Shown one piece after another: positions 1 to 64,000 of a stretch of DNA of 64,000 bases. The notes below the pieces were generated by a model. The model worked only from the letters and a program-made list of their open reading frames with translations, did no database searches and had not been told where the DNA came from. The position numbers and the translations under genes were made by a program. Each line of letters opens with the position of its first letter. Positions within the stretch are counted from its first letter, which is position 1. Source of the DNA: Thraustochytrium sp. TN22 (Eukaryota > Sar > Bigyra > Thraustochytrida > Thraustochytriidae); NCBI GenBank assembly GCA_013306675.1, contig JABLUY010000147.1, positions 31,354-95,353 of the forward strand, written 5' to 3'.

Positions 1-3000
1 GGTCCGCATCATCTCGGCCAAGCAGCGCGCGCAGCAACCGCAGGACCAGCAGCAGCTTCTTCACGCACAGCAACACGCTCAGAACCAGGCACTCCGGGCG
101 CAGTCCGCCCGGGTCGCCGACCCGGCGGCGCGTGCCGCGCTCGCTGGTAGGCCTGGTGTCCAGGGCGCGGCTCGGCCGCAGCAGCAGCACGCGTCCGCGG
201 CGCAGCAGCAGCAGCAGCACGCGTGGCAGCAGCAGCAGCAGCTTCTTCAGATGCAGCAGCAGCAGCAGCAGCAGCATGCTGCGGCGACCCAGCGCCGCCG
301 CCAGCCGCAGCACTTGTTGCAGCAACAGCAGCAACATCAACAACAACACCCTCAGACTCAGGAGGAGCTGGAGAGGTTGCGCGCCAAGTATCCGAACGCC
401 ATTGACCCGACCAAGGCGCGTCACTGCAAGTCGGGCACCGGACCATCTCTGCCCTTTAGCATGACCCGCGCCGACGTCGAGAGCCACATTCAGTCGCTGC
501 GCGTCGAGGGCATTCAGCCCAATGTGCGCCCCCTGCTCCGCAAGCTCATTGAGCACAAGTCCAACAAGGGCATTTACAACCAGCCTGTGGACTGGAAGGC
601 CATGAACATCCCGGACTATCCCAAGATCATCACCAACCCGATGGATCTTGGCACCATCCGCAAGCGTCTCGATACCTCGTATTACAAGACGCTCAAGCAA
701 TTTCGCGACGACGTCGAGCTCACCTTCAAAAACGCCATGACCTTCAATCCTCCCGAGAACGAGTACCATACGCGTGCCCACGACCTGCTCAAGGTCGCGC
801 AGAAGGAATTCCCAGCCATTCAGAACAAAATCGAGCGCAACGGTCGACCCCGGAACCAGGACTGCCAGCTCTGCCGCCAGGCTGTCTGCGAGCAGTGCCC
901 GCTTTGCGAGCGCGGCTGTATCCCCTTTCAGCCCAAGCTCCTCTTCTGCTCCGGCACCTGCGGCAAGCGCATCCAGCCCAACAGCGTCTACTACACCGGC
1001 GTCGGCTACAACTACTGCTGGTGCAGCGACTGCTACGACAAGGCGCGCGGGGGCGTGCTGGCCGTCAACAACCAGAGCTACAACAAGGAGGATCTCCACA
1101 AGAAGAAGAACAACGAGCTCTACGGCGAGCCCTGGGTCTCATGCGACAAGTGCGAGCGCTGGGTGCACCAGGTCTGTGCTCTCTTCAACTCGCGCAAGAA
1201 CAGCCTCAACTCGTCGCAGGACTACATCTGCCCGCTCTGTCTCATCAAGGAGTCCAAGGCCGGTGAACAGGAGCGCGCGGCCAAGGCCAAGGCCGGCGCC
1301 CCCGCCCTCGAGGACGACAAGAACGCGGCCGCCTCCGCGGCTGCCGCAAACGCCAACACCCAGGCCGTCGGCGACGATGCTGCTCGTGCGAAGGGAAAGT
1401 ACGAGCACTTTGTTCTGCCGGCCGGCAAGCGCGTCCCGAGTGCCAAGGAGCTCGACCAGACGCGCATGGGTGTCTTCCTGGAGAAGTGGCTTCGCAAGAG
1501 CATCGACGATTTTCGCGCCCGCGAGCATACCAAGGGCAGCGAGGCCGCGTTGCGCGACCTGGGGCCCGCCTCGGACAAGCTCCACGTGCGTGTCCTCTCC
1601 AACTTTGACGAGTCCTGCAAGGTCAAGCCTTTTGTGAAGCGCCTCATCCCCGAGTACCCGGATGAGTTCCCTTTCCGCTCGCGCTGCATCTTTTGCTTCC
1701 AGGAGCTCGATGGCGTCGATGTCCTATTCTTCGCCATGTTCGTCCAGGAGTACGGCTCCGACAGCCCGGCGCCCAACAGCCGCAAGGTCTACATTGCCTA
1801 TCTCGACTCCGTCTACTACTTCCAGCCGCGCCGCATGCGCACCGCCATCTACCACGAGCTTCTCCTTGGCTACCTGGAGTATATGCGCCGCGACGGCATG
1901 ACGTCGGCCTACATTTGGGCCTGCCCGCCGCCCAACAAGCGCGACGACTACATCATCCACTGCCACCCGGAGGACCAGCGCGTGCAGACTGCCGAGCGCC
2001 TGCGCAAGTGGTACCACGACATGATTGAGGTGGGCTCCAAGTCCCGCATCTTCATGGGCTCCTGTGCCATGTTCGAGGAGCACTTTGAGGCATCGGCGCG
2101 CGCCAACAACAAGAAGAAGTCCAAGGCCAAGAAGCGCTCCGGCAAGGCCAAGTCCAAGGCCAAGTCCAAGAGCAGCAAGAAGGGCAAGAAGTCCTCGCGC
2201 AAGAGCTCCTCCGCGCGCCGCATCTCAGGCGCCGCTGCTGCCGCCAAGGCCGCCTCGGCGGCCAAGGCGGAGGCCAAGGCTGCCGCCGAGGCCGAGGCGG
2301 CTGCCGCCGCTGCGTCTGCGTCCGGCAAGGCTGGCAAGTCAGCCGAGGACGACGGCAAGGACGGCGATGAAGACAACAACGACGGCGACGACGCGCTCGG
2401 TCTGCTCGCTGACATGCCCGACATGGCTGGGGATGGCGGCGAGGACGACGAGGACGACGACGAGGAGGACGACGAGGCCAACACTGAGGCGCGCGCCACG
2501 CCTGAGGATGGAGCACCGCTCTCGGATGCTGACAAGGCCAAGGCCGTGGCCGAGGCCGCCGGCGTCACCTTCATCACGCCGGCCAATGGCGTGCGCGCCG
2601 GAGACGATCGCATGCTGGCCGCCGACCTTGAGCGCCGCAAGAAGAACAAGCTCGCTGCCGCCGGCAACCTGCCGTACTTTGAGGGAGACTACTGGCCGCA
2701 GGAAGCGGAGGAGCTTGCCAAGGAACGCGCCCGTCAGAAGAAGAAGGAAGACGACGACTCCACGGGCGGCCGCAGCAAGCGCAAGCGCCGCCGCAGTGCT
2801 GGCGAGGACGCCTCTGGAGAGGCGGCCACTGCAGGCGAGGAGGCCGACCCCGCCAAGGCCGGCTCCGACCTTGCCGTCGAGCTGAGCGAGGAGGAGGCCG
2901 CGGAGGCGCGCGTGCAGCTCATGCAGCGCCTTGCCCAGCAGCTCGAGGTCATGAAGGACGACTTCCTTGTCGTCAAGATGGCCCACGAGTGCTCGCGCTG

Positions 3001-5218
3001 CGGCATCTACCTGCTGCGCGGTCGCTGGGAGTGCCGCCACCCGTCCTGCCTCGAGGACTCAGGCTTCAACAAGTCTTGCCCCTTTGCGCTCTGCAACAGC
3101 TGTTACGCCCTCGAAGTCAAGCGCCCCGCCGAGCAGCAGCACGGTGGCGGGTGCGTTGCCGACGGCGACGCCGGCAAGCCAAAGCCCGCCACGGAGGAGG
3201 CGGACAAGGTCGCTGGCAAGGACCAAACTGTGGTCGATGTCAACGCTGACTTCAAGCGCAAGGAGAAGGAGCGCCTCGAGAAGGAGCGCCAGGACAAGGC
3301 CAAGCGCGAGGCGGACGCCAAGGCCAAGGAGGATGCCAGGAATGGCACTGGCGACTCGGATCCCAAGCGCGTCAAGCTCGAGGCTGGCGCCGCCGATGTC
3401 AAGCAGGAGCAGAATGGCGAGGCTGGCCCCAAGCCCGCCACTGTTGTCGAGGTCAAGAAGGAGGAGCAGGCCAGTGCTGAAACCAAGCCTGCGTCTACGA
3501 AGCGTAGCGCTGCGGACGCGGGCGCGGACGGAGACGGAGACGGAGGCGTCTCTGGCAAGCCTGTGGATGCAGGAGCCGGAGCATTGGAGCCTTCGACGAA
3601 ACGCCAGAAGCTCGAGAATGGCGACGCCAAGCCGGCGGCAAACGGCAGCAACAAAGACGAGGCCACGCCGTCGGAAGCCAAGGATGGCGAAAAGCCGGAT
3701 GCTACTGCCGAGCCCACGGCAGACGCCACAGAGGCCAAGGCCGATACCGATGCCAAGGCCGAGGCCGAGGCGGCCGCCCCGTCGGTGTCTGCGGAGGAGC
3801 CCGCACCAGCTGCGACGGCGAACGGCGATGAGACAAAGCCCGCTGAGACGACGGTGAAGGACGGTATCAAGAAGGAGCAGGTGGAAGGAGAGGAGAAGGA
3901 GGAGAAGACGACGGGTGGCGCCGACAAGACCGTCAACAAGGTGAAGACGGAGCAAAAGGAAGAGAAGGAGGCTGAGGAACAGAAGAAGAACAAGGTCGAC
4001 GAGGACCCCGAGGCCAAGAAGAAGCGGCTTGCTGAGGAGCGCAAGCGCAAGGAGGCCGAGGATGCGCGCAAGAGGGAGGAGGAGCTGGCCGAATGGGACA
4101 AGGTCCCGCTCGGCTGCACGCGCGAACCGATTCCCAAGACCGCCGAGGACCACATCCTGCATTACGTGGACGAGAATTTGCCGGTGCGCACGCCGGACCG
4201 CGACAAGATAATCAAGAACCACCTGCTTGAGTCGCGGCATGCCTTCCTCTCCCTGTGCACCGGCAACCGGTACCAGTTTGACCAGCAGCGTCGCGCCAAG
4301 CACTCAACCATGATGGTCCTTTACCACCTGCACAACCCGGACGCACCCGCGCACCTGTACACCTGCTTCGAGTGCCACTCGGACATTCTCTCTGGGAAGC
4401 GCTACCACTGCGATGTGTGCAATGGTGGCGACTACGATATCTGCGTGCACTGCAAGCGTCACAACAGCCACGATCATACGCTCACACCGTTTGTTGTCAC
4501 GCGCGGTGTGCAAGCCGAGACCTCGGAGGCGCAGCGCATGCAGCGCGTGCAGGAGATGCAGCGCGCCCGACAGCACTCGCTTGCGCTCTTCCTTGAGGCA
4601 CTCGTCCACTCCTCTCAGTGCAACGATCTGCAGTGCAAGAAGGCGCCCTGCAAGAAGATGAAGGAGCTCCTCAAGCACCGCATGACGTGCGAGGTGCGCG
4701 TGCGCGGCGGTTGTGAGATTTGCCGCCGTGTGCTCTGCCTTGTGCAGATGCATGCGCGTACTTGCAACCTGCCCAACTGCCGTGTCCCTCACTGCGAGGA
4801 CCTCAAGGTCCACATCACCAAGCACAAACAGCAGCAGATGCTGCTGTACCGCCGGCAGCAACAGCAACAACAGCAACCATCGCAGCAACAGCTCACGCAG
4901 CCCGAGCTCGTGCAGCAACACGCTGTCCAGCAGCGCCAACTTGCGCTTCAGCAGCAGCAGCAGCAGCAGCAGCCAACATCGCGCGGCCGAGGCCGAGGCG
5001 CCGCTGCTCGCGCCGCGCATGTTGGCGCCGCGGCGCAGGCTGTGGCCCAGGCTGGCCAACAGATTCAGGCCACCGTCGTGGAGGGCTCCGGCGGCACACG
5101 CCTCAAGATTCGGCCGACCAACATTCGGCCGACCAACGCGAACACCACCGGCGGCGCCGCGGCGCCAGGATCCGCACCGCGTTCCTCGGCACGTGGCCAG
5201 CGCTCCGCGCGCAGGTAA
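1..5218 (+). CDS. p300/CBP-type histone acetyltransferase (KAT11), 5' end outside window
   Basis: Nuclear transcriptional co-activator that would acetylate histone lysines. The frame is already open at base 2 and the first ATG (251) sits inside a poly-Gln stretch, so the true start lies upstream. Counting from that ATG (1655 residues): bromodomain about 89-185; CBP-style Cys-rich RING/PHD block about 206-334, with many CxxC pairs; KAT11 catalytic domain about 384-607, including the run VYIAYLDSVYYFQPR; a long Lys/Ala and acidic linker; one ZZ-like zinc finger about 910-957 and a second about 1367-1417; TAZ2-type finger about 1445-1527 (LFLEALVHSSQC start); then a second poly-Gln tail. The order bromodomain-PHD-KAT11-ZZ-TAZ2 is that of animal p300/CBP; I see no KIX or TAZ1 in this part. 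Stop TAA. Family assignment is firm; targets are not readable. Confidence 0.93.
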   Translation, partial: VRIISAKQRAQQPQDQQQLLHAQQHAQNQALRAQSARVADPAARAALAGRPGVQGAARPQQQHASAAQQQQQHAWQQQQQLLQMQQQQQQQHAAATQRRRQPQHLLQQQQQHQQQHPQTQEELERLRAKYPNAIDPTKARHCKSGTGPSLPFSMTRADVESHIQSLRVEGIQPNVRPLLRKLIEHKSNKGIYNQPVDWKAMNIPDYPKIITNPMDLGTIRKRLDTSYYKTLKQFRDDVELTFKNAMTFNPPENEYHTRAHDLLKVAQKEFPAIQNKIERNGRPRNQDCQLCRQAVCEQCPLCERGCIPFQPKLLFCSGTCGKRIQPNSVYYTGVGYNYCWCSDCYDKARGGVLAVNNQSYNKEDLHKKKNNELYGEPWVSCDKCERWVHQVCALFNSRKNSLNSSQDYICPLCLIKESKAGEQERAAKAKAGAPALEDDKNAAASAAAANANTQAVGDDAARAKGKYEHFVLPAGKRVPSAKELDQTRMGVFLEKWLRKSIDDFRAREHTKGSEAALRDLGPASDKLHVRVLSNFDESCKVKPFVKRLIPEYPDEFPFRSRCIFCFQELDGVDVLFFAMFVQEYGSDSPAPNSRKVYIAYLDSVYYFQPRRMRTAIYHELLLGYLEYMRRDGMTSAYIWACPPPNKRDDYIIHCHPEDQRVQTAERLRKWYHDMIEVGSKSRIFMGSCAMFEEHFEASARANNKKKSKAKKRSGKAKSKAKSKSSKKGKKSSRKSSSARRISGAAAAAKAASAAKAEAKAAAEAEAAAAAASASGKAGKSAEDDGKDGDEDNNDGDDALGLLADMPDMAGDGGEDDEDDDEEDDEANTEARATPEDGAPLSDADKAKAVAEAAGVTFITPANGVRAGDDRMLAADLERRKKNKLAAAGNLPYFEGDYWPQEAEELAKERARQKKKEDDDSTGGRSKRKRRRSAGEDASGEAATAGEEADPAKAGSDLAVELSEEEAAEARVQLMQRLAQQLEVMKDDFLVVKMAHECSRCGIYLLRGRWECRHPSCLEDSGFNKSCPFALCNSCYALEVKRPAEQQHGGGCVADGDAGKPKPATEEADKVAGKDQTVVDVNADFKRKEKERLEKERQDKAKREADAKAKEDARNGTGDSDPKRVKLEAGAADVKQEQNGEAGPKPATVVEVKKEEQASAETKPASTKRSAADAGADGDGDGGVSGKPVDAGAGALEPSTKRQKLENGDAKPAANGSNKDEATPSEAKDGEKPDATAEPTADATEAKADTDAKAEAEAAAPSVSAEEPAPAATANGDETKPAETTVKDGIKKEQVEGEEKEEKTTGGADKTVNKVKTEQKEEKEAEEQKKNKVDEDPEAKKKRLAEERKRKEAEDARKREEELAEWDKVPLGCTREPIPKTAEDHILHYVDENLPVRTPDRDKIIKNHLLESRHAFLSLCTGNRYQFDQQRRAKHSTMMVLYHLHNPDAPAHLYTCFECHSDILSGKRYHCDVCNGGDYDICVHCKRHNSHDHTLTPFVVTRGVQAETSEAQRMQRVQEMQRARQHSLALFLEALVHSSQCNDLQCKKAPCKKMKELLKHRMTCEVRVRGGCEICRRVLCLVQMHARTCNLPNCRVPHCEDLKVHITKHKQQQMLLYRRQQQQQQQPSQQQLTQPELVQQHAVQQRQLALQQQQQQQQPTSRGRGRGAAARAAHVGAAAQAVAQAGQQIQATVVEGSGGTRLKIRPTNIRPTNANTTGGAAAPGSAPRSSARGQRSARR

Positions 5219-5467
5219 ACGCGCAGCGCTTCCCTCCCCTTCCCTTCCCTTTTCCGCCCGTCCGCCCGCCCGCCCGCCGGACCCCTCCTATATGCCAAGC
5301 GCCTTTGTTTATTGCCCCTGACGATCTGCATCAGCTTTGAGAATGTGATCTTTTCGTAAATCTGATCCACACCACTCCTTCTCTTTGGGAAAAACATGAA
5401 TCTGTTACTGCTACACGGGGAAAGAGGCATTCTGCGCCCTGTCTGCGCTGTGCGCGTTACGCGCTCA

Positions 5468-6502
5468 TCATCCGGTGAGCTGCTCGACGCGCTTGGTCTT
5501 GTCGATGGCCTGTGAGATGAAGGGCTCAAAGTCGTGCATGCACGTCTCGATGCGCGTGATGATCTCCGTGAACGCCGGGCGAGCCGCGCTGTCCTCCTTC
5601 CAGCAGTCACTCATGAGCTTGTTGAGCGACTCGGGGCAGTGCTTGAGGTACTCCGGTCGCAAGCCCTTTTTGGCCACCAGATATGGCAGCTCAACGCAGT
5701 CTTGGTCCTGATATGGCTTCTCGAAGCAGAAGAGTTCCCACAGCACGACGCCAAACGAGTACACATCGACAGTCTCCGTGTAAGGCTCGCCACGAAAGAT
5801 CTCGGGTGCGACCCAGCACGGTGTGCCGCAGACCGTCATGACGGCCTTAGTCTCGTACCCTCGAGAAAGACCGAAGTCCGTCAGCTTGCAGTTAAACTTG
5901 TCGTCCAACAGTAGGTTCTCCGCCTTGAGATCACGGTGCAAGATCTTGGGCGTCAGACCGTGCAGATAGGCCACGGCGCGCGCGCAATCCAGCGCGATCT
6001 TGAGGCACATGCGCCACGTCACGTTCACGCGGTGCTTGCGCACCATGTTGAGCAGGCTCCCTACACTGCCCTCGCAGAGCTCAAAGAGAAGGCAGTAGTT
6101 TGGGTCCGTGCGGCAGGCACCAAGGAACTGGATGATGCATTCGTGTTTGAGAATGCTCAGGATCTTGATTTCCTTCGCGAAGTCCTCCAGGATCTCGGCG
6201 CGCTCGTCCGGCACCACGGACAAAAAGATCTTCTTCACTGCGATGTGGCGGTTATTGTAGTGCGCCTTGTACACCTTGCCGTACGTGCCCTGGCCGATTG
6301 TCTCGTGGATCTGGAGCTCATCGTAGTCCACGTCTAGTCCGAAAAAGGTCTCCGCGTCGATGCTCTGCGATGCGCTCTTCTGGACGCCCTCCGTATGGTT
6401 GAAGTAGATGAGCGTGCCCGTCGGCTTGCTCGCCAGGCCGTTCGTCTCCGGGTCCAGGGTCTCCGTCGTCTGCTTGTTCTTGGTCGACGCCGCGCCGCCC
6501 AT
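5468..6502 (-). CDS. TKL-type serine/threonine (or dual) protein kinase, probably N-myristoylated
   Basis: Protein of 344 residues. The frame is open further upstream, but ATG 6502 is chosen because it gives MGGAAS, a good myristoylation signal (Gly2, Ser6), and because no upstream ATG is convincing. Kinase domain about 64-330: glycine loop GQGTYGKVY (70-78), catalytic Lys90 in AVKK, HRDLKAEN with Asp191, DFG Asp209, and the activation segment CGTPCWVAPE followed by VDVYSFGVVLWEL. The HRDLKAEN form and the VDVYSFG motif are typical of TKL/Raf-like kinases (family knowledge). No regulatory domain is visible beyond the 60-residue N terminus, so localisation by lipid is the likely control (inference). 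It ends 250 bp from the convergent acetyltransferase gene. A TGCCAGTG octamer lies 272 bp upstream and a GCCGC array about 285 bp upstream. Confidence 0.9.
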   Translation of the reverse strand: MGGAASTKNKQTTETLDPETNGLASKPTGTLIYFNHTEGVQKSASQSIDAETFFGLDVDYDELQIHETIGQGTYGKVYKAHYNNRHIAVKKIFLSVVPDERAEILEDFAKEIKILSILKHECIIQFLGACRTDPNYCLLFELCEGSVGSLLNMVRKHRVNVTWRMCLKIALDCARAVAYLHGLTPKILHRDLKAENLLLDDKFNCKLTDFGLSRGYETKAVMTVCGTPCWVAPEIFRGEPYTETVDVYSFGVVLWELFCFEKPYQDQDCVELPYLVAKKGLRPEYLKHCPESLNKLMSDCWKEDSAARPAFTEIITRIETCMHDFEPFISQAIDKTKRVEQLTG

Positions 6503-8075
6503 GGTGCTGCGCACGACGATGCACTGCGCAGGGAGTCGTGTCTGCGCGACCCGCGACCCGCAGCGGGTTTGGTGCAGCGCTACGCGGAGAGGCAGGCAGG
6601 CTGGCGTGCGGGCCTGCCCACGCAGCAGGAATGGCTGAACAGCCGGCGCCCTGCTGTCCACTTTGGGAGGTCAAGTCCAAGCTCCTTCTTTGCCAAAGCT
6701 TGTCTAACCTCGGTCCGCGCCGCAGCCCCGCGCTGTTCCAGGTCGCCGCGCGGAGCCGTATTGCGCTGCATCGTGCCAGTGCAGTGCCGCGCCGCGCCGC
6801 GCCGCCCGCGGAGTGCACACCCCGCTTCCTTCTTGCCCTTCTCTTCTACTAGTAGTGGTCACGGTAGCTACAGCCTCGTAGCTTCTATTTTTGTGGAGCT
6901 TGCCAGGACAGTCCATCCACAGGGTGCTGGCCGCCCACAGTCGGGTCCAGAGATTTAATGACCGGGTCTCGTCTTTCACCTTCGGCCGCCTCCGAGTCTT
7001 CTTCTTTCGGATAGTTTCACGAGGTGCGCTTCTTCGCTTCCCACCTGCTCCTGCCTGTAGCGCCGTAGCGGGCCTCGTTCCCGTGAACTCACGCGAAAAG
7101 CCAAGGTGCGGAGGGGTCGGTTGGTCCTTAGAAAAGGGCGTCGCAACGCGGGCAAATTAGACCGGTTCGACGGCGAACCCGGTCTATTTTCATGACCATG
7201 TCGCTTGTGATCCACATGCGCTCGAGAGCAATGCTTTAGCCAGACATAGTTCAATTGCTTTATGCTCCGCTTCCTGAAATTTTGATAGTTGTTGGTTCTT
7301 TTTTGGTGCTGTTATCTATTATTGAAGATGACACCTTCGTGACCATCTGTAGATCAAGCATTCCAGTTCTGGGTGTTCCCTTCGACAGAGGAGCCTCAAG
7401 ACGGTGAGAGGTGTCCGCATGCCCTCGTAGTGCACTTGAAATTCGAGCTCGGGTATCTATAGGTCCTTCAAAGAACTCGAACTCTCTTGAAGTTTTCTCA
7501 TGAAATAATCAATCGAATTGTGATTTTCTTCGGCCATTGAACATAAAGGTTACATAGCTTTCTTTTGTGCCAATTTTGATTGTGTCTGAGATGAATTGAT
7601 TGAATATTTCGCATGAGAAGTTTGTTGTATTTGCCACTGTACAAATCCGTAGTTAGAGAAATGGGGGGTACGCACTACCAAGTTAGGCTGTCTTGTGTGA
7701 CATGTACACACCTTCTTCGTCGCATGAGGCGTTGACTCGGGGCCGGGTTCTGCCAGCTTGCTCGTGCAAGCCCTGTCCCAGCGTATAATGGCCGTGCGAG
7801 CGGTCTGCGAGCGAGAGCTGAGAAAGCGAAAGGGATTGCACGCGCGCGCGTACGACGCGCGCGTGCGCGTACGAGGCATCCGCTGCGCGCGGTCGTGCCG
7901 AAGCCCCGGCCTCGGGCTGCTCCCATCGTTGTGAGGCATCATCCATCCCGCGGATCCGCGGGCGCGGATCCGCGGGCGGGACGCGGGCTGAGGTGGCGCC
8001 TTGGCGCGCTTGCGCCTTGGCGCGCTTGCGCCTTGGCGCGGCTGCGCGCCGCGCAAGGGTCAGGGTCTGGCCACC
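6503..8075. other. intergenic region with AT-richer tract and paired palindromes
   Basis: No convincing gene. 6786-6806 is a GCCGC pentamer array in the TKL kinase promoter. About 7155-7680 is clearly richer in A+T than its surroundings and contains an inverted repeat at about 7159-7186 (arms AGACCGG and CCGGTCT). 7849-7872 is alternating GCGCGTAC sequence. 7949-7960 and 7963-7974 are two copies of the perfect palindrome CGCGGATCCGCG separated by GG. 7996-8045 is a roughly three-copy 16-bp tandem repeat (GCGCCTTGGCGCGCTT) leading up to the start codon of the transposase-like gene. Confidence 0.6.
7949..7974. repeat. two 12-bp perfect palindromes CGCGGATCCGCG in tandem
   Basis: Two identical 12-bp palindromes separated by GG, about 100-125 bp upstream of the transposase-like start codon. 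The sequence shows only the symmetry. A protein-binding or transposon-end role is inference, and no matching copy was seen downstream of the gene. Confidence 0.6.
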
Positions 8076-11000
8076 ATGGAGAATCAGACAAGGTTTGTTG
8101 AGCGCCTGTCGGAGCTCGTCGCCTCAGCTCCTGGCTTGTGGGGTCTCTGGTGGTCGCCCGAACCCAACCACATCCCATCTCGCTTCGCTCGTTGGTCGAG
8201 ATGGCGCGCAACCAAGGCAAACAACATATGTGTGCTCGAGCTCGATGGTGGGCAGTACTGCCTGCTATACGACAAGGAGAGGAAGAAGAAGCGCCACTGG
8301 TTCTGCATCGTGCAAGCAGGCAACTGGAGCGAACCAGGTACGCTCCGCGGGCACGTTGATGCCCTTCGCTGTGGCCCCAATGCACCCACGCCCGAGCAAA
8401 TGATGGTGCTCAATGACCTCCTGTCCGGCATGAAGGCTCTTGTTCAGGAGTACAGCTGCAAGCGTCAGAGAACAGACGCGAGTGCGTCTCCCGCCGATGA
8501 CCAGCCGGTGGTTAGGTCCTCGCGGAACGCAGGTCCCGAGACCGGAGGCGCGCCTGCGCCGCCCGCAGCGCGCTGCCAAGGCTTTCCAGCAGCCTATTGC
8601 TTCTCTGACAGCGTCGATTCAAACGGCACGACCGGGTGGAGCACGACGTGCACGGGCGGAACCGCGACGAAACGATGTGACGCGTGCGTGAAGGCGTTTG
8701 CATGCAACAGGTCCTACATGTGCCGGCTGAGAACGGCACTCATGACGCGGGACGTTACGCTCGACGATGACGTGACGTTTGACAAGCTCGTGGAGGTGAT
8801 CGTGCGGATGCGGCGCACCAACGAGGACCTCGAGAGGAAGATCAAGAGGATCACCGCAGAGCAAGCGCGTCCCCGCGAGCCAGAGGGAAGCGAGTCCACG
8901 CGCGAGCTCGTCGAGCTCATTGAACGTGTAAACGTGCCGTCGTCACACTTCCTCTACAAGTTCACGTTCTCTATGTACCACGCCATGGAGGCCTACATGA
9001 CAGGCAAGGGTCAGTATCATTGGGACACAAACCCACACTCGCGTGTGGTGAAGTCCTTCTTCATGTTCATTCACATGCTGCCACACTCCTCGCGGATCCT
9101 AAATGCACTTCACGGTTATGGCCAGATGGGTCGCGGGAACAACGCCAACAAGGGACCAATCAACATCCACCTTTTCAACCTACCCATCCCGACCGTGACA
9201 ACGCTGCAGAAGAGCGTGGGGAGGCTCGGCTCGCCCTACACACCGTTCCGGAGCGGATGCATTGAGCGTTTCTGCAAAGCTATGCTCGCGAAAGGCTCGC
9301 TTCTTTACGTGATTACGATGGACGGGATCGAGGCAAAGAGGGACGGTCTCCTCGAGGTGGCCTCCTTCGAAGGCAAGCCGTACTTGATCGGCCTCGACTA
9401 CTACGAAGAGGAGCGCATCCGCGCGAGGCACAAGGACGAGGGGAAGGAAGAGGCAGACATTGTGCAAGAGCTGTTCACCTTCCGCGGAAGCATCGCGGCA
9501 GCCAAGCTCGTCACAGTCATCCTCAAGAGTCCCGACAACCGCATTCGGATCCCGGTCGCCGCCGTCCCTGTGCGGAGCGAGAACGCCAGCGCGATCTCCC
9601 GAATTGTGAACGACGTCGTCGAGCGAGTGCGGGAGGCTTCTGGGGACAGGCTCGAGCCAATGGCGGTCTGCTCGGACGCCGCGGCAAGCAACCAGAAGGG
9701 TTTCGCCCAGAGTGCAATCTCTGACGAAGCCACTCGGCCCGGGGCCAACGGGGTCGACGAAGAGGACGAGGAAGCGGACGATGACGACTCAGACCTCGAG
9801 GATCACGACGTACGCGAGCAAGATCAAGACGGATGTGAGGAGGACAGTGCGGCGGCCAACCCTCCCGCTGCTCCTGCGGCCTCCCCTGCGAGGCTGGTCC
9901 TGGACAAGGACCACATTGTCAAGGCCTTCGTGGGGCAGCTTCGTAGGAAACAACTCCGGCACAAGGGCAAATCGTACCAGCTCATCGAGCTCCTGATCGG
10001 TTTGCGCAACAACAAACCATGCCTGAGCGCCAAAGGCCTGTGCAGGAGCGCGGACATCCCATTGCAAGAATTGCTCGCTGGCGGGCTCTCGCCGGAGTCC
10101 ATCGAATGCCTCGCCAAGGTGCTCCCGGCCAGCGCATTTCTCGACGAGAGCAGAACCAAGCTGCGGATTTCCGCTCACGAGGCCATTCGCAACGCCATGA
10201 GGATCCTCGTCACACCGGCTGCGCTCGACGACTCTGATCCGATGAACTGCAAGCTCCGACTCCAGCTTATCTCGCCTGCCGTCCAACGCGTCCTGCGGAT
10301 GGCAGAGCTGAGCGAGCACACGGGCGTCCTCGCCGAGCTGATGCAGATCGGCACAGACATGTACTACATCTTCGAAAAAGACGACTTCCGGGCGTGTGAG
10401 GTGAAACGAACACAGCGCCAGGACCGAAGCATCGGAGAGGTCGCCGCCGCTGGTCAGCATATCCAGGTCAAGCTGGAGGCCTGGTATCACGACTATCACG
10501 TCCCGATCAACGGCAAGACCAACACCAGCGGTTTCATCTCCACGCTAACGTTCCGCAACCTCATCAGCTTCTGCAGCGTCTGGCGGGAGCTAGAACAACG
10601 TTCGCACGAAGAAGGCATCGCAGACAGCATCGTCCCTCGCGCACTCCAGTCCATGGACAACGAGACGCTGCACTCCATGATCCGCGAGCCCTGCCAAGAC
10701 ATCAGCATCAAGACCGGCCTCAGCCAGTTTGGCGCATGCGCGCTTCGCATGGCTGTCCTCGCCGAGCCCAGGCGCGGGTACATCCTTCTAACGTCTCGGG
10801 ACATCATGGCGCAGTACTCGACCATGGAGCGAGAGCGCATCGAGGCGGGCGAGTTTCTTCGTGTCGAGTCCTCAGACTGTGTGAACCCATTCGAAAAACT
10901 CTGCGGGCCCATGTATTACAACAACGCATGGGACGGGTGCGCCAAGGAAACCAAACTGCCAAAGACGTGCGAAGCGTGGACGGAGCAACTGCGCGCGATG

Positions 11001-11798
11001 TACGAGATGGAGAATCGCGCACGCACAACAACGCTGCGCGACTCGCTCAGAAGGTATTGCGCGACCAGTGCTGAGCAAGTCAATGAACGAGCACGCCAAA
11101 GGTCCTCCACATCGCGCGACCAGACGTATAGCGGTGGATTCAAGGCGCTCAGCATGATGCGGGACCCAGATCGCGCGCAGGTCACAAGCTTCAAGGCACC
11201 GACCAGCAAGACCAATCACAAGGTCCTCTGCACCACGGCGATCCTGGCACACATGACACAAGGCGCAAACGTGGTGAGCCATGAAACATTCAAGACAACG
11301 CAGGGAAGCTCGCCGCAACAGCCGTCCAAGAAGCTCTGGGTATCTTTCGGCTTTCGCTCCAACAAACGTGAGCCCACGATCGAGCTCATCACGAGGGAAG
11401 GGCGCCGGGAAGAGAAAACGGTCGTCATCCTAGCACAGTCGAAGGTTTACGGCCTCCGCTTCCAGCCGATGGGAGTCCATGGCTCCAGCAACCGAGGTAG
11501 CGACCCGCGCAGGGCCATCATTCGAGCCTTCTTGGCTACAAACGAGCATCACATTGAAGCGGACTTTCCGCTCACAGCACTCGGCAAGAACCCGGCTCAG
11601 ACGCTCGCCCAGATCGTCCGAGTCAAATCGGCGGGAAGCTCCATGGGCTGGGCGCTGGCCTTCCGCCAAAGCCAGGTGACTCGCGCGCTGCTATCGACAG
11701 CGCAGCGTCTGGACCAGGCGTCCAAGGCTTTGCGCGAGGCCATGAACGACGCGGCGGCCACTGCCTCTAACGGCGCAAGAAAACTATTTAACTCTTAA
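8076..11798 (+). CDS. P-element/THAP9-like DDE transposase, intact 1240-residue reading frame
   Basis: Start chosen at 8076 because the context GCCACCATGG is a perfect Kozak match; the frame is open a little further up. A Cys-rich segment about 167-216 (CQGF...CDAC...CNRSYMC) may bind zinc. Features matching the P-element/THAP9 transposase family as I know it: LPIPTVTTLQ (about 369), like the family's LPLPS-TL motif; YVITMDGIEAK (about 410-420), first catalytic Asp region; CSDAAASNQKGF (about 532), like the family's SDGA-SN motif with the second Asp; CKLRLQLISPAVQ (about 724), like the VRLAAQ-S segment; and SMIREPCQ...LSQFG (about 868-885), like the IR...QF block. An acidic insert lies at about 560-600. 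No frameshift or stop is present and codon use matches host genes. I found no terminal inverted repeats or target duplication, so it is either a domesticated gene or an element whose ends are not recognisable. Confidence 0.7.
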   Translation: MENQTRFVERLSELVASAPGLWGLWWSPEPNHIPSRFARWSRWRATKANNICVLELDGGQYCLLYDKERKKKRHWFCIVQAGNWSEPGTLRGHVDALRCGPNAPTPEQMMVLNDLLSGMKALVQEYSCKRQRTDASASPADDQPVVRSSRNAGPETGGAPAPPAARCQGFPAAYCFSDSVDSNGTTGWSTTCTGGTATKRCDACVKAFACNRSYMCRLRTALMTRDVTLDDDVTFDKLVEVIVRMRRTNEDLERKIKRITAEQARPREPEGSESTRELVELIERVNVPSSHFLYKFTFSMYHAMEAYMTGKGQYHWDTNPHSRVVKSFFMFIHMLPHSSRILNALHGYGQMGRGNNANKGPINIHLFNLPIPTVTTLQKSVGRLGSPYTPFRSGCIERFCKAMLAKGSLLYVITMDGIEAKRDGLLEVASFEGKPYLIGLDYYEEERIRARHKDEGKEEADIVQELFTFRGSIAAAKLVTVILKSPDNRIRIPVAAVPVRSENASAISRIVNDVVERVREASGDRLEPMAVCSDAAASNQKGFAQSAISDEATRPGANGVDEEDEEADDDDSDLEDHDVREQDQDGCEEDSAAANPPAAPAASPARLVLDKDHIVKAFVGQLRRKQLRHKGKSYQLIELLIGLRNNKPCLSAKGLCRSADIPLQELLAGGLSPESIECLAKVLPASAFLDESRTKLRISAHEAIRNAMRILVTPAALDDSDPMNCKLRLQLISPAVQRVLRMAELSEHTGVLAELMQIGTDMYYIFEKDDFRACEVKRTQRQDRSIGEVAAAGQHIQVKLEAWYHDYHVPINGKTNTSGFISTLTFRNLISFCSVWRELEQRSHEEGIADSIVPRALQSMDNETLHSMIREPCQDISIKTGLSQFGACALRMAVLAEPRRGYILLTSRDIMAQYSTMERERIEAGEFLRVESSDCVNPFEKLCGPMYYNNAWDGCAKETKLPKTCEAWTEQLRAMYEMENRARTTTLRDSLRRYCATSAEQVNERARQRSSTSRDQTYSGGFKALSMMRDPDRAQVTSFKAPTSKTNHKVLCTTAILAHMTQGANVVSHETFKTTQGSSPQQPSKKLWVSFGFRSNKREPTIELITREGRREEKTVVILAQSKVYGLRFQPMGVHGSSNRGSDPRRAIIRAFLATNEHHIEADFPLTALGKNPAQTLAQIVRVKSAGSSMGWALAFRQSQVTRALLSTAQRLDQASKALREAMNDAAATASNGARKLFNS

Positions 11799-12443
11799 GA
11801 GGAAAGGACAAGAACTTGACATAAAGGCATCACTTGACGATCATCTGGATCTCTCACCGCCTCGACGTGTAGCGTAAGTCTCACGCGCAGCCGCCACAAC
11901 GCGCGCGCTGGGAGCTCAGCTAGCGCTCACTCGCCACGCGAGCGAGCGCTAGAGCCTCATAACGCGCACTCGCTACGCGAGCGAGCGCGGAACCGCGGCG
12001 GACTGTGCGAGGAACGCTTCCCAGGCTAATATGGGCCGCCAGAGCGACCAACCGACCCCTCAGGTGCGGAGAAGTGCAAAGCTTGTGTTGCGGAGAGCGT
12101 GGCAATTCGCCGCGGCGGCGCGATACGTTAACGGGCGGAATGCAGCCTGAGCTGCTGCAACCGATGGACCGCTGCCGGCGCCCCGCCGGCGCCGCCACTG
12201 GCGACGAGTGTGCGCGCTACGAGGACCGTTTCTAGGACCTTGGGGACATGTGATGCGTGGAGGCCGCACGCGGCGGCCCAAGCACGCCTGGGCAGATCGA
12301 CCGAGCCAGGGGTGGGGCCCCGGCGAAGCAGCAGGCGAGCTACCTTGCCTGACGGTGAGTGAGTGCGTGCGTCCGGCGTGCGTCCAAGTTGGAGAGGGGC
12401 GGCGCGGAGCTTCGCAGAGCTCGCCACCCGGAGGCTCAGCGAC
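11799..12443. other. intergenic region with two adjacent GC hairpins
   Basis: No gene seen. 11931-11960 can fold as a stem (arms TAGCGCTC and GAGCGCTA around CGCCACGCG) and 11967-11993 is a related hairpin built on CTCGCTACGCGAGCGAG. The rest is the leader of the next gene, whose frame opens at 12363 but whose best ATG is 12444. Confidence 0.5.
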
Positions 12444-14828
12444 ATGGCGGACGACCCATACGACTTCGACTTCGACGTCGCTAGGGGCGCGTCGCGCAGC
12501 ACATCGCGCATGGCGAATCATAGCGTCTTCCGCACTACGAAGGACAAGGGAGAGGACCATCAGACGGCCCTTCAGCGTGGCGAGTACTACCTGCGCAAGT
12601 ACAGCAAGAACACGGCGGCGCTGACGCCGACCTCAAGCCAAGCCGACAGCGATCGCTTCCTGGATCCAGACTATGACGACGCGGACAGGGGTGATGTTGA
12701 CGACGAAGACGAGGAGGAGGACGAGGAGGACGAGGAGGACGAGGAAAGCGGCGCAATCAGCGGCTTTCGGCAGGTCGATCTCAGGTACAGTGATGTCGCT
12801 GGAAGCGACGAAGAATCCGTGCTGCGAAACTCAGGCGCGCCACGTGGGCTCTCGCGAAGTGGGGGAACGCTCAATTTACACCTGGACGTACCCACAATCG
12901 GCGCACTGGACGTCGAGAATTTGCTCACCTCTACCGACGATCAGCGGAGCACTGCACTCGGGGTGAGTGGCGGTGCAGCTGCCTCGCACTCTGGATTCGA
13001 TCGCTTCGCCTCGCCCTGGCAAGCATCGCCTCCGACTTCGCCAGCCTCCGCTGTGTCCCCGCTCACTTCGCATCGCAAGGGTCTGGTGTACGAGCGGCAC
13101 GAGTCAAGCTCGAAGAGGGAATGGCTTGATGATGCTGCTGTTGGTGGTGCTGGCGGTGCTGCTGCCGGTGATGGCGATGATGATGAGGAGGAAGTCAAGA
13201 TGCCCGACGCGGACCTCGAAACGAGCGAAGGTAGCGTGGAGGAAAATGATGAGGACTACGCCGCGGCGCTGCGCGAGATTCAGCGCGAGGAAGAGTCGCG
13301 CCGACGCGAAGCCCTGGCCATGATGTACTCGGCCGCCACAGACCCGGCGTCGCCACCACCGCCAGCTCAAGAGACTGAGCGCCCGGTCAGAAGTCGCCTG
13401 CCCCTGGAAGAGGGAGACGAGAGCGCCAGCGAATCAGAAGGCGAGGCGTTTGCCATAGCCCTGCGGCAAATGGAGGAGGAGGAGGCGCAGCGGCGGCGCG
13501 AGGCACTGAGCATGATGCAGCCGGCATCTGAATCGACACCGCAGACTCGCTCCCAGGACCTCCACGTGCACATCAACGACAGCACATACGCGGGCGGCCA
13601 TGGCGAAAATGTCGGATCGGCGCGGGCGCTGGGCAGCGCCCGCGACGACAGCGCCGCAGTGCAGACGGCCTACAGTTCATCCTTCGCAGAGGAGGAAGGG
13701 CCGTCCGCCCCTGCACAGCGTGAGCCGTACTCGTCGAGGTCCGTCTATAGCCGCGTGTCGGCGCGTTCGATTCGGTCCGGCGTGAGCGGGCGGTCGCTGC
13801 GGTCGGGGCGTTCGATCCTTACGCATCGCTCGCGGATCCATCGCAGCGAAACCGCCGCAGAGTCCTCGGCAGATGAGGCGTACAGCGCAGATGACTTCGA
13901 GTCCGACGCGGATGGGCCCCTATCGCCGCGGTCTGTGAGGTCCGCGAGGTCTACGCGTTCCACGCGATCGCAGTTGGCCACTCGGCAGGACCACCTCGAG
14001 CCGTCGTGCCGTGCCGAAGCTTCGGGATCGGGCCCGCAGTCCGCACGAACGCAGCTTCGTGGGTCGCCACCCTCACAGTCAGTCCCACATTCTCCGCGTT
14101 CGCCGCGGCCCGAGGTACGCTCGCCTAGGCTGTTGCGTCATGAGGAACCTGAGGAGGCTTCTTCTTTTGCGCGGAATGCGGCCAGGGCCAAGGTCGTACA
14201 CGAGGCGTCCACACAGTATGTGGAGTCGCGGGAGGTGGAGGTCCAGGCCAACTTAGTCGTTTCCGCCTCGGGCATGGTTTACGAGCTGCCCGAGGCACCG
14301 GTTGGCGCGATCGCCCCAACGCTCCTGCCACGTCCCGGCCCGCAGAGGCAAGGTAACGGCGGCATGTGCAGCTCGTGCTCGTGCGGTGCCCACGCCAGCG
14401 GAGCGGCCGGTTCGGAAAACAGGTTCGCGCAGACTGCCTTGGAGGCGCTGCTCAACCCGCTCAACCCGACCTACACGAGCGTCTACGCGCAGGCCCGGGG
14501 AGCGCCCGGGGTGGAGGCGCAAGCGAGTTCCCCAGAGACCGCTCCCGGCAAGGCTGATTTGCCGCGCACTCGTCAGGCGGCTGGCTTCGACGGCCTTACG
14601 GCATCGCTCCTGGCGACGAACAACATGTTCAAGCGCAACTTGGAGATGATCCGGGAGCATTTGCAAGAGTGCCGGCGGGAGGCGGACCGCGCCATGGGCG
14701 ACACCAGCTCCGGCAGCAAGCCGTACACTCGCTTCAGCGACGTTCAGGCGTACATCGCCGGCCATCGGCCAAAGGTACGATCCGCTGCCGAGGTGCAGGC
14801 CGCCTTGCACGCGCAGGGCCAGCTCTGA
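12444..14828 (+). CDS. acidic, mostly disordered protein with C-terminal DUF4614 (C19orf44-like) domain
   Basis: 794 residues from ATG 12444 (context GCGACATGG); an open frame reaches 12363 without a better start. Residues about 95-125 are a Glu/Asp run. Two related Glu/Arg helices, DYAAALREIQREEESRRREALAMM-like and EAFAIALRQMEEEEAQRRREALSMM-like, lie about 60 residues apart and look like an internal duplication. A Ser/Arg-rich part (about 430-540) contains many RSxRS steps. The C-terminal 75 residues (LLATNNMFKRNLEMIREHL...FSDVQAYIAGHRP) resemble the conserved C terminus of human C19orf44, whose family ends in a YIRxHRP motif (family knowledge, from memory). Function in that family is poorly known. 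The domain call is moderate; the frame as a gene is firm. Confidence 0.6.
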   Translation: MADDPYDFDFDVARGASRSTSRMANHSVFRTTKDKGEDHQTALQRGEYYLRKYSKNTAALTPTSSQADSDRFLDPDYDDADRGDVDDEDEEEDEEDEEDEESGAISGFRQVDLRYSDVAGSDEESVLRNSGAPRGLSRSGGTLNLHLDVPTIGALDVENLLTSTDDQRSTALGVSGGAAASHSGFDRFASPWQASPPTSPASAVSPLTSHRKGLVYERHESSSKREWLDDAAVGGAGGAAAGDGDDDEEEVKMPDADLETSEGSVEENDEDYAAALREIQREEESRRREALAMMYSAATDPASPPPPAQETERPVRSRLPLEEGDESASESEGEAFAIALRQMEEEEAQRRREALSMMQPASESTPQTRSQDLHVHINDSTYAGGHGENVGSARALGSARDDSAAVQTAYSSSFAEEEGPSAPAQREPYSSRSVYSRVSARSIRSGVSGRSLRSGRSILTHRSRIHRSETAAESSADEAYSADDFESDADGPLSPRSVRSARSTRSTRSQLATRQDHLEPSCRAEASGSGPQSARTQLRGSPPSQSVPHSPRSPRPEVRSPRLLRHEEPEEASSFARNAARAKVVHEASTQYVESREVEVQANLVVSASGMVYELPEAPVGAIAPTLLPRPGPQRQGNGGMCSSCSCGAHASGAAGSENRFAQTALEALLNPLNPTYTSVYAQARGAPGVEAQASSPETAPGKADLPRTRQAAGFDGLTASLLATNNMFKRNLEMIREHLQECRREADRAMGDTSSGSKPYTRFSDVQAYIAGHRPKVRSAAEVQAALHAQGQL

Positions 14829-14951
14829 CTGTGCGTAAGTGGTTTTCTGGGACCACTAGCTAGAGGCCTACCGTAAGAACTTATCATTCACTTGTGCGCC
14901 GCATTGATCTCCCCGTGAGACAACGAAGGTCAGCCCAATACTCTTCCTTTT

Positions 14952-15980
14952 TTACTGTTTCGACCTCGCTTGAGACTGCAGGTAGGCGGCGGCCTCTTCG
15001 CGCGCTTTGGCGAGCACCGGCGCCGACTGGCGGCGGTGGAGGGACATCGGCATGGCGGCGCGGATCTCCTCCATGCGCGCAAAGTCGAGGTCCACGACGC
15101 CAAGCGCTTCGGGTTCGACGCCCAGATCGCAGGCCACAGCGCCATAGGGGTCGACGACAAGCGAGTGACCATAGGACTCGCGCTTGCGCGCAACCTCGGT
15201 GTCCTCGGCGTTGTGCACGCCGCTCTGCGCGGCGGCGACGACGTAGGTCTGCGTCTCGATTGCGCGTGAGCGGAGCAGCACGTGCCAGTGCGCCTTGCCC
15301 GTGGTGGGCATAAAGGCAGAGGGCGCAAGAATGACGTGCGCCCCCAAGTCGCGCAGGATGGCGTAGAGCTCCGGGAAGCGCATGTCATAGCAGGTTGTAA
15401 CGCCGATGTTGCCCACGGGCGTGTCGCGCACGATGATAACCTGGTCGCCGGCAAGCGTGGAATCAGACTCGCGGAAGCCGCCGTCCACGTCTACATCGAA
15501 AAGGTGCACCTTGCGATACGCGGCGACCAGCTCGCCGGCGTGATCGATGATGCAGTGCGTGTTGGCGATCTTGCCAGGCGCCGCTGCCAGCTCCGCACCG
15601 GCGAGGCGCTCGTGGAAGCCGCCCAGCGACATCCACATGGCCTCTTCGCGCGCGATGCCCTTGAGCGCAGTCAAAGTGGGACCAGTCAGCTCCTCAGCAG
15701 CCTCGGCGCTGTCGCGCGTGCCGGGCCTGCCCATGAACTCGAAGGCCTCCGGGAAGCACACCAAGCTGGCACCCTTGGCCTTGGCCTCGCGCGTGAGGCG
15801 GCGAACAGCTTCAAGATTTGCGCTCTGCAGCGCGCTCGTCGCGGCCCATTAGTCTTCGTCGTCTCAAGGCAAAGCAAGCCAGGCACGGCAGCCCTCGACT
15901 CCGTGACGTACCTTGTCGAGCGACGAGCACATTTGCGCTACGGCGAGCCGCCGCAGGCTGCCGGTGGTGGACGACGCCAT
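14952..15980 (-). CDS. nitrilase-superfamily amidase (Nit1/deaminated-glutathione-amidase type), two exons
   Basis: Predicted join of exon 1 15980-15912 (23 codons) and exon 2 15824-14952; 313 residues. The 87-bp intron (15911-15825) has donor AAG|GTACGT and acceptor CTGCAG|AGC and keeps frame, joining RRLAVAQMCSSLDK to SANLEAVRRLTREA, exactly where nitrilases continue. The catalytic triad is complete: Glu49 (CFPEAFEF), Lys128 (YRKVHLFDVD) and Cys168 (VTTCYDMRFPEL). The YRKVHLFDVD form and total length fit the Nit1 group, which hydrolyses deaminated glutathione (family knowledge), rather than true nitrilases. No targeting sequence is obvious. The promoter side (16140-16175) is rich in CTAG steps. 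Substrate assignment is inference. Confidence 0.85.
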
Positions 15981-16372
15981 CACTGCTGCAGGTTGGTATG
16001 GCTCCTGCTGCTCCTGCCGCCGCCGCCGCCGCCGCCAGAGCTGCCGCCGCCGCTGCTCCTGGCGGTGCCCTTTGGAGCGCGCGCCTGCCTGCCACGCACG
16101 CGCTGCTTCGCTTGCCACTTGCCACACGCCACGCTTCTCCGCAGCTAGTAGAGCTAGCGCTCTAGAGCTAGGAGGTCGTCGTCTCGCCGGCGACTCTCGC
16201 GGCGCAGTCAGCCTGAGCCCCGTTTTTCCGGCCTGCCCGGCAGAGCTAGTACGAGGATAACCAGCGCGCGCCGCCGGCGCGTCTCGCCTTGGACGAGCGG
16301 AAGGCAGGCGCCGTGCCGGAGCTGCTCGCGGTGCGGGCCTTGCTGTTCGAGGTGCAGCAGGGAACTGCGCTG
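15981..16372. other. gene-free stretch between nitrilase and PrimPol genes
   Basis: Upstream side of the nitrilase gene and downstream side of PrimPol (both on the minus strand). 16018-16060 is a CCG/CTG-rich microsatellite. 16140-16175 contains several CTAG/AGCTAG steps around TAGAGCTAGCGCTCTAGAGC. Nothing else recognised. Confidence 0.5.
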
Positions 16373-17689
16373 CTAGAGTTGCTGGCGCGGACAGGCCCCG
16401 TCTCCTCCCAGGGCGCGGCGACGGCGTACGAGCGCAGCAGCGATGTCCTCAGGGAGAGCCCAGACCACGGAGCGAAAGGCGGAGGCGGCGCAGGTCGGGT
16501 CATAACAGGCCTGGTAAAAGGTGGCGGCGTCTAGGTCCACGACGTAGTAGACGTTATTGGAGCGGTGCTCGCGGCGGATGCGGTGACAGTAGCGCGCGCT
16601 TCGCAAGGACATGCGCAGCTCGCGGTCGCCAAGGCTCCAGGCGCGGAGCTCAGGCGCGCGGGACCCCGGGCCTGCGGCTTGCTGGGCGTGGCGCAGCACG
16701 TGGACGTCGACCTCCGGAAATGGCGATGGCCCGTTGTCCAGCGCTTGCTGGCGCTGGGCCGATGCCGAGACCGGTGCCTTGGCTATGCTTGACGGTTTCC
16801 CTGGGCGAATGGTGGCCAGCAGCGTCGGGTGCCGGAGACACGCGGCAGGGCGGTCGCCGCGCAGCCGCGTGACCATGGATGCTTCCAGGAACTCGGCGAC
16901 GCCCGCGCGCGTGGCGTCGTCCACTGGGTGCGTGTTGCGCGCGTCGCAGGGGAGCAGCACGGTGCGCTTGGCGTACTTGGAGCTCAGATACAGACGGAAG
17001 GTGCGGTTGCGCGTGTAGACGGCGAGGTCCACAAAGGGCGAGATCTCGCCGTCCTTGTCGTAGACGAGCAGCTGCTGGCGAGCAGACTCGAAGACGGCGC
17101 GGGCGAATCGTCCGCATGCGCGATTGTCTGCAAAGTAGGGCCCGGCGCCGGCTGGCAGGCTCACAATGAGGTGGCGGGAGAACTTGCGGTCGGTGGTAGA
17201 GTCGAGCTCCACGAAGTCGCGGCGGCGCAAAGCGAGGCCAAAGAGCTCCAACATGCGCGTTGCGGTGGCGCCGACCACGACGTCGACGAGTGCGTCGCCA
17301 TCCACGTCTGGATTGCGCTCCACAGGGAACTCGAGGTCAAAGTACAGCTTGCAGGCGTCAGCCTCGCGAATCACCTCGTAGACGTGCCGTTTCGTTGGCG
17401 AGATGTCCATGTACCAGGCGAAAAAGTCTTCTCTGCCGGCCACCAAAAAGGCGCGCTTCCCGCCCGTGCCTTTTTCTTGTGCGAAGACGAGCGGCCTGTC
17501 CCAGCCCTGGCCAAGTGCGCGGCGCGCCTCGTCGTCCAGGGCGTCCACGAACTCGAAGGCCTGCGCCTGCCTCGCGTAGACGCGTGGTGGCTTGGCGAGC
17601 GACGTGGTCGCGGGCGTGTCCGCAGCCGTCCCTGCGCACTGCTCGGTGCCGTAGAAGCGCTCCGCGCGCACGCGCTTGCGGCCCGGCAT
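16373..17689 (-). CDS. PRIMPOL: PrimPol (CCDC111-type primase-polymerase)
   Basis: 438 residues from ATG 17689 (the frame is open upstream, but only from a GTG). AEP catalytic core: LYFDLEF carries Asp118 and Glu120 (metal ligands), SRHLIV at 171-176 is the nucleotide-binding SxH motif, and FVDLAVYTRNRTFR carries the third acidic residue Asp221. The C-terminal UL52-type zinc finger has Cys368, His375, Cys395 and Cys400, the same C-x6-H ... C-x4-C spacing as human PrimPol (family knowledge). The enzyme reprimes and bypasses lesions at stalled forks in nucleus and mitochondrion. It lacks the long C-terminal RPA-binding tail of the human protein, consistent with its shorter length. It is divergently transcribed from the SAC3 gene across 193 bp. 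Confidence 0.9.
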   Translation of the reverse strand: MPGRKRVRAERFYGTEQCAGTAADTPATTSLAKPPRVYARQAQAFEFVDALDDEARRALGQGWDRPLVFAQEKGTGGKRAFLVAGREDFFAWYMDISPTKRHVYEVIREADACKLYFDLEFPVERNPDVDGDALVDVVVGATATRMLELFGLALRRRDFVELDSTTDRKFSRHLIVSLPAGAGPYFADNRACGRFARAVFESARQQLLVYDKDGEISPFVDLAVYTRNRTFRLYLSSKYAKRTVLLPCDARNTHPVDDATRAGVAEFLEASMVTRLRGDRPAACLRHPTLLATIRPGKPSSIAKAPVSASAQRQQALDNGPSPFPEVDVHVLRHAQQAAGPGSRAPELRAWSLGDRELRMSLRSARYCHRIRREHRSNNVYYVVDLDAATFYQACYDPTCAASAFRSVVWALPEDIAAALVRRRRALGGDGACPRQQL

Positions 17690-17882
17690 GGACGCCACGA
17701 TTTCGGGCCACGACTGCAGTCTGTGCCAGTGGTGGCGGTTAGTGTTGAGGAGCTGAGCCAGACGATGGTTTGGTTGCCATCCCAGACTCGTGACAACGAA
17801 GATAATAACCCAACGCGCGGCGCAAGGCGGGCCGCAGCCGCAGAATCTCAATCGCACGAGGCCACGCGGCACGTGCGACAGG
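17690..17882. promoter_or_regulatory. 193-bp bidirectional promoter (PrimPol / SAC3)
   Basis: The ATGs of PrimPol (17689, minus) and the SAC3-like gene (17883, plus) are 193 bp apart, so one short region must serve both. It contains a TGCCAGTG octamer at 17724-17731, 35 bp from the PrimPol ATG. No TATA box recognised. Confidence 0.55.
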
Positions 17883-19271
17883 ATGCAGCGCGGCGCGCGG
17901 CGGAGCGGGCCCAGGAGCCGCGGGCGCGGCGGCCGGCGCGGTGGCAGCGGGCCTGGCGGGCGTGGCAGTCGGCCCGCGCCGCGCAGTCAGGAGGTTAGCC
18001 CAAGCCGCTGGCAGCGGGGCGAAAGCGACAGCGGCAACGACAGCGGCGGCGCGGCGCAGCGCGCGGGCGCAGGCGCGGGCGCGGGCGAGGGCGCGGGCGT
18101 CGGCGTGCGGGCACGGTGTAAGGACGTTGGCGTGCGGGCACGGTGTAAGGACATGTGCCCAGCCGCAGAGCGCGCGGCGCGCGAGGCAGAGAACGACCTG
18201 GACGACCTGGAGGTGGCCGGCACGGAGCAGCGCGAGGTGCGCGGGAAGCTGCAAGAGGTGCGGGTGACCTCGGCGGCGCTGGCGGTGAAGAAGTACAGGC
18301 GCAGCGCGGCCGGACGCGACGCGGACGTGCGGGACAGCGGCGCGGTGCGCGACGTGGAGACGCTGGCGCGCACGACGCGGTACCTGGCGCTTGAAGTGCT
18401 GGAGCCGCGGCTGGGCGCCGCCCAGGGCGGCGTGGAGGCGGTGCGCGCCCTAGACCGCGCGTACGCCTTTGTGAGTGACCGATTTCGCGCCGTGCGGCAG
18501 GACCTGACGGTTCAGAGCGCGCACAACGGCGACGTGGCGAGGCTCTTGGAGACGCAAGTGGCGACGCATTTTTGCGCGTTGCTGCAGCTCTCGTCGCCAG
18601 CGCGAGAGGACAAGGGCCCGACGCAGCTCGGCTTTGTGCGCAAGCTCTGCCTGGAGCAGATTTCGCAAGCGCTGGTACCGCTGCTAGAGACGTACGAAGC
18701 GCTGCGCGCGGGCGGCACGGAGCCGCCGCGGCGCGAGCCGAGCCTGCGCGGTGTGGCGCTTCTTCTCCAGGGCGCCGGGAGCGACCTCGGCATATCGATG
18801 CTCGGGGCGAACTGGCTGCAAGTCCCGTCGTCGGTGCGGTCTTCGCGCGAGATGCGCGAGGCGCTCCTCCTCGTGCGATTATGGCGTCGTGGCGACGCCC
18901 GGGGTTTCGTGCGGGCACAGGCGCACGTTTCTTGCCCATTGCTGCGTCTGGTGGCGGGCGGCTTGCTCGCGCACGTCATGGCGCAGGGCCTTGAACACAT
19001 GAATGCAAGCTACACGCAGCGCGAGCCCATGCCAGTCTCGCGGGCGTCACGACTTCTGGCGGCAGAGTCGGTGCCCGCCCTTGTGGAGCACTTGTGCCGC
19101 GCGTGCGGGCTGCACGTGGCGGCCGGGGAGGGGGGGGAGGGGATGCGCGTGACCTTCAAGTCTGCTTCGTTCAACCGCAGCGGGCCCGCGACAAGTCCAT
19201 GGACTCGTACCCTGCACGGGGAGAGCGAAAAAGGACTGTTGGTGGAGGTGATGCGATGGGCGACGGCATGA
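17883..19271 (+). CDS. SAC3/GANP-domain protein (SAC3D1-like)
   Basis: 462 residues from ATG 17883. The N-terminal ~100 residues are Arg/Gly-rich and low complexity, with a perfect repeat of VRARCKD. The SAC3/GANP block begins with DMCPAAERAAREAENDLDDLEV, like the family's MCP-x-x-E-x-x-x-RE start, then KKYRRSAAGRDADVRDSGAVRDVETLARTTRYL and an all-alpha region ending about residue 330 (RAYAFVSDRFRAVRQDLTVQ; VATHFCALLQLSS). SAC3 proteins scaffold TREX-2 (mRNA export) or, for the short SAC3D1 type, act at spindle and centrosome (family knowledge). The small size points to the SAC3D1/LENG8-like side rather than full Sac3 (inference). Confidence 0.75.
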   Translation: MQRGARRSGPRSRGRGGRRGGSGPGGRGSRPAPRSQEVSPSRWQRGESDSGNDSGGAAQRAGAGAGAGEGAGVGVRARCKDVGVRARCKDMCPAAERAAREAENDLDDLEVAGTEQREVRGKLQEVRVTSAALAVKKYRRSAAGRDADVRDSGAVRDVETLARTTRYLALEVLEPRLGAAQGGVEAVRALDRAYAFVSDRFRAVRQDLTVQSAHNGDVARLLETQVATHFCALLQLSSPAREDKGPTQLGFVRKLCLEQISQALVPLLETYEALRAGGTEPPRREPSLRGVALLLQGAGSDLGISMLGANWLQVPSSVRSSREMREALLLVRLWRRGDARGFVRAQAHVSCPLLRLVAGGLLAHVMAQGLEHMNASYTQREPMPVSRASRLLAAESVPALVEHLCRACGLHVAAGEGGEGMRVTFKSASFNRSGPATSPWTRTLHGESEKGLLVEVMRWATA

Positions 19272-19448
19272 CTTTGCGAGGAGCAACGCGCGACGATACC
19301 ATTGATGATCATGAAGGAAGAAGAAGAGGGTGCAAATAAGATGGATGAATGAATGAATGGAAAGGAAAGGAATGAGGCAGAGCCGGGCCGGGCGTGTGTG
19401 CGAAGTCGCGAGCCGAACCTGTGCGTGTTTGTGTGTGTTCAGTTTTTC

Positions 19449-21704
19449 CTAAGGCAGTGGGCGGCAGCCCTGGGTCTCCGGGTACAGGAAGGTGACGTCC
19501 TGGATGCGCGTCACGAAAAGAAGGCTGCCCGACTCGGTGTACTCTGCCTTGGAGTGGCAGCGGAGCACAATTTGGCGGCCCTGGATGGTAATGACCCGGT
19601 GGAACCACTCGCGCGAGTTTCCAAAGCGAACGCGGTAGTAGCGGGCCATGACGGAGGTGGCGTCGGAGAGGTCGAGCGTGCCGATGAAGTTGGTCATGCC
19701 GATCGGATTGCGGCGCAGGATGCGGCGCGCCTCGTCGTCAGCGGACTGCACGAGGTGCAGACCGGGGCGCGCCGGATCCTCCTTGGCAGTGACAACGCCG
19801 ACGTTGACACCCTCGACGAAGCTGGTGAAGCGCGGGTAGAGGAAATCCGGGTCGACGCGGCAGTCGTGTTGCAAAACGGCGCGGCGCAGATAGCGCGGGA
19901 CCTCGGTCTCGAAGAGCGTGTGGCAGATGCGCGCGTAATCGTTGGCAAACTGCAAGACCTCCATGCCGTTGCTGAGCGTCTGCAGAATGTGCTTGGCAAG
20001 AGCGCTGCCGTCGATGTCGTTCATGAGCTCCTCCTCGGAGAGCGACTTGTGAACTTCCTCGGCATCCGGAACGGGCGCGGCGAACGGGGCCGGGCCCGCG
20101 GGCGCGGCTGGCGGGGCGAGACTGTCGGCCACCGACATGTTCTCGAAGACGAAGCTGGCGGTCTCGGCCGCTGCGAGCGAGACGATGACCGAGGCGACGG
20201 ATTGGTTGCGGCCGGCGAGGTCAGCGTTGGAAGAGGAGGAGGCGGCGGCACCACCACCGACACCAGCGGAAATCGGCGGCTTCGTGGCAGCGCTCGGTGC
20301 CGAGAAGCTGAGGCCACTGAGGCTGGCGGTGGAGCCGGAAAGGCCGTTACCGCCGAGGAGCGGGGGCGTGTTACAGTTGTTGAGAATGGCCGTGGACGAC
20401 GCGCCGGAGAAGTTTGAGTTGCTGGGCGGGACCAGACTGGAGGTGGCGCCAGCGGCCGCCGAGACGGCATCGTCGAAGGAGGCCGTGTTGTTCATGAGAA
20501 AGTCGTAGGAGTCGAGCTCGTTGTGGCGATCGGCATCGGCCGAGGCGCCAGCGGCGGCCGAGTAACCGGCAGCGGCAGCGGCAGCGGCAGCGTCCTCACG
20601 CTTCTCCTCTTCCTCCTCCTCCAGGAAGGCATGGCTAAAGGCAGAGGCGTGGGGGGGCGGAGGCGCAGGCTGCGCAACGTGAAGGTAGTCGGCAGCCGAG
20701 AAGGCGTGCTTGCGACCACGCTTGGCAACGCGAAGGCCGCCGAGGCCGAGGTCGAGCGAGGCATCGTCGTCCATGTCTGAGTAACTGCGCTTGCCAGCAG
20801 AGATGGAGGAATGGGCGTCCTCGCCATCGAGGCTGACGGAGAGCGAGGCGGTGTCCGGCATGGTGGTGTGCGAGACGGGCGGGATGGCGCGCGCCACAGA
20901 CTTGAGAAGCGAAGCGCCCGAAGCGGAGCTGCCGCCGGAGCGCGAGCGGTTGAGTGGCCAGATATGGACGATCTTGGCGGCGTCCTCAACGATGTACTTG
21001 GCGAGAGAGGCCTTGGGTACGGTCATGGTGGGGTTGTCGCGGCGCAGAAGGACGTAGGAGAATCCTTCAAAGACGTGAAAGAAGAGTGAGGACTTGGTCG
21101 CCATGTCAGCCTCCAGGTGGGCCTGCTTCTGCTTCATGCGCGCCTGATGCTGCATGCGGCGAGCGACGATGCCCCAACAGGGCATCGACTCGGAGAACCA
21201 GACCGTGCTCTTGTTGAAACCCTGGTAGCGCACGGGAATGTCCACGCCGTTCTCCTCGAGTTTGGCGAGCTTCCGCTCCTTGGACACGTAAAAGAGAGTT
21301 TCGTAGGCCTCTGTGCGCGAGTTGTATGGCACGGGCGAGCCGCACTTTTGGCGATGAACACCAGCGGCGAAGCGGCCCTCGAGTGAGGCGAGCAGAAGCC
21401 GCAGCACCTCTTCGAAGTCGAGGCGTGCGCCGGCATCGGCGCTCGGCGCGGGTGGGAAGCTGAGGCTGGCGGCAACCTCCTCGATGCGCCGCGATAGCAT
21501 CTGGTCGCGGGCCTTGCCCTTGGGCAGGTCATCGAGCACCTTGGCGCGCTCCAGTGCGTTCAGCTTGGCGGTCGCCACGCGCGAGTGTTCCTTCTGCATG
21601 TTGATGTTGTCCGAGAGGCCAAGGTCCTCCGTGCGCGCATTCTTGACTGGCGTTTGCCTCACGGTGACGACCTGGCGACCGCCAGAGTCGCGCTGGAGGC
21701 CCAT
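19449..21704 (-). CDS. large unrecognised protein with conserved-looking N- and C-terminal blocks
   Basis: 751 residues if ATG 21704 is used. The same frame stays open to 22076 with no ATG, and part of that extension (VLKVPIAAQHHLLFFSG) looks protein-like, so an upstream exon with an acceptor near 21850-22080 is possible; the start is unresolved. Two ordered blocks frame a Ser/Ala/Asn-rich middle: an N-terminal block with ETLFYVSKERKLAKLEENGVDIP...KSTVWFSESMPCWGIVARRM...SLFFHVFEGFSYVLLRRD, and a C-terminal block with NDYARICHTLFETEVPRYLRRAVLQHDC...YYRVRFGNSREWFHRVITIQGRQIVLRCHS. A basic KRGRKHAF motif in the middle could be nuclear-localising. I do not recognise the family. Stop TAG; 177 bp from the convergent SAC3 gene. 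Confidence 0.7.
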   Translation of the reverse strand: MGLQRDSGGRQVVTVRQTPVKNARTEDLGLSDNINMQKEHSRVATAKLNALERAKVLDDLPKGKARDQMLSRRIEEVAASLSFPPAPSADAGARLDFEEVLRLLLASLEGRFAAGVHRQKCGSPVPYNSRTEAYETLFYVSKERKLAKLEENGVDIPVRYQGFNKSTVWFSESMPCWGIVARRMQHQARMKQKQAHLEADMATKSSLFFHVFEGFSYVLLRRDNPTMTVPKASLAKYIVEDAAKIVHIWPLNRSRSGGSSASGASLLKSVARAIPPVSHTTMPDTASLSVSLDGEDAHSSISAGKRSYSDMDDDASLDLGLGGLRVAKRGRKHAFSAADYLHVAQPAPPPPHASAFSHAFLEEEEEEKREDAAAAAAAAGYSAAAGASADADRHNELDSYDFLMNNTASFDDAVSAAAGATSSLVPPSNSNFSGASSTAILNNCNTPPLLGGNGLSGSTASLSGLSFSAPSAATKPPISAGVGGGAAASSSSNADLAGRNQSVASVIVSLAAAETASFVFENMSVADSLAPPAAPAGPAPFAAPVPDAEEVHKSLSEEELMNDIDGSALAKHILQTLSNGMEVLQFANDYARICHTLFETEVPRYLRRAVLQHDCRVDPDFLYPRFTSFVEGVNVGVVTAKEDPARPGLHLVQSADDEARRILRRNPIGMTNFIGTLDLSDATSVMARYYRVRFGNSREWFHRVITIQGRQIVLRCHSKAEYTESGSLLFVTRIQDVTFLYPETQGCRPLP

Positions 21705-24523
21705 GTTGTTGTTGCTGCTGCTGTTGCTGCTGCCGCTGCTGCTGCTGCTGCTGCGGCTGATGCTGCGCGCGAAGGGAAAGTCGCTCTTGGACTCGGCCAC
21801 TTCAAAGCCGCTGAAGAACAAGAGGTGATGCTGTGCCGCGATGGGCACCTTGAGGACCGACGACGAGGCGGGAATGGTTTTGAGCTGAGATTCCCTCCGT
21901 ACCGAGCCGCCGCTACCGGTCGGCGCTGCGGGTACTGGCTGCGCCCAAGCTGGACTCGTCTCGCCGGTGGGCTTTCCTCCTCCCGACGAGACTGGCCGAG
22001 GGCCTGCTCCCGTTGCCGCCGCCGCTGCTGCTGCTGCGGCGGACACGGCGGTCTTGTCTTCGCGTGCGGGCCGCAACTACGGCCTCGCCTGCCTGCCTGC
22101 CTGCCTGCCTGCCTGCGCGCGACGCTCCAGACGCCGTCCGTCGCGCCGTTGACGGCGCCCCTCTTTGCTTTGCTGGTGAGTGAGAGAATGAATGTGCGCC
22201 GGCCAGCGCAAGCTACGTAGGTTAGCAGGCAGGCCTAGAGGCAGGCCTCCCTCCCTCTTGAGCCTCGCTGCGCGAGGCGGGCGCACCGCCAACTCAGGAG
22301 TGGCGCTGCGACTGGCGCGGCGCCACGCGACGGCGCGGCGCGGGCGCGGCGCGGCGCGGCGTGGCGAGCTGGGGCGCGCGGGGCTGCCGAGCGGGCGGGC
22401 TTCCGAGCGCCGGAGGCTTGCCTAGTTTTGCTTGCTCGCTGTTTGCGCACTTGGCCGCCGCCGCTTGTGAACTGCGCAGGTCACGCGGGCCGAGACCGAG
22501 GGGCGCGCGCGCGCGCGCTCGGGCGACGACTCGGCTTCGGACGCCTGGCCGCCCGTACGGGGCCTCTTGCGCCTGCGCGGCCGTCGGCCCGCGTCGTCGC
22601 GCTACGCTGACGGACTTGCGCCGCGACGAGTTCGAATTCGAATTTCCCCCGCCCCAACGGCGTGCCACGGCGCACGCGCGACTGGCCGGGCCGCCTCCGC
22701 TCGGGCCGACGGCGAGCGCGCCGCGCCGCGCCGCGCCGCGCCGCGCCGAGCGCTGGCCGCGGTCCTGCGTGGGCGCGCGCTGACCTTGCTTTCCTGCCTG
22801 CCTGCCTGCCAGTGCCTGCCCTGCGCGCACGCGCGGCCGAACCTGCCAAAGCTCTCACGGCTTCCACCACGCCCACGTCCGCCTCGTCTCGGCGCCGCCG
22901 CCAGCTTCACGCCTCGCGACCACTCACTCCCTCACCGCGCCGCCGCCGACGGGCGCGCGCGAGGTCGCGGCGCGGGGCGCTCGGCGCGCGCAGCGGCGTG
23001 GCGAGCGCAGCAGTGGCTGTGCTTCGCGGCGAGGCGAGGCGAGGCGAGGCGGGGCGAGCGAGCGAGGCGCGAACAGCCGAGAGGTCTCCACGAGCGATTC
23101 CGTACTGCTGCGGCGCAGCCAGCTGCCAAGCAAGCAAGCAAGCAAGGCAGGCGAGCAGGCAAGCGAGCAACCACGCGGAGCTTGCCAGTGACTCCCTCCG
23201 CGCCGAGCGGACGGTGCGCCGCTCGCGACCTGCGCCGCGCTTCCGGTTGCGTAGGCCGAGGCGCGCCAGCCAGGCCAGGCCAGGCCGGCCAGCGCCGGCC
23301 TCGAGGAGTCGTGGTAGCCAGGCAGCCAGGCAGGCAGCCAGCCCGACGGCCAGGGCCAGCCAGCCGTCGCCTTCTGACGCGCCTCAGGCTCCGCACCGCC
23401 TCGAGCGAGCGAGCGAGCGAGCGAGCGAGCGAGCGTGCCTCAGCGGCGCGATGGAGCGAGATCTGGCCGCGCAGGCGCGCGCGCGCAGGCGCTCACTGCA
23501 CGCGGGAGTTCTGGCTGGCGGCGGGGTCGCCTCCGCCAGTCTCGCCCAACAGCAACAGCGCCTAACAGCCTGACAGCGAGTGAGTGTCCTAGCGCCTGCG
23601 ACCCGCGCAGGCGCGGCTGGCGCGGCGAGGCGAGGCAGCGAGCGGCCTGGGAGAAGAAGATCGTGCCGCCGCGGGCGACTGCCGGGCGTGCGCGGCGGGT
23701 CTCGACGCGGCCGGGCTGGCTGTTGCCATCGCGCTTGCGTAGCTGGAGGTGGAGAAGGGGCAGGCTGCACGAGCGCACCCACAGACTGTGCCGCACACGC
23801 CGCACTGGTGATGGCTGGTAGCAGGAAGCGACCCGGCTGCGACGGAAGCTAGGCTAGCTGCTTGGCGGAGCTTCGCGCCGCGTCGCCTCGCGCCGAGCGG
23901 GTCGCACCGACGCCTCGTTGCGGCGTCGCCCCATCAGAGCGAGCCCATCCGAGTTGCGCCTGGCGCCGTGCTCAGCGTGCTGTGCGCCTTCTGCCTTCTG
24001 CCAAGGGCACTGGGCTTGCCGGTGAGCTGTGGGGAGCGTCGCATACGCCACGGAGCTGGCGCCCTGCCGTCCGCTCCATGGGCGGTTCATCTTCTCAATC
24101 CTGCCGCCACCACTCGCAGGCCGAGTCCCAGGACGAGCCTCTCAGCTTTCCGAGTCAACCGCAGCGCGGCCACTGCATGGATGGCCGCCCGCCGTCGCTG
24201 GTGCCCGGCCGGCTGGTCGGCGCGCCCGCCATCGTGACGCGTTCTCGCGCGCGGGTCTCGAGCCTGCATCCGCCCCTGGTCTCGCCATAGCGATGAGAAA
24301 GGCCAGGTCCCGATGCCTGGATCCGCAAACTGCCGGCCAGAGCTGCAGAGCTGCGCGCTCCCAGCAGCCAGACGCCCAGCCTGAAACGCTCGCTTAGTAC
24401 GAGCAACGCACGAGGGCGACGCGACGCGACGGAGCGAGGCGACGCGGCACCGAGTATTGCACCCGGCCAGTGCCACCACCAGTGCACTGCGTGGAGCGAG
24501 TCAGCGACCAACTCTGCCAGCAG

Positions 24524-24545
24524 TGCCAGTGCAGTGGCACTGGCA
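24524..24545. promoter_or_regulatory. inverted pair of TGCCAGTG octamers
   Basis: TGCCAGTG (24524-24531) and CACTGGCA (24538-24545) separated by 6 bp, forming an inverted repeat in gene-free DNA. One of several such pairs in the window; a function is inferred only from recurrence. Confidence 0.4.
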
Positions 24546-25497
24546 GGCCTGCGTCGAAACCGCAGGCTCCAAGTGTGCTGCCGGCGCGGAGTGACGGGCC
24601 TCGCAGATTCGAAGACAATCGCACCCGACATGCCCTGGCAGGGCCTGGCTGACCGTGACGGGGCCGCCGCGGCCGGCCTAGTCCTTGTCCTCCCTGAGCG
24701 TGAGGAGCGCCACGTCAGCCAGCCGTGGCGCCGCGGGCGAGGCACCTGGCTGACCGCTTCCGCGACCGCTGCGGCGCTGGCAGCTCTTCTGGGCGCCGAA
24801 TGAGACCTTTCGCCATCACATACGGCCGCGCACCTCGAGAGCCCGCCCCTGCCCCCTCCGAGTCCTCCACTTTCCTCCCCCTTGCTGTGTCCGTCGTAGG
24901 CGCGGGCAATAGTCGGCGCGGGGCGCCCGGGCCGCCCCTCGGGCCGCTGACGCGCTGATGACGTGTGCAGTCAGGGCACGGTCGGCTCGGCCACGGGCCG
25001 CCGGGGCATGCTCGGCGGCGAGCCCGGGGCAGCACTGCGCGCGCCTCCGGCCCTTTGTCGGTGCGCTGCCGGATCCGGGGGCCAACGAACCCTGGCTGAT
25101 TGCTTGCTGATGCAGCCAGAGCTCGGCAACTCGCACGGAGCAGACGCTCGCCCGCGTCCAAGTTTTCGGCGTACCTCGGGACAGCAGCCGCCAACGCACG
25201 AGTGAAGAGGTCGTGACGCTCACTACGAACGCAATTTTCTCCAACCCGCCCGTGGATTGCGACCTGGCCTGCGCAAACTTCTGCGACGCGTTGTCCGTCC
25301 TGCCCGGTGCGGTGTCCAGGTCCAGGCGTACGAGTCACGGTCCGCTTGCCACGGCAAATAGAGGAGGAGATCGAGCAGGAGGGGGGGGACCAGACCCCCG
25401 GGCCCGGACCACTCCACTACTAGTAGCGCCATCCAGCGCCTAGTAGCGCCATCCAGCGCCCGTGGCCAGCCCCGCCAGCCAGCGCCAGCCAGCGGAC

Positions 25498-25518
25498 CAC
25501 TGGCAGGCACTGCCAGTG
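25498..25518. promoter_or_regulatory. inverted pair CACTGGCA...TGCCAGTG
   Basis: CACTGGCA (25498-25505) and TGCCAGTG (25511-25518) separated by 5 bp. Same octamer pair as at 24524, 45616, 47840 and 52063, in the opposite order to 24524. Confidence 0.4.
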
Positions 25519-26191
25519 CGGGCGCCCCGTTCTTGTTAGCAGGTTGTGCGCACTTGCGCGAGGACCTCTCAACTGCCTCAACTTGAACTCGTTGCTGGCA
25601 CATTCACGTCACAGCGTAGCGCTGGCGAAGCGCGCCGAAGCGCGCCGACGCTACCATCCTGGTTAGTCTCTCACGCGAGCTTCTCCGGCTGCCTTTTGTT
25701 TCGACAAATCGCGCATCACTGTTGACCAAACACAGTGGTGGCCGATGCCTTCATCCTTGTGTTGCATGACACTGAGCTCTTGCGCCGACAGACACCCAGA
25801 CCGTGCGTGCCAACTAAGAGAGAATTCCACAGCACTGCTAGGTAGAGCCAAGAATTCGGGCGATTGGGAGTCAACACTGCGATCTCATCAATCTCAATCG
25901 CACCCACCACCAACCAGGCTCGTCGCAGCAACCAGCTTGGCAGAGAGCCGCAGGTCCCGAGAGCCGCAGGTCCCGGCTTTGGAATGCTGCCGACGCATCT
26001 TGGAACCCCTGCATCTTGGTGCCCATGCGTCTGGGCGCCCATGCAGCTCGGTGCCCCCCATGCAGCTCACTGACTGGCAACAACAGGAGCAGCGCAAGGA
26101 CGCAACCCTTCGCTGCATCCCAGCGCTTGCGCACTCCACTCGTGAACGACAAGAGATGAACAGAGATGATCTCGTGCATATCTCTTGTCAA

Positions 26192-26788
26192 TCATTCGGC
26201 CTTGACCACGACCAGGCGGCGGCCGTAGGGCACGGCGTCCCAAATGCGCTCGTGCACATAAAAGATGGCCAGCTTGACGAAGAAGTCGATTGGCCCCACG
26301 CGCAGCGCTACAGCTACGCTGCCCGTAACCGCCACGGTCGTGAGCATGGTCAATGTCAGCGCGATGGCTTTCCATGACCACATCTTGAGCATACGCTTCC
26401 GCTCCAACGCCTGCAGCTGGTCCGCTAGCCACAAGCGCTCGTGCAGGTAGTACACGGCCAGTTTCACAATGAAATCCAACGGCCCGATCTTGAGCGACGT
26501 GCTCAGCTCACCCTGTGCCTCCGCCACGCTCGGCCGCAGTCAGCACTCCTCCTGGTCCCGCCAGGCTCACGACGCCCGCGTCCATGTGCCACCTACCGTC
26601 AGAAAGTAGCTAATCACGATCGTCGTGGTCGTCGCCAGGATGCGAAAGGTCACTCCTTTGGTCAGGCTGCGCCACGGCGCATGCTCTTCGCGCGTCTTGG
26701 GCTGCACGCCGCCCGCGTCCGCCGCTGCCGCCGCCGCCGCCGTCGTCACTGCGCCAGAGGAGGACGGTTTCTGGGACGCGCGCTGCAT
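26192..26788 (-). CDS. two-repeat DUF2061 small membrane protein, two exons
   Basis: Predicted join of exon 1 26788-26597 (64 codons) and exon 2 26512-26192; 170 residues. The 84-bp intron 26596-26513 has donor ACG|GTAGGT and acceptor CACAG|GGT. It falls inside the domain and splicing restores ISYFLT-GELSTSLKIG. Two DUF2061 units are visible: SLTKGVTFRILATTTTIVISYFLT...IGPLDFIVKLAVYYLHERLW and MLKMWSWKAIALTLTMLTTVAVT...VGPIDFFVKLAIFYVHERIW. Each keeps the family's K-x-x-(W/F)-R/K opening, a transmembrane helix, and the YYLHER(L/I)W ending (family knowledge). DUF2061 proteins are small membrane proteins of unknown function found mostly in bacteria. The Ala-rich N terminus could be an organelle-targeting peptide (inference). 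Confidence 0.8.
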
Positions 26789-27508
26789 CTCGCTTGCGGC
26801 TCGTGCGCGCCGACCGCGGCGAGGTGGCGGCGACCTGCAGACGCGCTCGCGCGACTACACGTCCGTCCACGCGCGCCCGAGCGGCCGCTCTAGGCCTAGC
26901 CCGCCTTTGTCGCGAGCGGCAGGCGAGCGATGAAGTTCTGGTGTTTCCCCTTTCGAGCAGCAGAGGCTGGCTACCAGCAGGGCTTGCTCGGCTACGCTTG
27001 CACTCTAGCTCGCTAGCTAGCTAGCGAGCCACCCCGCGAAAACCTGAGGCGAGCCTCCTGTTCAGCCCAGACGCGCTCTCGGCTTGGCTCATCCCGCCGC
27101 AGCTCATCTCGCCGCGCCGCGCGGACTCGCCTGCGCTGCTCTTCTGCTTGCAGCGCGACCTGCAGTCATCCCAGCCATCGGCAGGCGCTGCAAGGGGCCG
27201 TCAAACGAAACCCTGCGGGGTCTCGAGCTGAGGTCTCCTACGCGGCGAGCACAGCGGCAACAGCGAGCGCGAAGGGCCGCACGGGGGGGAGGCATCGCGC
27301 TCCAAGCCTGCTTGGGTGCAGCAGGCCATGTCCTGCACGGACAGTGAGAGCTTTGCGGTTTTGCAGCTCCTGGTCAGCAAGCGTCCGAGGTTTGTGCCGG
27401 TGGGCTTGTGGTCGCTCAGGGGCGAGCGCTCAGGCACATGGGATGAAGAGACAGACAGATAGACAGACAGGCAGACAGACAAACGACAAAAAAAAAAGGA
27501 GGGCTCCT
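26789..27508. other. gene-free stretch left of the palindromic element
   Basis: No gene seen. 27000-27030 has CTAG/GCTAGC repeats. 27449-27484 is an imperfect (AGAC) microsatellite, followed by a 10-A run at 27487-27496. These lie just before the 45-bp sequence that is duplicated in the palindrome centre. Confidence 0.5.
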
Positions 27509-27553
27509 ATCCCAATCCCATCGCCCTAGACGGAGTTTAATCAGGATAGCCAT
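27509..27553 (+). repeat. 45-bp left-flank block F, found inverted at the palindrome centre
   Basis: This 45-bp block starts ATCCCAATCCC and ends GGATAGCCAT, directly abutting the element. Its exact reverse complement fills the spacer between the two arms (29850-29894). Its first nine bases (ATCCCAATC) equal the first nine bases of the element's outer end at 27554. Its last six (AGCCAT) recur directly after the element at 32191-32196. Confidence 0.85.
27548..27553 (+). repeat. left AGCCAT, candidate target-site duplication
   Basis: AGCCAT directly precedes the element's outer left end and is repeated directly after its outer right end (32191-32196). The shared string GGATAGCCAT (27544-27553 and 32187-32196) is longer but overlaps the element terminus on the right. 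Confidence 0.5.
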
Positions 27554-29849
27554 ATCCCAATCACACCTCTATGCTTACTCGTATCCGCCTACCACGCGGG
27601 GGTCCCTCGGTGACGCCCGGCACAGGGGGCACTAAAGCGTATTAAGAGGGTACTTTACTCCCGATTTGCTCCAAAAAAGTGGCCTAGAGTCTGGCGAAGT
27701 TAGTTCCGCATTCGATCAAAAACGCAGCGATGGGGCCGAGCTTGAAGAGGCCCACTCGAAGCGACCCAAGGCTCCTGCCCCCTATTCATTTTGGCCGAAG
27801 GCGTGGTGGTTAGGATGAGATGAGCTCGGCAGTTCGCCCAGAGCGGCTTTGGGGGGAGCTCGCGCGCGACTTCGTCGCGGAGCGCGCTGGAGCCGCAGGC
27901 GCTGCGGCGCGCGGCTGCAGGCGGCCCTGGCGGGTGCCTTGTGCCTGCTCTCAGCTCGCACGCCCCTGCCGCAGCGCTTGGACGTGGAGTCGGGCCCGCA
28001 CTGCGACATCATGGCATCGGCGAGGCCTAACCACCGCGTGGAGGACGACAGCGACAGCGACAGCGACAGCGAGTTCGTGCCCCTGGACAAGCGGGACACA
28101 GGGGACGAAGACGAAGAAGGAGAGGAGCTTGGCGCCGAGGATGCTCGTGCTGAGGCCGCTGCGCAGCAAGACTTCGAAGACATACTTGCGTTGGTCGACG
28201 AACCGACGCGTGGTGCGAGTGCATGTTCGAGGTCGGCCTCATTCAGCACAAGACCGTTCCGGGGCTCGCAGTCTCGCCGGATGGAGTCGCTCGCGTCCGG
28301 CTTCCAGGCGCGGAGTGCGACGCATCGTCAGTACTATGCAGCGTCGAGATCAAGACGCGCGTCGCGCCTGGAGGCGCGGTAGACGCACGTATCGTGAGCA
28401 CCCAGATGAACACGTGGGGGACGAGACTTGGTGGAAGGCCATACCTGCCGAGCACCGCGCGCAAGTCTTGCACCAAGCTGTGGTCCTCCAAATCGATCAC
28501 GTGCTCTACGTTGCTGCCAGCACGAGTTCGTGTTTGTACGCCTGCCTCGTTGAAGTGCCTCCGGACGCCCGGCTCGCCATGGAGCGCGCTCTGAAACCGT
28601 GGGCGGACAAGCTCACGACATGGGCGCACCAGAGCATCGACAGCGGGTGCGCCGCCCAAGCCACCTGCCATCTTCGGCGAGGAGGAGGGGGCGGTGCTGA
28701 GCTCGCACTTCCGGCTGTGGCGCGCCATGCGCAAGCTTGTCGCTCTGAAGGGGCCCATGCGGCCCGTGCATGTCATCAAGTGCTTACCGCAGGAGCTATA
28801 CAACGTCGCAAAGGGCGGCGTCGACGGAAGCACACAGTACGTGGAGCAGATCACCAACACGCAGTGCATGAATCTGAGCTGCGACCAGAACATCGCGTTG
28901 CGCACGTACAAGCAGCTCGTTGTCAACGCCATCGTGGTCTACCGCTACTTACAGGCTGCGAGGAAGAGCAACCTCGAAGACAGCGACGGGCTAAAGGCCC
29001 TCCGCGACAAGGTGAACCGCTCTGAAGCGCTCAGCACTGTCTCGTTCCGCCTCACTGTCGACATGGTCCGTCACGTCTACAGGAGCAGGCAGCTCGATAC
29101 GGCGCAGGTGGAGTTCAACATGCAGCCAAGCATGCCCAAGCCCACTGGGCTCACCAGGGAAGCGGCGAGGGACCTCGTGACCGCCGGTAAGCGCAAGCGA
29201 ACCCCCGAGTTGCAGAAGTTCTTCAACCACGGCCAAGCCCGCGACATCCGCCTCGATGCCGCACTGCAACATGACTCAGAGGCAGCGGGAAAGGCATCCT
29301 TCAACGCCAACAACAAGAGGATTCCCGCCAAGCGGCTCTGCGTCATCTGCGGCAAGCAAACGCACCGTCGTTGCACCATCTGCGGTGTGCCTCTGCACGT
29401 GTTCATGAGAAAGAATGAACGCACAACCTGCTTTTCCAAGTGGCACACGCGCGTGCGCGTCGAGCCTCACGAAGGCTTCAAGAAGCGCAAGACAAACGTC
29501 AACGGAACACCTTCGCCCATTTGCCTCGATCATGTCGATTCGAGCAGCGCCAGTGCCTCGTCCGGTACCCCTACAGCGCAGAGCAGGAACGACCACGTAG
29601 CCCAAGCCAGCTACACCGACACCCCATCAAGCCATAGTTCAAGATCCTCTCGCAGCAGCCTCAGCACGAGTCCATCGTGCCCTTGATGCAGCCCAAGTTG
29701 GCCTCAGCATCCGCACAGGCCAGTCGGAAGTGACCAACACTTTACGCTTCCATACAAACCCAGTAGTTGAAAGTTCCAAAAATGATTAGAATCATGATAG
29801 CAACAGGTCAGTCGAGCGCAAGCAGGAGAGCCGATTTACTAGGGATAAT
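27554..29849 (+). repeat. left arm of palindrome (2296 bp)
   Basis: Outer end ATCCCAATCACACC; inner end CTAGGGATAAT. It contains a gene-free leader to about 28010, the broken nuclease-transposase gene 28011-29686, and a lower-GC tail 29687-29849 with a small hairpin ATGATTAGAATCAT. Confidence 0.88.
28011..29686 (+). pseudogene. YqaJ-nuclease/piggyBac-C-terminal-half gene, frame-broken (left copy)
   Basis: ATG 28011 opens an acidic N terminus (DDSDSDSDSEF). From about 28205 the meaningful frame shifts: HKTVPGLAVSPDGV followed by SVEIKTRV has the SPDG...ExK signature of YqaJ/lambda-exonuclease-type nucleases. From about 28400 another frame continues with AEHRAQVLHQAVVLQIDHVL, still YqaJ-like. 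From about 28660 the frame returns and reads to TGA 29686: LYNVAKGGVDGSTQ matches the piggyBac YN-x3-GGVD motif (third catalytic Asp), followed by LVVNAIVVYRYLQA and a zinc ribbon CVIC...CTICGVPLH...C...H. The first two piggyBac Asp residues and the N-terminal half of its RNase H fold are not present. The shifts look like indels, but undetected introns cannot be excluded. Likely non-autonomous or dead. Confidence 0.7.
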
Positions 29850-29894
29850 ATGGCTATCCTGATTAAACTCCGTCTAGGGCGATGGGATTGGGAT
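29850..29894. repeat. 45-bp palindrome spacer = inverted copy of left flank
   Basis: Begins ATGGCTATCC and ends GATTGGGAT. It is the exact reverse complement of 27509-27553. The order along the plus strand is therefore F, arm, inverted F, inverted arm: two interlocked inverted repeats. Confidence 0.88.
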
Positions 29895-32190
29895 ATTATC
29901 CCTAGTAAATCGGCTCTCCTGCTTGCGCTCGACTGACCTGTTGCTATCATGATTCTAATCATTTTTGGAACTTTCAACTACTGGGTTTGTATGGAAGCGT
30001 AAAGTGTTGGTCACTTCCGACTGGCCTGTGCGGATGCTGAGGCCAACTTGGGCTGCATCAAGGGCACGATGGACTCGTGCTGAGGCTGCTGCGAGAGGAT
30101 CTTGAACTATGGCTTGATGGGGTGTCGGTGTAGCTGGCTTGGGCTACGTGGTCGTTCCTGCTCTGCGCTGTAGGGGTACCGGACGAGGCACTGGCGCTGC
30201 TCGAATCGACATGATCGAGGCAAATGGGCGAAGGTGTTCCGTTGACGTTTGTCTTGCGCTTCTTGAAGCCTTCGTGAGGCTCGACGCGCACGCGCGTGTG
30301 CCACTTGGAAAAGCAGGTTGTGCGTTCATTCTTTCTCATGAACACGTGCAGAGGCACACCGCAGATGGTGCAACGACGGTGCGTTTGCTTGCCGCAGATG
30401 ACGCAGAGCCGCTTGGCGGGAATCCTCTTGTTGTTGGCGTTGAAGGATGCCTTTCCCGCTGCCTCTGAGTCATGTTGCAGTGCGGCATCGAGGCGGATGT
30501 CGCGGGCTTGGCCGTGGTTGAAGAACTTCTGCAACTCGGGGGTTCGCTTGCGCTTACCGGCGGTCACGAGGTCCCTCGCCGCTTCCCTGGTGAGCCCAGT
30601 GGGCTTGGGCATGCTTGGCTGCATGTTGAACTCCACCTGCGCCGTATCGAGCTGCCTGCTCCTGTAGACGTGACGGACCATGTCGACAGTGAGGCGGAAC
30701 GAGACAGTGCTGAGCGCTTCAGAGCGGTTCACCTTGTCGCGGAGGGCCTTTAGCCCGTCGCTGTCTTCGAGGTTGCTCTTCCTCGCAGCCTGTAAGTAGC
30801 GGTAGACCACGATGGCGTTGACAACGAGCTGCTTGTACGTGCGCAACGCGATGTTCTGGTCGCAGCTCAGATTCATGCACTGCGTGTTGGTGATCTGCTC
30901 CACGTACTGTGTGCTTCCGTCGACGCCGCCCTTTGCGACGTTGTATAGCTCCTGCGGTAAGCACTTGATGACATGCACGGGCCGCATGGGCCCCTTCAGA
31001 GCGACAAGCTTGCGCATGGCGCGCCACAGCCGGAAGTGCGAGCTCAGCACCGCCCCCTCCTCCTCGCCGAAGATGGCAGGTGGCTTGGGCGGCGCACCCG
31101 CTGTCGATGCTCTGGTGCGCCCATGTCGTGAGCTTGTCCGCCCACGGTTTCAGAGCGCGCTCCATGGCGAGCCGGGCGTCCGGAGGCACTTCAACGAGGC
31201 AGGCGTACAAACACGAACTCGTGCTGGCAGCAACGTAGAGCACGTGATCGATTTGGAGGACCACAGCTTGGTGCAAGACTTGCGCGCGGTGCTCGGCAGG
31301 TATGGCCTTCCACCAAGTCTCGTCCCCCACGTGTTCATCTGGGTGCTCACGATACGTGCGTCTACCGCGCCTCCAGGCGCGACGCGCGTCTTGATCTCGA
31401 CGCTGCATAGTACTGACGATGCGTCGCACTCCGCGCCTGGAAGCCGGACGCGAGCGACTCCATCCGGCGAGACTGCGAGCCCCGGAACGGTCTTGTGCTG
31501 AATGAGGCCGACCTCGAACATGCACTCGCACCACGCGTCGGTTCGTCGACCAACGCAAGTATGTCTTCGAAGTCTTGCTGCGCAGCGGCCTCAGCACGAG
31601 CATCCTCGTCGCCAAGCTCCTCTCCTTCTTCGTCTTCGTCCCCTGTGTCCCGCTTGTCCAGGGGCACGAACTCGCTGTCGCTGTCGCTGTCGCTGTCGTC
31701 CTCCACGCGGTGGTTAGGCCTCGCCGATGCCATGATGTCGCAGTGCGGGCCCGACTCCACGTCCAAGCGCTGCGGCAGGGGCGTGCGAGCTGAGAGCAGG
31801 CACAAGGCACCCGCCAGGGCCGCCTGCAGCCGCGCGCCGCAGCGCCTGCGGCTCCAGCGCGCTCCGCGACGAAGTCGCGCGCGAGCTCCCCCCAAAGCCG
31901 CTCTGGGCGAACTGCCGAGCTCATCTCATCCTAACCACCACGCCTTCGGCCAAAATGAATAGGGGGCAGGAGCCTTGGGTCGCTTCGAGTGGGCCTCTTC
32001 AAGCTCGGCCCCATCGCTGCGTTTTTGATCGAATGCGGAACTAACTTCGCCAGACTCTAGGCCACTTTTTTGGAGCAAATCGGGAGTAAAGTACCCTCTT
32101 AATACGCTTTAGTGCCCCCTGTGCCGGGCGTCACCGAGGGACCCCCGCGTGGTAGGCGGATACGAGTAAGCATAGAGGTGTGATTGGGAT
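29895..32190 (-). repeat. right arm of palindrome (2296 bp, inverted)
   Basis: Inverted copy of 27554-29849. The only difference I could see is T at 31609 opposite C at 28135. It ends GATTGGGAT at 32190 and is followed directly by AGCCAT. Confidence 0.88.
30058..31733 (-). pseudogene. YqaJ-nuclease/piggyBac-C-terminal-half gene, frame-broken (right copy)
   Basis: Mirror copy of the gene at 28011-29686, with the same frame breaks at the same places, so the damage predates the duplication. The one visible change is Asp for Ala in the acidic segment (LGDEDARAE here, LGAEDARAE on the left). The piggyBac-like block with GGVDGSTQ and the terminal zinc ribbon lies within 31050-30058. Confidence 0.7.
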
Positions 32191-32196
32191 AGCCAT
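32191..32196 (+). repeat. right AGCCAT, candidate target-site duplication
   Basis: Follows the right outer end of the palindrome and matches 27548-27553. Beyond it the sequence (TCTTTGTACC) is unrelated to the left flank. Confidence 0.5.
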
Positions 32197-32830
32197 TCTT
32201 TGTACCGGTTCATCATGAGAAGGACGAAGCAGGCATCGACCAGCGAGGCTTGGCATGCTTCACTTTGCTTCGATTCTGGGGCATCGCGACACGCTGCGGC
32301 AAGTCGCTGCCGAGCCGGGCGGGCCAAGTCAGGTCGGCTGCCTTGTGTGCGACGTGGGTCTCAGCCTGTCGACTGACTGGCTGACTGCAGAGACCCCGAA
32401 GACCTCATCGTTCGCCCGCGCGCTCCTCCGTGGCTGCAACTGCGTGGCGAACTCCATTTCAGGCCGCGAACCCAGAACCGCGGCAATCTCTCTCTCTCTC
32501 TCTCTGTCCTCTGTCTCTCTCTGAGTCTCTCGTCGATTCGTGGAAAGCTCAGCTTTGGGGTAAAATTGATGCCGAGTCACCATGGTCACTGCCAGTGCAA
32601 CGAAAGAACCAGCGATTCTTGTGACTTGTCATCGGACGGGAAATTTGTCCAGTCACTGAAGTGCAGGCAGATGCGGTGGCCGGGCCAGGCCGGCAAGTGC
32701 TGCTGACGTGAGTGCACCCTCACTCATACCGTACGGGGAAGGGAAGGAGAGCCAGATGAGCCCCACGAAATCAGGCTCCCAGACGAGCCAAGCCCATCAT
32801 GAGCCAGAAGTGGCGCGCTGATGACGAGTT
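32197..32830. other. gene-free stretch between palindrome and satellite
   Basis: No gene seen. It contains a CT microsatellite (about 32489-32524) and one TGCCAGTG octamer (32590-32597). Confidence 0.5.
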
Positions 32831-33845
32831 CGCAGTCAGGCGAGCCTCGCTGACGAGCCTCGGATGAAGCTTGCAGGCTCGCAGGGCCGTCATACTGGCA
32901 ACTGCTGCGCCTCCCAAAGTTGCGTCGAGCAGCTCGCCTCACGGACGAGCCTCGGATGAAGCTTGCAGGCTCGCAGGGCCGTCATACTGGCAACAGCAGC
33001 ATCCGTCAGGAAGGATCGAAGGAATCGAAAGTGGAGGTGGACATCGGGTCCGCCCACGGATTGCTGCGCCTCCCAAAGTTGCGTCGAGCAGCTCGCCTCG
33101 CGGACGAGCCTCGGATGAAGCTTGCAGGCTCGCAGGGCCGTCTTACTGGCAACAGCAGCATCCGTCAGGAAGGATCGAAGGAATCGAAAGTGGAGGTGGA
33201 CATCGGGTCCGCCCACGGATTGCTGCGCCTCCCAAAGTTGCGTCGAGCAGCTCGCCTCGCGGACGAGCCTCGGATGAAGCTTGCAGGCTCGCAGGGCCGT
33301 CTTACTGGCAACAGCAGCATCCGTCAGGAAGGATCGAAGGAATCGAAAGTGGAGGTGGACATCGGGTCCGCCCACGGATTGCTGCGCCTCCCAAAGTTGC
33401 GTCGAGCAGCTCGCCTTGCGGACGAGCCTCGGGAAAGGGAGGCGGACATCGGGTCCGCCCACGGATTGCTGCGCCTCCCAAAGTTGCGTCGAGCAGCTCG
33501 CCTCGCGGACGAGCCTCGGATGAAGCTTGCAGGCTCGCAGGGTCGTCATACTGGCAACTGCTGCGCCTCCCAAAGTTGCGTCGAGCAGCTCGCCTCACGG
33601 ACGAGCCTCGGATGAAGCTTGCAGGTTCGCAGGGCCGTCATACTGGTAACTGCTGCGCCTCCCAAAGTTGCGTCGAGCAGCTCGCCTCGCGGACGAGCCT
33701 CGGATGAAGCTTGCAGGCTCGCAGGGCCGTCTTACTGGCAACAGCAGCATCCGTCAGGAAGGATCGAAGGAATCGAAAGTGGAGGTGGACATCGGGTCCG
33801 CCCATGGATTGCTGCGCCTCCCAAAGTTGCGTCGAGCAGCTCGCG
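32831..33845. repeat. modular satellite: 92-bp unit A with optional 67-bp insert B
   Basis: The string GAGCCTCGG recurs at 32855, 32947, 33106, 33265, 33424, 33511, 33603 and 33695, giving steps of 92, 159, 159, 159, 87, 92 and 92 bp. The 92-bp unit contains GATGAAGCTTGCAGG, GGGCCGTC, ACTGGCAAC, CTCCCAAAGTTGCGTCGAGC and CTCGCCTC. The 159-bp form adds a 67-bp block (from AGCAGCATCCGTCAGGAAGG to TCCGCCCACGGAT). Copies are nearly identical, with a few point changes. Both strands have open frames through it because no unit contains stops in those frames; nothing supports coding. Confidence 0.9.
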
Positions 33846-34592
33846 CATCAGAGTGGTGGTGCAGGTATGCGTAAAGCGAGGTTTGCGCGTAGCCGACGCG
33901 ATTCGCGCCAAGGTAAATGACATGGGCAAGCCACATGTGGTCGCAAAGCTGGAAAAAGGACTCGTTGCGATCCAGGAAAAAGACGACCCCGGCCTCGTGC
34001 AAGAGGTCAAGAACGAGCTCTGTTCCGACCTCCCACACGTAAAGGGCGACGAGTGTGCGCGCTGCGAGTGCCACGCTGCGCAGCAGGATGAATGCAAAGA
34101 TCACGCGCGTGAGCAGGTAGACGAGCTCGCCTCTCCTGAAGAGCGATTCTACGTTCGCGCGGAACCCCACGAACTCTATCGCCTGTACACGAGTGAAGAC
34201 AACGCATGTGTACACGAAGAAGACGACGGTGTCAATGAGGGATGGCTGTCGGGCATGCGAGCAAGCGTGCGCGTTAGTTGCGGAGGACGTGGGCATGGCG
34301 AACTCGTTGGCTGCCAACGAGCAAACACAAGGCGAGATGAGACGTGCAGCCTCCGCGGCATAGTTGCATAACCAAGTCGCCAGCCAGAAGGCGAAAGAGC
34401 CGAACGTACCATGACAAGTATGAGGATGACTATTTGTCTCACGAAGTTGAACTGCAAGCGTTGTCTCTCTGTCACGACCAAGAGCGGCCGACGCTGCCAC
34501 CAACGGGAGGCGCCGCCGCGGCCAGTGCTGGCGCCGCCGTTGGCGAGCCTGTTTAGCTTGCGCGCGAGGGCGGCCACCGGGTCGCGCCGCAT
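33754..34592 (-). CDS. probable two-exon integral membrane protein, unrecognised
   Basis: Possible join of exon 1 34592-34410 (61 codons from ATG) and exon 2 34245-33754; 224 residues. The 164-bp intron has donor ATG|GTACGT and acceptor CCGACAG|CCA and keeps frame; other acceptors are possible. The joined product has hydrophobic stretches FNFVRQIVILILVM, LIDTVVFFVYTCVVFTRV, LVYLLTRVIFAFILLRSVAL and a helix around LVLDLLHEAGVVFFL, suggesting three to four membrane segments. The reading frame runs into the satellite for its last ~30 residues (DARAARRNFGRRS...), so the array either supplies the C terminus or the true end is elsewhere. I do not recognise a family. The exon structure is inference. 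Confidence 0.4.
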
Positions 34593-35434
34593 CGAGACGG
34601 CGTGCCGGGCGCGCCTGGCCGCCTGGCCGGCCAGCTCGCGCGCGCCATTGAGGGCCAGCCTTCGCAGCCAGCGCTGGTTACTGCCTGCGCTCGCGCCGCG
34701 CTGCCAGCCCCAGCCACGCTCCATGCCCCACCTGGCCCTTCGAGACGCGCGCGCCCCGCGCCGCCCGCGTTGTGCGAGCGGGGGGCGGGTCTGGTTGCCT
34801 GCTCCTTTCTGGCTGCTCCGCTGCTCCACCTCCTACAAGTCCTCCTCGCACACCACCCCGGCACGCGCGCGTGCAGCACTAAGTTAGGCCTAAGTTACGG
34901 CTAATGAGTTGGCATTGTTTGGGCCAAGTAGTAGGCTACAGTGACACCAGGGCAGCCAACAAATGCGAACTTCCGAGTCGTGCTTCGGGTGCCTTCAGGT
35001 TCAAGGGCCTTCCAGGGCCTTCAAGGGCCTTCAAAGGCCGCCAAGTTGCCTGGACCTTGGCTGGGGACTCTTGACACGAAGCCAGCCGCACTCCGTCCAT
35101 CCACCATGGCCCGGGCCATCCAGCTCAGTGCAAGAGGCTCTTTGTGGTCTCAGCTCAGTAGCGGTGAATTAACATAATGTTCTCGTGATTTGACTGTTCG
35201 ATCTAAAGGCAGGCAGGCAGCAGGCGTACTGCGGAGGTGTCTCAGCAGAACGCCGCTGCGTTGCAACAAATAAAATGGGCGGGAAAGGCCCGCCCGATCG
35301 CGTTGGCTCCGGCGAGGGGTGTTCATCTCGCTCAAGAGCAGCGGCGCGCAAAAATGGGAGAGCAAGAGGCATGTGCTGTGCTCGCAAGTTCGCGCTCAGC
35401 TCTCCCTGGGTTGGCGTCAAGTCGTAGTGGCCGC
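34593..35434. other. gene-free stretch downstream of the MYB gene
   Basis: No gene supported. 35003-35040 is a short tandem repeat based on AAGGGCCTTC. 34874-34905 has AGTTAGGCCTAAGTTACGG with a small inverted repeat. Confidence 0.5.
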
Positions 35435-36447
35435 TCATGATGACTGCGAGGCGGGATCGGCGCATACCGCAGTGGCCTCCGGCTTGCCGGCGCCACGCTT
35501 GAGCGTCTCGATGCGCCACTTGATGGAGTACCAGGCGCGCTCGGGGACGAGCTTCTGGATAGCTGCCCAGCGGTTGCCGAGCTTGTTGTGCGCACTCAGG
35601 ATGATGCGGTCTTCTTCGGCGGTCCAGTTGCCGATCTTGCGGATCTCAGGGCGCAGACGCGAGGTGTAGCGGTCACGGCACTGCTTGCCAGTACGGCCGG
35701 AGATGACGGAGGCGATCTTGCGCCACTTGGGGCCGAAGTCAGCGACGGCGCGACGCAGCTTGTCGTCCTCCTCGAGGGACCACTTGCCCTTGATGATGGC
35801 CGGGTCGAGCGCCTTGCGCCAGCGCTGCGAGCACTGCGTGGCCGTCTTGCCGGGGATGAACTCGGCGAGCTTCTTCCACTTGCCCTTGCCATACTTGCGC
35901 ACGAGGTTGAAGAGAAGCTCGTCGTCCTGCTTGCTCCACAGCTTGCGGTACACAATGTGGGCGTCCTCGGAATTGCCCGAGCCGGAACTCGCGGAGCGCT
36001 TGGGCGCCGGCGGTTCGCCCGCGGACGAAGCGCGCGGGGGCTTGCCCGGGTGCCCAGCGCCGGGCGAGGCAGGCTTGACCGTGGCATCGTCGGGGAAGTA
36101 GATGCTGGAGCGGCGCATACCGGAGTCGGCGCGCGAGAACAGGCCGGGCCGCGCGCTGTCCTGCATGGCGGCGAGCTCGGAGCCATCCACGCTCTCCGAG
36201 TCATCATTGCTGCTATGACAACTGCTGGCGCTAGCTTTGCTGGCGCTGGCGCTGCCGATGCTGCTGTTGTTGGCACCCATGACGAAGGCGCCCCACGGCT
36301 CGGTCAGCTGCGGCGCCATCTCGAAAGATGACTCTGCGTAGTCCGTCTCACTCTGCGCCGCGCTTCCGCCGATAAGCACATCAGAGTAGTTGTTGTTGTA
36401 GGCCCACGTCCGCCGATCCTGCTGCTGAGGAGCCTGGATCGCCTGTG

Positions 36448-36479
<32 letters not shown>

Positions 36480-36581
36480 GAGCCAGCGAAGCAGGTGTCA
36501 AGGAACGTCGCCAAGTCATCCTCCTCTGACTCGACGCGGATCGTCTGCTGCGAGGGCGCGCCAATCATCATCATCATGATG

Positions 36582-36623
<42 letters not shown>

Positions 36624-36751
36624 GCCACCATGTGCTGCTGCGGCTGCTGCATCTGCGAGAAGTGCATCTGTTGCTGCTGTTGCATCTGTTCTTGCTGGTC
36701 CCACTGCGATGGCCAGGCCGCGTAGGCCGTGTAACCCTGTCCAGAGATCAT
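35435..36751 (-). CDS. three-repeat MYB transcription factor with poly-Gln N terminus
   Basis: 438 residues from ATG 36751. The first ~110 residues are Gln-rich with a run of Met after poly-Q. Three MYB repeats: R1 about 271-314 (LWSKQDDELLFNLVRKYGKGKWKKLAEFIP...QCSQRWRK), R2 about 321-366 (KGKWSLEEDDKLRRAV...CRDRYTSRL) and R3 about 374-418 (GNWTAEEDRIILSAHNKLGNRWAAIQKLVP...YSIKWRIETL). Most helix-anchoring Trp residues are present. R3 has YSIKW where the family usually has an Asn-rich recognition helix such as NxVKNHW, so its base contacts may differ. 3R-MYBs bind DNA and control cell-cycle genes in plants and animals (family knowledge); the role here is unknown. Followed by 3.7 kb of gene-free upstream DNA. 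Confidence 0.9.
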
Positions 36752-39700
36752 TGTCCCGTCGTTCGCGCGGTGCGTTTGCGTTTCGAAAGCAAGCGGTCCG
36801 GACGTGGGTGCGTGCGCGGCCGAGAGCAAGGGAGCTAGCTCGCACGCCGAAGCGCGCGGACGGTCCCGGTCGCGACTTTGCTGGTCTGCTTGCCGCTCTG
36901 CTGAGCGCTGCGCTCGCCTTTGTCCGAGCGCGCGAGCCTGCTCGCGTCGCGTTACAGGAGCGTATGGCCGCTCAGAGCGATGCCGACCGCCGGGAGGGGC
37001 GGAGAAAAGGTGAAGCGTGGGGAGCGAGAGGCCAGACAGCAACTCGCTGCGCGACTTGCGCGAGACACGCCGACGCTGCGCTCGCTGAGGCGAGGCACGG
37101 CGCGGCGCGGCGCGGCGCGGCGCTGGGCGAAGGCGCGCGGGACGCGCGCACGGGTCAGTTCGACGGCGCGGTGGCGCGCGGCGGCCTCTGGGGCCTGCGC
37201 GGTCCGCTGCGTGAGCTGCAGCTTCGTGGCAAAGCAGGCTGCTTGCAGCGTCGCGATTGGAGTCTGCCGACAGCTCGCCCATCGCCCGACGCAGCTGCCG
37301 CGGTCGGCGCGGAGGGATCCCTGCGGGGCGATTCTTCCCCACACCCATCCCCAAGTTTGCGTCCGCTGCGGGCGCTGCGGGGGGCGTCTCGCTGACCCGA
37401 CTCCTGTGCCCGCCCACGCGGGAGTCTCAGGCTGTCCGTGCCACGCACCGCAGACCCGGACAGGAGGCAGACTCGGCAGAGCAGGAGGAGGGTTGGTGGA
37501 CACGAAGGAGCGGTTGGGGGCGCGAGGTCGGCTGGGCAGCTAGCTAGCCATCGCTGGTCGGTGGGCGGCTGGCTTGCGAGCGGGCGGGCGGGCGGCCAGT
37601 GGGTGGCCAAGGCGGGGGGGGAGGGGGGGCGAGGGGCGGGGGGGGGGGGGGGCAGCCAGGAAGCGGCCAACACTGCAGGCGGGCGGCGGCGGGTGTGCTG
37701 GCAGCGGCTACTCGCGGGTCGCCCGCCAGCCAACATCTGCGCAGGCAGGTGAGCGAGCCGACCGCACAGCCGCGCATCCGCCCTGCCACCGCGCGGAAGC
37801 CTGCCTCCCTTCCTGTCAGGCGCAGCGCGTCTGCGCTCCGCTGCGCTCGCCGCCAGTCGAGCGCCCCACAGCCACCAGGGCCGCCGCCCTACATGCTCCT
37901 CTCCCGCGCAGTGCACTCCCGAGGCGAGTCCCGAGTCCAGCCTGCGCTTGCGCTTACTTCTCCGCGGGTCTGCCAGTGTCTGCAGAGTGCAGAGGGCCGC
38001 CGCGAGGCTGCAGCACCGCACCAGCACCGCGAGAAAAGCACTGCGCTACAAGCTCGGGGCGCGCCTAATCCCCCGAGGGCCCAACGCATGACTGTGAATG
38101 ACAAGCGTGGTGATGGCGGCCACGGCGGTCGACAGAGATCGTAGCAAGCCTGCGCGCGGCCGGGCCGCCGCGGCCGCCCCGCCCCACCCATACCTACACG
38201 GCGCGCACTTCGCGCGGCCGCCACGGCCGCGCGCGAGAGCACCTCTGAAGCAGTGGCGATGGCGCGAGCGGCCGCGGTGCAAGCGGTCGGGCTGTGTGCT
38301 CGCCGCTTGCTGCGCCTCGGCTGTGGGCCCCGCGGGGGGGCGGCGTGCCACGAGTGTCTAGTGCAGGATGCAGGAGCTGCAGTGCCAGTGGATGCCACAG
38401 CCGCCGTTGACACCACGACGCTGCCTGCCCGCCAACCTGCGGCGCTTGCCGTGGCCTACGTGACGCCAGTGATCGAGAGCTGAGCCGCCACCGGGCATCG
38501 AGCATGTCTCGCCGCGAACCCAAAGGCACCGGAAGTCTTGGCGGTGTGCCGGTGCGAACGGCCACGGTCGGGCTCGGCCGGCTCGCCGAGCTCGGCCTCG
38601 CTGCAGCCCTGGCCGCCTCGCGTCTCCTTTCCTGCGCTTCAGCCGGACCGCGCGGCCTGTGCGCTCTAGCGGCCTAGCTGGCTGCTTCGGCTAGACTGGC
38701 CTCGAGCAATCAGAGCCGAGCGGAATTCGACAGCAGGCTGAGCCAGCTCTGCGCTCGCTTCCTGCCCCTGGCGAACAGGATCGTCCTGGCGCGTCCTTGC
38801 ATTGTTTGCTGCCTTCGCTCTTGAGTAGGTAGAAGGACGAGGTAAGTCACGGAGCCAGAGTTTCTCAGTCTTGGCCCTACGAGCACAAAGAGTCTTTGCG
38901 GCGACTTGAACCGAGGCAACTTCGCTTGCCCTCACGGCCACGCCATCTTCGCTGGATCCGGAGCTCGCCAGCGACGCCGCGTGCTTGAGCTTGTATTCGC
39001 AGCCAGCCAGCCAGCCAGCCAGCCAGTCCGTGCGTGCCTCAAGCAAGCGAGCAAGCAAGCGAGCAAGCAAGCAAAGCTTCTTGCTCGGACTGCACGGGCC
39101 GGATCACTGGTGCTTCCGCCAAGCTGAGGCGCCCCAAGGGAGACGATCCGGCCAGGATGCAGCCGCGCGACGCTCCTCCTGCGTGCACTGCGCTATGTCT
39201 AAGCCGCTCTAGCGCAGACGTCAGTGCGGCGCGGGAGAGGCTGTGGGTGCGGTGGGAGATGTGGGGAAGCTGCCGCGCCGTCCGCGCTGCAGCTGGCGCC
39301 CGCCGCGTGTCCCAGCTCAGCGGATGAACGACTGGACTCCGACTCAGCAGGCTGTGTGCTTCCGCGTTGCCGCTGCAGCTAGGCGGCCGGGGCGGCGACG
39401 AGCCGCCGTGGCCGCGCGTCGCGTCGCGTCGCGTCGCGTTGCGTCGCTGTGCGGCGCAGCGCGGCCAGCACCCACCAAACGGTGGCATTGCGCGGGCTTG
39501 CATCCTCCCCTGCGTCGAATGCTTGTTTGGCTGTTGGTTCTGGCTTGCAGCGGTCTGTTGCCGCAGCCGCAAGGCTGACATCGTCTTGACGGGAGACGGC
39601 TAGTCTGTCGATTCATGGCCAGCCAGGCCAAGGCCAACTCGCCCTCGTGTCGTGGCCCTGGCGGCGGCGACCCGGACGGCGGACCGGGTCGCGGCGCGCC

Positions 39701-40459
39701 ACTGGCAGCAGCCCGGTTGCCGCGGCCTGGCTGCAGGTCGCACGATTCGAAGCAGCCAGATCGCACGCAACACCCAAAACCAGATCGCGCGCTCTGACGG
39801 ATTAACGTCTGGATCGTTGTTGAAGGGGTTTAGCGGCTTCAGCCGAGATCGACCCAGCCTTAGTTCTTGGCGGAAAGCTGGTAGGCTGCAGGCAGGTTCG
39901 CTTCGCAGGCCGAGGCTCCTGAAGATCTTGTGCAGCCAGCCAGCTTTTGCGCTCCGCGCTTCCCCCGCTCCGCAGCACCCACAGTCCCCGCAGCACCCAC
40001 AATACGTTGGGTTGCCAACCAGCGGCGCTCCGCCAGGCCGCTGATGCGGCTGGCGCCCGGCCGGGCGCCGACTCGGACCACGACCGGCGCGAGGACGGCC
40101 GAAGGAGCAGTGCAGGTGCGTACCAACTCGTGGTGAGAACGCAAGAACTCGAACCGAAGTTGGAGTCGGCTGGAGTCGGCATGAGTACGCGGGAGACACG
40201 CGGGAGTACCCAGGAACACACCGGGGTACGCAGGACGGGCAGGACGGCAGCACTCGGGAGTACGCGGGAGCGGTGCGCGACGCGCGGCGCCGCGACGCCG
40301 TCGACCACCTGGAGTCCGGCGCCGTGCGTTGACAGTGATGAGTGATCATCTTTGTTTCCCTCGCGAGCAACAGCAAGGGCGCGACGAGCGGGGGCGCTCC
40401 GCACGCCTCTGAGAGGACCGTGACGGCCGGGTAACGTCGTAGATTTGACTTGACACGAC
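36752..40459. other. 3.7-kb gene-free region upstream of MYB and TPR-cNMP genes
   Basis: Divergent upstream region of the MYB gene (-) and the TPR/cNMP gene (+). It contains a GCGCG/GGCGC pentamer array (37089-37125), a 15-G run (37638-37652), CCAG repeats (39003-39026), CAAG/GAGC repeats (39039-39076), a GTCGC array (39418-39446) and TGCCAGTG/CACTGGCA octamers at 37971, 38383 and 39700. Open frames of 100-390 codons exist on both strands but are compositionally driven and match nothing I recognise. Confidence 0.55.
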
Positions 40460-42403
40460 ATGCAGGAGGCAATGCTGCACGCGCTCCCGCTCGTGCCAGA
40501 AAGGCCCCGCGCGCCAGCGTCGCCACGGCGAGCCCCGTCGACGGCGGCCGATCTGCAGCGCAGGCGGCGAAGGAGGTCGGCGACTGCGTCCGGGCCGAGG
40601 CCTCCCCTCCACAAGCAGACGCGGCCGGACGTCGCCGAGCGACGGCAGCAAGTCGATCCGCGTCGCAACGCGAACAGCCTCGCTGCGGTCGACCTCCACC
40701 ACGAGCTGAGCTCGCTTCTGAGGCGCGCCGGGCCCTCACAGACGCAAAGCGTACTGGCTGTTGTAGCGGAGGCACGCCTGCACGAACAGGTCGACCTGCC
40801 CGCGCGGGAGCCGCTTCTTGAGGAGCTGCTCGAGCTCCGCGGCGAAGACCACAGCGCCTGTGACATCGGCCTGCGCAACGCGCGCTTCTATTACGACCTC
40901 GGCTGGGAGTTGCGTTGCAAGGGAGACCTACGCGGCGCCGCGCGCCTGCTGGCGCGCTCTGCGCGCCTTGATCCGACTGACGCCAAGACGTGGACCAATC
41001 TGGGCTACCTGCAGAGCACTGTCGGCGACGCCCTGGCGGCGCGCGGCGCGCTACGCCAGGCCGCTCGCCTCGAGCCCGACATTCCTGTCCTGCACTTCAA
41101 CCTCGGCGTGGTTTGCACTCAGCTTGGCCGCTTCAACGAGGCCGTCGCCAGCCTCGACCGCGCCATCGCACTCGACCCCTCGCGTCCGGAGTTCTACCGT
41201 GCGCGCGCCTTGGCGCACCGCCGCCGCGCGCGCACCGGCCCCAACGGCGCTGCCGCGCCCGTGGCCGGCGACTTCTTCTCCGCCAGTAACGACTATGTCA
41301 TGGTCGCCGACCCAGCGGCGCTCGCCGCGGCCGGCGCCGTGGCGCGACACCGCGCCGAGCACGATGTTGCGGAGCTCGAGCCGGCGGCCGCCGGCGCCAG
41401 GCCCACGGTGCTGGACGAGCCCTGCCCTAACGGCGCGCGTACACGCATGCTGTCCTACGAGGGTCTGCATCCGCTTTTCTTTGAGGCCACGCAGTTCTGG
41501 GACCAGCTTCCGGACTTCCACGAGAGGTTCTCCTTCGGACGCTACATCGACGCTGCCAGCGTTGACCCGGATGCCCGTGACCAGGATCAAGTTGACGCCC
41601 TGGCCGCCCTGCTTGCCGGCGTCCGCCATTGGCGGCCCTACCCTGGCGCTGTCCACCTCGCAATTGCGCGTCAGGCACGCTTCTTTGCGCTCGCACCTGG
41701 CGGCGTGCTCGCGCACGGCCTCCATGCCGTCGTCCTGCGTGGCACGCTTCAGCTGCTGCGCCACTACGAGCACGAAGACGCCAGCGGCGATTGCGCGGCA
41801 CAGGTTCTTGCCACAGCCGTGCGCTCCTCGCGCTGGCCCGGCCAGACGCTCGCCACCGAAGCGCACGAGGATCAGTGGCGCGCTCAAGACGCCTCCTGCG
41901 GCATCAGCCTGCCGCTTCGCGCGCTTGCGCGCATCCTCGAGGTCTATGCCCGGGAGCGTTTAGAGGACCACCTCGCCCTTCTCGCGGGGTTTCGCATCTT
42001 CAAGCGCTTGGAACCAAGTACGCTACGTGAGCTCGTTCTCGCCATGGGTCCTGAGCGCGTCTACACCGCTGATGAGGTCCTGGTCGAACGCGGCGCGCGC
42101 ATTAAAAGCCTTGGCTTCCTCCTGCACGGCAAGTGCGAGCTCGTGCGGACTCGGGCCTCTGACGGCCACCGAGTTCTACTTGCAGAGCTCGGCACCAAGG
42201 ACGTCTTCAACGAGGACCTCTTGCTACCCCGCGCTGGCGTCGCGCGCAGTGCCAAGCGCGCGCCGTCCTCTGTGTTCTGCAAAACCACCTCGGCGGTGCT
42301 CTGGCTGCCGCTTGACCGCCTGCATGCGCTCACTACCTTTGAGCAGCGCGAGATCCTGCGCAAGAATTTAGTTTGCAGGCCTCAGGCTCTGACTCGTAAA
42401 TAG
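40460..42403 (+). CDS. TPR protein with C-terminal cyclic-nucleotide-binding-like domain
   Basis: 647 residues from ATG 40460. Residues about 130-270 contain TPR repeats: ARFYYDLGWELRCKGDLRGAARLLARSARLDP, AKTWTNLGYLQSTVGDALAARGALRQAARLEP and VLHFNLGVVCTQLGRFNEAVASLDRAIALDP. Residues about 515-640 look like a cNMP-binding fold: FRIFKRLEPSTLRELVLAMGPERVYTADEVLVERG, GFLLHGKCELVRT and LAELGTKDVFNEDLLL. The phosphate-binding cassette normally has the form FGE-(L/I)-A-L-L-x-x-x-x-R-x-A; here it reads VFNEDLLLPRAGVARSAKRA, with Gly-Glu replaced by Asn-Glu and the key Arg not in place, so ligand binding is doubtful. The middle (about 300-500) is unrecognised. The combination suggests a scaffold or ciliary protein (inference). 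Confidence 0.75.
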   Translation: MQEAMLHALPLVPERPRAPASPRRAPSTAADLQRRRRRRSATASGPRPPLHKQTRPDVAERRQQVDPRRNANSLAAVDLHHELSSLLRRAGPSQTQSVLAVVAEARLHEQVDLPAREPLLEELLELRGEDHSACDIGLRNARFYYDLGWELRCKGDLRGAARLLARSARLDPTDAKTWTNLGYLQSTVGDALAARGALRQAARLEPDIPVLHFNLGVVCTQLGRFNEAVASLDRAIALDPSRPEFYRARALAHRRRARTGPNGAAAPVAGDFFSASNDYVMVADPAALAAAGAVARHRAEHDVAELEPAAAGARPTVLDEPCPNGARTRMLSYEGLHPLFFEATQFWDQLPDFHERFSFGRYIDAASVDPDARDQDQVDALAALLAGVRHWRPYPGAVHLAIARQARFFALAPGGVLAHGLHAVVLRGTLQLLRHYEHEDASGDCAAQVLATAVRSSRWPGQTLATEAHEDQWRAQDASCGISLPLRALARILEVYARERLEDHLALLAGFRIFKRLEPSTLRELVLAMGPERVYTADEVLVERGARIKSLGFLLHGKCELVRTRASDGHRVLLAELGTKDVFNEDLLLPRAGVARSAKRAPSSVFCKTTSAVLWLPLDRLHALTTFEQREILRKNLVCRPQALTRK

Positions 42404-42656
42404 TTGGGTGTAGCTTAGCTACTCGCTCTGAGCTTACAGTTACTCACAGAGACAATGAGAGGAGAGGTCAGGGTCAGGGAACTCAAAATGACTTTGATTT
42501 TGCTGTCCGGGCCTGGCCTGGTCTGGCAAACCAGCCTTCCCACCCCCCCCTTCACTCTCTCGCTTCTCAACTAACTAAGTTTATAGCCAGCTAGGCCTGG
42601 AGCTAGTAGAGCTCTGATCAACCAACTCATTGCTTCCTCCTCTTTGTCCAATCCCA

Positions 42657-45189
42657 TCAGCGCGAAGGGTGGTGGTACAGAGCATCTACGAAGCCTGCGA
42701 GGCTCTCCACGGACCGGGGCTGCATCCTACGCAGGTACGAACGCTGGTTCTTCTGAAAGCGTAGCAGCGCGCGCCGCAAAAGTGCGGCTGGCCCCTGCAT
42801 CTGCATCTGACTGCCCCCGCCGGAACACATGGTCCGCGCGAGCTTGGCAGCAACCAAACCCACGTACCGGCCCCGCAAGGCAGCAAGCTTCGCCGCCGAG
42901 ACACGCTCTGCAGTCGACCTCATCATGAGCGCCGTAGGCGCCTCGCCTGCGTGCGCCAGGGCCGAGTCCAGCGCCGCCTGCGCCTCGACCAGCGATGTCG
43001 CCTGCATCAGGCCCTCCCTCGCCTGCGCCACCAGCGCCAGCGCGGTCCCAAAGAGGGACACCTCGCCGTAAAAGACAAAGAGATCCCACACACGCTCAGA
43101 GACTGTCTCCGGAACATCGTGCGCCAGCCACAGGCCGCGCAGCCAACGGACGAGCGACAGGCGCGCCACCAAAGGCGCTGCCTCACGGCCCACGACTGCA
43201 GCTGTGCCGGTCGACCCACTGACGCTATCGATGCGACCAGGGCTAGCGACGCCCTTGCCAGATGTACAAACCTTTTGCAGGTGCGCCATCTCGCGCGGGA
43301 AGGCGTCGTGCAGCAGGCAAGAGAGCACGTATTGATCCACGGCGGCGCTGAGGCCTGACGCATAGTGGTCCAGCGGGACCATGTACTCCACAACCTGTGT
43401 CACGAGCCAGAACGCCGCCTCTTCGCTGCAGTGCGCGCAAGCGAACTGCGCCAGCTCGCGCAGCCGCCCTTGCGCCACGGCGCGCACACCGCTGTTGCGC
43501 TGCGCAAGCGCCGCAAGCACGCGCCCCACGCCAGCCCCGCCCGCCGTGCCGCCTTCCACGGCGGCTCCTGCGCTCCGCACCAGCTTCAGGTAGTAGCCTT
43601 TGCGCACGGCCAGGCGCTTCATAGCCCCTGAGGACAACAGCCACGCCTCCGCGCGGGCGGCCGACGGAACGCCGTGCACAAAGAGCGCCTCCAGCCGCTC
43701 CTGAGGGACCGACTCGACACCGCCCCCGGCCACCTTGGACGCCTGCAGGAGCCCTGCGCGCAGCACCGCCTCGCGCCATGGTGCCTGAAGCAGGCGCATC
43801 TGCTCCTCGGCCAAGAGGTGCGCCCAAACCATGTCCTGCTCCGCGTCCGCCAGGGGCAGGTCCTTAGCCAGCAACCGCTCCAGCTCGGCCGCCTCAAGCC
43901 CCTGTCGCGGTCCTGCACCAGCGTCCGCCGCAACTTGCGGCTGTCTCACGGGCTCCTGCAGAAGAATCCATTCGCTGTCCTCCTGATACGGCGCCGCCTC
44001 GAGCTCCAGCAGGTGGCAATCGTCGTCGACGGACGAGGCCAGCGACAGGACATCCTCCACGGCGGCGGCCCGCGTGGCGCTTGCCTCGAACGCATCCAGG
44101 TCCGCCAGCGCATCGTAGTCCTCGTCGGCCTGGTCCCACTCAGAGCTGCTTGCATCGCCAGTCTTGGGCGCCGCCACAGGACGAGGTCGCGACCCGGCCC
44201 GGTGTCGCGCCGCCCGAGCCGCCCGCGCCGCCCCCGGACCAGACGAGGCCGCGGAGGCCAAGGTCCAAATGCTTGCGGCGGCCGTCGCGGTCCGGATTGC
44301 GGACTCCAGGATAGCCACCGTGTCGAGCGGCGTGCCGCCGGCGCCGCTTGCGGATCCGGCCCACGACTCCAACGTCGAGAGGGACGAGGCGCTCGACACG
44401 GAGCACACAGATGGCGAAGCCACCACGCGGCGTAAATCAGATGCCGCCGCCCAGGCGTCGCGCTCACGCTCCACGCACGAGCCGGACCCCGCTGACGGCG
44501 GTGGCGGCCGCCGCCGGCGCAGCGCCGCCTGCGCGCTGTGAACCGTCACCCTTTTTACCGACTGATCACGGCGCACACTTGCGGCATCCTCTCCCACACC
44601 CTCCCCTTCCTCCTCCTCCTCCTCCTCCTCCTCCTCCTCCGTCCACGCGATGACGCTGCGTGACTCCAGCAAATTGCGCGCGCGCTCGCCATCGCTCAGC
44701 CGTCGACGGGTTCCGGCCACGTGCGCCAGCAGCATCTGCAGGTCCTGGTGCGGCACCTTGGCACGCACCAGCTCGCGCAGCGCGAGCACGTTTTGCGCGA
44801 CACGGTCCAGGTCCGCCCCGGACACCAGATCCTGCGCGTGGAACAGCTTGTCGTCCGCGAGCCCGAGCCGTCGGCACGCCTCCAAGTACTTGTTGACGTT
44901 CTCCACATGGTTCTGCGGCATCAAGCTGCGCCGCGTCTTGCCGATCGTGCGCGGCCAGATCGCGTTCACCGTCTGGCACAGCCGCACGCCGGACTGCAGC
45001 GAGTCGTGGAAGCTCGACGGGAAGCGGTCCTCCAGGATCACCTGCGTCACACCCGCCGACTCGTCCGTCAGTCAAAGCCCTCAGCGCCTCGCGCGCCGCA
45101 CAAGTCTTTTGCATCGCACCTACCTCGAGCCACCGCTGCGCCTCGCGCTGCGCAGCGCCGCCCTCCGCGGCGTGGTCCGGCGTGCTCAT
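42657..45189 (-). CDS. calponin-homology domain fused to a TBC (Rab-GAP-like) domain, two exons
   Basis: Join of exon 1 45189-45124 (22 codons) and exon 2 45041-42657; 816 residues. The 82-bp intron 45123-45042 has donor GAG|GTAGGT and acceptor ACGCAG|GTG; splicing joins EAQRWLE to VILEDRFPSSFHDSLQSGVRLCQTVNAIWP, an unbroken CH-domain start. CH about 16-125; then an 11-Glu run and a disordered acidic middle. A TBC-like fold lies at about 470-690: LFVHGVPSAARAEAWLLSSGA (the G-x-P...R-x-x-W opening), FWLVTQVVEYMVP, and VSERVWDLFVFYGEVSLFGTALAL (the WD-x-F block). The catalytic IxxDxxR and YxQ fingers of active Rab-GAPs (family knowledge) are not seen, so GAP activity is doubtful. CH plus TBC links actin or tubulin binding to Rab control (inference). 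Confidence 0.75.
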
Positions 45190-45693
45190 GGCGGGCGGCG
45201 GCGGCGGCGGCGGCGGCGGCGGGAGAGTGAGAGAGAGTGCCTTGCTTGCGCCGCTTCCCGCTCTCGCTGCCCGCTCGCTCGTGTGCTTGCTCGCTCGCCT
45301 GCGCGCGCACTCGTCGGCACGCCCTAGCCTGCGTTGCTTGCTTGCGCCCTCGCCGCCTGCCGTACGTTGCCGCGCGCCGCCTGGGCTCGCTCGCGCCGCT
45401 GTGCGGACTGGCCCGTGGCCGGCCGGCCACCGCCTCTTCTTAGCTAGCTAGCTAGCTAGCCAGGTCACTCCAAGTCACGGCCGGGCAGGCTGGCAGCGCA
45501 GAATTTTCTTTTTCCTTTCCGAGTCCACTGGCAGGGCTTTCGGGTCTCTCGCGGTCTCTCACAAACCTCGCGTCAGGCACACTGGCACAGCTTGGCTTGT
45601 CACAGCCACTATGGCCACTGGCATGGACAGGAACATGCCAGTGCTGGCCGTTGCAGTGTGGTCACGGGTCTCTGGTTTCTTCTACCTCTGGCA
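45190..45693. promoter_or_regulatory. upstream region of the CH-TBC gene with octamer cluster
   Basis: 504 bp without a gene. It contains a GGC repeat next to the start codon (45190-45223), a (TAGC) array (45441-45460), and four TGCCAGTG/CACTGGCA octamers: 45526-45533, 45580-45587 and the inverted pair 45616-45623 / 45636-45643, whose arms extend to ten bases (CACTGGCATG / CATGCCAGTG). The octamers lie 337-454 bp upstream of the CH-TBC ATG and just beyond the 3' end of the next gene. Confidence 0.45.
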
Positions 45694-47568
45694 TCACATG
45701 AGCACGCAGGCCTCGCCCTTGGCTTTGGTTTTCGCCTCCACATTTTGCTCGTGCTCGTCACGGTGGTTGTCCCGACATTCGTGCTCGTTGCGTTGCTCGG
45801 GCTGGACGCACGCGTCGTTTTGGTCCTCCCCATCGTCGTCGTTCTGGTCATCCTCCTCCGCGTTCTTGTGGTCCTCCTCGTTCTTGCCACCGTCGTCGGC
45901 GTCGGCAGCAGCAGCAGCTGCACGACCGCGCTTGCTTTCAAGTGCCGCTCGGGCCTCGACCTCGAGAAAGACCGGCGCGGCGCGCACAGACAGGGCCTCC
46001 GGGGCCACGAGGCTGGCCGGTTGCAGGTGGAGGGTACGCTGAAAAGGCGGCACGCTGTTGTGGAGGCCCTGGCGGTAGATCTCGCAGACTGCCAGGGCAG
46101 CGCGCTCCAGCCAAACGAGCGCGTCGGCGTCCATGTCCACCGGCTGGCGGTCCTTGAAGTGTAAAAACACGGGGAAGCGCTGCGAGCCGAGCGCCGGTGC
46201 GTCGTGTGCCACTTCGAAGCCGCCGGCCTCGATCGTATCGAGCTCATCAAAGGGCAATACGGTGGCGTCCTCGAAAAGCAAGGTGGCCTCACGGCCGAGC
46301 CAGACCTCACGGCCCGCGGCGCGGCCCGCCTCCAAGTCGGCGAGCGGGATGGCGAATTTGCGCACCGAGGGCCAGTGGCTGCGCAGAGCATCTGCGTCCG
46401 CGTAGACGAGCTCCTCGCCGGTGCGGATGTCCACCTTGCGCGGCTTGGTGCGCTTGAGCGGCCTGCCCAGATCCGTCTCGGACTGGCCCGTGTACGCGCA
46501 GCGCGGCCCTTCCGTCGTCGCGGGCACGTACACCTTGTGGCCCGCCGGCACTAGGCGCGCCTCCAGGTCGAGCTTGGAAAAGAAGACGGCCAGCCCGCGC
46601 ACCTGCTCGCCAGGCCCACCGTGGCCCAGCACCGAGACCCAGACGGAGCCGGGGCCCACGCTCAGGTCGCGCTTCGCCGTGCCCGTGGCGCACCGCGCCG
46701 GCTCGGCTACGGTCAGCTGAAAGGAGCGCCGTTCATGCCAGCCGTCCCAGGGCGCGCCCCGTCCCAGTTCGGCAGCCGCAGCGTAAGCGGCACGAACCAT
46801 GGGCTCCGCGAGCGCGTCGGACCGCGCCAGCGCCGGCAGGTGGCTCGTCGGCCCCACGGTGGCCATCTCCTTACGCACCAGCATGTCGCTAAACTTGCTC
46901 ACAATCTCGTCGATGCCTTCGGACTCCGACAGCTGGCTCGCTTCGATGCCCAGCGCCTCCAGTGTACGGTACACGCCGCCCGCCAGGTCGTTGTCCACAA
47001 AGGTCACGGCGCCGGGGCGACGCTGCGCGCCGGCCGTCGGGTTTGTGAAGGCGCGCTCCAGCAAGCGCACTACCTGTGCGGCCGTCGGCGGCCGCTCCGG
47101 CGGCTCGCAGATTTGCTGCGTCAACAGCCGGCCCTCCGGGTACAAGCAGGACAGGATCACCGAGTACGGCCGGCATGGTTCCCCGACTCGCACTGACTCG
47201 GTGCCCTCCTCCGCCGCGCTCCACACGCGCAGCTTGCGCACGACCACCTGCCAGATCTCCTTGGGTTGCTGCGCCAGCGCACGCACGCGCTTGCGCGCCG
47301 CCTCGTCCATGAGCACCTCTTCCTTGATCTCCAGCTTCCCGTCACCGAAGTCGAACTGCGTCGCCTTCGCCATCGTCTTCGCCAGCCCTCGCTGCGCCTC
47401 TCCATCCGATTGCGTCTTGCGCTCCTGGCTCTCCTCCTCCTCCTCCTCCTCCTCCTCGTCGTCGTCGGACCCCATCGCGTCCCACTTGGCGTACGTGTCC
47501 ACGCCCCAGGCGCGCTTCTTCTCCTCTTGCGCGCCAGCGGCCGCGCCGCCCACTCCCGTGGCCTCCAT
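45694..47568 (-). CDS. acidic protein with a DUF6930-like domain
   Basis: 624 residues, ATG 47568, stop TGA. The N terminus has a 9-Glu run after three Asp. The block RPYSVILSCLYPEGRLLTQQICEPPERPPTAAQVVRLLERAF...RRPGAVTFVDNDLAGGVYRTLEALGI (about 130-215) recalls the uncharacterised DUF6930 pattern of an RP-start, a proline-rich loop, an RRP step and a short alpha/beta unit (from memory, moderate). The remainder (about 260-545) is well-folded in composition but unrecognised. The C terminus is a long Asp/Glu/Asn/His-rich tail (DDGGKNEEDHKNAEEDDQNDDDGE). No membrane segments. A GCCGC pentamer array (47586-47616) sits directly upstream of the ATG, and the palindromic octamer pair at 47840 lies 272 bp upstream. 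Confidence 0.75.
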   Translation of the reverse strand: MEATGVGGAAAGAQEEKKRAWGVDTYAKWDAMGSDDDEEEEEEEEESQERKTQSDGEAQRGLAKTMAKATQFDFGDGKLEIKEEVLMDEAARKRVRALAQQPKEIWQVVVRKLRVWSAAEEGTESVRVGEPCRPYSVILSCLYPEGRLLTQQICEPPERPPTAAQVVRLLERAFTNPTAGAQRRPGAVTFVDNDLAGGVYRTLEALGIEASQLSESEGIDEIVSKFSDMLVRKEMATVGPTSHLPALARSDALAEPMVRAAYAAAAELGRGAPWDGWHERRSFQLTVAEPARCATGTAKRDLSVGPGSVWVSVLGHGGPGEQVRGLAVFFSKLDLEARLVPAGHKVYVPATTEGPRCAYTGQSETDLGRPLKRTKPRKVDIRTGEELVYADADALRSHWPSVRKFAIPLADLEAGRAAGREVWLGREATLLFEDATVLPFDELDTIEAGGFEVAHDAPALGSQRFPVFLHFKDRQPVDMDADALVWLERAALAVCEIYRQGLHNSVPPFQRTLHLQPASLVAPEALSVRAAPVFLEVEARAALESKRGRAAAAAADADDGGKNEEDHKNAEEDDQNDDDGEDQNDACVQPEQRNEHECRDNHRDEHEQNVEAKTKAKGEACVLM

Positions 47569-48695
47569 GCCGCCGTTCGCCCTCCGCCGCGCCGCGCCGC
47601 GCCGCGCCGCGCCGCCGCGAGCGTCGAGCTAGACGACTCTGAGTCTGCGTGCGCAGCCCCGCTCCGCGCGCTTGTGCTCGTAGAGTAGAGTAGAGGCACA
47701 ACTTGAAGCCCGCCGCGCCGCGGGGGGTTCAACGGGCGGGCGCCCGTCACGGTGACGGTCACCGAGCGGGCGCCTGACTCATGATCACAGCCAGCCTGTG
47801 GTCTCGCGCACCTGCGTCCATGGCCACCGGTGGCGCGCGCACTGGCACTGCCAGTGGTGATGGCACGGCACCCATGGCCAGGACCGTCGTCGACCTTCGC
47901 TGCGCAATGCGCACCATGACCGTGACCGCTGCAAGCGCCCACTGGCAGAACTCCTGGCAGAACTCCTCATTGAACGTCACTGGCAGGCGACCATGATGCA
48001 GCGCCGCGGTCAGCATGCTTCGTACATCGTTGTGCCGGTGAGTCTGCTGAGTCCCTCCCCGCCAGCCTGCATGGAGATGCGGTAACGCGGCGTCATCTCG
48101 TAACTTGCAGTAAACTTGCACATGCGAAGCGACATCTGGCAAGCCTGGCAAGCGGCAAGCAAGGTTCTGAGCGAAGAGGCGCGAAGAGGGAAGAGGCGCG
48201 AAGAGGCGCGAAGAGGCGCGAAAAGGCGCGAAGAGCTGCGCGGCGCGGTTCGCGAGTGAGCTGAGCTGAGCCGACCAGAGCGAGCTGTCGCTCGAACTCA
48301 CAGTCGGGCCCTCCAAGCTCGTCGCAAACGTTGCTGCCAGTGGAGCTCGAGCTACGCGAGCTACGTCGCCGTGCGTCGCCGTTCCAGGTCACGCGTTCGC
48401 GTGTTCGCGAGCTCGAAAAGAGCCCTGCGTGGCGACTTGCAGCGCCTGCAAGGGGCGTGGCGCTGCACTGGCGCATGCACGCGCGACGGCGGCACGAGGA
48501 CGCTACCGTCTGCAGTGTCATCAACATCAGTACCGTCCTCGTCTCGGCGTGCGAGAGCGCGGACGCGTGCAGGAGCGGGCGGGCGGGCAGCAAAGCCCCG
48601 GCGCTGCGGCTGCGCCACGCCGCGCCGCGCCGCGCCGCGCTGCGCTGCGCTGCGCTGCGGCTGGGCTGGGTTTGCGTGCGGCGGCGGCGGTGCGT
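47569..48695. other. shared upstream region of the DUF6930-like and CAMK genes
   Basis: 1.1 kb between divergent genes. It holds a GCCGC array (47586-47616), octamers at 47840, 47849, 47940, 47978 and 48335, a 10-bp tandem repeat GCGAAGAGGC (about 48171-48236), and a second pentamer array CGCCG/CTGCG (48613-48660) next to the kinase start. No gene seen. Confidence 0.5.
47840..47856. promoter_or_regulatory. 17-bp palindrome CACTGGCACTGCCAGTG
   Basis: Perfect inverted pair of the recurrent octamer with a 1-bp centre, 272 bp upstream of the DUF6930-like ATG. Two further copies follow at 47940-47947 and 47978-47985. It looks like a dimer-binding site (inference). Confidence 0.5.
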
Positions 48696-50732
48696 ATGCT
48701 GTGCAGAATGCCCTGGCTGGGCTGGGCCAGCCCGCGCGGCAGCGGCAGCAGCGCCGTGGCGCAGGAAGAGGTGGCGGGCGCGGGGCGGGCGGCGGCGGGG
48801 CAGGCGGCGGCGGCGGCCACGCCGGCGCCGGGAGCTGGAGCCGGCGCCCGCGGGGAAGCGGACTCGGACGGCGCGGCGCGCACCATCTATGATGATTACA
48901 GCGTGCGGCGCGAGGTGGGCAAGGGCGGCTACTCACGTGTGTATCGCGCCGTGGACCGCGCCACGGGCAAGGTGGTGGCCATCAAGGTGATGGGCGTGGA
49001 GGACTACGACCAGGAGATGGTCCGCATCGTGGACAATGAGATCGCCATTATGGAGCGCCTGCGCGAGGAGCTGCCGGAGTTCGCCGCCAGCTTCGTACAG
49101 ATTGTGGACGTGGTGCGCGAGCGGGAGCGCGTATGCATCGTGATGGAGTTCCTGGAAGGCGGCGAGCTCTTTGACCGCATCGTGGCGCGCAGGCACTACT
49201 CGGAGAAGGACGCACGCGCCACCATGAGCAACTTGGTGCGCAGCGTCAAGGTCTTGCACGAGCACGGCATCATTCACCGCGATCTCAAGCCGGAGAACCT
49301 GGTCTTTGAGACCACCGACGAGCAGGCCAACCTCAAGCTCATGGACTTCGGCCTGGCGCTCGAGCTCGGCGCTGAAGACCCGCACGATTCGCTCGAGTAC
49401 GTCGGCACGCTCGGCTACGTTGCTCCCGAGGTTCTCCTCCGCCAGGAGTACTCGCCGGCGTGCGATGTGTGGTCGCTCGGCGTCATCCTCTACATTCTGC
49501 TCGTCGGCAGGCAGCCCTTTCGCGGGCGCAGCGCCGCCGAGCAGATGGCCCGGACCAAGGCCGGCGCCTACGACTTGGACGGCCCGCATTGGGATGAGGT
49601 CTCGGATTCGGCAAAGGACCTCGTGTCGCGCATGCTCGAAGTGGATCCTGCATCGCGCATCACGCTGGCCGAGGCCGTGCGCCACCCTTGGATGTTCACG
49701 TCCAGCCTGCAGGCGGCCACGCGCCACCTCGCAGGCACACTCGCGGACCTGCGCAACTTCAATGACAGTCGCAAGATGCGCGTCATCGCAGAGCACGTTG
49801 TGGGCCAGACCACCGACGACCTACGCTTGGCGCTCATGGGGCTACTGGAGAACTCATCACACGCCGCCGGCCTCACGGCGCGCGAGCTGCTTCGGGTCAT
49901 CACCGCACTCAAGAGCATGCGCATCCGCGGCCGCATCGACCGCGTCCAGTTCATCAGGCTCATGCAGCGGGTCGGCCTGCGCTCACTCCCGGCCAGCGAC
50001 ATGTTTGACGTCATGCTAGACCACAGCGGTTATTCGCACCGGGTGCCCGCAGGCTCGCGAGCGACCGCCACCGAGCTCGCCTCGGATGACGACCGCGCCG
50101 CCGCTGCCGCCACCAACGCCAACGCCACGGGCGCCGGCGACGACGACGAGCCCCCCACCCTTGACGTCGACGAGCTCGTTGTCGGGCTCTCCGTCATTGC
50201 CGTCAAGGCCTCGCGGGAGCGCGTGCTCCAGAGCGTCTTCGGCTTCTTGGCCGATGGCCGCGACTCCGCGCCCGGCTCGCTCTCGGCCCGCGGCTACGCC
50301 AAGATTCTCCGCCTCATTGCGAGCTACGAGCGTCCGCGCGACCGTCAGGCTGCCAATATGCTGGCCAATGACCTCGCCACTGTCTTCAACGAAGAGGCCG
50401 TGCCGCGCTCTCGCGCCGCGGCACTCGGCCACAGCAAGGACCATGTCGACGTCGTGGACCACGCCGACGAGGCTGTGGAGGACCCCGACGCCGCCGACCC
50501 GCCAGTTGACGCCGACCTCGAGCCGGAGATCACCTTCGATGACTTTCGCCGCGGCATTTTGCAAATCGGCGACAAGTTTCTCCTAGGCCTTTTCTCCTTC
50601 AGGTCCATCGTCTCCTCGGTCAACCGCCTCGACAGCAATGTGCCTCGACAGTCTTCTGTCAAGCGAGTCACCACCTACCTCTCCAAGATGGCAACCTTTA
50701 CCAGGGACGTTGGCCAAGCCTACGAGGCCTGA
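48696..50732 (+). CDS. CAMK/CDPK-like serine/threonine kinase with degenerate EF-hand region
   Basis: 678 residues from ATG 48696 (the frame is open well upstream without a better start). Kinase about 67-335: glycine loop [11 protein letters not shown], catalytic Lys97 in [18 protein letters not shown] (about 194), [10 protein letters not shown] (about 217), a [30 protein letters not shown] activation region and HPWMF closing the domain; a CAMK-group profile. The C-terminal ~340 residues resemble CDPK calmodulin-like halves (alternating helix-loop-helix blocks, [44 protein letters not shown]), but no loop has the canonical DxDxDG calcium ligands. Calcium control is therefore doubtful (inference). 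No myristoylation Gly at position 2. Confidence 0.88.
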
Positions 50733-52251
50733 CAGGGAGATGAGTGTCGATCGACGTCGAACAGCCACGGCCTGTCGGGTCGCCCGCCCGGACTCTGTGT
50801 TGATGCGAAGTGAACATTATTGAAGTCCTCGACACAGAACGACCACGCATTGGCTGTGGATGGGCGAGTGCCTTGTGCCGGCAGCCAAATGCCAAGATCA
50901 ACCTGGTCAGCCCGAGAAGCGCGAGGGCCACCGGTCATACGCGCCCCGATTCTTTTTTAAAACTTAGACGCCACAAACGATTGCAAGTGTTGGCTGCACG
51001 GTAAGAATTCCAGAGTGCAGCTTGCAGTTTCTGTTCAGGGCAGAGCGGCGGCCAGCGCAGCCTTCGTAAGGTTTTTGCCGCGATTCCACTGACATGATAC
51101 CAGCCCCCTGTTGCAAGCGAGCGAGCGAGCATGTCGACCAAGCCCAGCAAACGAGTGGGCCGAGAACTTGACTCTTGAGATAAGAAAAGCTAATCGAACG
51201 AGCCGGACGGCGCGTGCAGTTACGGTGAAAAAAGCTGGCGCGCGACAATCTCCGGCCGAACCAAACTGATTCACACGGACAAGTGCCGCTGTGCGAATGC
51301 ATCTCAATCTACCGTCCCGCCGAACGACAGATCTCACGTGCAGTCAAACTGGCACCCGCTCGGATCGCGGCACTGCTCTGCCGACTCATCTCCGAACCCT
51401 CATGTGTGCGAGGTTCTCGGCTGAGTCGGCTGGCAGCTGCCACTGTCAGTAGGCCTCTCAGCGAGGCCTAGCTAGCTAGAGCTAGCTTCCTGACAGCATT
51501 GATGTGCGACACAACACAGCTTGCAAGATCAGCCAACCAAGCTCGTTCTCTCCCTCTCCCTCACAGCAGCTGCATGATTGCAAGCAATCTGAGCACAGCG
51601 GACAGAGCCCGCTGCTCGCTTTCCATGTTCGAAGCCCTCGCTCGCACAGCGCTTGTCGTCCGCAGCGCAATTCGCATGCTGTGCCACGTGCTGGCCGCCA
51701 CCATCCACCCTGCCATTGGGCCCGGAGCCGTGGCCAAGGACCGTCGTCCGGTAGGTAGGTAGCTAGCTAGCCGAGGGGAAAAGACGAAGAGGCGCGCCAT
51801 AGGCCACTGCAGGGGCGGGGCGCGTCGATCGGCCTGGCGGCGGTAATAAAGTTAACTTCGTCAGCCGCTGACCGCAGTTGCGGCGGGTGCTGAGCGCTGT
51901 TTGTCAGACTTTTTGCAAGTGCGCAAGTGGTCGTGCACTGCGCGCAGCGCGTGTGTGTGCGCGCGCGCGTGGAGCGCAAGGCGCGCGGAGCGCTTGTCGC
52001 AAAGGGCAAGGCTGCCAAGGCACACTCCGAAGCCGCCGAGCCCTGACTCACTGTCAGAGAGCTGCCAGTGCCACTGGCAGTGCAGTGGGGCGAGTCGTGT
52101 CCGAGTCGCGCCGCGACGACCAGCGGCCGCGATGCTTGTCGCAAGAGGCGGCGGCACGCAAGGCGCGGCACTGCAGAACCCGATCGATCGACCCCGAGAT
52201 CGATCGCAGCTGTGGCAGCAGCGGTGCTGCCTGCGCCTGCCAGTGGCGAAG
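50733..52251. other. gene-free stretch before the ABC transporter
   Basis: No gene supported. It contains CTAG/AGCTAG clusters (51467-51487, 51757-51772), a GT/GC run (51949-51969), the palindromic octamer pair 52063-52079 and one more octamer at 52238-52245. The transporter frame is open from 51901, but the first ~117 codons are compositionally unlike protein. Confidence 0.5.
52063..52079. promoter_or_regulatory. 17-bp palindrome TGCCAGTGCCACTGGCA
   Basis: Inverted pair of the recurrent octamer with a 1-bp centre, 173 bp upstream of the chosen ABC transporter ATG. The order of half-sites is opposite to the pair at 47840. Confidence 0.5.
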
Positions 52252-55200
52252 ATGGGCAGGGCGTCCGAGTCGACCGCGGTGGTGGCCAGCCAACCGGAGC
52301 TGGACGCAGAGCAGGACGATGCTGTGGTGCTGCGCGTGAACGAGCTGGACGAGGAGGACGCCGGGACAGCGCAGAAGGGCAGTCACGGCGGGAGCGATGG
52401 GAGCGGCGAGGAGGAGGAGGAGGATGCGGGTATCGTCGGGTGCAGCGCGTTCTTCAAGTACGCGGATGCCACGGACGTTGTGTTGATGCTGCTGGGCGGG
52501 CTCGGCGGCACAGGGCTGGGCGTGGCAATGCCGATGTTCGCGCTGGTTCTGGGTGACGTGTTCACAGACTTCCAGTCGCCAGGTGCGGACGTCATGGCGG
52601 CCGGCCGCAAGTACATGATGTTCTTCGGGGTCATTGGCCTGGCCGCCTTTGCGCTGGGCTTTTTGCAGCTGGCGTGCTTCACAGTCGCGTCCGAGCGCAT
52701 CACGCTGCGACTTCGCAGCCTCTACCTGAACGCCATCCTGCAGCAGGACATTGCGTGGTTCGACAAGGCGTCCATCAAGGGCGGCCTGAGCTCGAGCATC
52801 AGCGAGAACACCGTGGTGATCCGCGAGGGCATCCTCAAGCTGGGCGAGGTGACGCAGTTCTCCGCCATGTTCGTCGGCGGCTTTGCCATCGGCTTTTACC
52901 AGTCCTGGCAGCTCACGCTCGTCATTCTGGCCGTCACGCCCCTGTTGGCCTTCGCCGGCTACCTCATGCAGCAGTTCCTTGCGGACGTCACCTCGGATGG
53001 CCTCGGCGCCTATACGACGGCCGGCGGTATGGCAGAGGAGGCTTTCACGATGATCCGTACTGTGACGAGCTACTCCAAGCAGACCTTCATGCTAGAGCGC
53101 TACAACAAGGAGCTCGGCAAGGCCGAGGCCAGCGGCATCCGCAAGGCGCGAGGCCAGGGCTTCACGTTAGGCTTTCTCTTCGTGGTCATGTTCGGTGCCT
53201 ACGGTCTCTCCTTCTGGTTCGGCTCCACGCGCATTCTTCATGACCGCAACGAGGCCGCGCTTGCCTTCCCTCCCAGCATCGCCGTCAGCGCGGAATGCTT
53301 TGTCGGCAACGAGATCGACCCGGCCATGGCCACTTCTCTTCTCTGTCTGTCCTCTGGCTACGACGGCTCCTTCCGTTTCGAGACCGCCGCGGACGTCTGC
53401 AACTGCATCGCTTGCGCATGCGGCTGCGCGGCCAGCGGCGACTGCTTGGACGGCGGAGACGTCATCGCCGCTTTTTTCGCAGTTCTCATCGGCGCCATGG
53501 CGTTGGGCCAGATGGCCCCGGCGTTGGGCTCCTTCACCAACGCGCGAGCCGCGGCGGCGCGCATCTACGCCGTCATTGAGCGCGAGCCTGCGATCGATGC
53601 CTCTGGCGACTCGGGCGACCACCCAGACGAGGTCGATGGCGAGTTGGCGCTCGAGGACGTGCACTTCCATTACCCGACGCGGCCCGAGGTCCAGGTCTTC
53701 GAGGGGCTCAGCCTGCGCTTCCGAGCTGGCACCACAACCGCGCTCGTGGGAGGCTCTGGCTGCGGCAAGAGCACGGTAACGCAGCTGCTCATGCGCTTCT
53801 ACGACCCACTGGCGGGCCGTGTCACGCTCGACGGCCGCGACATCCGCGAGCTCAACCTCGGCTGGCTGCGCAACCACATTGGTCTGGTGGCGCAGGAGCC
53901 CATCCTCTTCGCCACGAGCATATACGAGAACATCACCTACGGCGCGCCGGAGGGCGCCACGGTGACTCGCGAGCAGGTCGAGGAGGCCGCCCGGGCCGCT
54001 AACGCCTACGACTTCGTCATGGATCTCACCGAGGGCTTTGACTCGTACGTGGGCGAGGGTGGCAGCACGCTCTCAGGCGGCCAGAAGCAGCGCATTGCCA
54101 TCGCGCGCGCGCTCGTGCGCAACCCGCAGCTGCTCATCCTGGACGAGGCCACTTCGGCGCTGGACTCCGAGTCGGAGCGGGTCGTGCAGGCGGCTCTGGA
54201 CGCGCTGCTTGAGGAGAGCACGCGGACCACAATCGTTATCGCGCACCGCCTCACAACGGTGCGCAACGCGGATAACATCATGGTCATGGGCCAGGGTCAG
54301 GGCCTGCTGGAGCAGGGCACGCACGAGGCGCTCGTCGCCAAGAAGGGCCACTACTTTGCCCTCTTGTCCGCCGCGAAGCAGTCCGAGGAGCGCGAGGCCC
54401 ACCGTGACGCCGGCGAGAGTGACGACGTGGACAGCTTTGAGGAGGACCTCGAGGCCGAGCGCCTCGCAAGCTCTGCGCACGAGACCGGGGCAGGCAAGGA
54501 CGCGTACCTCGTTGGCCCTGCGGGCAGGTCGAAGGGAGCCTCCGAGGGTGGTGAGAAGCTGGAGGAGGAGGAGGAGGAAGAGAAGGACGTGGCTCCGCCC
54601 GGTGTCCCCCTTCGCCGCATCATGCAGTTCTCCGCGCCCGAGAAGCTCATCTACGTGCCTGCGGTCCTGGCAGCTGCCATCAACGGCGCCATCATGCCGG
54701 CCTTCAGTCTCATCTTTACAGAGCTCTCGACCGTGTACTTCTTGCCCACCGAGGAGATCATGTCGGCAGAGGTTGCCCGCTACGCGCTGTACTTCCTCTT
54801 GCTCGGCCTGGGCAGCGGCCTGGTCAACTTCGTGCAGTTCTACATGTTTGGTGTCATTTCGGAGCGCATGACGCGCCGCCTGAGGGCCGCCCTCTTCGAG
54901 GCGATGCTGCGCCAGGACGTCGGCTTTTACGATGCCAAGAGCAATTCGGTTGGCTCCCTCGCCGCGCGCCTGTCCACGGACGCGGCACTCGTCAAGGCGT
55001 CGCTCTCGGACCGCGCGGCGCTCACGGTGCAGAACCTCGTCACGCTGGCCGTCACCTTCTCGCTCGCCTTCGTGTACTCGTGGCAGATGACCCTCATCCT
55101 GCTGTCGCTCTTCCCGCTGCTCGCCCTGGGTGGCGGCCTGCAGTTCGCGGTTATGACGTCTTTCGCGAAGCAGGACGAGTCCGCCCTCGCGGACGCCGGC

Positions 55201-56367
55201 CAGGTCCTCCAAGAGTCCATCGCCGGCATTCGCACCGTGACTGCGTTCTCGCTGCGCAAGCGCGTCGTGTCCCTCTACGACAGCTTTTTGGCGGAGCCCA
55301 CGCGCCTTGCGCGGCGCAAGGGCGCCCTCACCGGCCTGGGCCTTGGCTTCAGCCAGAGCATCATCTTCATCATCTATGGCATCGCCTTCCTCTCGGTGGG
55401 CTGGCTCATCCGCGACAAGGGCTTCAGCTTCGACGAGCTGCTGCGCGCCGTCTTCCTGCTGCTCTTCGCCGGCGTCGCGGCCGGCCAGGCGGGCGCCATG
55501 GCTCCCGACATTGGCAAGGCAGCGACCGCTGCCGCCAGCGTCTTCGCCATTCTCGACCGCGCGACTCCCATTGACCCGTTCAGCGAGGATGGTCTCGGCG
55601 AAGAGGATGCCTCGGACGGCGACATTGTCTTTGACGGCGTGCACTTCGCCTACCCAACGCGTCCCGAGGTACCCGTGCTGCGCGACGTCAGTCTGCGCAT
55701 TCCGCGCGGCAAGCACGTCGCGTTTGTCGGCATGAGCGGCAGCGGCAAGTCGACGACGCTGGCTAGCATCGAACGGTTCTACGACGTCCAATCGGGCCGG
55801 GTGATGTTCCGCGGCGTTGACGTCAAGGACGCGAACGTCGGGTGGCTGCGCTCGCGCATGGCTTACGTGGAGCAGGAGCCCAAGCTCTTCAACGGCTCAG
55901 TCTATGACAACATCGCTTTCGGCCTTGAGGACGGCGACGTCGCCATTGACGATGACATCGAGGAAGCCGCTCGCCTCGCCAATGCGCTCGAATTCATCCG
56001 CGATCTGCCCAGCGGCTTCCAGACGCAGGTCTCCGGGTCTTCGCTCTCGGGCGGCCAAAAGCAGCGCGTGTGCATCGCGCGGGCTCTCCTGCGAGGCCGC
56101 AGCGCCGACGTGATCCTCATGGATGAGGCCACCGCTGCGCTCGACAATGTCAGCGAGCGCCTCGTACAAGAGGCGCTCGAGGATCTTGTGCGCGATCGTG
56201 ACGTCACCACCGTCACGGTCGCCCACAAGCTCAAGACGATCGAGCGCTCCGACATCATCTTCGTCGTGCATCAGGGTCGCATTGTCGAGCAAGGCACACA
56301 CCGCGACCTCCTTGCCAAGGGTGGGCCATACGCCAAGTTGCACCGTGCCCAGGGCGGTGCGCACTAA
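52252..56367 (+). CDS. ABCB/P-glycoprotein-type full ABC transporter
   Basis: 1371 residues from ATG 52252 (start chosen where normal composition begins; an ATG at 52132 is possible). Layout TMD1-NBD1-linker-TMD2-NBD2, as in multidrug-resistance exporters, which pump lipophilic compounds across the plasma membrane (family knowledge). NBD1: Walker A GGSGCGKST (about 501), signature LSGGQKQR (about 607), Walker B LLILDEATSALD, switch His in IVIAHRLTT. NBD2: Walker A GMSGSGKST (about 1161), LSGGQKQR (about 1266), VILMDEATAALD, VTVAHKLKT. All catalytic elements are intact in both halves. Unusual: residues about 349-403, in the loop before the last TMD1 helix, carry eight closely spaced Cys (CFVG...CLSSG...VCNCIACACGCAASGDC), absent from textbook ABCB1. 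The linker is acidic with a Glu run. Single uninterrupted frame. Confidence 0.93.
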   Translation: MGRASESTAVVASQPELDAEQDDAVVLRVNELDEEDAGTAQKGSHGGSDGSGEEEEEDAGIVGCSAFFKYADATDVVLMLLGGLGGTGLGVAMPMFALVLGDVFTDFQSPGADVMAAGRKYMMFFGVIGLAAFALGFLQLACFTVASERITLRLRSLYLNAILQQDIAWFDKASIKGGLSSSISENTVVIREGILKLGEVTQFSAMFVGGFAIGFYQSWQLTLVILAVTPLLAFAGYLMQQFLADVTSDGLGAYTTAGGMAEEAFTMIRTVTSYSKQTFMLERYNKELGKAEASGIRKARGQGFTLGFLFVVMFGAYGLSFWFGSTRILHDRNEAALAFPPSIAVSAECFVGNEIDPAMATSLLCLSSGYDGSFRFETAADVCNCIACACGCAASGDCLDGGDVIAAFFAVLIGAMALGQMAPALGSFTNARAAAARIYAVIEREPAIDASGDSGDHPDEVDGELALEDVHFHYPTRPEVQVFEGLSLRFRAGTTTALVGGSGCGKSTVTQLLMRFYDPLAGRVTLDGRDIRELNLGWLRNHIGLVAQEPILFATSIYENITYGAPEGATVTREQVEEAARAANAYDFVMDLTEGFDSYVGEGGSTLSGGQKQRIAIARALVRNPQLLILDEATSALDSESERVVQAALDALLEESTRTTIVIAHRLTTVRNADNIMVMGQGQGLLEQGTHEALVAKKGHYFALLSAAKQSEEREAHRDAGESDDVDSFEEDLEAERLASSAHETGAGKDAYLVGPAGRSKGASEGGEKLEEEEEEEKDVAPPGVPLRRIMQFSAPEKLIYVPAVLAAAINGAIMPAFSLIFTELSTVYFLPTEEIMSAEVARYALYFLLLGLGSGLVNFVQFYMFGVISERMTRRLRAALFEAMLRQDVGFYDAKSNSVGSLAARLSTDAALVKASLSDRAALTVQNLVTLAVTFSLAFVYSWQMTLILLSLFPLLALGGGLQFAVMTSFAKQDESALADAGQVLQESIAGIRTVTAFSLRKRVVSLYDSFLAEPTRLARRKGALTGLGLGFSQSIIFIIYGIAFLSVGWLIRDKGFSFDELLRAVFLLLFAGVAAGQAGAMAPDIGKAATAAASVFAILDRATPIDPFSEDGLGEEDASDGDIVFDGVHFAYPTRPEVPVLRDVSLRIPRGKHVAFVGMSGSGKSTTLASIERFYDVQSGRVMFRGVDVKDANVGWLRSRMAYVEQEPKLFNGSVYDNIAFGLEDGDVAIDDDIEEAARLANALEFIRDLPSGFQTQVSGSSLSGGQKQRVCIARALLRGRSADVILMDEATAALDNVSERLVQEALEDLVRDRDVTTVTVAHKLKTIERSDIIFVVHQGRIVEQGTHRDLLAKGGPYAKLHRAQGGAH

Positions 56368-56438
56368 CAGAACGTAGCAACTGAGCCAGAGCCCAGTCCA
56401 GAGCAAGCACTATCTGACCACCAGTCGCAAGCGGGCCG

Positions 56439-56459
56439 CCCCCCCCCCCCCCCCCCCCC
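56439..56459 (+). repeat. poly-C run (21 C)
   Basis: Homopolymer in the 3' region between convergent genes. Length may be unreliable in any assembly. Confidence 0.8.
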
Positions 56460-56536
56460 TGCGGGTTCCACTTCAATGAGTTCCTGATATCTTTCAATTG
56501 ACATTCATCTAGTCGGCCTTGCGGCCAAAAATTCCG

Positions 56537-57880
56537 CTACAGAGGAGGAGGTGGAGGTGGTGGTACCATCGCTGCGTCCGGGTCTGCCACAATCCCGGCA
56601 GCGGAATTTGGTTTAAGACGCTTGGTCTTGATAGGCTCCGTCAACACCTTGAGCGTGTGAAAACGCTCGTAGCACGTGGGCAGCTTGTCGCCAAGGTAGC
56701 GGGAGGTCTCTCCAGCGCACGCCGTGCGGTGGAGTGGCACGCGGCATGTTGCGCAACGGTAGGTCGCCTGGCCGCCACAGAGCGCGCAGGTGGCCTGAAT
56801 GGCTTTGGCATGGCCCTCGCGCGGCCCATGCTGAATGCGTCGGAAGCCGAGCGGCTCCATTTCGTGCTTGAGGTTGCGGCTAAGCCGCAGGCGCTGCGCG
56901 CTACCCTCGTTGAACCACTTTTGGAGCATCGGGCTTCGCTTGGGCATCCGGCTCAGGATGCGATCGACCTCCTCGCTTGTGAAGTGGATGTTGTTATTGT
57001 GATTTCCGTCGTCAAGACCCACGTCGCCCTCGTCTTGCATGCCGTCCCCTGCTGCGCCGCCGCTACCGCCCTGGGAGCCCGCAGCCCCGCCGCCGGCTCC
57101 CGGAGGGATGATGCCTAGCGCCTGCATCGTTCTGAGTGAGTGTGAGCGGAGCTCCTCTCGATCGACCCCGGCATGCATGGCATGCGTGCGCGCGAGCTCC
57201 AAGCAGGAGAGGGCGACGCCGAAGGCGACGTCGCGGCTCTCTGCCTCTTGCTCCGGCAGCATGCCGCCGAAAACACCCGCAGGAAGGTCCAGGAGCGGCG
57301 ACTTAAACCCTTGCAGGAAGAGCGCAAGACGCGTTGGTGGCAGCAAGAAGTCCACCAGGCCCTCGCCGCGCGCCACGGCGCAGCTCCCGTAGACCTGGAG
57401 CGCGCGGTCGCGTCCGAGTCGGAGCAGCGCCCAGGCCAGGCAGGTGCCGATGAAGGAGCGCACCTCCCAGTCGGCCACGCGCGCATCCGGGCTCTGCTTC
57501 TGCAGGAGCATCAGGATTGGCGCTGCAACCTCATCCGCGACATCGCGCGCAAACGCCGCGTCCCGAGCCTCGCTCGCGCGAGTCGCCTTGACGCGCAAAA
57601 TCACTTGTCGCACCATGCCTTCAACCTGCGTCTGGACCCGCTCTTGCCCGTGCCCTTGGGCGTGCGCGTGCACGAGCGCATGCGCGTGCGGATGAACATG
57701 TACGTCTGTGTGCGCGTGCGCGTGTGCGTGCGCGTCCGCGTGTGCGTGCAGGCCCTGCGGGCCCTGCTCCTCGCCCACCACGAGTGCCGCGCCGCTCTTG
57801 CCGGCCACGCCCTTGTCGCCGCCGCTGCTGCCGCCGCCGCCATCGCCGTCGCTGCCGCCTCCGCGCTCGCCGCTCGCCAT
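56537..57880 (-). CDS. His-rich protein ending in a piggyBac-type zinc ribbon (possible exapted transposon domain)
   Basis: 447 residues from ATG 57880 (upstream frame open but low complexity). Gly-rich start; about 45-85 is a His-Ala repeat (HAHADAHAHAHAHTDVHVHPHAH); about 95-290 is a helical domain I do not recognise (VRQVILRVKATRASEARDAAFA...LAWALLRLGRDRALQVYGSCAV...LARTHAMHAGVDREEL). The C-terminal ~110 residues contain KRSPMLQKWFNEGSAQRLRLS, then CALCGGQATYRCATCRVPLH and CYERFH. The palindromic element's gene has KRTPELQKFFNHGQARDIRLD, then CVICGKQTHRRCTICGVPLH and CFSKWH in the same order, so the two share a homologous tail. The intact frame and a different N-terminal domain suggest a host gene that captured the tail, or a common ancestor. 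It ends in a poly-Pro stretch. No DDE domain. Confidence 0.7.
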   Translation of the reverse strand: MASGERGGGSDGDGGGGSSGGDKGVAGKSGAALVVGEEQGPQGLHAHADAHAHAHAHTDVHVHPHAHALVHAHAQGHGQERVQTQVEGMVRQVILRVKATRASEARDAAFARDVADEVAAPILMLLQKQSPDARVADWEVRSFIGTCLAWALLRLGRDRALQVYGSCAVARGEGLVDFLLPPTRLALFLQGFKSPLLDLPAGVFGGMLPEQEAESRDVAFGVALSCLELARTHAMHAGVDREELRSHSLRTMQALGIIPPGAGGGAAGSQGGSGGAAGDGMQDEGDVGLDDGNHNNNIHFTSEEVDRILSRMPKRSPMLQKWFNEGSAQRLRLSRNLKHEMEPLGFRRIQHGPREGHAKAIQATCALCGGQATYRCATCRVPLHRTACAGETSRYLGDKLPTCYERFHTLKVLTEPIKTKRLKPNSAAGIVADPDAAMVPPPPPPPL

Positions 57881-58622
57881 CGCGCCGCGCGCCGCCGCGC
57901 GCCGCACGCCCGCGCCGCGCGCCGCGCGCCGCGCGCCGCGCGCCGCGCGCCGCGCCCGCGCCGCCGCTGCCGCCGCCGCCGCGCGCCGCCGCCGCGCGCC
58001 GCCGCCGCGCGCCGCCAGCTCGGGCTCCGAGTCTGCCGGTCGGTCGTCAGGCAGGCCAGGCGGTGCTGGTCCGAGTCGCCCGGCAGGCTGGGCACGCCCA
58101 GGGGAAAAACCCGGGCGTCGCGGCGCAAGGAGCACGGCCTCTTTGCTTTGGACTCGAACCTGGAGGCGAACCAACCAAAGGGTCAGCCCCGAGGCGCCGT
58201 GCGACGAGCACAATCGCTTTCAAGCCTTCATGGGGGTGGCCGCCGGCCGTCCACGCGCGTCCACGCGCGTCCACGCGCGTCCACGCGAGACTGAGGAGGT
58301 TCCCTAAATGTCGAGAACGGTCGGTAAACTTTACCCGCCTTACCGCACGGACGCCTCCATGCAGCACCTTGCTGTGCTCCAGTACTTTGACGTGCCTCAA
58401 ATTGATGTTTTGCGAGCGCTTAGTCTGCAGCGGGAGCAAAATTTTCGCCGCGAATGCTTCTAGTGCGACTTCGTTTACCCCGTCCGGTACGAGCAGAACA
58501 TAACCGCTTCGATGATTTCCTCCGCTTTCAATCGTGGTATTTAAAGATATCGCCACGGCGAACTGGCTCATTGGTTTCAATTTCACGAGTTCGGCTCTGA
58601 AATCCTCCCATTGCCACGCACC
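57881..58622. other. upstream region with GC repeats, then a lower-GC island
   Basis: 57893-58016 is dense GCGCC/GCC repeat sequence upstream of the His-rich gene; 58251-58285 is a triplicated CGCGTCCACG unit. From about 58300 the GC content drops. 58308-58463 is a small plus-strand ORF (51 residues, starting MSRTVGKLYPPYRTD) and the minus strand is open from about 58625 to 58047 with AT-tolerant codons. Neither is recognisable; see the separate finding. Confidence 0.4.
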
Positions 58623-59142
58623 ATGTCAGAGAAGCTTGGGACAGCGCTACTGAGAGGCACCCAGAACGTGCGCATTGATTTTGCCAAGCAAGAGAGTTTT
58701 GACGCGGCTGTCGTAAGCATTAGCCCTCCCTCTGGCTGGTCTTTCGCCACAGACCTCGAGCGAAAGGCTCAAGACTGCTTTCACCACATCTGATGGCGCT
58801 TGCATGGTGGTGCAACTCGGACTCGACTCCTTCATCTACCTTCTCTCCGTGGGACTCTACCACTCTTGCAATGACGTGGGCACCGCAACGGTCCAGCTGG
58901 TGGAGATGTGCAATGTCACGCAGGACGTCTCTTTACGGCTTGGTGGCCTCCACCGATTTGGGCTGCGCTGGACGGATCCCTCGTCTATTGGAGTGGAAAC
59001 TTTCGTCACCAAGCCGCTCTCTAACCTTGGCCACGGCCGCTGTGCCAAGCTGGTTGAGATTTGCGCCGAAAAGAACCGAGGAGGCAGCAACCTTAAGGTC
59101 TACAGTATCTTCGCTGCGCCTATCCCCAGCCCCTCAACTTGA
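58623..59142 (+). CDS. small hypothetical protein, possible 40-nt intron
   Basis: Possible join of 58623-58712 (30 codons from ATG) and 58753-59142; 159 residues. The intron would have donor GTC|GTAAGC and acceptor TTCGCCACAG|ACC and keeps frame, but 40 nt is half the length of the clear introns elsewhere in the window. Without it, the frame stops at 58793 and a second frame starts at ATG 58804 (112 residues: SFIYLLSVGLYHSCNDVG, TATVQLVEMCNVTQDVSL). The second exon has host-like codon use. No family recognised. It could also be two fragments of a decayed gene. Confidence 0.28.
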
Positions 59143-59604
59143 AATCTCCTTGAGCATCGTGGCCGATCAATGATTGCGTGGACTCCTTGGAGCCAGCCCC
59201 ACGAAGGAGCTACTCTCTTTCATTTGCAAAGGCTTGGGGTTGTACCCGAACCTTCCGTCATCAGACAGAGAGCAAGTAAAAGACGAGACAAGCCTCAAAG
59301 TCGGTATTTCAAAGCAGGTTGTGCCGCCGCCCGCATGCCCAAGTTAGGCTCACGAAGCGCACGCACAGCAAGCATGCATCGCGCGCTGGCGCCCTGCACC
59401 TGCTTGTGTAAAAAGTGGCATTGCGCGGCGTTGCACTGCACGCAGCAGGCCGCGCGCCCCGACGCTCCACTGGCCGACTCCCCGACCTGCTCACAGGCGC
59501 TCACAGGCTGAGTGGCAGAGTTGTTTTGGATAGCAGCGGCCAGCGGCGCGGCGCAGCGCGGCGCAGCGCAGCGCAGCGCAGCGCAGCGCAGCGCGAAGGA
59601 GACC
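59143..59604. other. upstream region of ADAT1 with GCGCA pentamer array
   Basis: No gene seen. 59541-59594 is a GCGGC/GCGCA pentamer array immediately upstream of the ADAT1 start codon. Confidence 0.5.
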
Positions 59605-60996
59605 ATGGCCGGCGCAGGCGAAGGCATGCGGTACGCGGAGAAGGACCGCACTGCAACGTGTGCTTTTGCGGACCGCGTGGCCGAGGCGGCGCGCGCTGCC
59701 TGCGAGGCGCAGGCGCCGGGGTTCTTGGCGGAGACGCTGCAGGGCGCGGAGCAGACGGTCCTGGCAGCCGTGCTGGTCTCCCGCGCGCCCGAGGGCAAGC
59801 CAGGCAGGGGCGGCCCGCTCGAAGTGCTGTCGCTCGGAGTTGGCACCAAGTTCGTGCTGGCGACCGTCAAGGACGCGGACCGAGAGCACGGGCTGCGCGT
59901 CCACGACTCGCACGCGGAGGTGCTCGCGCGGCGCGGCCTGGTGCGTGTCTTGATCAGGGAGCTCGCCAGGGTGCGTGCGGGCGGCGTCTCGGACATCCTG
60001 GAGCTACCAGTCGGCGCGAGCCTCGCGCGCCTGCGCGCCGGCGTCCACCTGCACCTGTACTCGAGCAGCACGCCGTGTGGAAACTCAGCCGTGCGCCGGT
60101 GGGCAACCGGCAAGCCAGAGCCCAAGGTCCCGGCGGACCTGGCGCCGGACGCCTGGCCGGACCTGCCTCACGAGACCCTCTCTCTCAATGCCCGACACGA
60201 AGGTCAGATTGCAGCCGCCGTGAAGCGGGACTCCGAGGCTAACACCACAGCAGCGGAAATGGCAGAGGCGGAGGTCGCTAGCGCCGGCAATGATGGCAAC
60301 GGCGACGCGTCTTTGCAGTCGGCCGAGGCGACCGCCGACTCGGCCGAGGCCAAGCCCAAGACAAAGGCCAAGCCTGCCAAGCCTGCCAAGGAAACGTACG
60401 CGCCCGGCACGGCGGAGCCGCACTCGGGCCAGGGCAATATACTTGCGTGCAGCGACAAGCTCGCGCTATGGAACTTGATGGGCTTGCAAACGAAATGGCT
60501 CGTGGATGCTGTGGAGCCGGTGTATGCCAGCACCTTGACGGTAGGCCGCAAGTTCTCGCGGCGTCACCTGCAGCGTGCGGTATGCTGCCGGTTGCAAGAG
60601 GTGCCGGCGCAGGGCGCCTTCGCGCTGCATCACCCGACTCTGCTCCGCACCAGCGTCAAGCTCAACACCGGAAGCGTGGAGCAGGACGCCACCGCAGGTT
60701 TCTCGAACCACACTGCATTACACTGGGCGCAAGGTGATACTGCCGGTGCAGCACGTCTGCGCGGTGACGAAGGCTTACCACTCGCGGCAAACGACGAGGA
60801 TGACGAGGCAATTGAAGTCTCGCCGCTGAGCCGAAGCGCCTTGCTGCAGCAGGCCCGTGAGGCCGGCCTCGCAGTTGACAGGCAGGCGACGAGCGAGGCA
60901 CGCAAGGCCTACGCCACGATGAAGGCGCAGGCCATGGAGCTTCTTTGCTCACGGGAGCCGCCGGCCTTTGTCTCACGAAAGCGGCGGCGACGCTAG
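59605..60996 (+). CDS. ADAT1: tRNA-specific adenosine deaminase ADAT1 (Tad1p-type)
   Basis: 463 residues from ATG 59605 (context GACCATGG); the frame is open 31 codons upstream through the pentamer array. Zinc-dependent editase domain: VHDSHAEVLARRG with His103 and proton-shuttling Glu105, SSSTPCGNSA with Cys158, and ILACSDKLALWNLMGLQ with the second zinc Cys near residue 283. These are the A-to-I deaminase signatures of the ADAT1/ADAR family. Absence of double-stranded-RNA-binding domains marks ADAT1, which converts A37 to inosine in tRNA-Ala (family knowledge), rather than ADAR. An Ala/Lys-rich insert (about 220-270) interrupts the domain. Ends SRKRRRR, a possible nuclear signal. Stop TAG lies inside a GCTAGCTAG repeat. 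Confidence 0.88.
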   Translation: MAGAGEGMRYAEKDRTATCAFADRVAEAARAACEAQAPGFLAETLQGAEQTVLAAVLVSRAPEGKPGRGGPLEVLSLGVGTKFVLATVKDADREHGLRVHDSHAEVLARRGLVRVLIRELARVRAGGVSDILELPVGASLARLRAGVHLHLYSSSTPCGNSAVRRWATGKPEPKVPADLAPDAWPDLPHETLSLNARHEGQIAAAVKRDSEANTTAAEMAEAEVASAGNDGNGDASLQSAEATADSAEAKPKTKAKPAKPAKETYAPGTAEPHSGQGNILACSDKLALWNLMGLQTKWLVDAVEPVYASTLTVGRKFSRRHLQRAVCCRLQEVPAQGAFALHHPTLLRTSVKLNTGSVEQDATAGFSNHTALHWAQGDTAGAARLRGDEGLPLAANDEDDEAIEVSPLSRSALLQQAREAGLAVDRQATSEARKAYATMKAQAMELLCSREPPAFVSRKRRRR

Positions 60997-61371
60997 CTAG
61001 CTCTAGACTGTCTGTGAGCCAAGATGAGGAGAGCACGCCCATCCTGGTCCCCGGGGCCGTTTCTTCAGCGCGCAGCGCCGCGACGCAGCCGATCCGATAT
61101 GACTGGCGAGCTTCGACACGTTTGAAGGAGAACTCAAGTTCAGGTCGGAGCTCCCGAGCTGGAGTTAGAGCTCCGGCAAAAGAGCTGTTGAAGCTAAATC
61201 TCGGGCTTGAGCTCGAGTCAGAAGAAGAAAGGAACAAAGCCCAACGAGTACCTGGTGCCGGAAGGCTGGTTTCTCGCGCCAATCACTGCGGCGGCGCGGC
61301 CGCTCGCGGACATTTTTCTTTCTTCTTCATATTTTGAAACATCTTGGTGCTGGTCGCTCCTGCAGTGCGTC
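60997..61371. other. convergent 3' region between ADAT1 and the Ctr-like gene
   Basis: 375 bp without a gene. It begins with CTAGCTCTAG just after the ADAT1 stop and contains a GAGCTC/CTCCCGAGCTGG-rich stretch (61140-61225). Nothing else seen. Confidence 0.5.
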
Positions 61372-62838
61372 TCATGCCTCCTTCGTACTGTCTACGTTGC
61401 GGGCTCCGAGGACCAGGGAGAGGTCGTTATGGAACCAATGACCGTACAAGAGATTGCCTGTGAAGAGCGAGAGGAGGATAGCGACGATGAAGCCGAGGTT
61501 AAAGGTGCAGGCCAGGAGCAAGAGGGCACCGTCGATCGCGGTTGTAACGCAGGTAGAGGCGGCACGTAGCACATTGCGCATGAGAAGGCGGTTCGGCTTG
61601 CCGGTGGGGCGTACCTCGGTGCTATCGTCGAACGCAATGGCTGCGAGGAGACCTAGGGTGCCCGATACTCCGAGGCTGGAAATCGGGTCGCTCGGGTGAA
61701 TTGCGAGCGGGGTGGCGTCCCAGAGCACCTGGCGGCGGCGCATCGAGCCCTTGAGCATGATAGATACTATGCCCAAGACAAAGATGACCCAGCAGGCGAG
61801 CAAATAGCGCCCAAATGAAAAGGTGACGAGAGATGGAAAGAGGAAGTACTCGCGGACGCCCCAGTGAAGGTAGTTGCGGAACTCGGGCAATACTTGCTGG
61901 GCCTGAGGGCAATGAAGCTTCTCGAGCAAGAACATCGCTTCTTCTTCAAGAAGGTACTTGCTGAGCGCCGTACAGGTGTCCTCCCATGGCTCGCAACGCG
62001 CAAGCTCCGTGGTGGCACACATCTTACCGAGGCGCTCGAGAGCTGGCGCGCATTTCTCTCCCGAACAGTCGCAGCCCGGCAGAGGCAGTCTCTCGCAGAT
62101 GGACTCCAGCGAGCGCTCCACATCCCTGTGCGTGGGGAAGTAGGCGATGGGGGCGTGCTGGAAGCAGCCCTTCATCAGCTTGCCGACCTTGTTATCGACC
62201 ATGCAAAGCGCTTCGAAGTCCTTGCAGAGCAGGTCCTTGAAGGATGGATGATCAGCCAAGGCGGCCCTTGCATCAGCGTCCGAGCACAGACGGTGGAGCT
62301 GTACGTGGGGGCTGCACACGCCATGGTGAGAATCCTCTTCAGCGCACGCCTCGTACAGCCAACAAGCTTGGGAGTCCTTGGCCTTGCTGTACAAGCAGGC
62401 CCGCGCTACGTAGCGCGATATTTTGCCGGCCTTCATGAAACTGCAGTCGCGACAGGCCTTCTTGTCGCCCTCCAGGCAGGCAGCTACACAGCTCGGACGC
62501 TCGTAGTCCGAATGGGACGTCTTTGTCTGGATCGGCTTCGAGTCCAGCTTTGTGCGGGTGCGCCCCTCCGGCAGCAAGCTCTTATCCACGCGTGGCACGT
62601 CCGTGAGGAAGTCCAGGTACCCGCTAGACGCCAGGCCCGTCACCACCATCAGCAGCACCATGGCGGCCAGCAAACGCAGGGCCAGCGCGTCGTTCTGGCG
62701 CTGCACCTCCTGCGCGCTCGGCCGCCCTGCGGGCGCCACCATCGGCGCCGTCGAATCCTTGTCGCGCATACTCGCCGCCGACTCCCCCTTGGCGCCCGGA
62801 GCTGGTGCGGTCTCCTCCGCGCCCTGCCGCCGCCGCAT
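61372..62838 (-). CDS. membrane protein with Cys-rich lumenal region and Ctr (copper-transporter)-like C terminus
   Basis: 488 residues from ATG 62838. One transmembrane helix near the N terminus (LALRLLAAMVLLMVVTGLA). Next comes a roughly 230-residue extracytoplasmic-looking region with over 20 Cys (CVAACLEGDKKACRDCSF, CLYSKAKDSQACWLYEAC, CERLPLPGCDCSGEKC). The C-terminal third has the Ctr arrangement: FLFPSLVTFSFGRYLLACWVIFVLGIVSIMLKG as TM1, then LLMRNVLRAASTCVTTAIDGALLLLACTFNLGFIVAILLSLFTGNLLYG as TM2-TM3. Ctr transporters need MxxxM in TM2 and GxxxG in TM3 (family knowledge). Here the Met positions are Leu/Cys and the glycines are spaced G-x4-G. Copper transport is thus uncertain; Cys may replace Met as ligand (inference). 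Confidence 0.6.
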   Translation of the reverse strand: MRRRQGAEETAPAPGAKGESAASMRDKDSTAPMVAPAGRPSAQEVQRQNDALALRLLAAMVLLMVVTGLASSGYLDFLTDVPRVDKSLLPEGRTRTKLDSKPIQTKTSHSDYERPSCVAACLEGDKKACRDCSFMKAGKISRYVARACLYSKAKDSQACWLYEACAEEDSHHGVCSPHVQLHRLCSDADARAALADHPSFKDLLCKDFEALCMVDNKVGKLMKGCFQHAPIAYFPTHRDVERSLESICERLPLPGCDCSGEKCAPALERLGKMCATTELARCEPWEDTCTALSKYLLEEEAMFLLEKLHCPQAQQVLPEFRNYLHWGVREYFLFPSLVTFSFGRYLLACWVIFVLGIVSIMLKGSMRRRQVLWDATPLAIHPSDPISSLGVSGTLGLLAAIAFDDSTEVRPTGKPNRLLMRNVLRAASTCVTTAIDGALLLLACTFNLGFIVAILLSLFTGNLLYGHWFHNDLSLVLGARNVDSTKEA

Positions 62839-64000
62839 CAATCTCGCGCTCGCTCGCTCGCCGCGCGGCGCCCGGCGCTCCGAGCAGCTAGCTCCTCTGG
62901 TTGCTCAGGCTTGGCAGTGGCGCAGCCAGGCAGGCACGCTGCCAACGTGGAGTCTGAGTCCAAGTCGTGGACGCACTGACGCAGTCACGAGTCCAAGTCG
63001 TGGACGCAGTCAACGAGGCACTCACCGTGACCATGACATGCGTCCACGAGGCACGCACCGCGACAGTAGGCCTCGGTGATGATGAACTTTGGAGAAGTGG
63101 AAAAGGAGAAGTGGAAAAGGAAGAGATGCCGACCAGCCAGGCGACGCTGCGGCCCGAGGGCCGACGCTCGGCATTCACTGTCCAGTAGTAAGCCTACTGT
63201 AAATGCATCGCGGTAGGCTGCCTTATCCTGCCGCACCTTGAGGCAGCTTCTGGCGCTAACTGCATGAGACTCACGCTCGCTGTCATTCTCACTTGGCTCG
63301 TTGCTGAAGCCGACCCGACCGTCTTGCAGCAACACCAACCACAGCTCGCTCCTTTGCTCGAACATTGTCAACAACAACAAATGCAGTGGAACCTGCAACG
63401 CCGGTCCAAGCATACCACACCACTGTGCTTGTCGAGGACCATGGCGCGATTCGCAGACCGCGCCACGCGTGGCGCCAGTTTTCATCACAAACAAGCTTGC
63501 TCTTCCGCTGACTCGGATGCCTGTCCCGACTCTGATCCCAGTGGTTCTGACCTTGCGAGTCCGCAGCGACCGCCGTGACTCCAGCGCATCTCTCCAGTTC
63601 ACAAGCTGACCGCAGTTTTCAAGTCCTCGCGCTCTGCAGCCGCTGCTCGCCGCTTCCCCTTTTGATGTTCCCTCTTCGACTTGCCGACGTGCACGCACGT
63701 GCACATGCGCCGTGCCGTGCCGTGCCGTGCCGTGCCGTGCGGTGCCGTGCCGTGCCGTGCCGTGCCCGGCGTGTCGTGCCCGGGCCGGCGTGCACGCCGC
63801 TCCGCCCCCGCGCTCCCTCCCTCCCTCCCTCCCTCCCTCCCTCCCTCCCAGCTGAGGCGGGCTGCTGAGAGCGGGGGCGTGCACCGGCAGGCGCGCGCGT
63901 CACGCGCTCGCTGCGCTCCTTCGCTGCCCGCGCCGCGCCACCGCAGCGCCGCGCCGCGCCGCGCCGCGCCGCGCCGCGCCGCGCCGCGCCGCGCCGCGCC
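62839..64000. other. gene-free end of window with microsatellites
   Basis: No convincing gene. It contains a repeated GAGTCCAAGTCGTGGACGCA motif (about 62950-63010), a doubled GAAAAGGAGAAGTG (about 63096-63120), a CCGTG/GTGCC pentamer array (about 63709-63766), a CCCT array (63813-63849) and a GCCGC array running to the window end (63946-64000). One 104-codon frame from ATG 63264 starts with a signal-peptide-like MRLTLAVILTWLVAEA but is otherwise low complexity. Confidence 0.5.
63946..64000. repeat. GCCGC pentanucleotide array reaching the window edge
   Basis: At least ten uninterrupted copies of a 5-bp GC-only unit; continues past the window. The same kind of array lies just upstream of several genes here (47586-47616, 48613-48660, 59541-59594). 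Confidence 0.8.

Follow-up and report, generated by a model that had tools for sequence, protein, structure and literature searches.

The ends of piggyBac elements start with CCC, and ISL2EU elements have a 2-bp duplication. Between the second and third catalytic aspartates (D2 and D3), the piggyBac transposase contains a small three-stranded insertion domain, according to the account in PMC7351741. In the plasmid assay in HeLa cells described in PMC3952818, piggyBac shows autointegration at its own target tetranucleotide as well as single-ended transposition. For KolobokE, PMC9587614 describes a nuclease encoded downstream of the transposase domain and gives TTAA as the target and 5′-RR as the ends of Kolobok elements, while the account of ISL2EU in PMC4482050 places YqaJ in a separate ORF and gives 5′-AT-3′ as the target. 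Teratorn, as presented in PMC5601938, is a 180-kb piggyBac-superfamily element fused with a herpesvirus, including a viral gene set. Representatives of the piggyBac superfamily are the structures of piggyBac (PDB 6X67/6X68) and piggyBat (9C0F) and the Pfam family PF13843 (DDE_Tnp_1_7).

The window, i.e. the whole stretch of DNA that was analysed, comprises 64,000 nt of Thraustochytrium sp. TN22 (GCA_013306675.1, contig JABLUY010000147.1, positions 31,354 to 95,353, forward strand). An earlier note had described in it two inverted piggyBac-related elements forming a palindrome of 2296-bp arms, with mirrored positions adding up to 59744. This symmetry is borne out: pairing of position i with 59744-i holds throughout 27554-29849 with the sole exception of 28135 (C) and 31609 (T), and a repeat search of the whole window extends the arms to 27553-29859 and 29885-32191 (2,307 nt each, separated by a gap of 25 nt). 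A palindrome by chance is out of the question, since the next inverted repeat listed for the window reaches only 96 nt at 74% and lies within CAG/CTG repeats.

We conclude that the palindrome is almost certainly a 2,337-bp, internally deleted, non-autonomous piggyBac-like copy that sits inverted in the single ATAT of another copy, 41 bp from the right end of the latter, and has duplicated this ATAT. The two inverted elements are therefore the inner and outer copies of one family. A nested model constructed from the solitary copy at C396, located on another contig, matches 4,677 of the 4,678 bases between 27511 and 32188, which are the true outer element boundaries. The one misfit lies at element position 580 and is peculiar to the inner copy: an A is present there in the outer arm and in the other 40 of the 41 whole 2,337-bp copies of the fetched stretches. 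The element contains one ATAT, the internal insertion site. In such an event, a non-autonomous copy would have inserted in reverse into the ATAT of another copy, whereby the 4-bp duplication would arise, with the transposase presumably supplied in trans by longer relatives. The resulting features are listed in the table.

Table. Features of the nested locus (positions of the window)
Feature	Position	Strand	Basis or remark
CTAT tetranucleotide left of outer copy	27507..27510	.	differs from right-hand ATAG
Outer (host) copy, right terminal 41 bp, start CCCAATCCCATCG	27511..27551	-	sequence fit
ATAT, first copy of the target-site duplication of the inner insertion	27552..27555	.	sequence fit
Inner copy, 2,337 bp, CCCAATCACACC...GATGGGATTGGG, private C at 28135 (element position 580)	27556..29892	+	sequence fit, copy comparison
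YqaJ/lambda-exonuclease-like coding stretch, inner copy	28208..28640 (limits approximate)	+	19-bp deletion relative to the C394 copy shifts the frame inside
Open frame with third catalytic D (KGGVDG) and C-terminal Cys-rich domain, inner copy	28697..29683	+	reading frame, homology
ATAT, second copy of the target-site duplication	29893..29896	.	sequence fit
Rest of outer copy, 2,292 bp	29897..32188	-	sequence fit
Open frame of outer copy, third D and Cys-rich domain	30061..31047	-	reading frame
ATAG tetranucleotide right of outer copy	32189..32192	.	flank reading
"R-E-R" stretch, 2,382 bp: outer right end, ATAT and inner copy, perfect 41-bp inverted ends	27511..29892	+	sequence fit

Two details of the original description change with this model. 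The proposed 45-bp spacer is indeed a short central segment but really represents the 41-bp right end of the inner copy with ATAT on each side, which makes 49 bp with both ATAT included. Likewise, AGCCAT is found on both outer sides, but its two occurrences are of unrelated origin and do not constitute a target duplication: the left one lies within the right end of the outer copy itself (GGATAGCCAT), and the right one combines the final two bases of the flanking ATAG with CCAT from the flank. A 6-bp duplication of AGCCAT was rejected because delimited units show 4-bp duplications. The tetranucleotides flanking the outer copy are unlike (CTAT and ATAG), so that the outer insertion is not a textbook one. 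No empty or rearranged partner site for the window locus was found in the genome.

On its own, the window locus fits a target-site duplication of 0, 2 or 4 bp equally. Units with matched flanks of the CTAT/ATAG or ATAA/TTAT type settle the length at 4 bp. Forty-five units had both ends in hand, and their flanking tetranucleotides are identical in 38 cases and not in seven; the matched flanks are ATAT (31), ATAG/CTAT (five) or ATAA/TTAT (two). TTAA serves as target or duplication in none of the 45 units. No target consensus beyond the tetranucleotide, which could explain the internal hot site, was seen in 32 sites.

This ATAT element family is a DNA transposon of very young age and high copy number. 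In the 37.9-Mb eukaryotic genome, 115 main-frame copies are at least 98% identical over their full length, at least four of which sit in longer relatives, and 120 left ends were found with up to three mismatches (reversed control: 0). When the 41 whole copies of the fetched stretches are compared with the C396 copy, the differences total only 19. The arms of the palindrome match because the family is young, in agreement with the very recent origin suggested before, and with so few differences their identity needs no maintenance. One could alternatively regard the locus as a fold-back element in which a whole element acts as terminal inverted repeat and is kept by hairpin replication or gene conversion, as the earlier note proposed. 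Near-perfect arms would suit such a structure, as would the flipped spacer at the locus C61, where arms apparently recombine, but nested insertion with a 4-bp duplication predicts all bases except one, no upkeep is needed in so uniform a family, and the lone difference between the arms, private to the inner copy, was left uncorrected by conversion. We therefore give this explanation next to no credence. Assignment to the fold-back element class was also rejected: the family normally occurs as the 2,337-bp element, the ends of which (CCCAATC) match exactly only over their first 7 bases, and a search of the genome for single and palindromic copies, as had been advised, found just one copy in 66 of 88 clusters.

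The internal site has been used repeatedly and in both orientations. Scored by exact matches on its left side, the internal ATAT is empty in 99 and occupied in 13 cases, compared with about one expected; the number of independent events may be smaller than 13, as transposition of an already nested composite could have multiplied such cases. At minimum, the inverted, direct and C61 types must be separate events. According to the spacing of neighbours, six pairs are inverted, as at the window locus, and seven are direct. Two of the six inverted places were read through in sequence, the window's own (C52) and C37, and the latter deviates from the nested model by 10 mismatches, all in its outer copy. 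The direct nested loci C133 and C46 show 0 and 2 mismatches to the model, respectively. The excess of self-insertions may be due to transposase bound near the ends or to hopping between neighbours.

These additional loci bear on two other explanations. Near-identical 2.3-kb repeats are difficult for short-read assembly, and the palindrome could accordingly be an artefact, either an inverted duplication produced via fold-back reads or a mis-joined repeat of more than 100 copies. We consider this very improbable for the locus in question: the inner copy is found at a precise ATAT that is duplicated, a fold-back artefact would not strand the 41-bp end of the outer copy at the far left, the spacing recurs in six inverted and seven direct pairs, C37 and C133 were read through with other flanks, and both flanks of the window locus are single-copy in the genome, save for short partial matches. 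The second explanation holds that the 4,678-bp palindrome formed once elsewhere and was then moved here whole by its outer ends. It would account for the inverted spacing shared by six neighbour pairs and for the solitary units of inner copy plus outer end described below, and the outer tetranucleotides match at the direct loci C133 and C46 and at the flipped inverted C61, as expected of a moved composite. They are mismatched, however, at C52 and C37, the two unflipped inverted composites for which both outer ends are available. These two have no mark in common, since the window locus carries its private base in the inner copy and C37 its ten in the outer one, although in a nearly invariant family this does not decide against a transfer. 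Transfer of a finished palindrome is thus unlikely.

Several loci indicate that nested dimers rearrange further. Units of 2,382 bp consisting of the inner copy and the outer 41-bp end fit exactly at C177, C18, C255 and C111, which suggests that pieces of nested dimers are mobile. The sequence of the R-E-R stretch stands alone in identical form at C177 (ATAT on both sides) and at C18 (ATAG and ATAT). C61 is a nested dimer with the spacer inverted between the arms (0 mismatches if flipped, 23 if unflipped), from which it appears that the arms can recombine. By way of a route, nested dimers could give rise to new mobile units if an inner end is paired with an outer end.

The protein of the longer relatives and of the database homologues looks like a piggyBac-type DDD transposase in which a lambda-exonuclease-like domain separates the second catalytic D from the third; the 2,337-bp element lacks the protein part bearing the first two. 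With the single C239 protein as query, no homologue was found at E ≤1e-3, a two-row alignment retrieved five proteins, and five rows yielded one further. The motifs [IL]DD[ED]L, TADRGY and K[GC]G[VIL]DG occur in this order in all six full-length rows (C239, P0001, P0002, P0004, P0005 and P0006); P0003 is partial and stops short of the third D. Six residues, C959, C962, C970, C973, C991 and H996 (P0002 numbering), are invariant in six rows and form a predicted zinc-binding Cys-rich domain. The two best PDB matches of the family profile were piggyBat (Cys-rich part, residues 514-575, E 0.0027) and piggyBac (part with the third D, E 0.17), a weak similarity. Scanning the five homologues other than P0006 with PF13843 (cut-off 22.4 bits) gave 26.0 bits for P0003 and 33.9 for P0005, and no match at E 0.1 for P0001, P0002 and P0004. 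C239 and C394 had no PF13843 match at E 10, and their DDE match was to DDE_Tnp_1, under its cut-off. A PF13843 profile search of the genome returned three other loci, none from the ATAT element family, and the homologue alignment, run against viral contigs, gave 78 pattern matches and no relative. Among the left ends listed, in contig order to C426, none belonged to the longer copies at C33, C81, C109 and C394, and element positions 1-652 had no match in the fetched part of the longer C394 copy, save for 20 bases on the other strand.

The inserted domain is predicted to have the fold of lambda exonuclease and YqaJ and contains the PD-(D/E)xK residues. Outside this domain, the AlphaFold2 model of P0002 is of low quality (mean pLDDT 48.4) and thus lends no structural support to a transposase fold; for residues 581-720, ten-residue means of pLDDT range from 63 to 94. 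Foldseek gave two matches at E ≤0.001, lambda exonuclease (3slp, 8.6e-4, TMt 0.60) and LHK-Exo (3sz4, 9.1e-4). D610, E629 and K631, the PD-(D/E)xK residues, are invariant in six rows, and a single frame encodes both the nuclease motif and the DDD motifs in C239, P0001, P0002, P0004, P0005 and P0006. Scores for Pfam YqaJ (PF09588, cut-off 22) stay below the threshold for C394 (14.1 bits), P0004 and P0005 (13.7 bits each), and no match was obtained for C239, P0001 and P0002. In the genome, the PF09588 profile search found one locus, C78, outside the ATAT element family.

The family shares with the piggyBac superfamily the 4-bp duplication, the DDD order, a third D in a GGVD-type motif, the C-terminal Cys-rich domain and ends starting with CCC. 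It differs in its target and duplication, ATAT (also CTAT/ATAG and ATAA/TTAT) instead of TTAA, and in the lambda-exonuclease-like domain at D2-D3, where piggyBac has its three-stranded insertion domain. Kolobok, in the form of KolobokE, likewise joins a DDD/E transposase and a lambda-exonuclease-like nuclease in a DNA transposon with a 4-bp duplication (PMC9587614), but the ATAT element family has ATAT-type duplications, 5′-CC ends and the nuclease between the second and third catalytic D. With ISL2EU of the PHIS group it has in common that one element combines an AT-type target with a YqaJ exonuclease (PMC4482050), whereas here a single protein holds both nuclease and transposase, and duplications are 4 bp long. 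As in piggyBac autointegration, insertion into self occurs at the target tetranucleotide; unlike in the HeLa plasmid assay, it involves two genomic copies and one preferred site beside an end. Foreign genes in a piggyBac-type element are also a feature of Teratorn (PMC5601938).

Taken together, the case is a nested self-insertion of the ordinary kind, found in a new variant related to piggyBac; the palindrome is explained, and special maintenance is unnecessary. The counts of six inverted and seven direct neighbour pairs suggest that, in this genome, short-spacer palindromes of 2.3 kb and near-perfect symmetry survive at roughly the same frequency as direct composites. Tentatively, and with somewhat less than even confidence, we propose a piggyBac-related lineage that took a working lambda-type exonuclease into the middle of the catalytic domain of its transposase and switched from TTAA to ATAT as its target. 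Frequent self-insertion beside its own end might then yield productive direct and inverted dimers and, from these, new 2,382-bp elements, some with perfect 41-bp inverted ends, and donor tetranucleotides carried along might leave mismatched duplications. The ATAT target offers a test of how piggyBac-type enzymes read the target tetranucleotide. Since the DDD and PD-(D/E)xK residues are kept in all six full-length homologues, a role of the exonuclease inside the transposase is directly testable. The wider interest thus lies in a family with an exonuclease domain inside its transposase, which is more unusual than the palindrome.

We compared the two arms base by base. The palindrome described as near-perfect in the earlier note is so: positions i and 59744–i pair throughout 27554–29849, with position 28135 (C, against T at 31609) as the sole exception. 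An inverted-repeat search placed the arms at 27553–29859 and 29885–32191. The central spacer is the reverse complement of F, the 41 bp left of the first arm, and has ATAT at its bounds. With A and A' for the arm parts, the order along the locus is F-A-F'-A': one element, E, lies inside a second, inverted copy, with ATAT on either side of E. We then built a nested model from a solitary copy on contig C396, inserting it, inverted, at the sole ATAT of its reverse-complemented sequence and duplicating 4 bp. The model is 4,678 bases long and agrees with the window at 4,677 of them, 28135 alone differing. The base at 28135 is private to the inner copy: the fetched stretches contain 41 whole copies of 2,337 bp, and the other 40 carry an A, as does the outer arm at the counterpart position. 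From its sequence, the window palindrome reads as an ordinary nested insertion, and the likeness of the arms, for which gene conversion had been suggested, is explained without it.

Coordinates of the nested copies in the window and of the 2,382-bp units elsewhere in the genome
Feature	Location	Remarks
Inner element E (A+F')	27556–29892	2,337 bp; ends CCCAATC...GATTGGG
Second, inverted copy (F+A')	27511–27551 plus 29897–32188	interrupted by E
2,382-bp unit, inner copy plus outer end in direct order	C255, C111	0 mismatches
2,382-bp unit, right end plus E with perfect 41-bp inverted ends (R-E-R)	C177, C18	0 mismatches

The DNA of the window is eukaryotic. Right of the palindrome lies a tandem array (32844–33862) with periods of 159 bp and 92 bp. 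A large gene at 251–5218 encodes polyglutamine together with KAT11 acetyltransferase, bromodomain, PHD and TAZ domains, and we take it to be p300/CBP-like. The protein of 16373–17689 matches a Herpes_UL52-type primase (E 2.9e-10) and is likely a PrimPol-like host gene.

The genome searched comprises 37.9 Mb in 453 contigs, the window being C52:31354–95353. A search with the 330-aa frame returned 123 rows, 115 with at least 98% identity over the full length and eight partial or diverged; at least four of the 115 lie within longer relatives (C33, C81:12334, C109 and C394:154319). Left ends of E with up to three mismatches number 120, compared to none in a reversed control. Compared with the C396 copy, 19 differences in total were counted among the 41 whole copies, all of them in eight copies, or about 2 per 10,000 bases; 11 more left ends in the fetched stretches were excluded from this count because they belong to a nested or truncated copy or to one of a different length. 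Such a low divergence indicates a very recent burst. On C79 (16180/19758) and C426 (120004/123582), two copies in opposite orientation show an identical spacing of 3,578 bp. This may reflect duplication of a segment or the presence of two haplotypes, and could provide empty sites.

For the target site, loci L001–L060 were merged into 38 stretches. Nested cases are over-represented among the first 30 loci because these were ranked by likeness to a query containing F. We counted 45 units with both ends; units truncated at the end of a stretch were excluded, as were those of C233 and the inner copy of the C61 locus. The flanking tetranucleotides are identical in 38 (31 ATAT, five ATAG/CTAT, two ATAA/TTAT) and differ in seven, including the outer copy of the window (CTAT/ATAG) and the one at C37 (ATAG/ATAT); those outside the inverted composite at C61 match. 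Across the 32 sites that do not lie in ends of the family itself, no consensus wider than the tetranucleotide was seen. At about 2e-4 differences per base, the rate within copies, ordinary mutation would yield about 0.07 mismatches over the 360 flanking bases. Since excised piggyBac ends carry 4 nt of the donor flank as an overhang (PMC7351741), retention of such an overhang could account for the mismatched duplications. Alternatively, they may arise by exchange between loci.

E contains one ATAT, at E2293–2296. By exact pattern, which misses variants with a changed base, 99 of these internal sites are empty and 13 occupied (A side). ATAT occurs at 0.34 per kb in the window outside the element (about 13,000 genome-wide) and at 1.08 per kb in the fetched flanks, a value inflated by the duplications themselves; under either density, 120 insertions into random ATAT sites should land in a copy of E about once or less. 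The 13 occupied sites are not 13 proven independent events, because nested composites could transpose as a whole. Clustering the 115 copies within 6 kb by their flank-independent frame-search coordinates gave 88 clusters, 66 with a single copy. Six neighbour pairs have the inverted spacing of the window and seven the direct one, so palindromes are not visibly depleted, at these small numbers. Self-insertion is described for piggyBac in cells and for Drosophila P constructs (PMC3952818 and PMC4744444, respectively). At C189:36816–36880, two F-side junctions are separated by 45 bp, a spacing that three consecutive copies of the 41-bp right end would give.

There are 25 exact junctions on the F side versus 13 on the A side, leaving about 12 41-bp right ends without an A-side partner. 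Sequence was read for four of these, each an exact 2,382-bp unit (see table), with ATAT on both flanks in three and ATAG and ATAT at C18. The simplest reading is that one inner and one outer end were used jointly; the direct-order units could also derive from deletion by recombination. At C61:70433–75110 (L006, L041, L042), an inverted dimer is nested at a second site, CTAT at E2299. Its central spacer is inverted relative to a simple insertion (no mismatches when flipped, 23 unflipped), so the arms of nested dimers apparently recombine.

The open frame of E carries the third catalytic aspartate, D3 (KGGVDG), and a Cys-rich end; upstream of it is a YqaJ-like stretch that has lost 19 bp by comparison with the C394 copy. 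E653–2337 is 98.4% identical to the last 1.7 kb of that copy. Longer relatives were found on C394, C81, C109, C33 (with one TAG) and C239, the last at 45% identity; we read C239 and part of C394 in sequence. In C394:152100–155494, the nuclease part and the third-D part are in separate frames, which may reflect a defect, an intron or frameshifting. C239:12399–16040 is a single open frame of 1,213 residues with the order IDDEL (D1), TADRGY (D2), SPDG...VEIK (nuclease), KGGVDG (D3) and Cys-rich end. Five of six database homologues (P0001–P0006; sources lgn and jgi) keep this order, P0003 being partial. All six full-length rows, C239 among them, share without variation the D1/D2/D3 aspartates, the D/E/K residues of the nuclease and six Cys/His positions.

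Two of five homologues scanned pass the PF13843 cut-off; the C239 and C394 proteins do not, and genome searches with PF13843 and YqaJ matched solely at loci outside the E family. Three separate loci (L061–L063; C398:74214, C16:7745, C76:33366) exceed the Pfam DDE_Tnp_1_7 cut-off and, judged by this match, are piggyBac relatives of a more canonical kind. The three best PDB matches of the family profile, piggyBat (E 0.0027), piggyBac (0.17) and LHK-Exo (0.18), sit along the protein where expected; with piggyBat alone below 0.01, they are suggestive. The AlphaFold2 model for P0002 is of low quality as a whole (mean pLDDT 48.4); its nuclease domain is modelled better and resembles lambda exonuclease 3slp (E 8.6e-4, TMt 0.60). 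The RNase-H fold of piggyBac is interrupted between D2 and D3 by a small insertion domain (PMC7351741), and the nuclease of the E family lies in the same interval. The family behaves like a piggyBac-type element. However, TTAA, a defining feature of piggyBac, was tested and is not its target; we therefore call it piggyBac-related and not a member.

The pairing of a DDD/E transposase with a lambda-exonuclease-like nuclease in a transposon is already in print: KolobokE has the nuclease downstream (PMC9587614), and ISL2EU pairs the transposase with YqaJ in a separate ORF (PMC4482050). Among the open-access papers listed in our searches, we found no report of a lambda-type nuclease within a piggyBac-type catalytic domain. 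Of two papers that mention both piggyBac and YqaJ, one filters such domains as transposon-related, and the other states that viral domains fuse with transposases, citing a piggyBac-herpesvirus fusion. The E family is a new variant.
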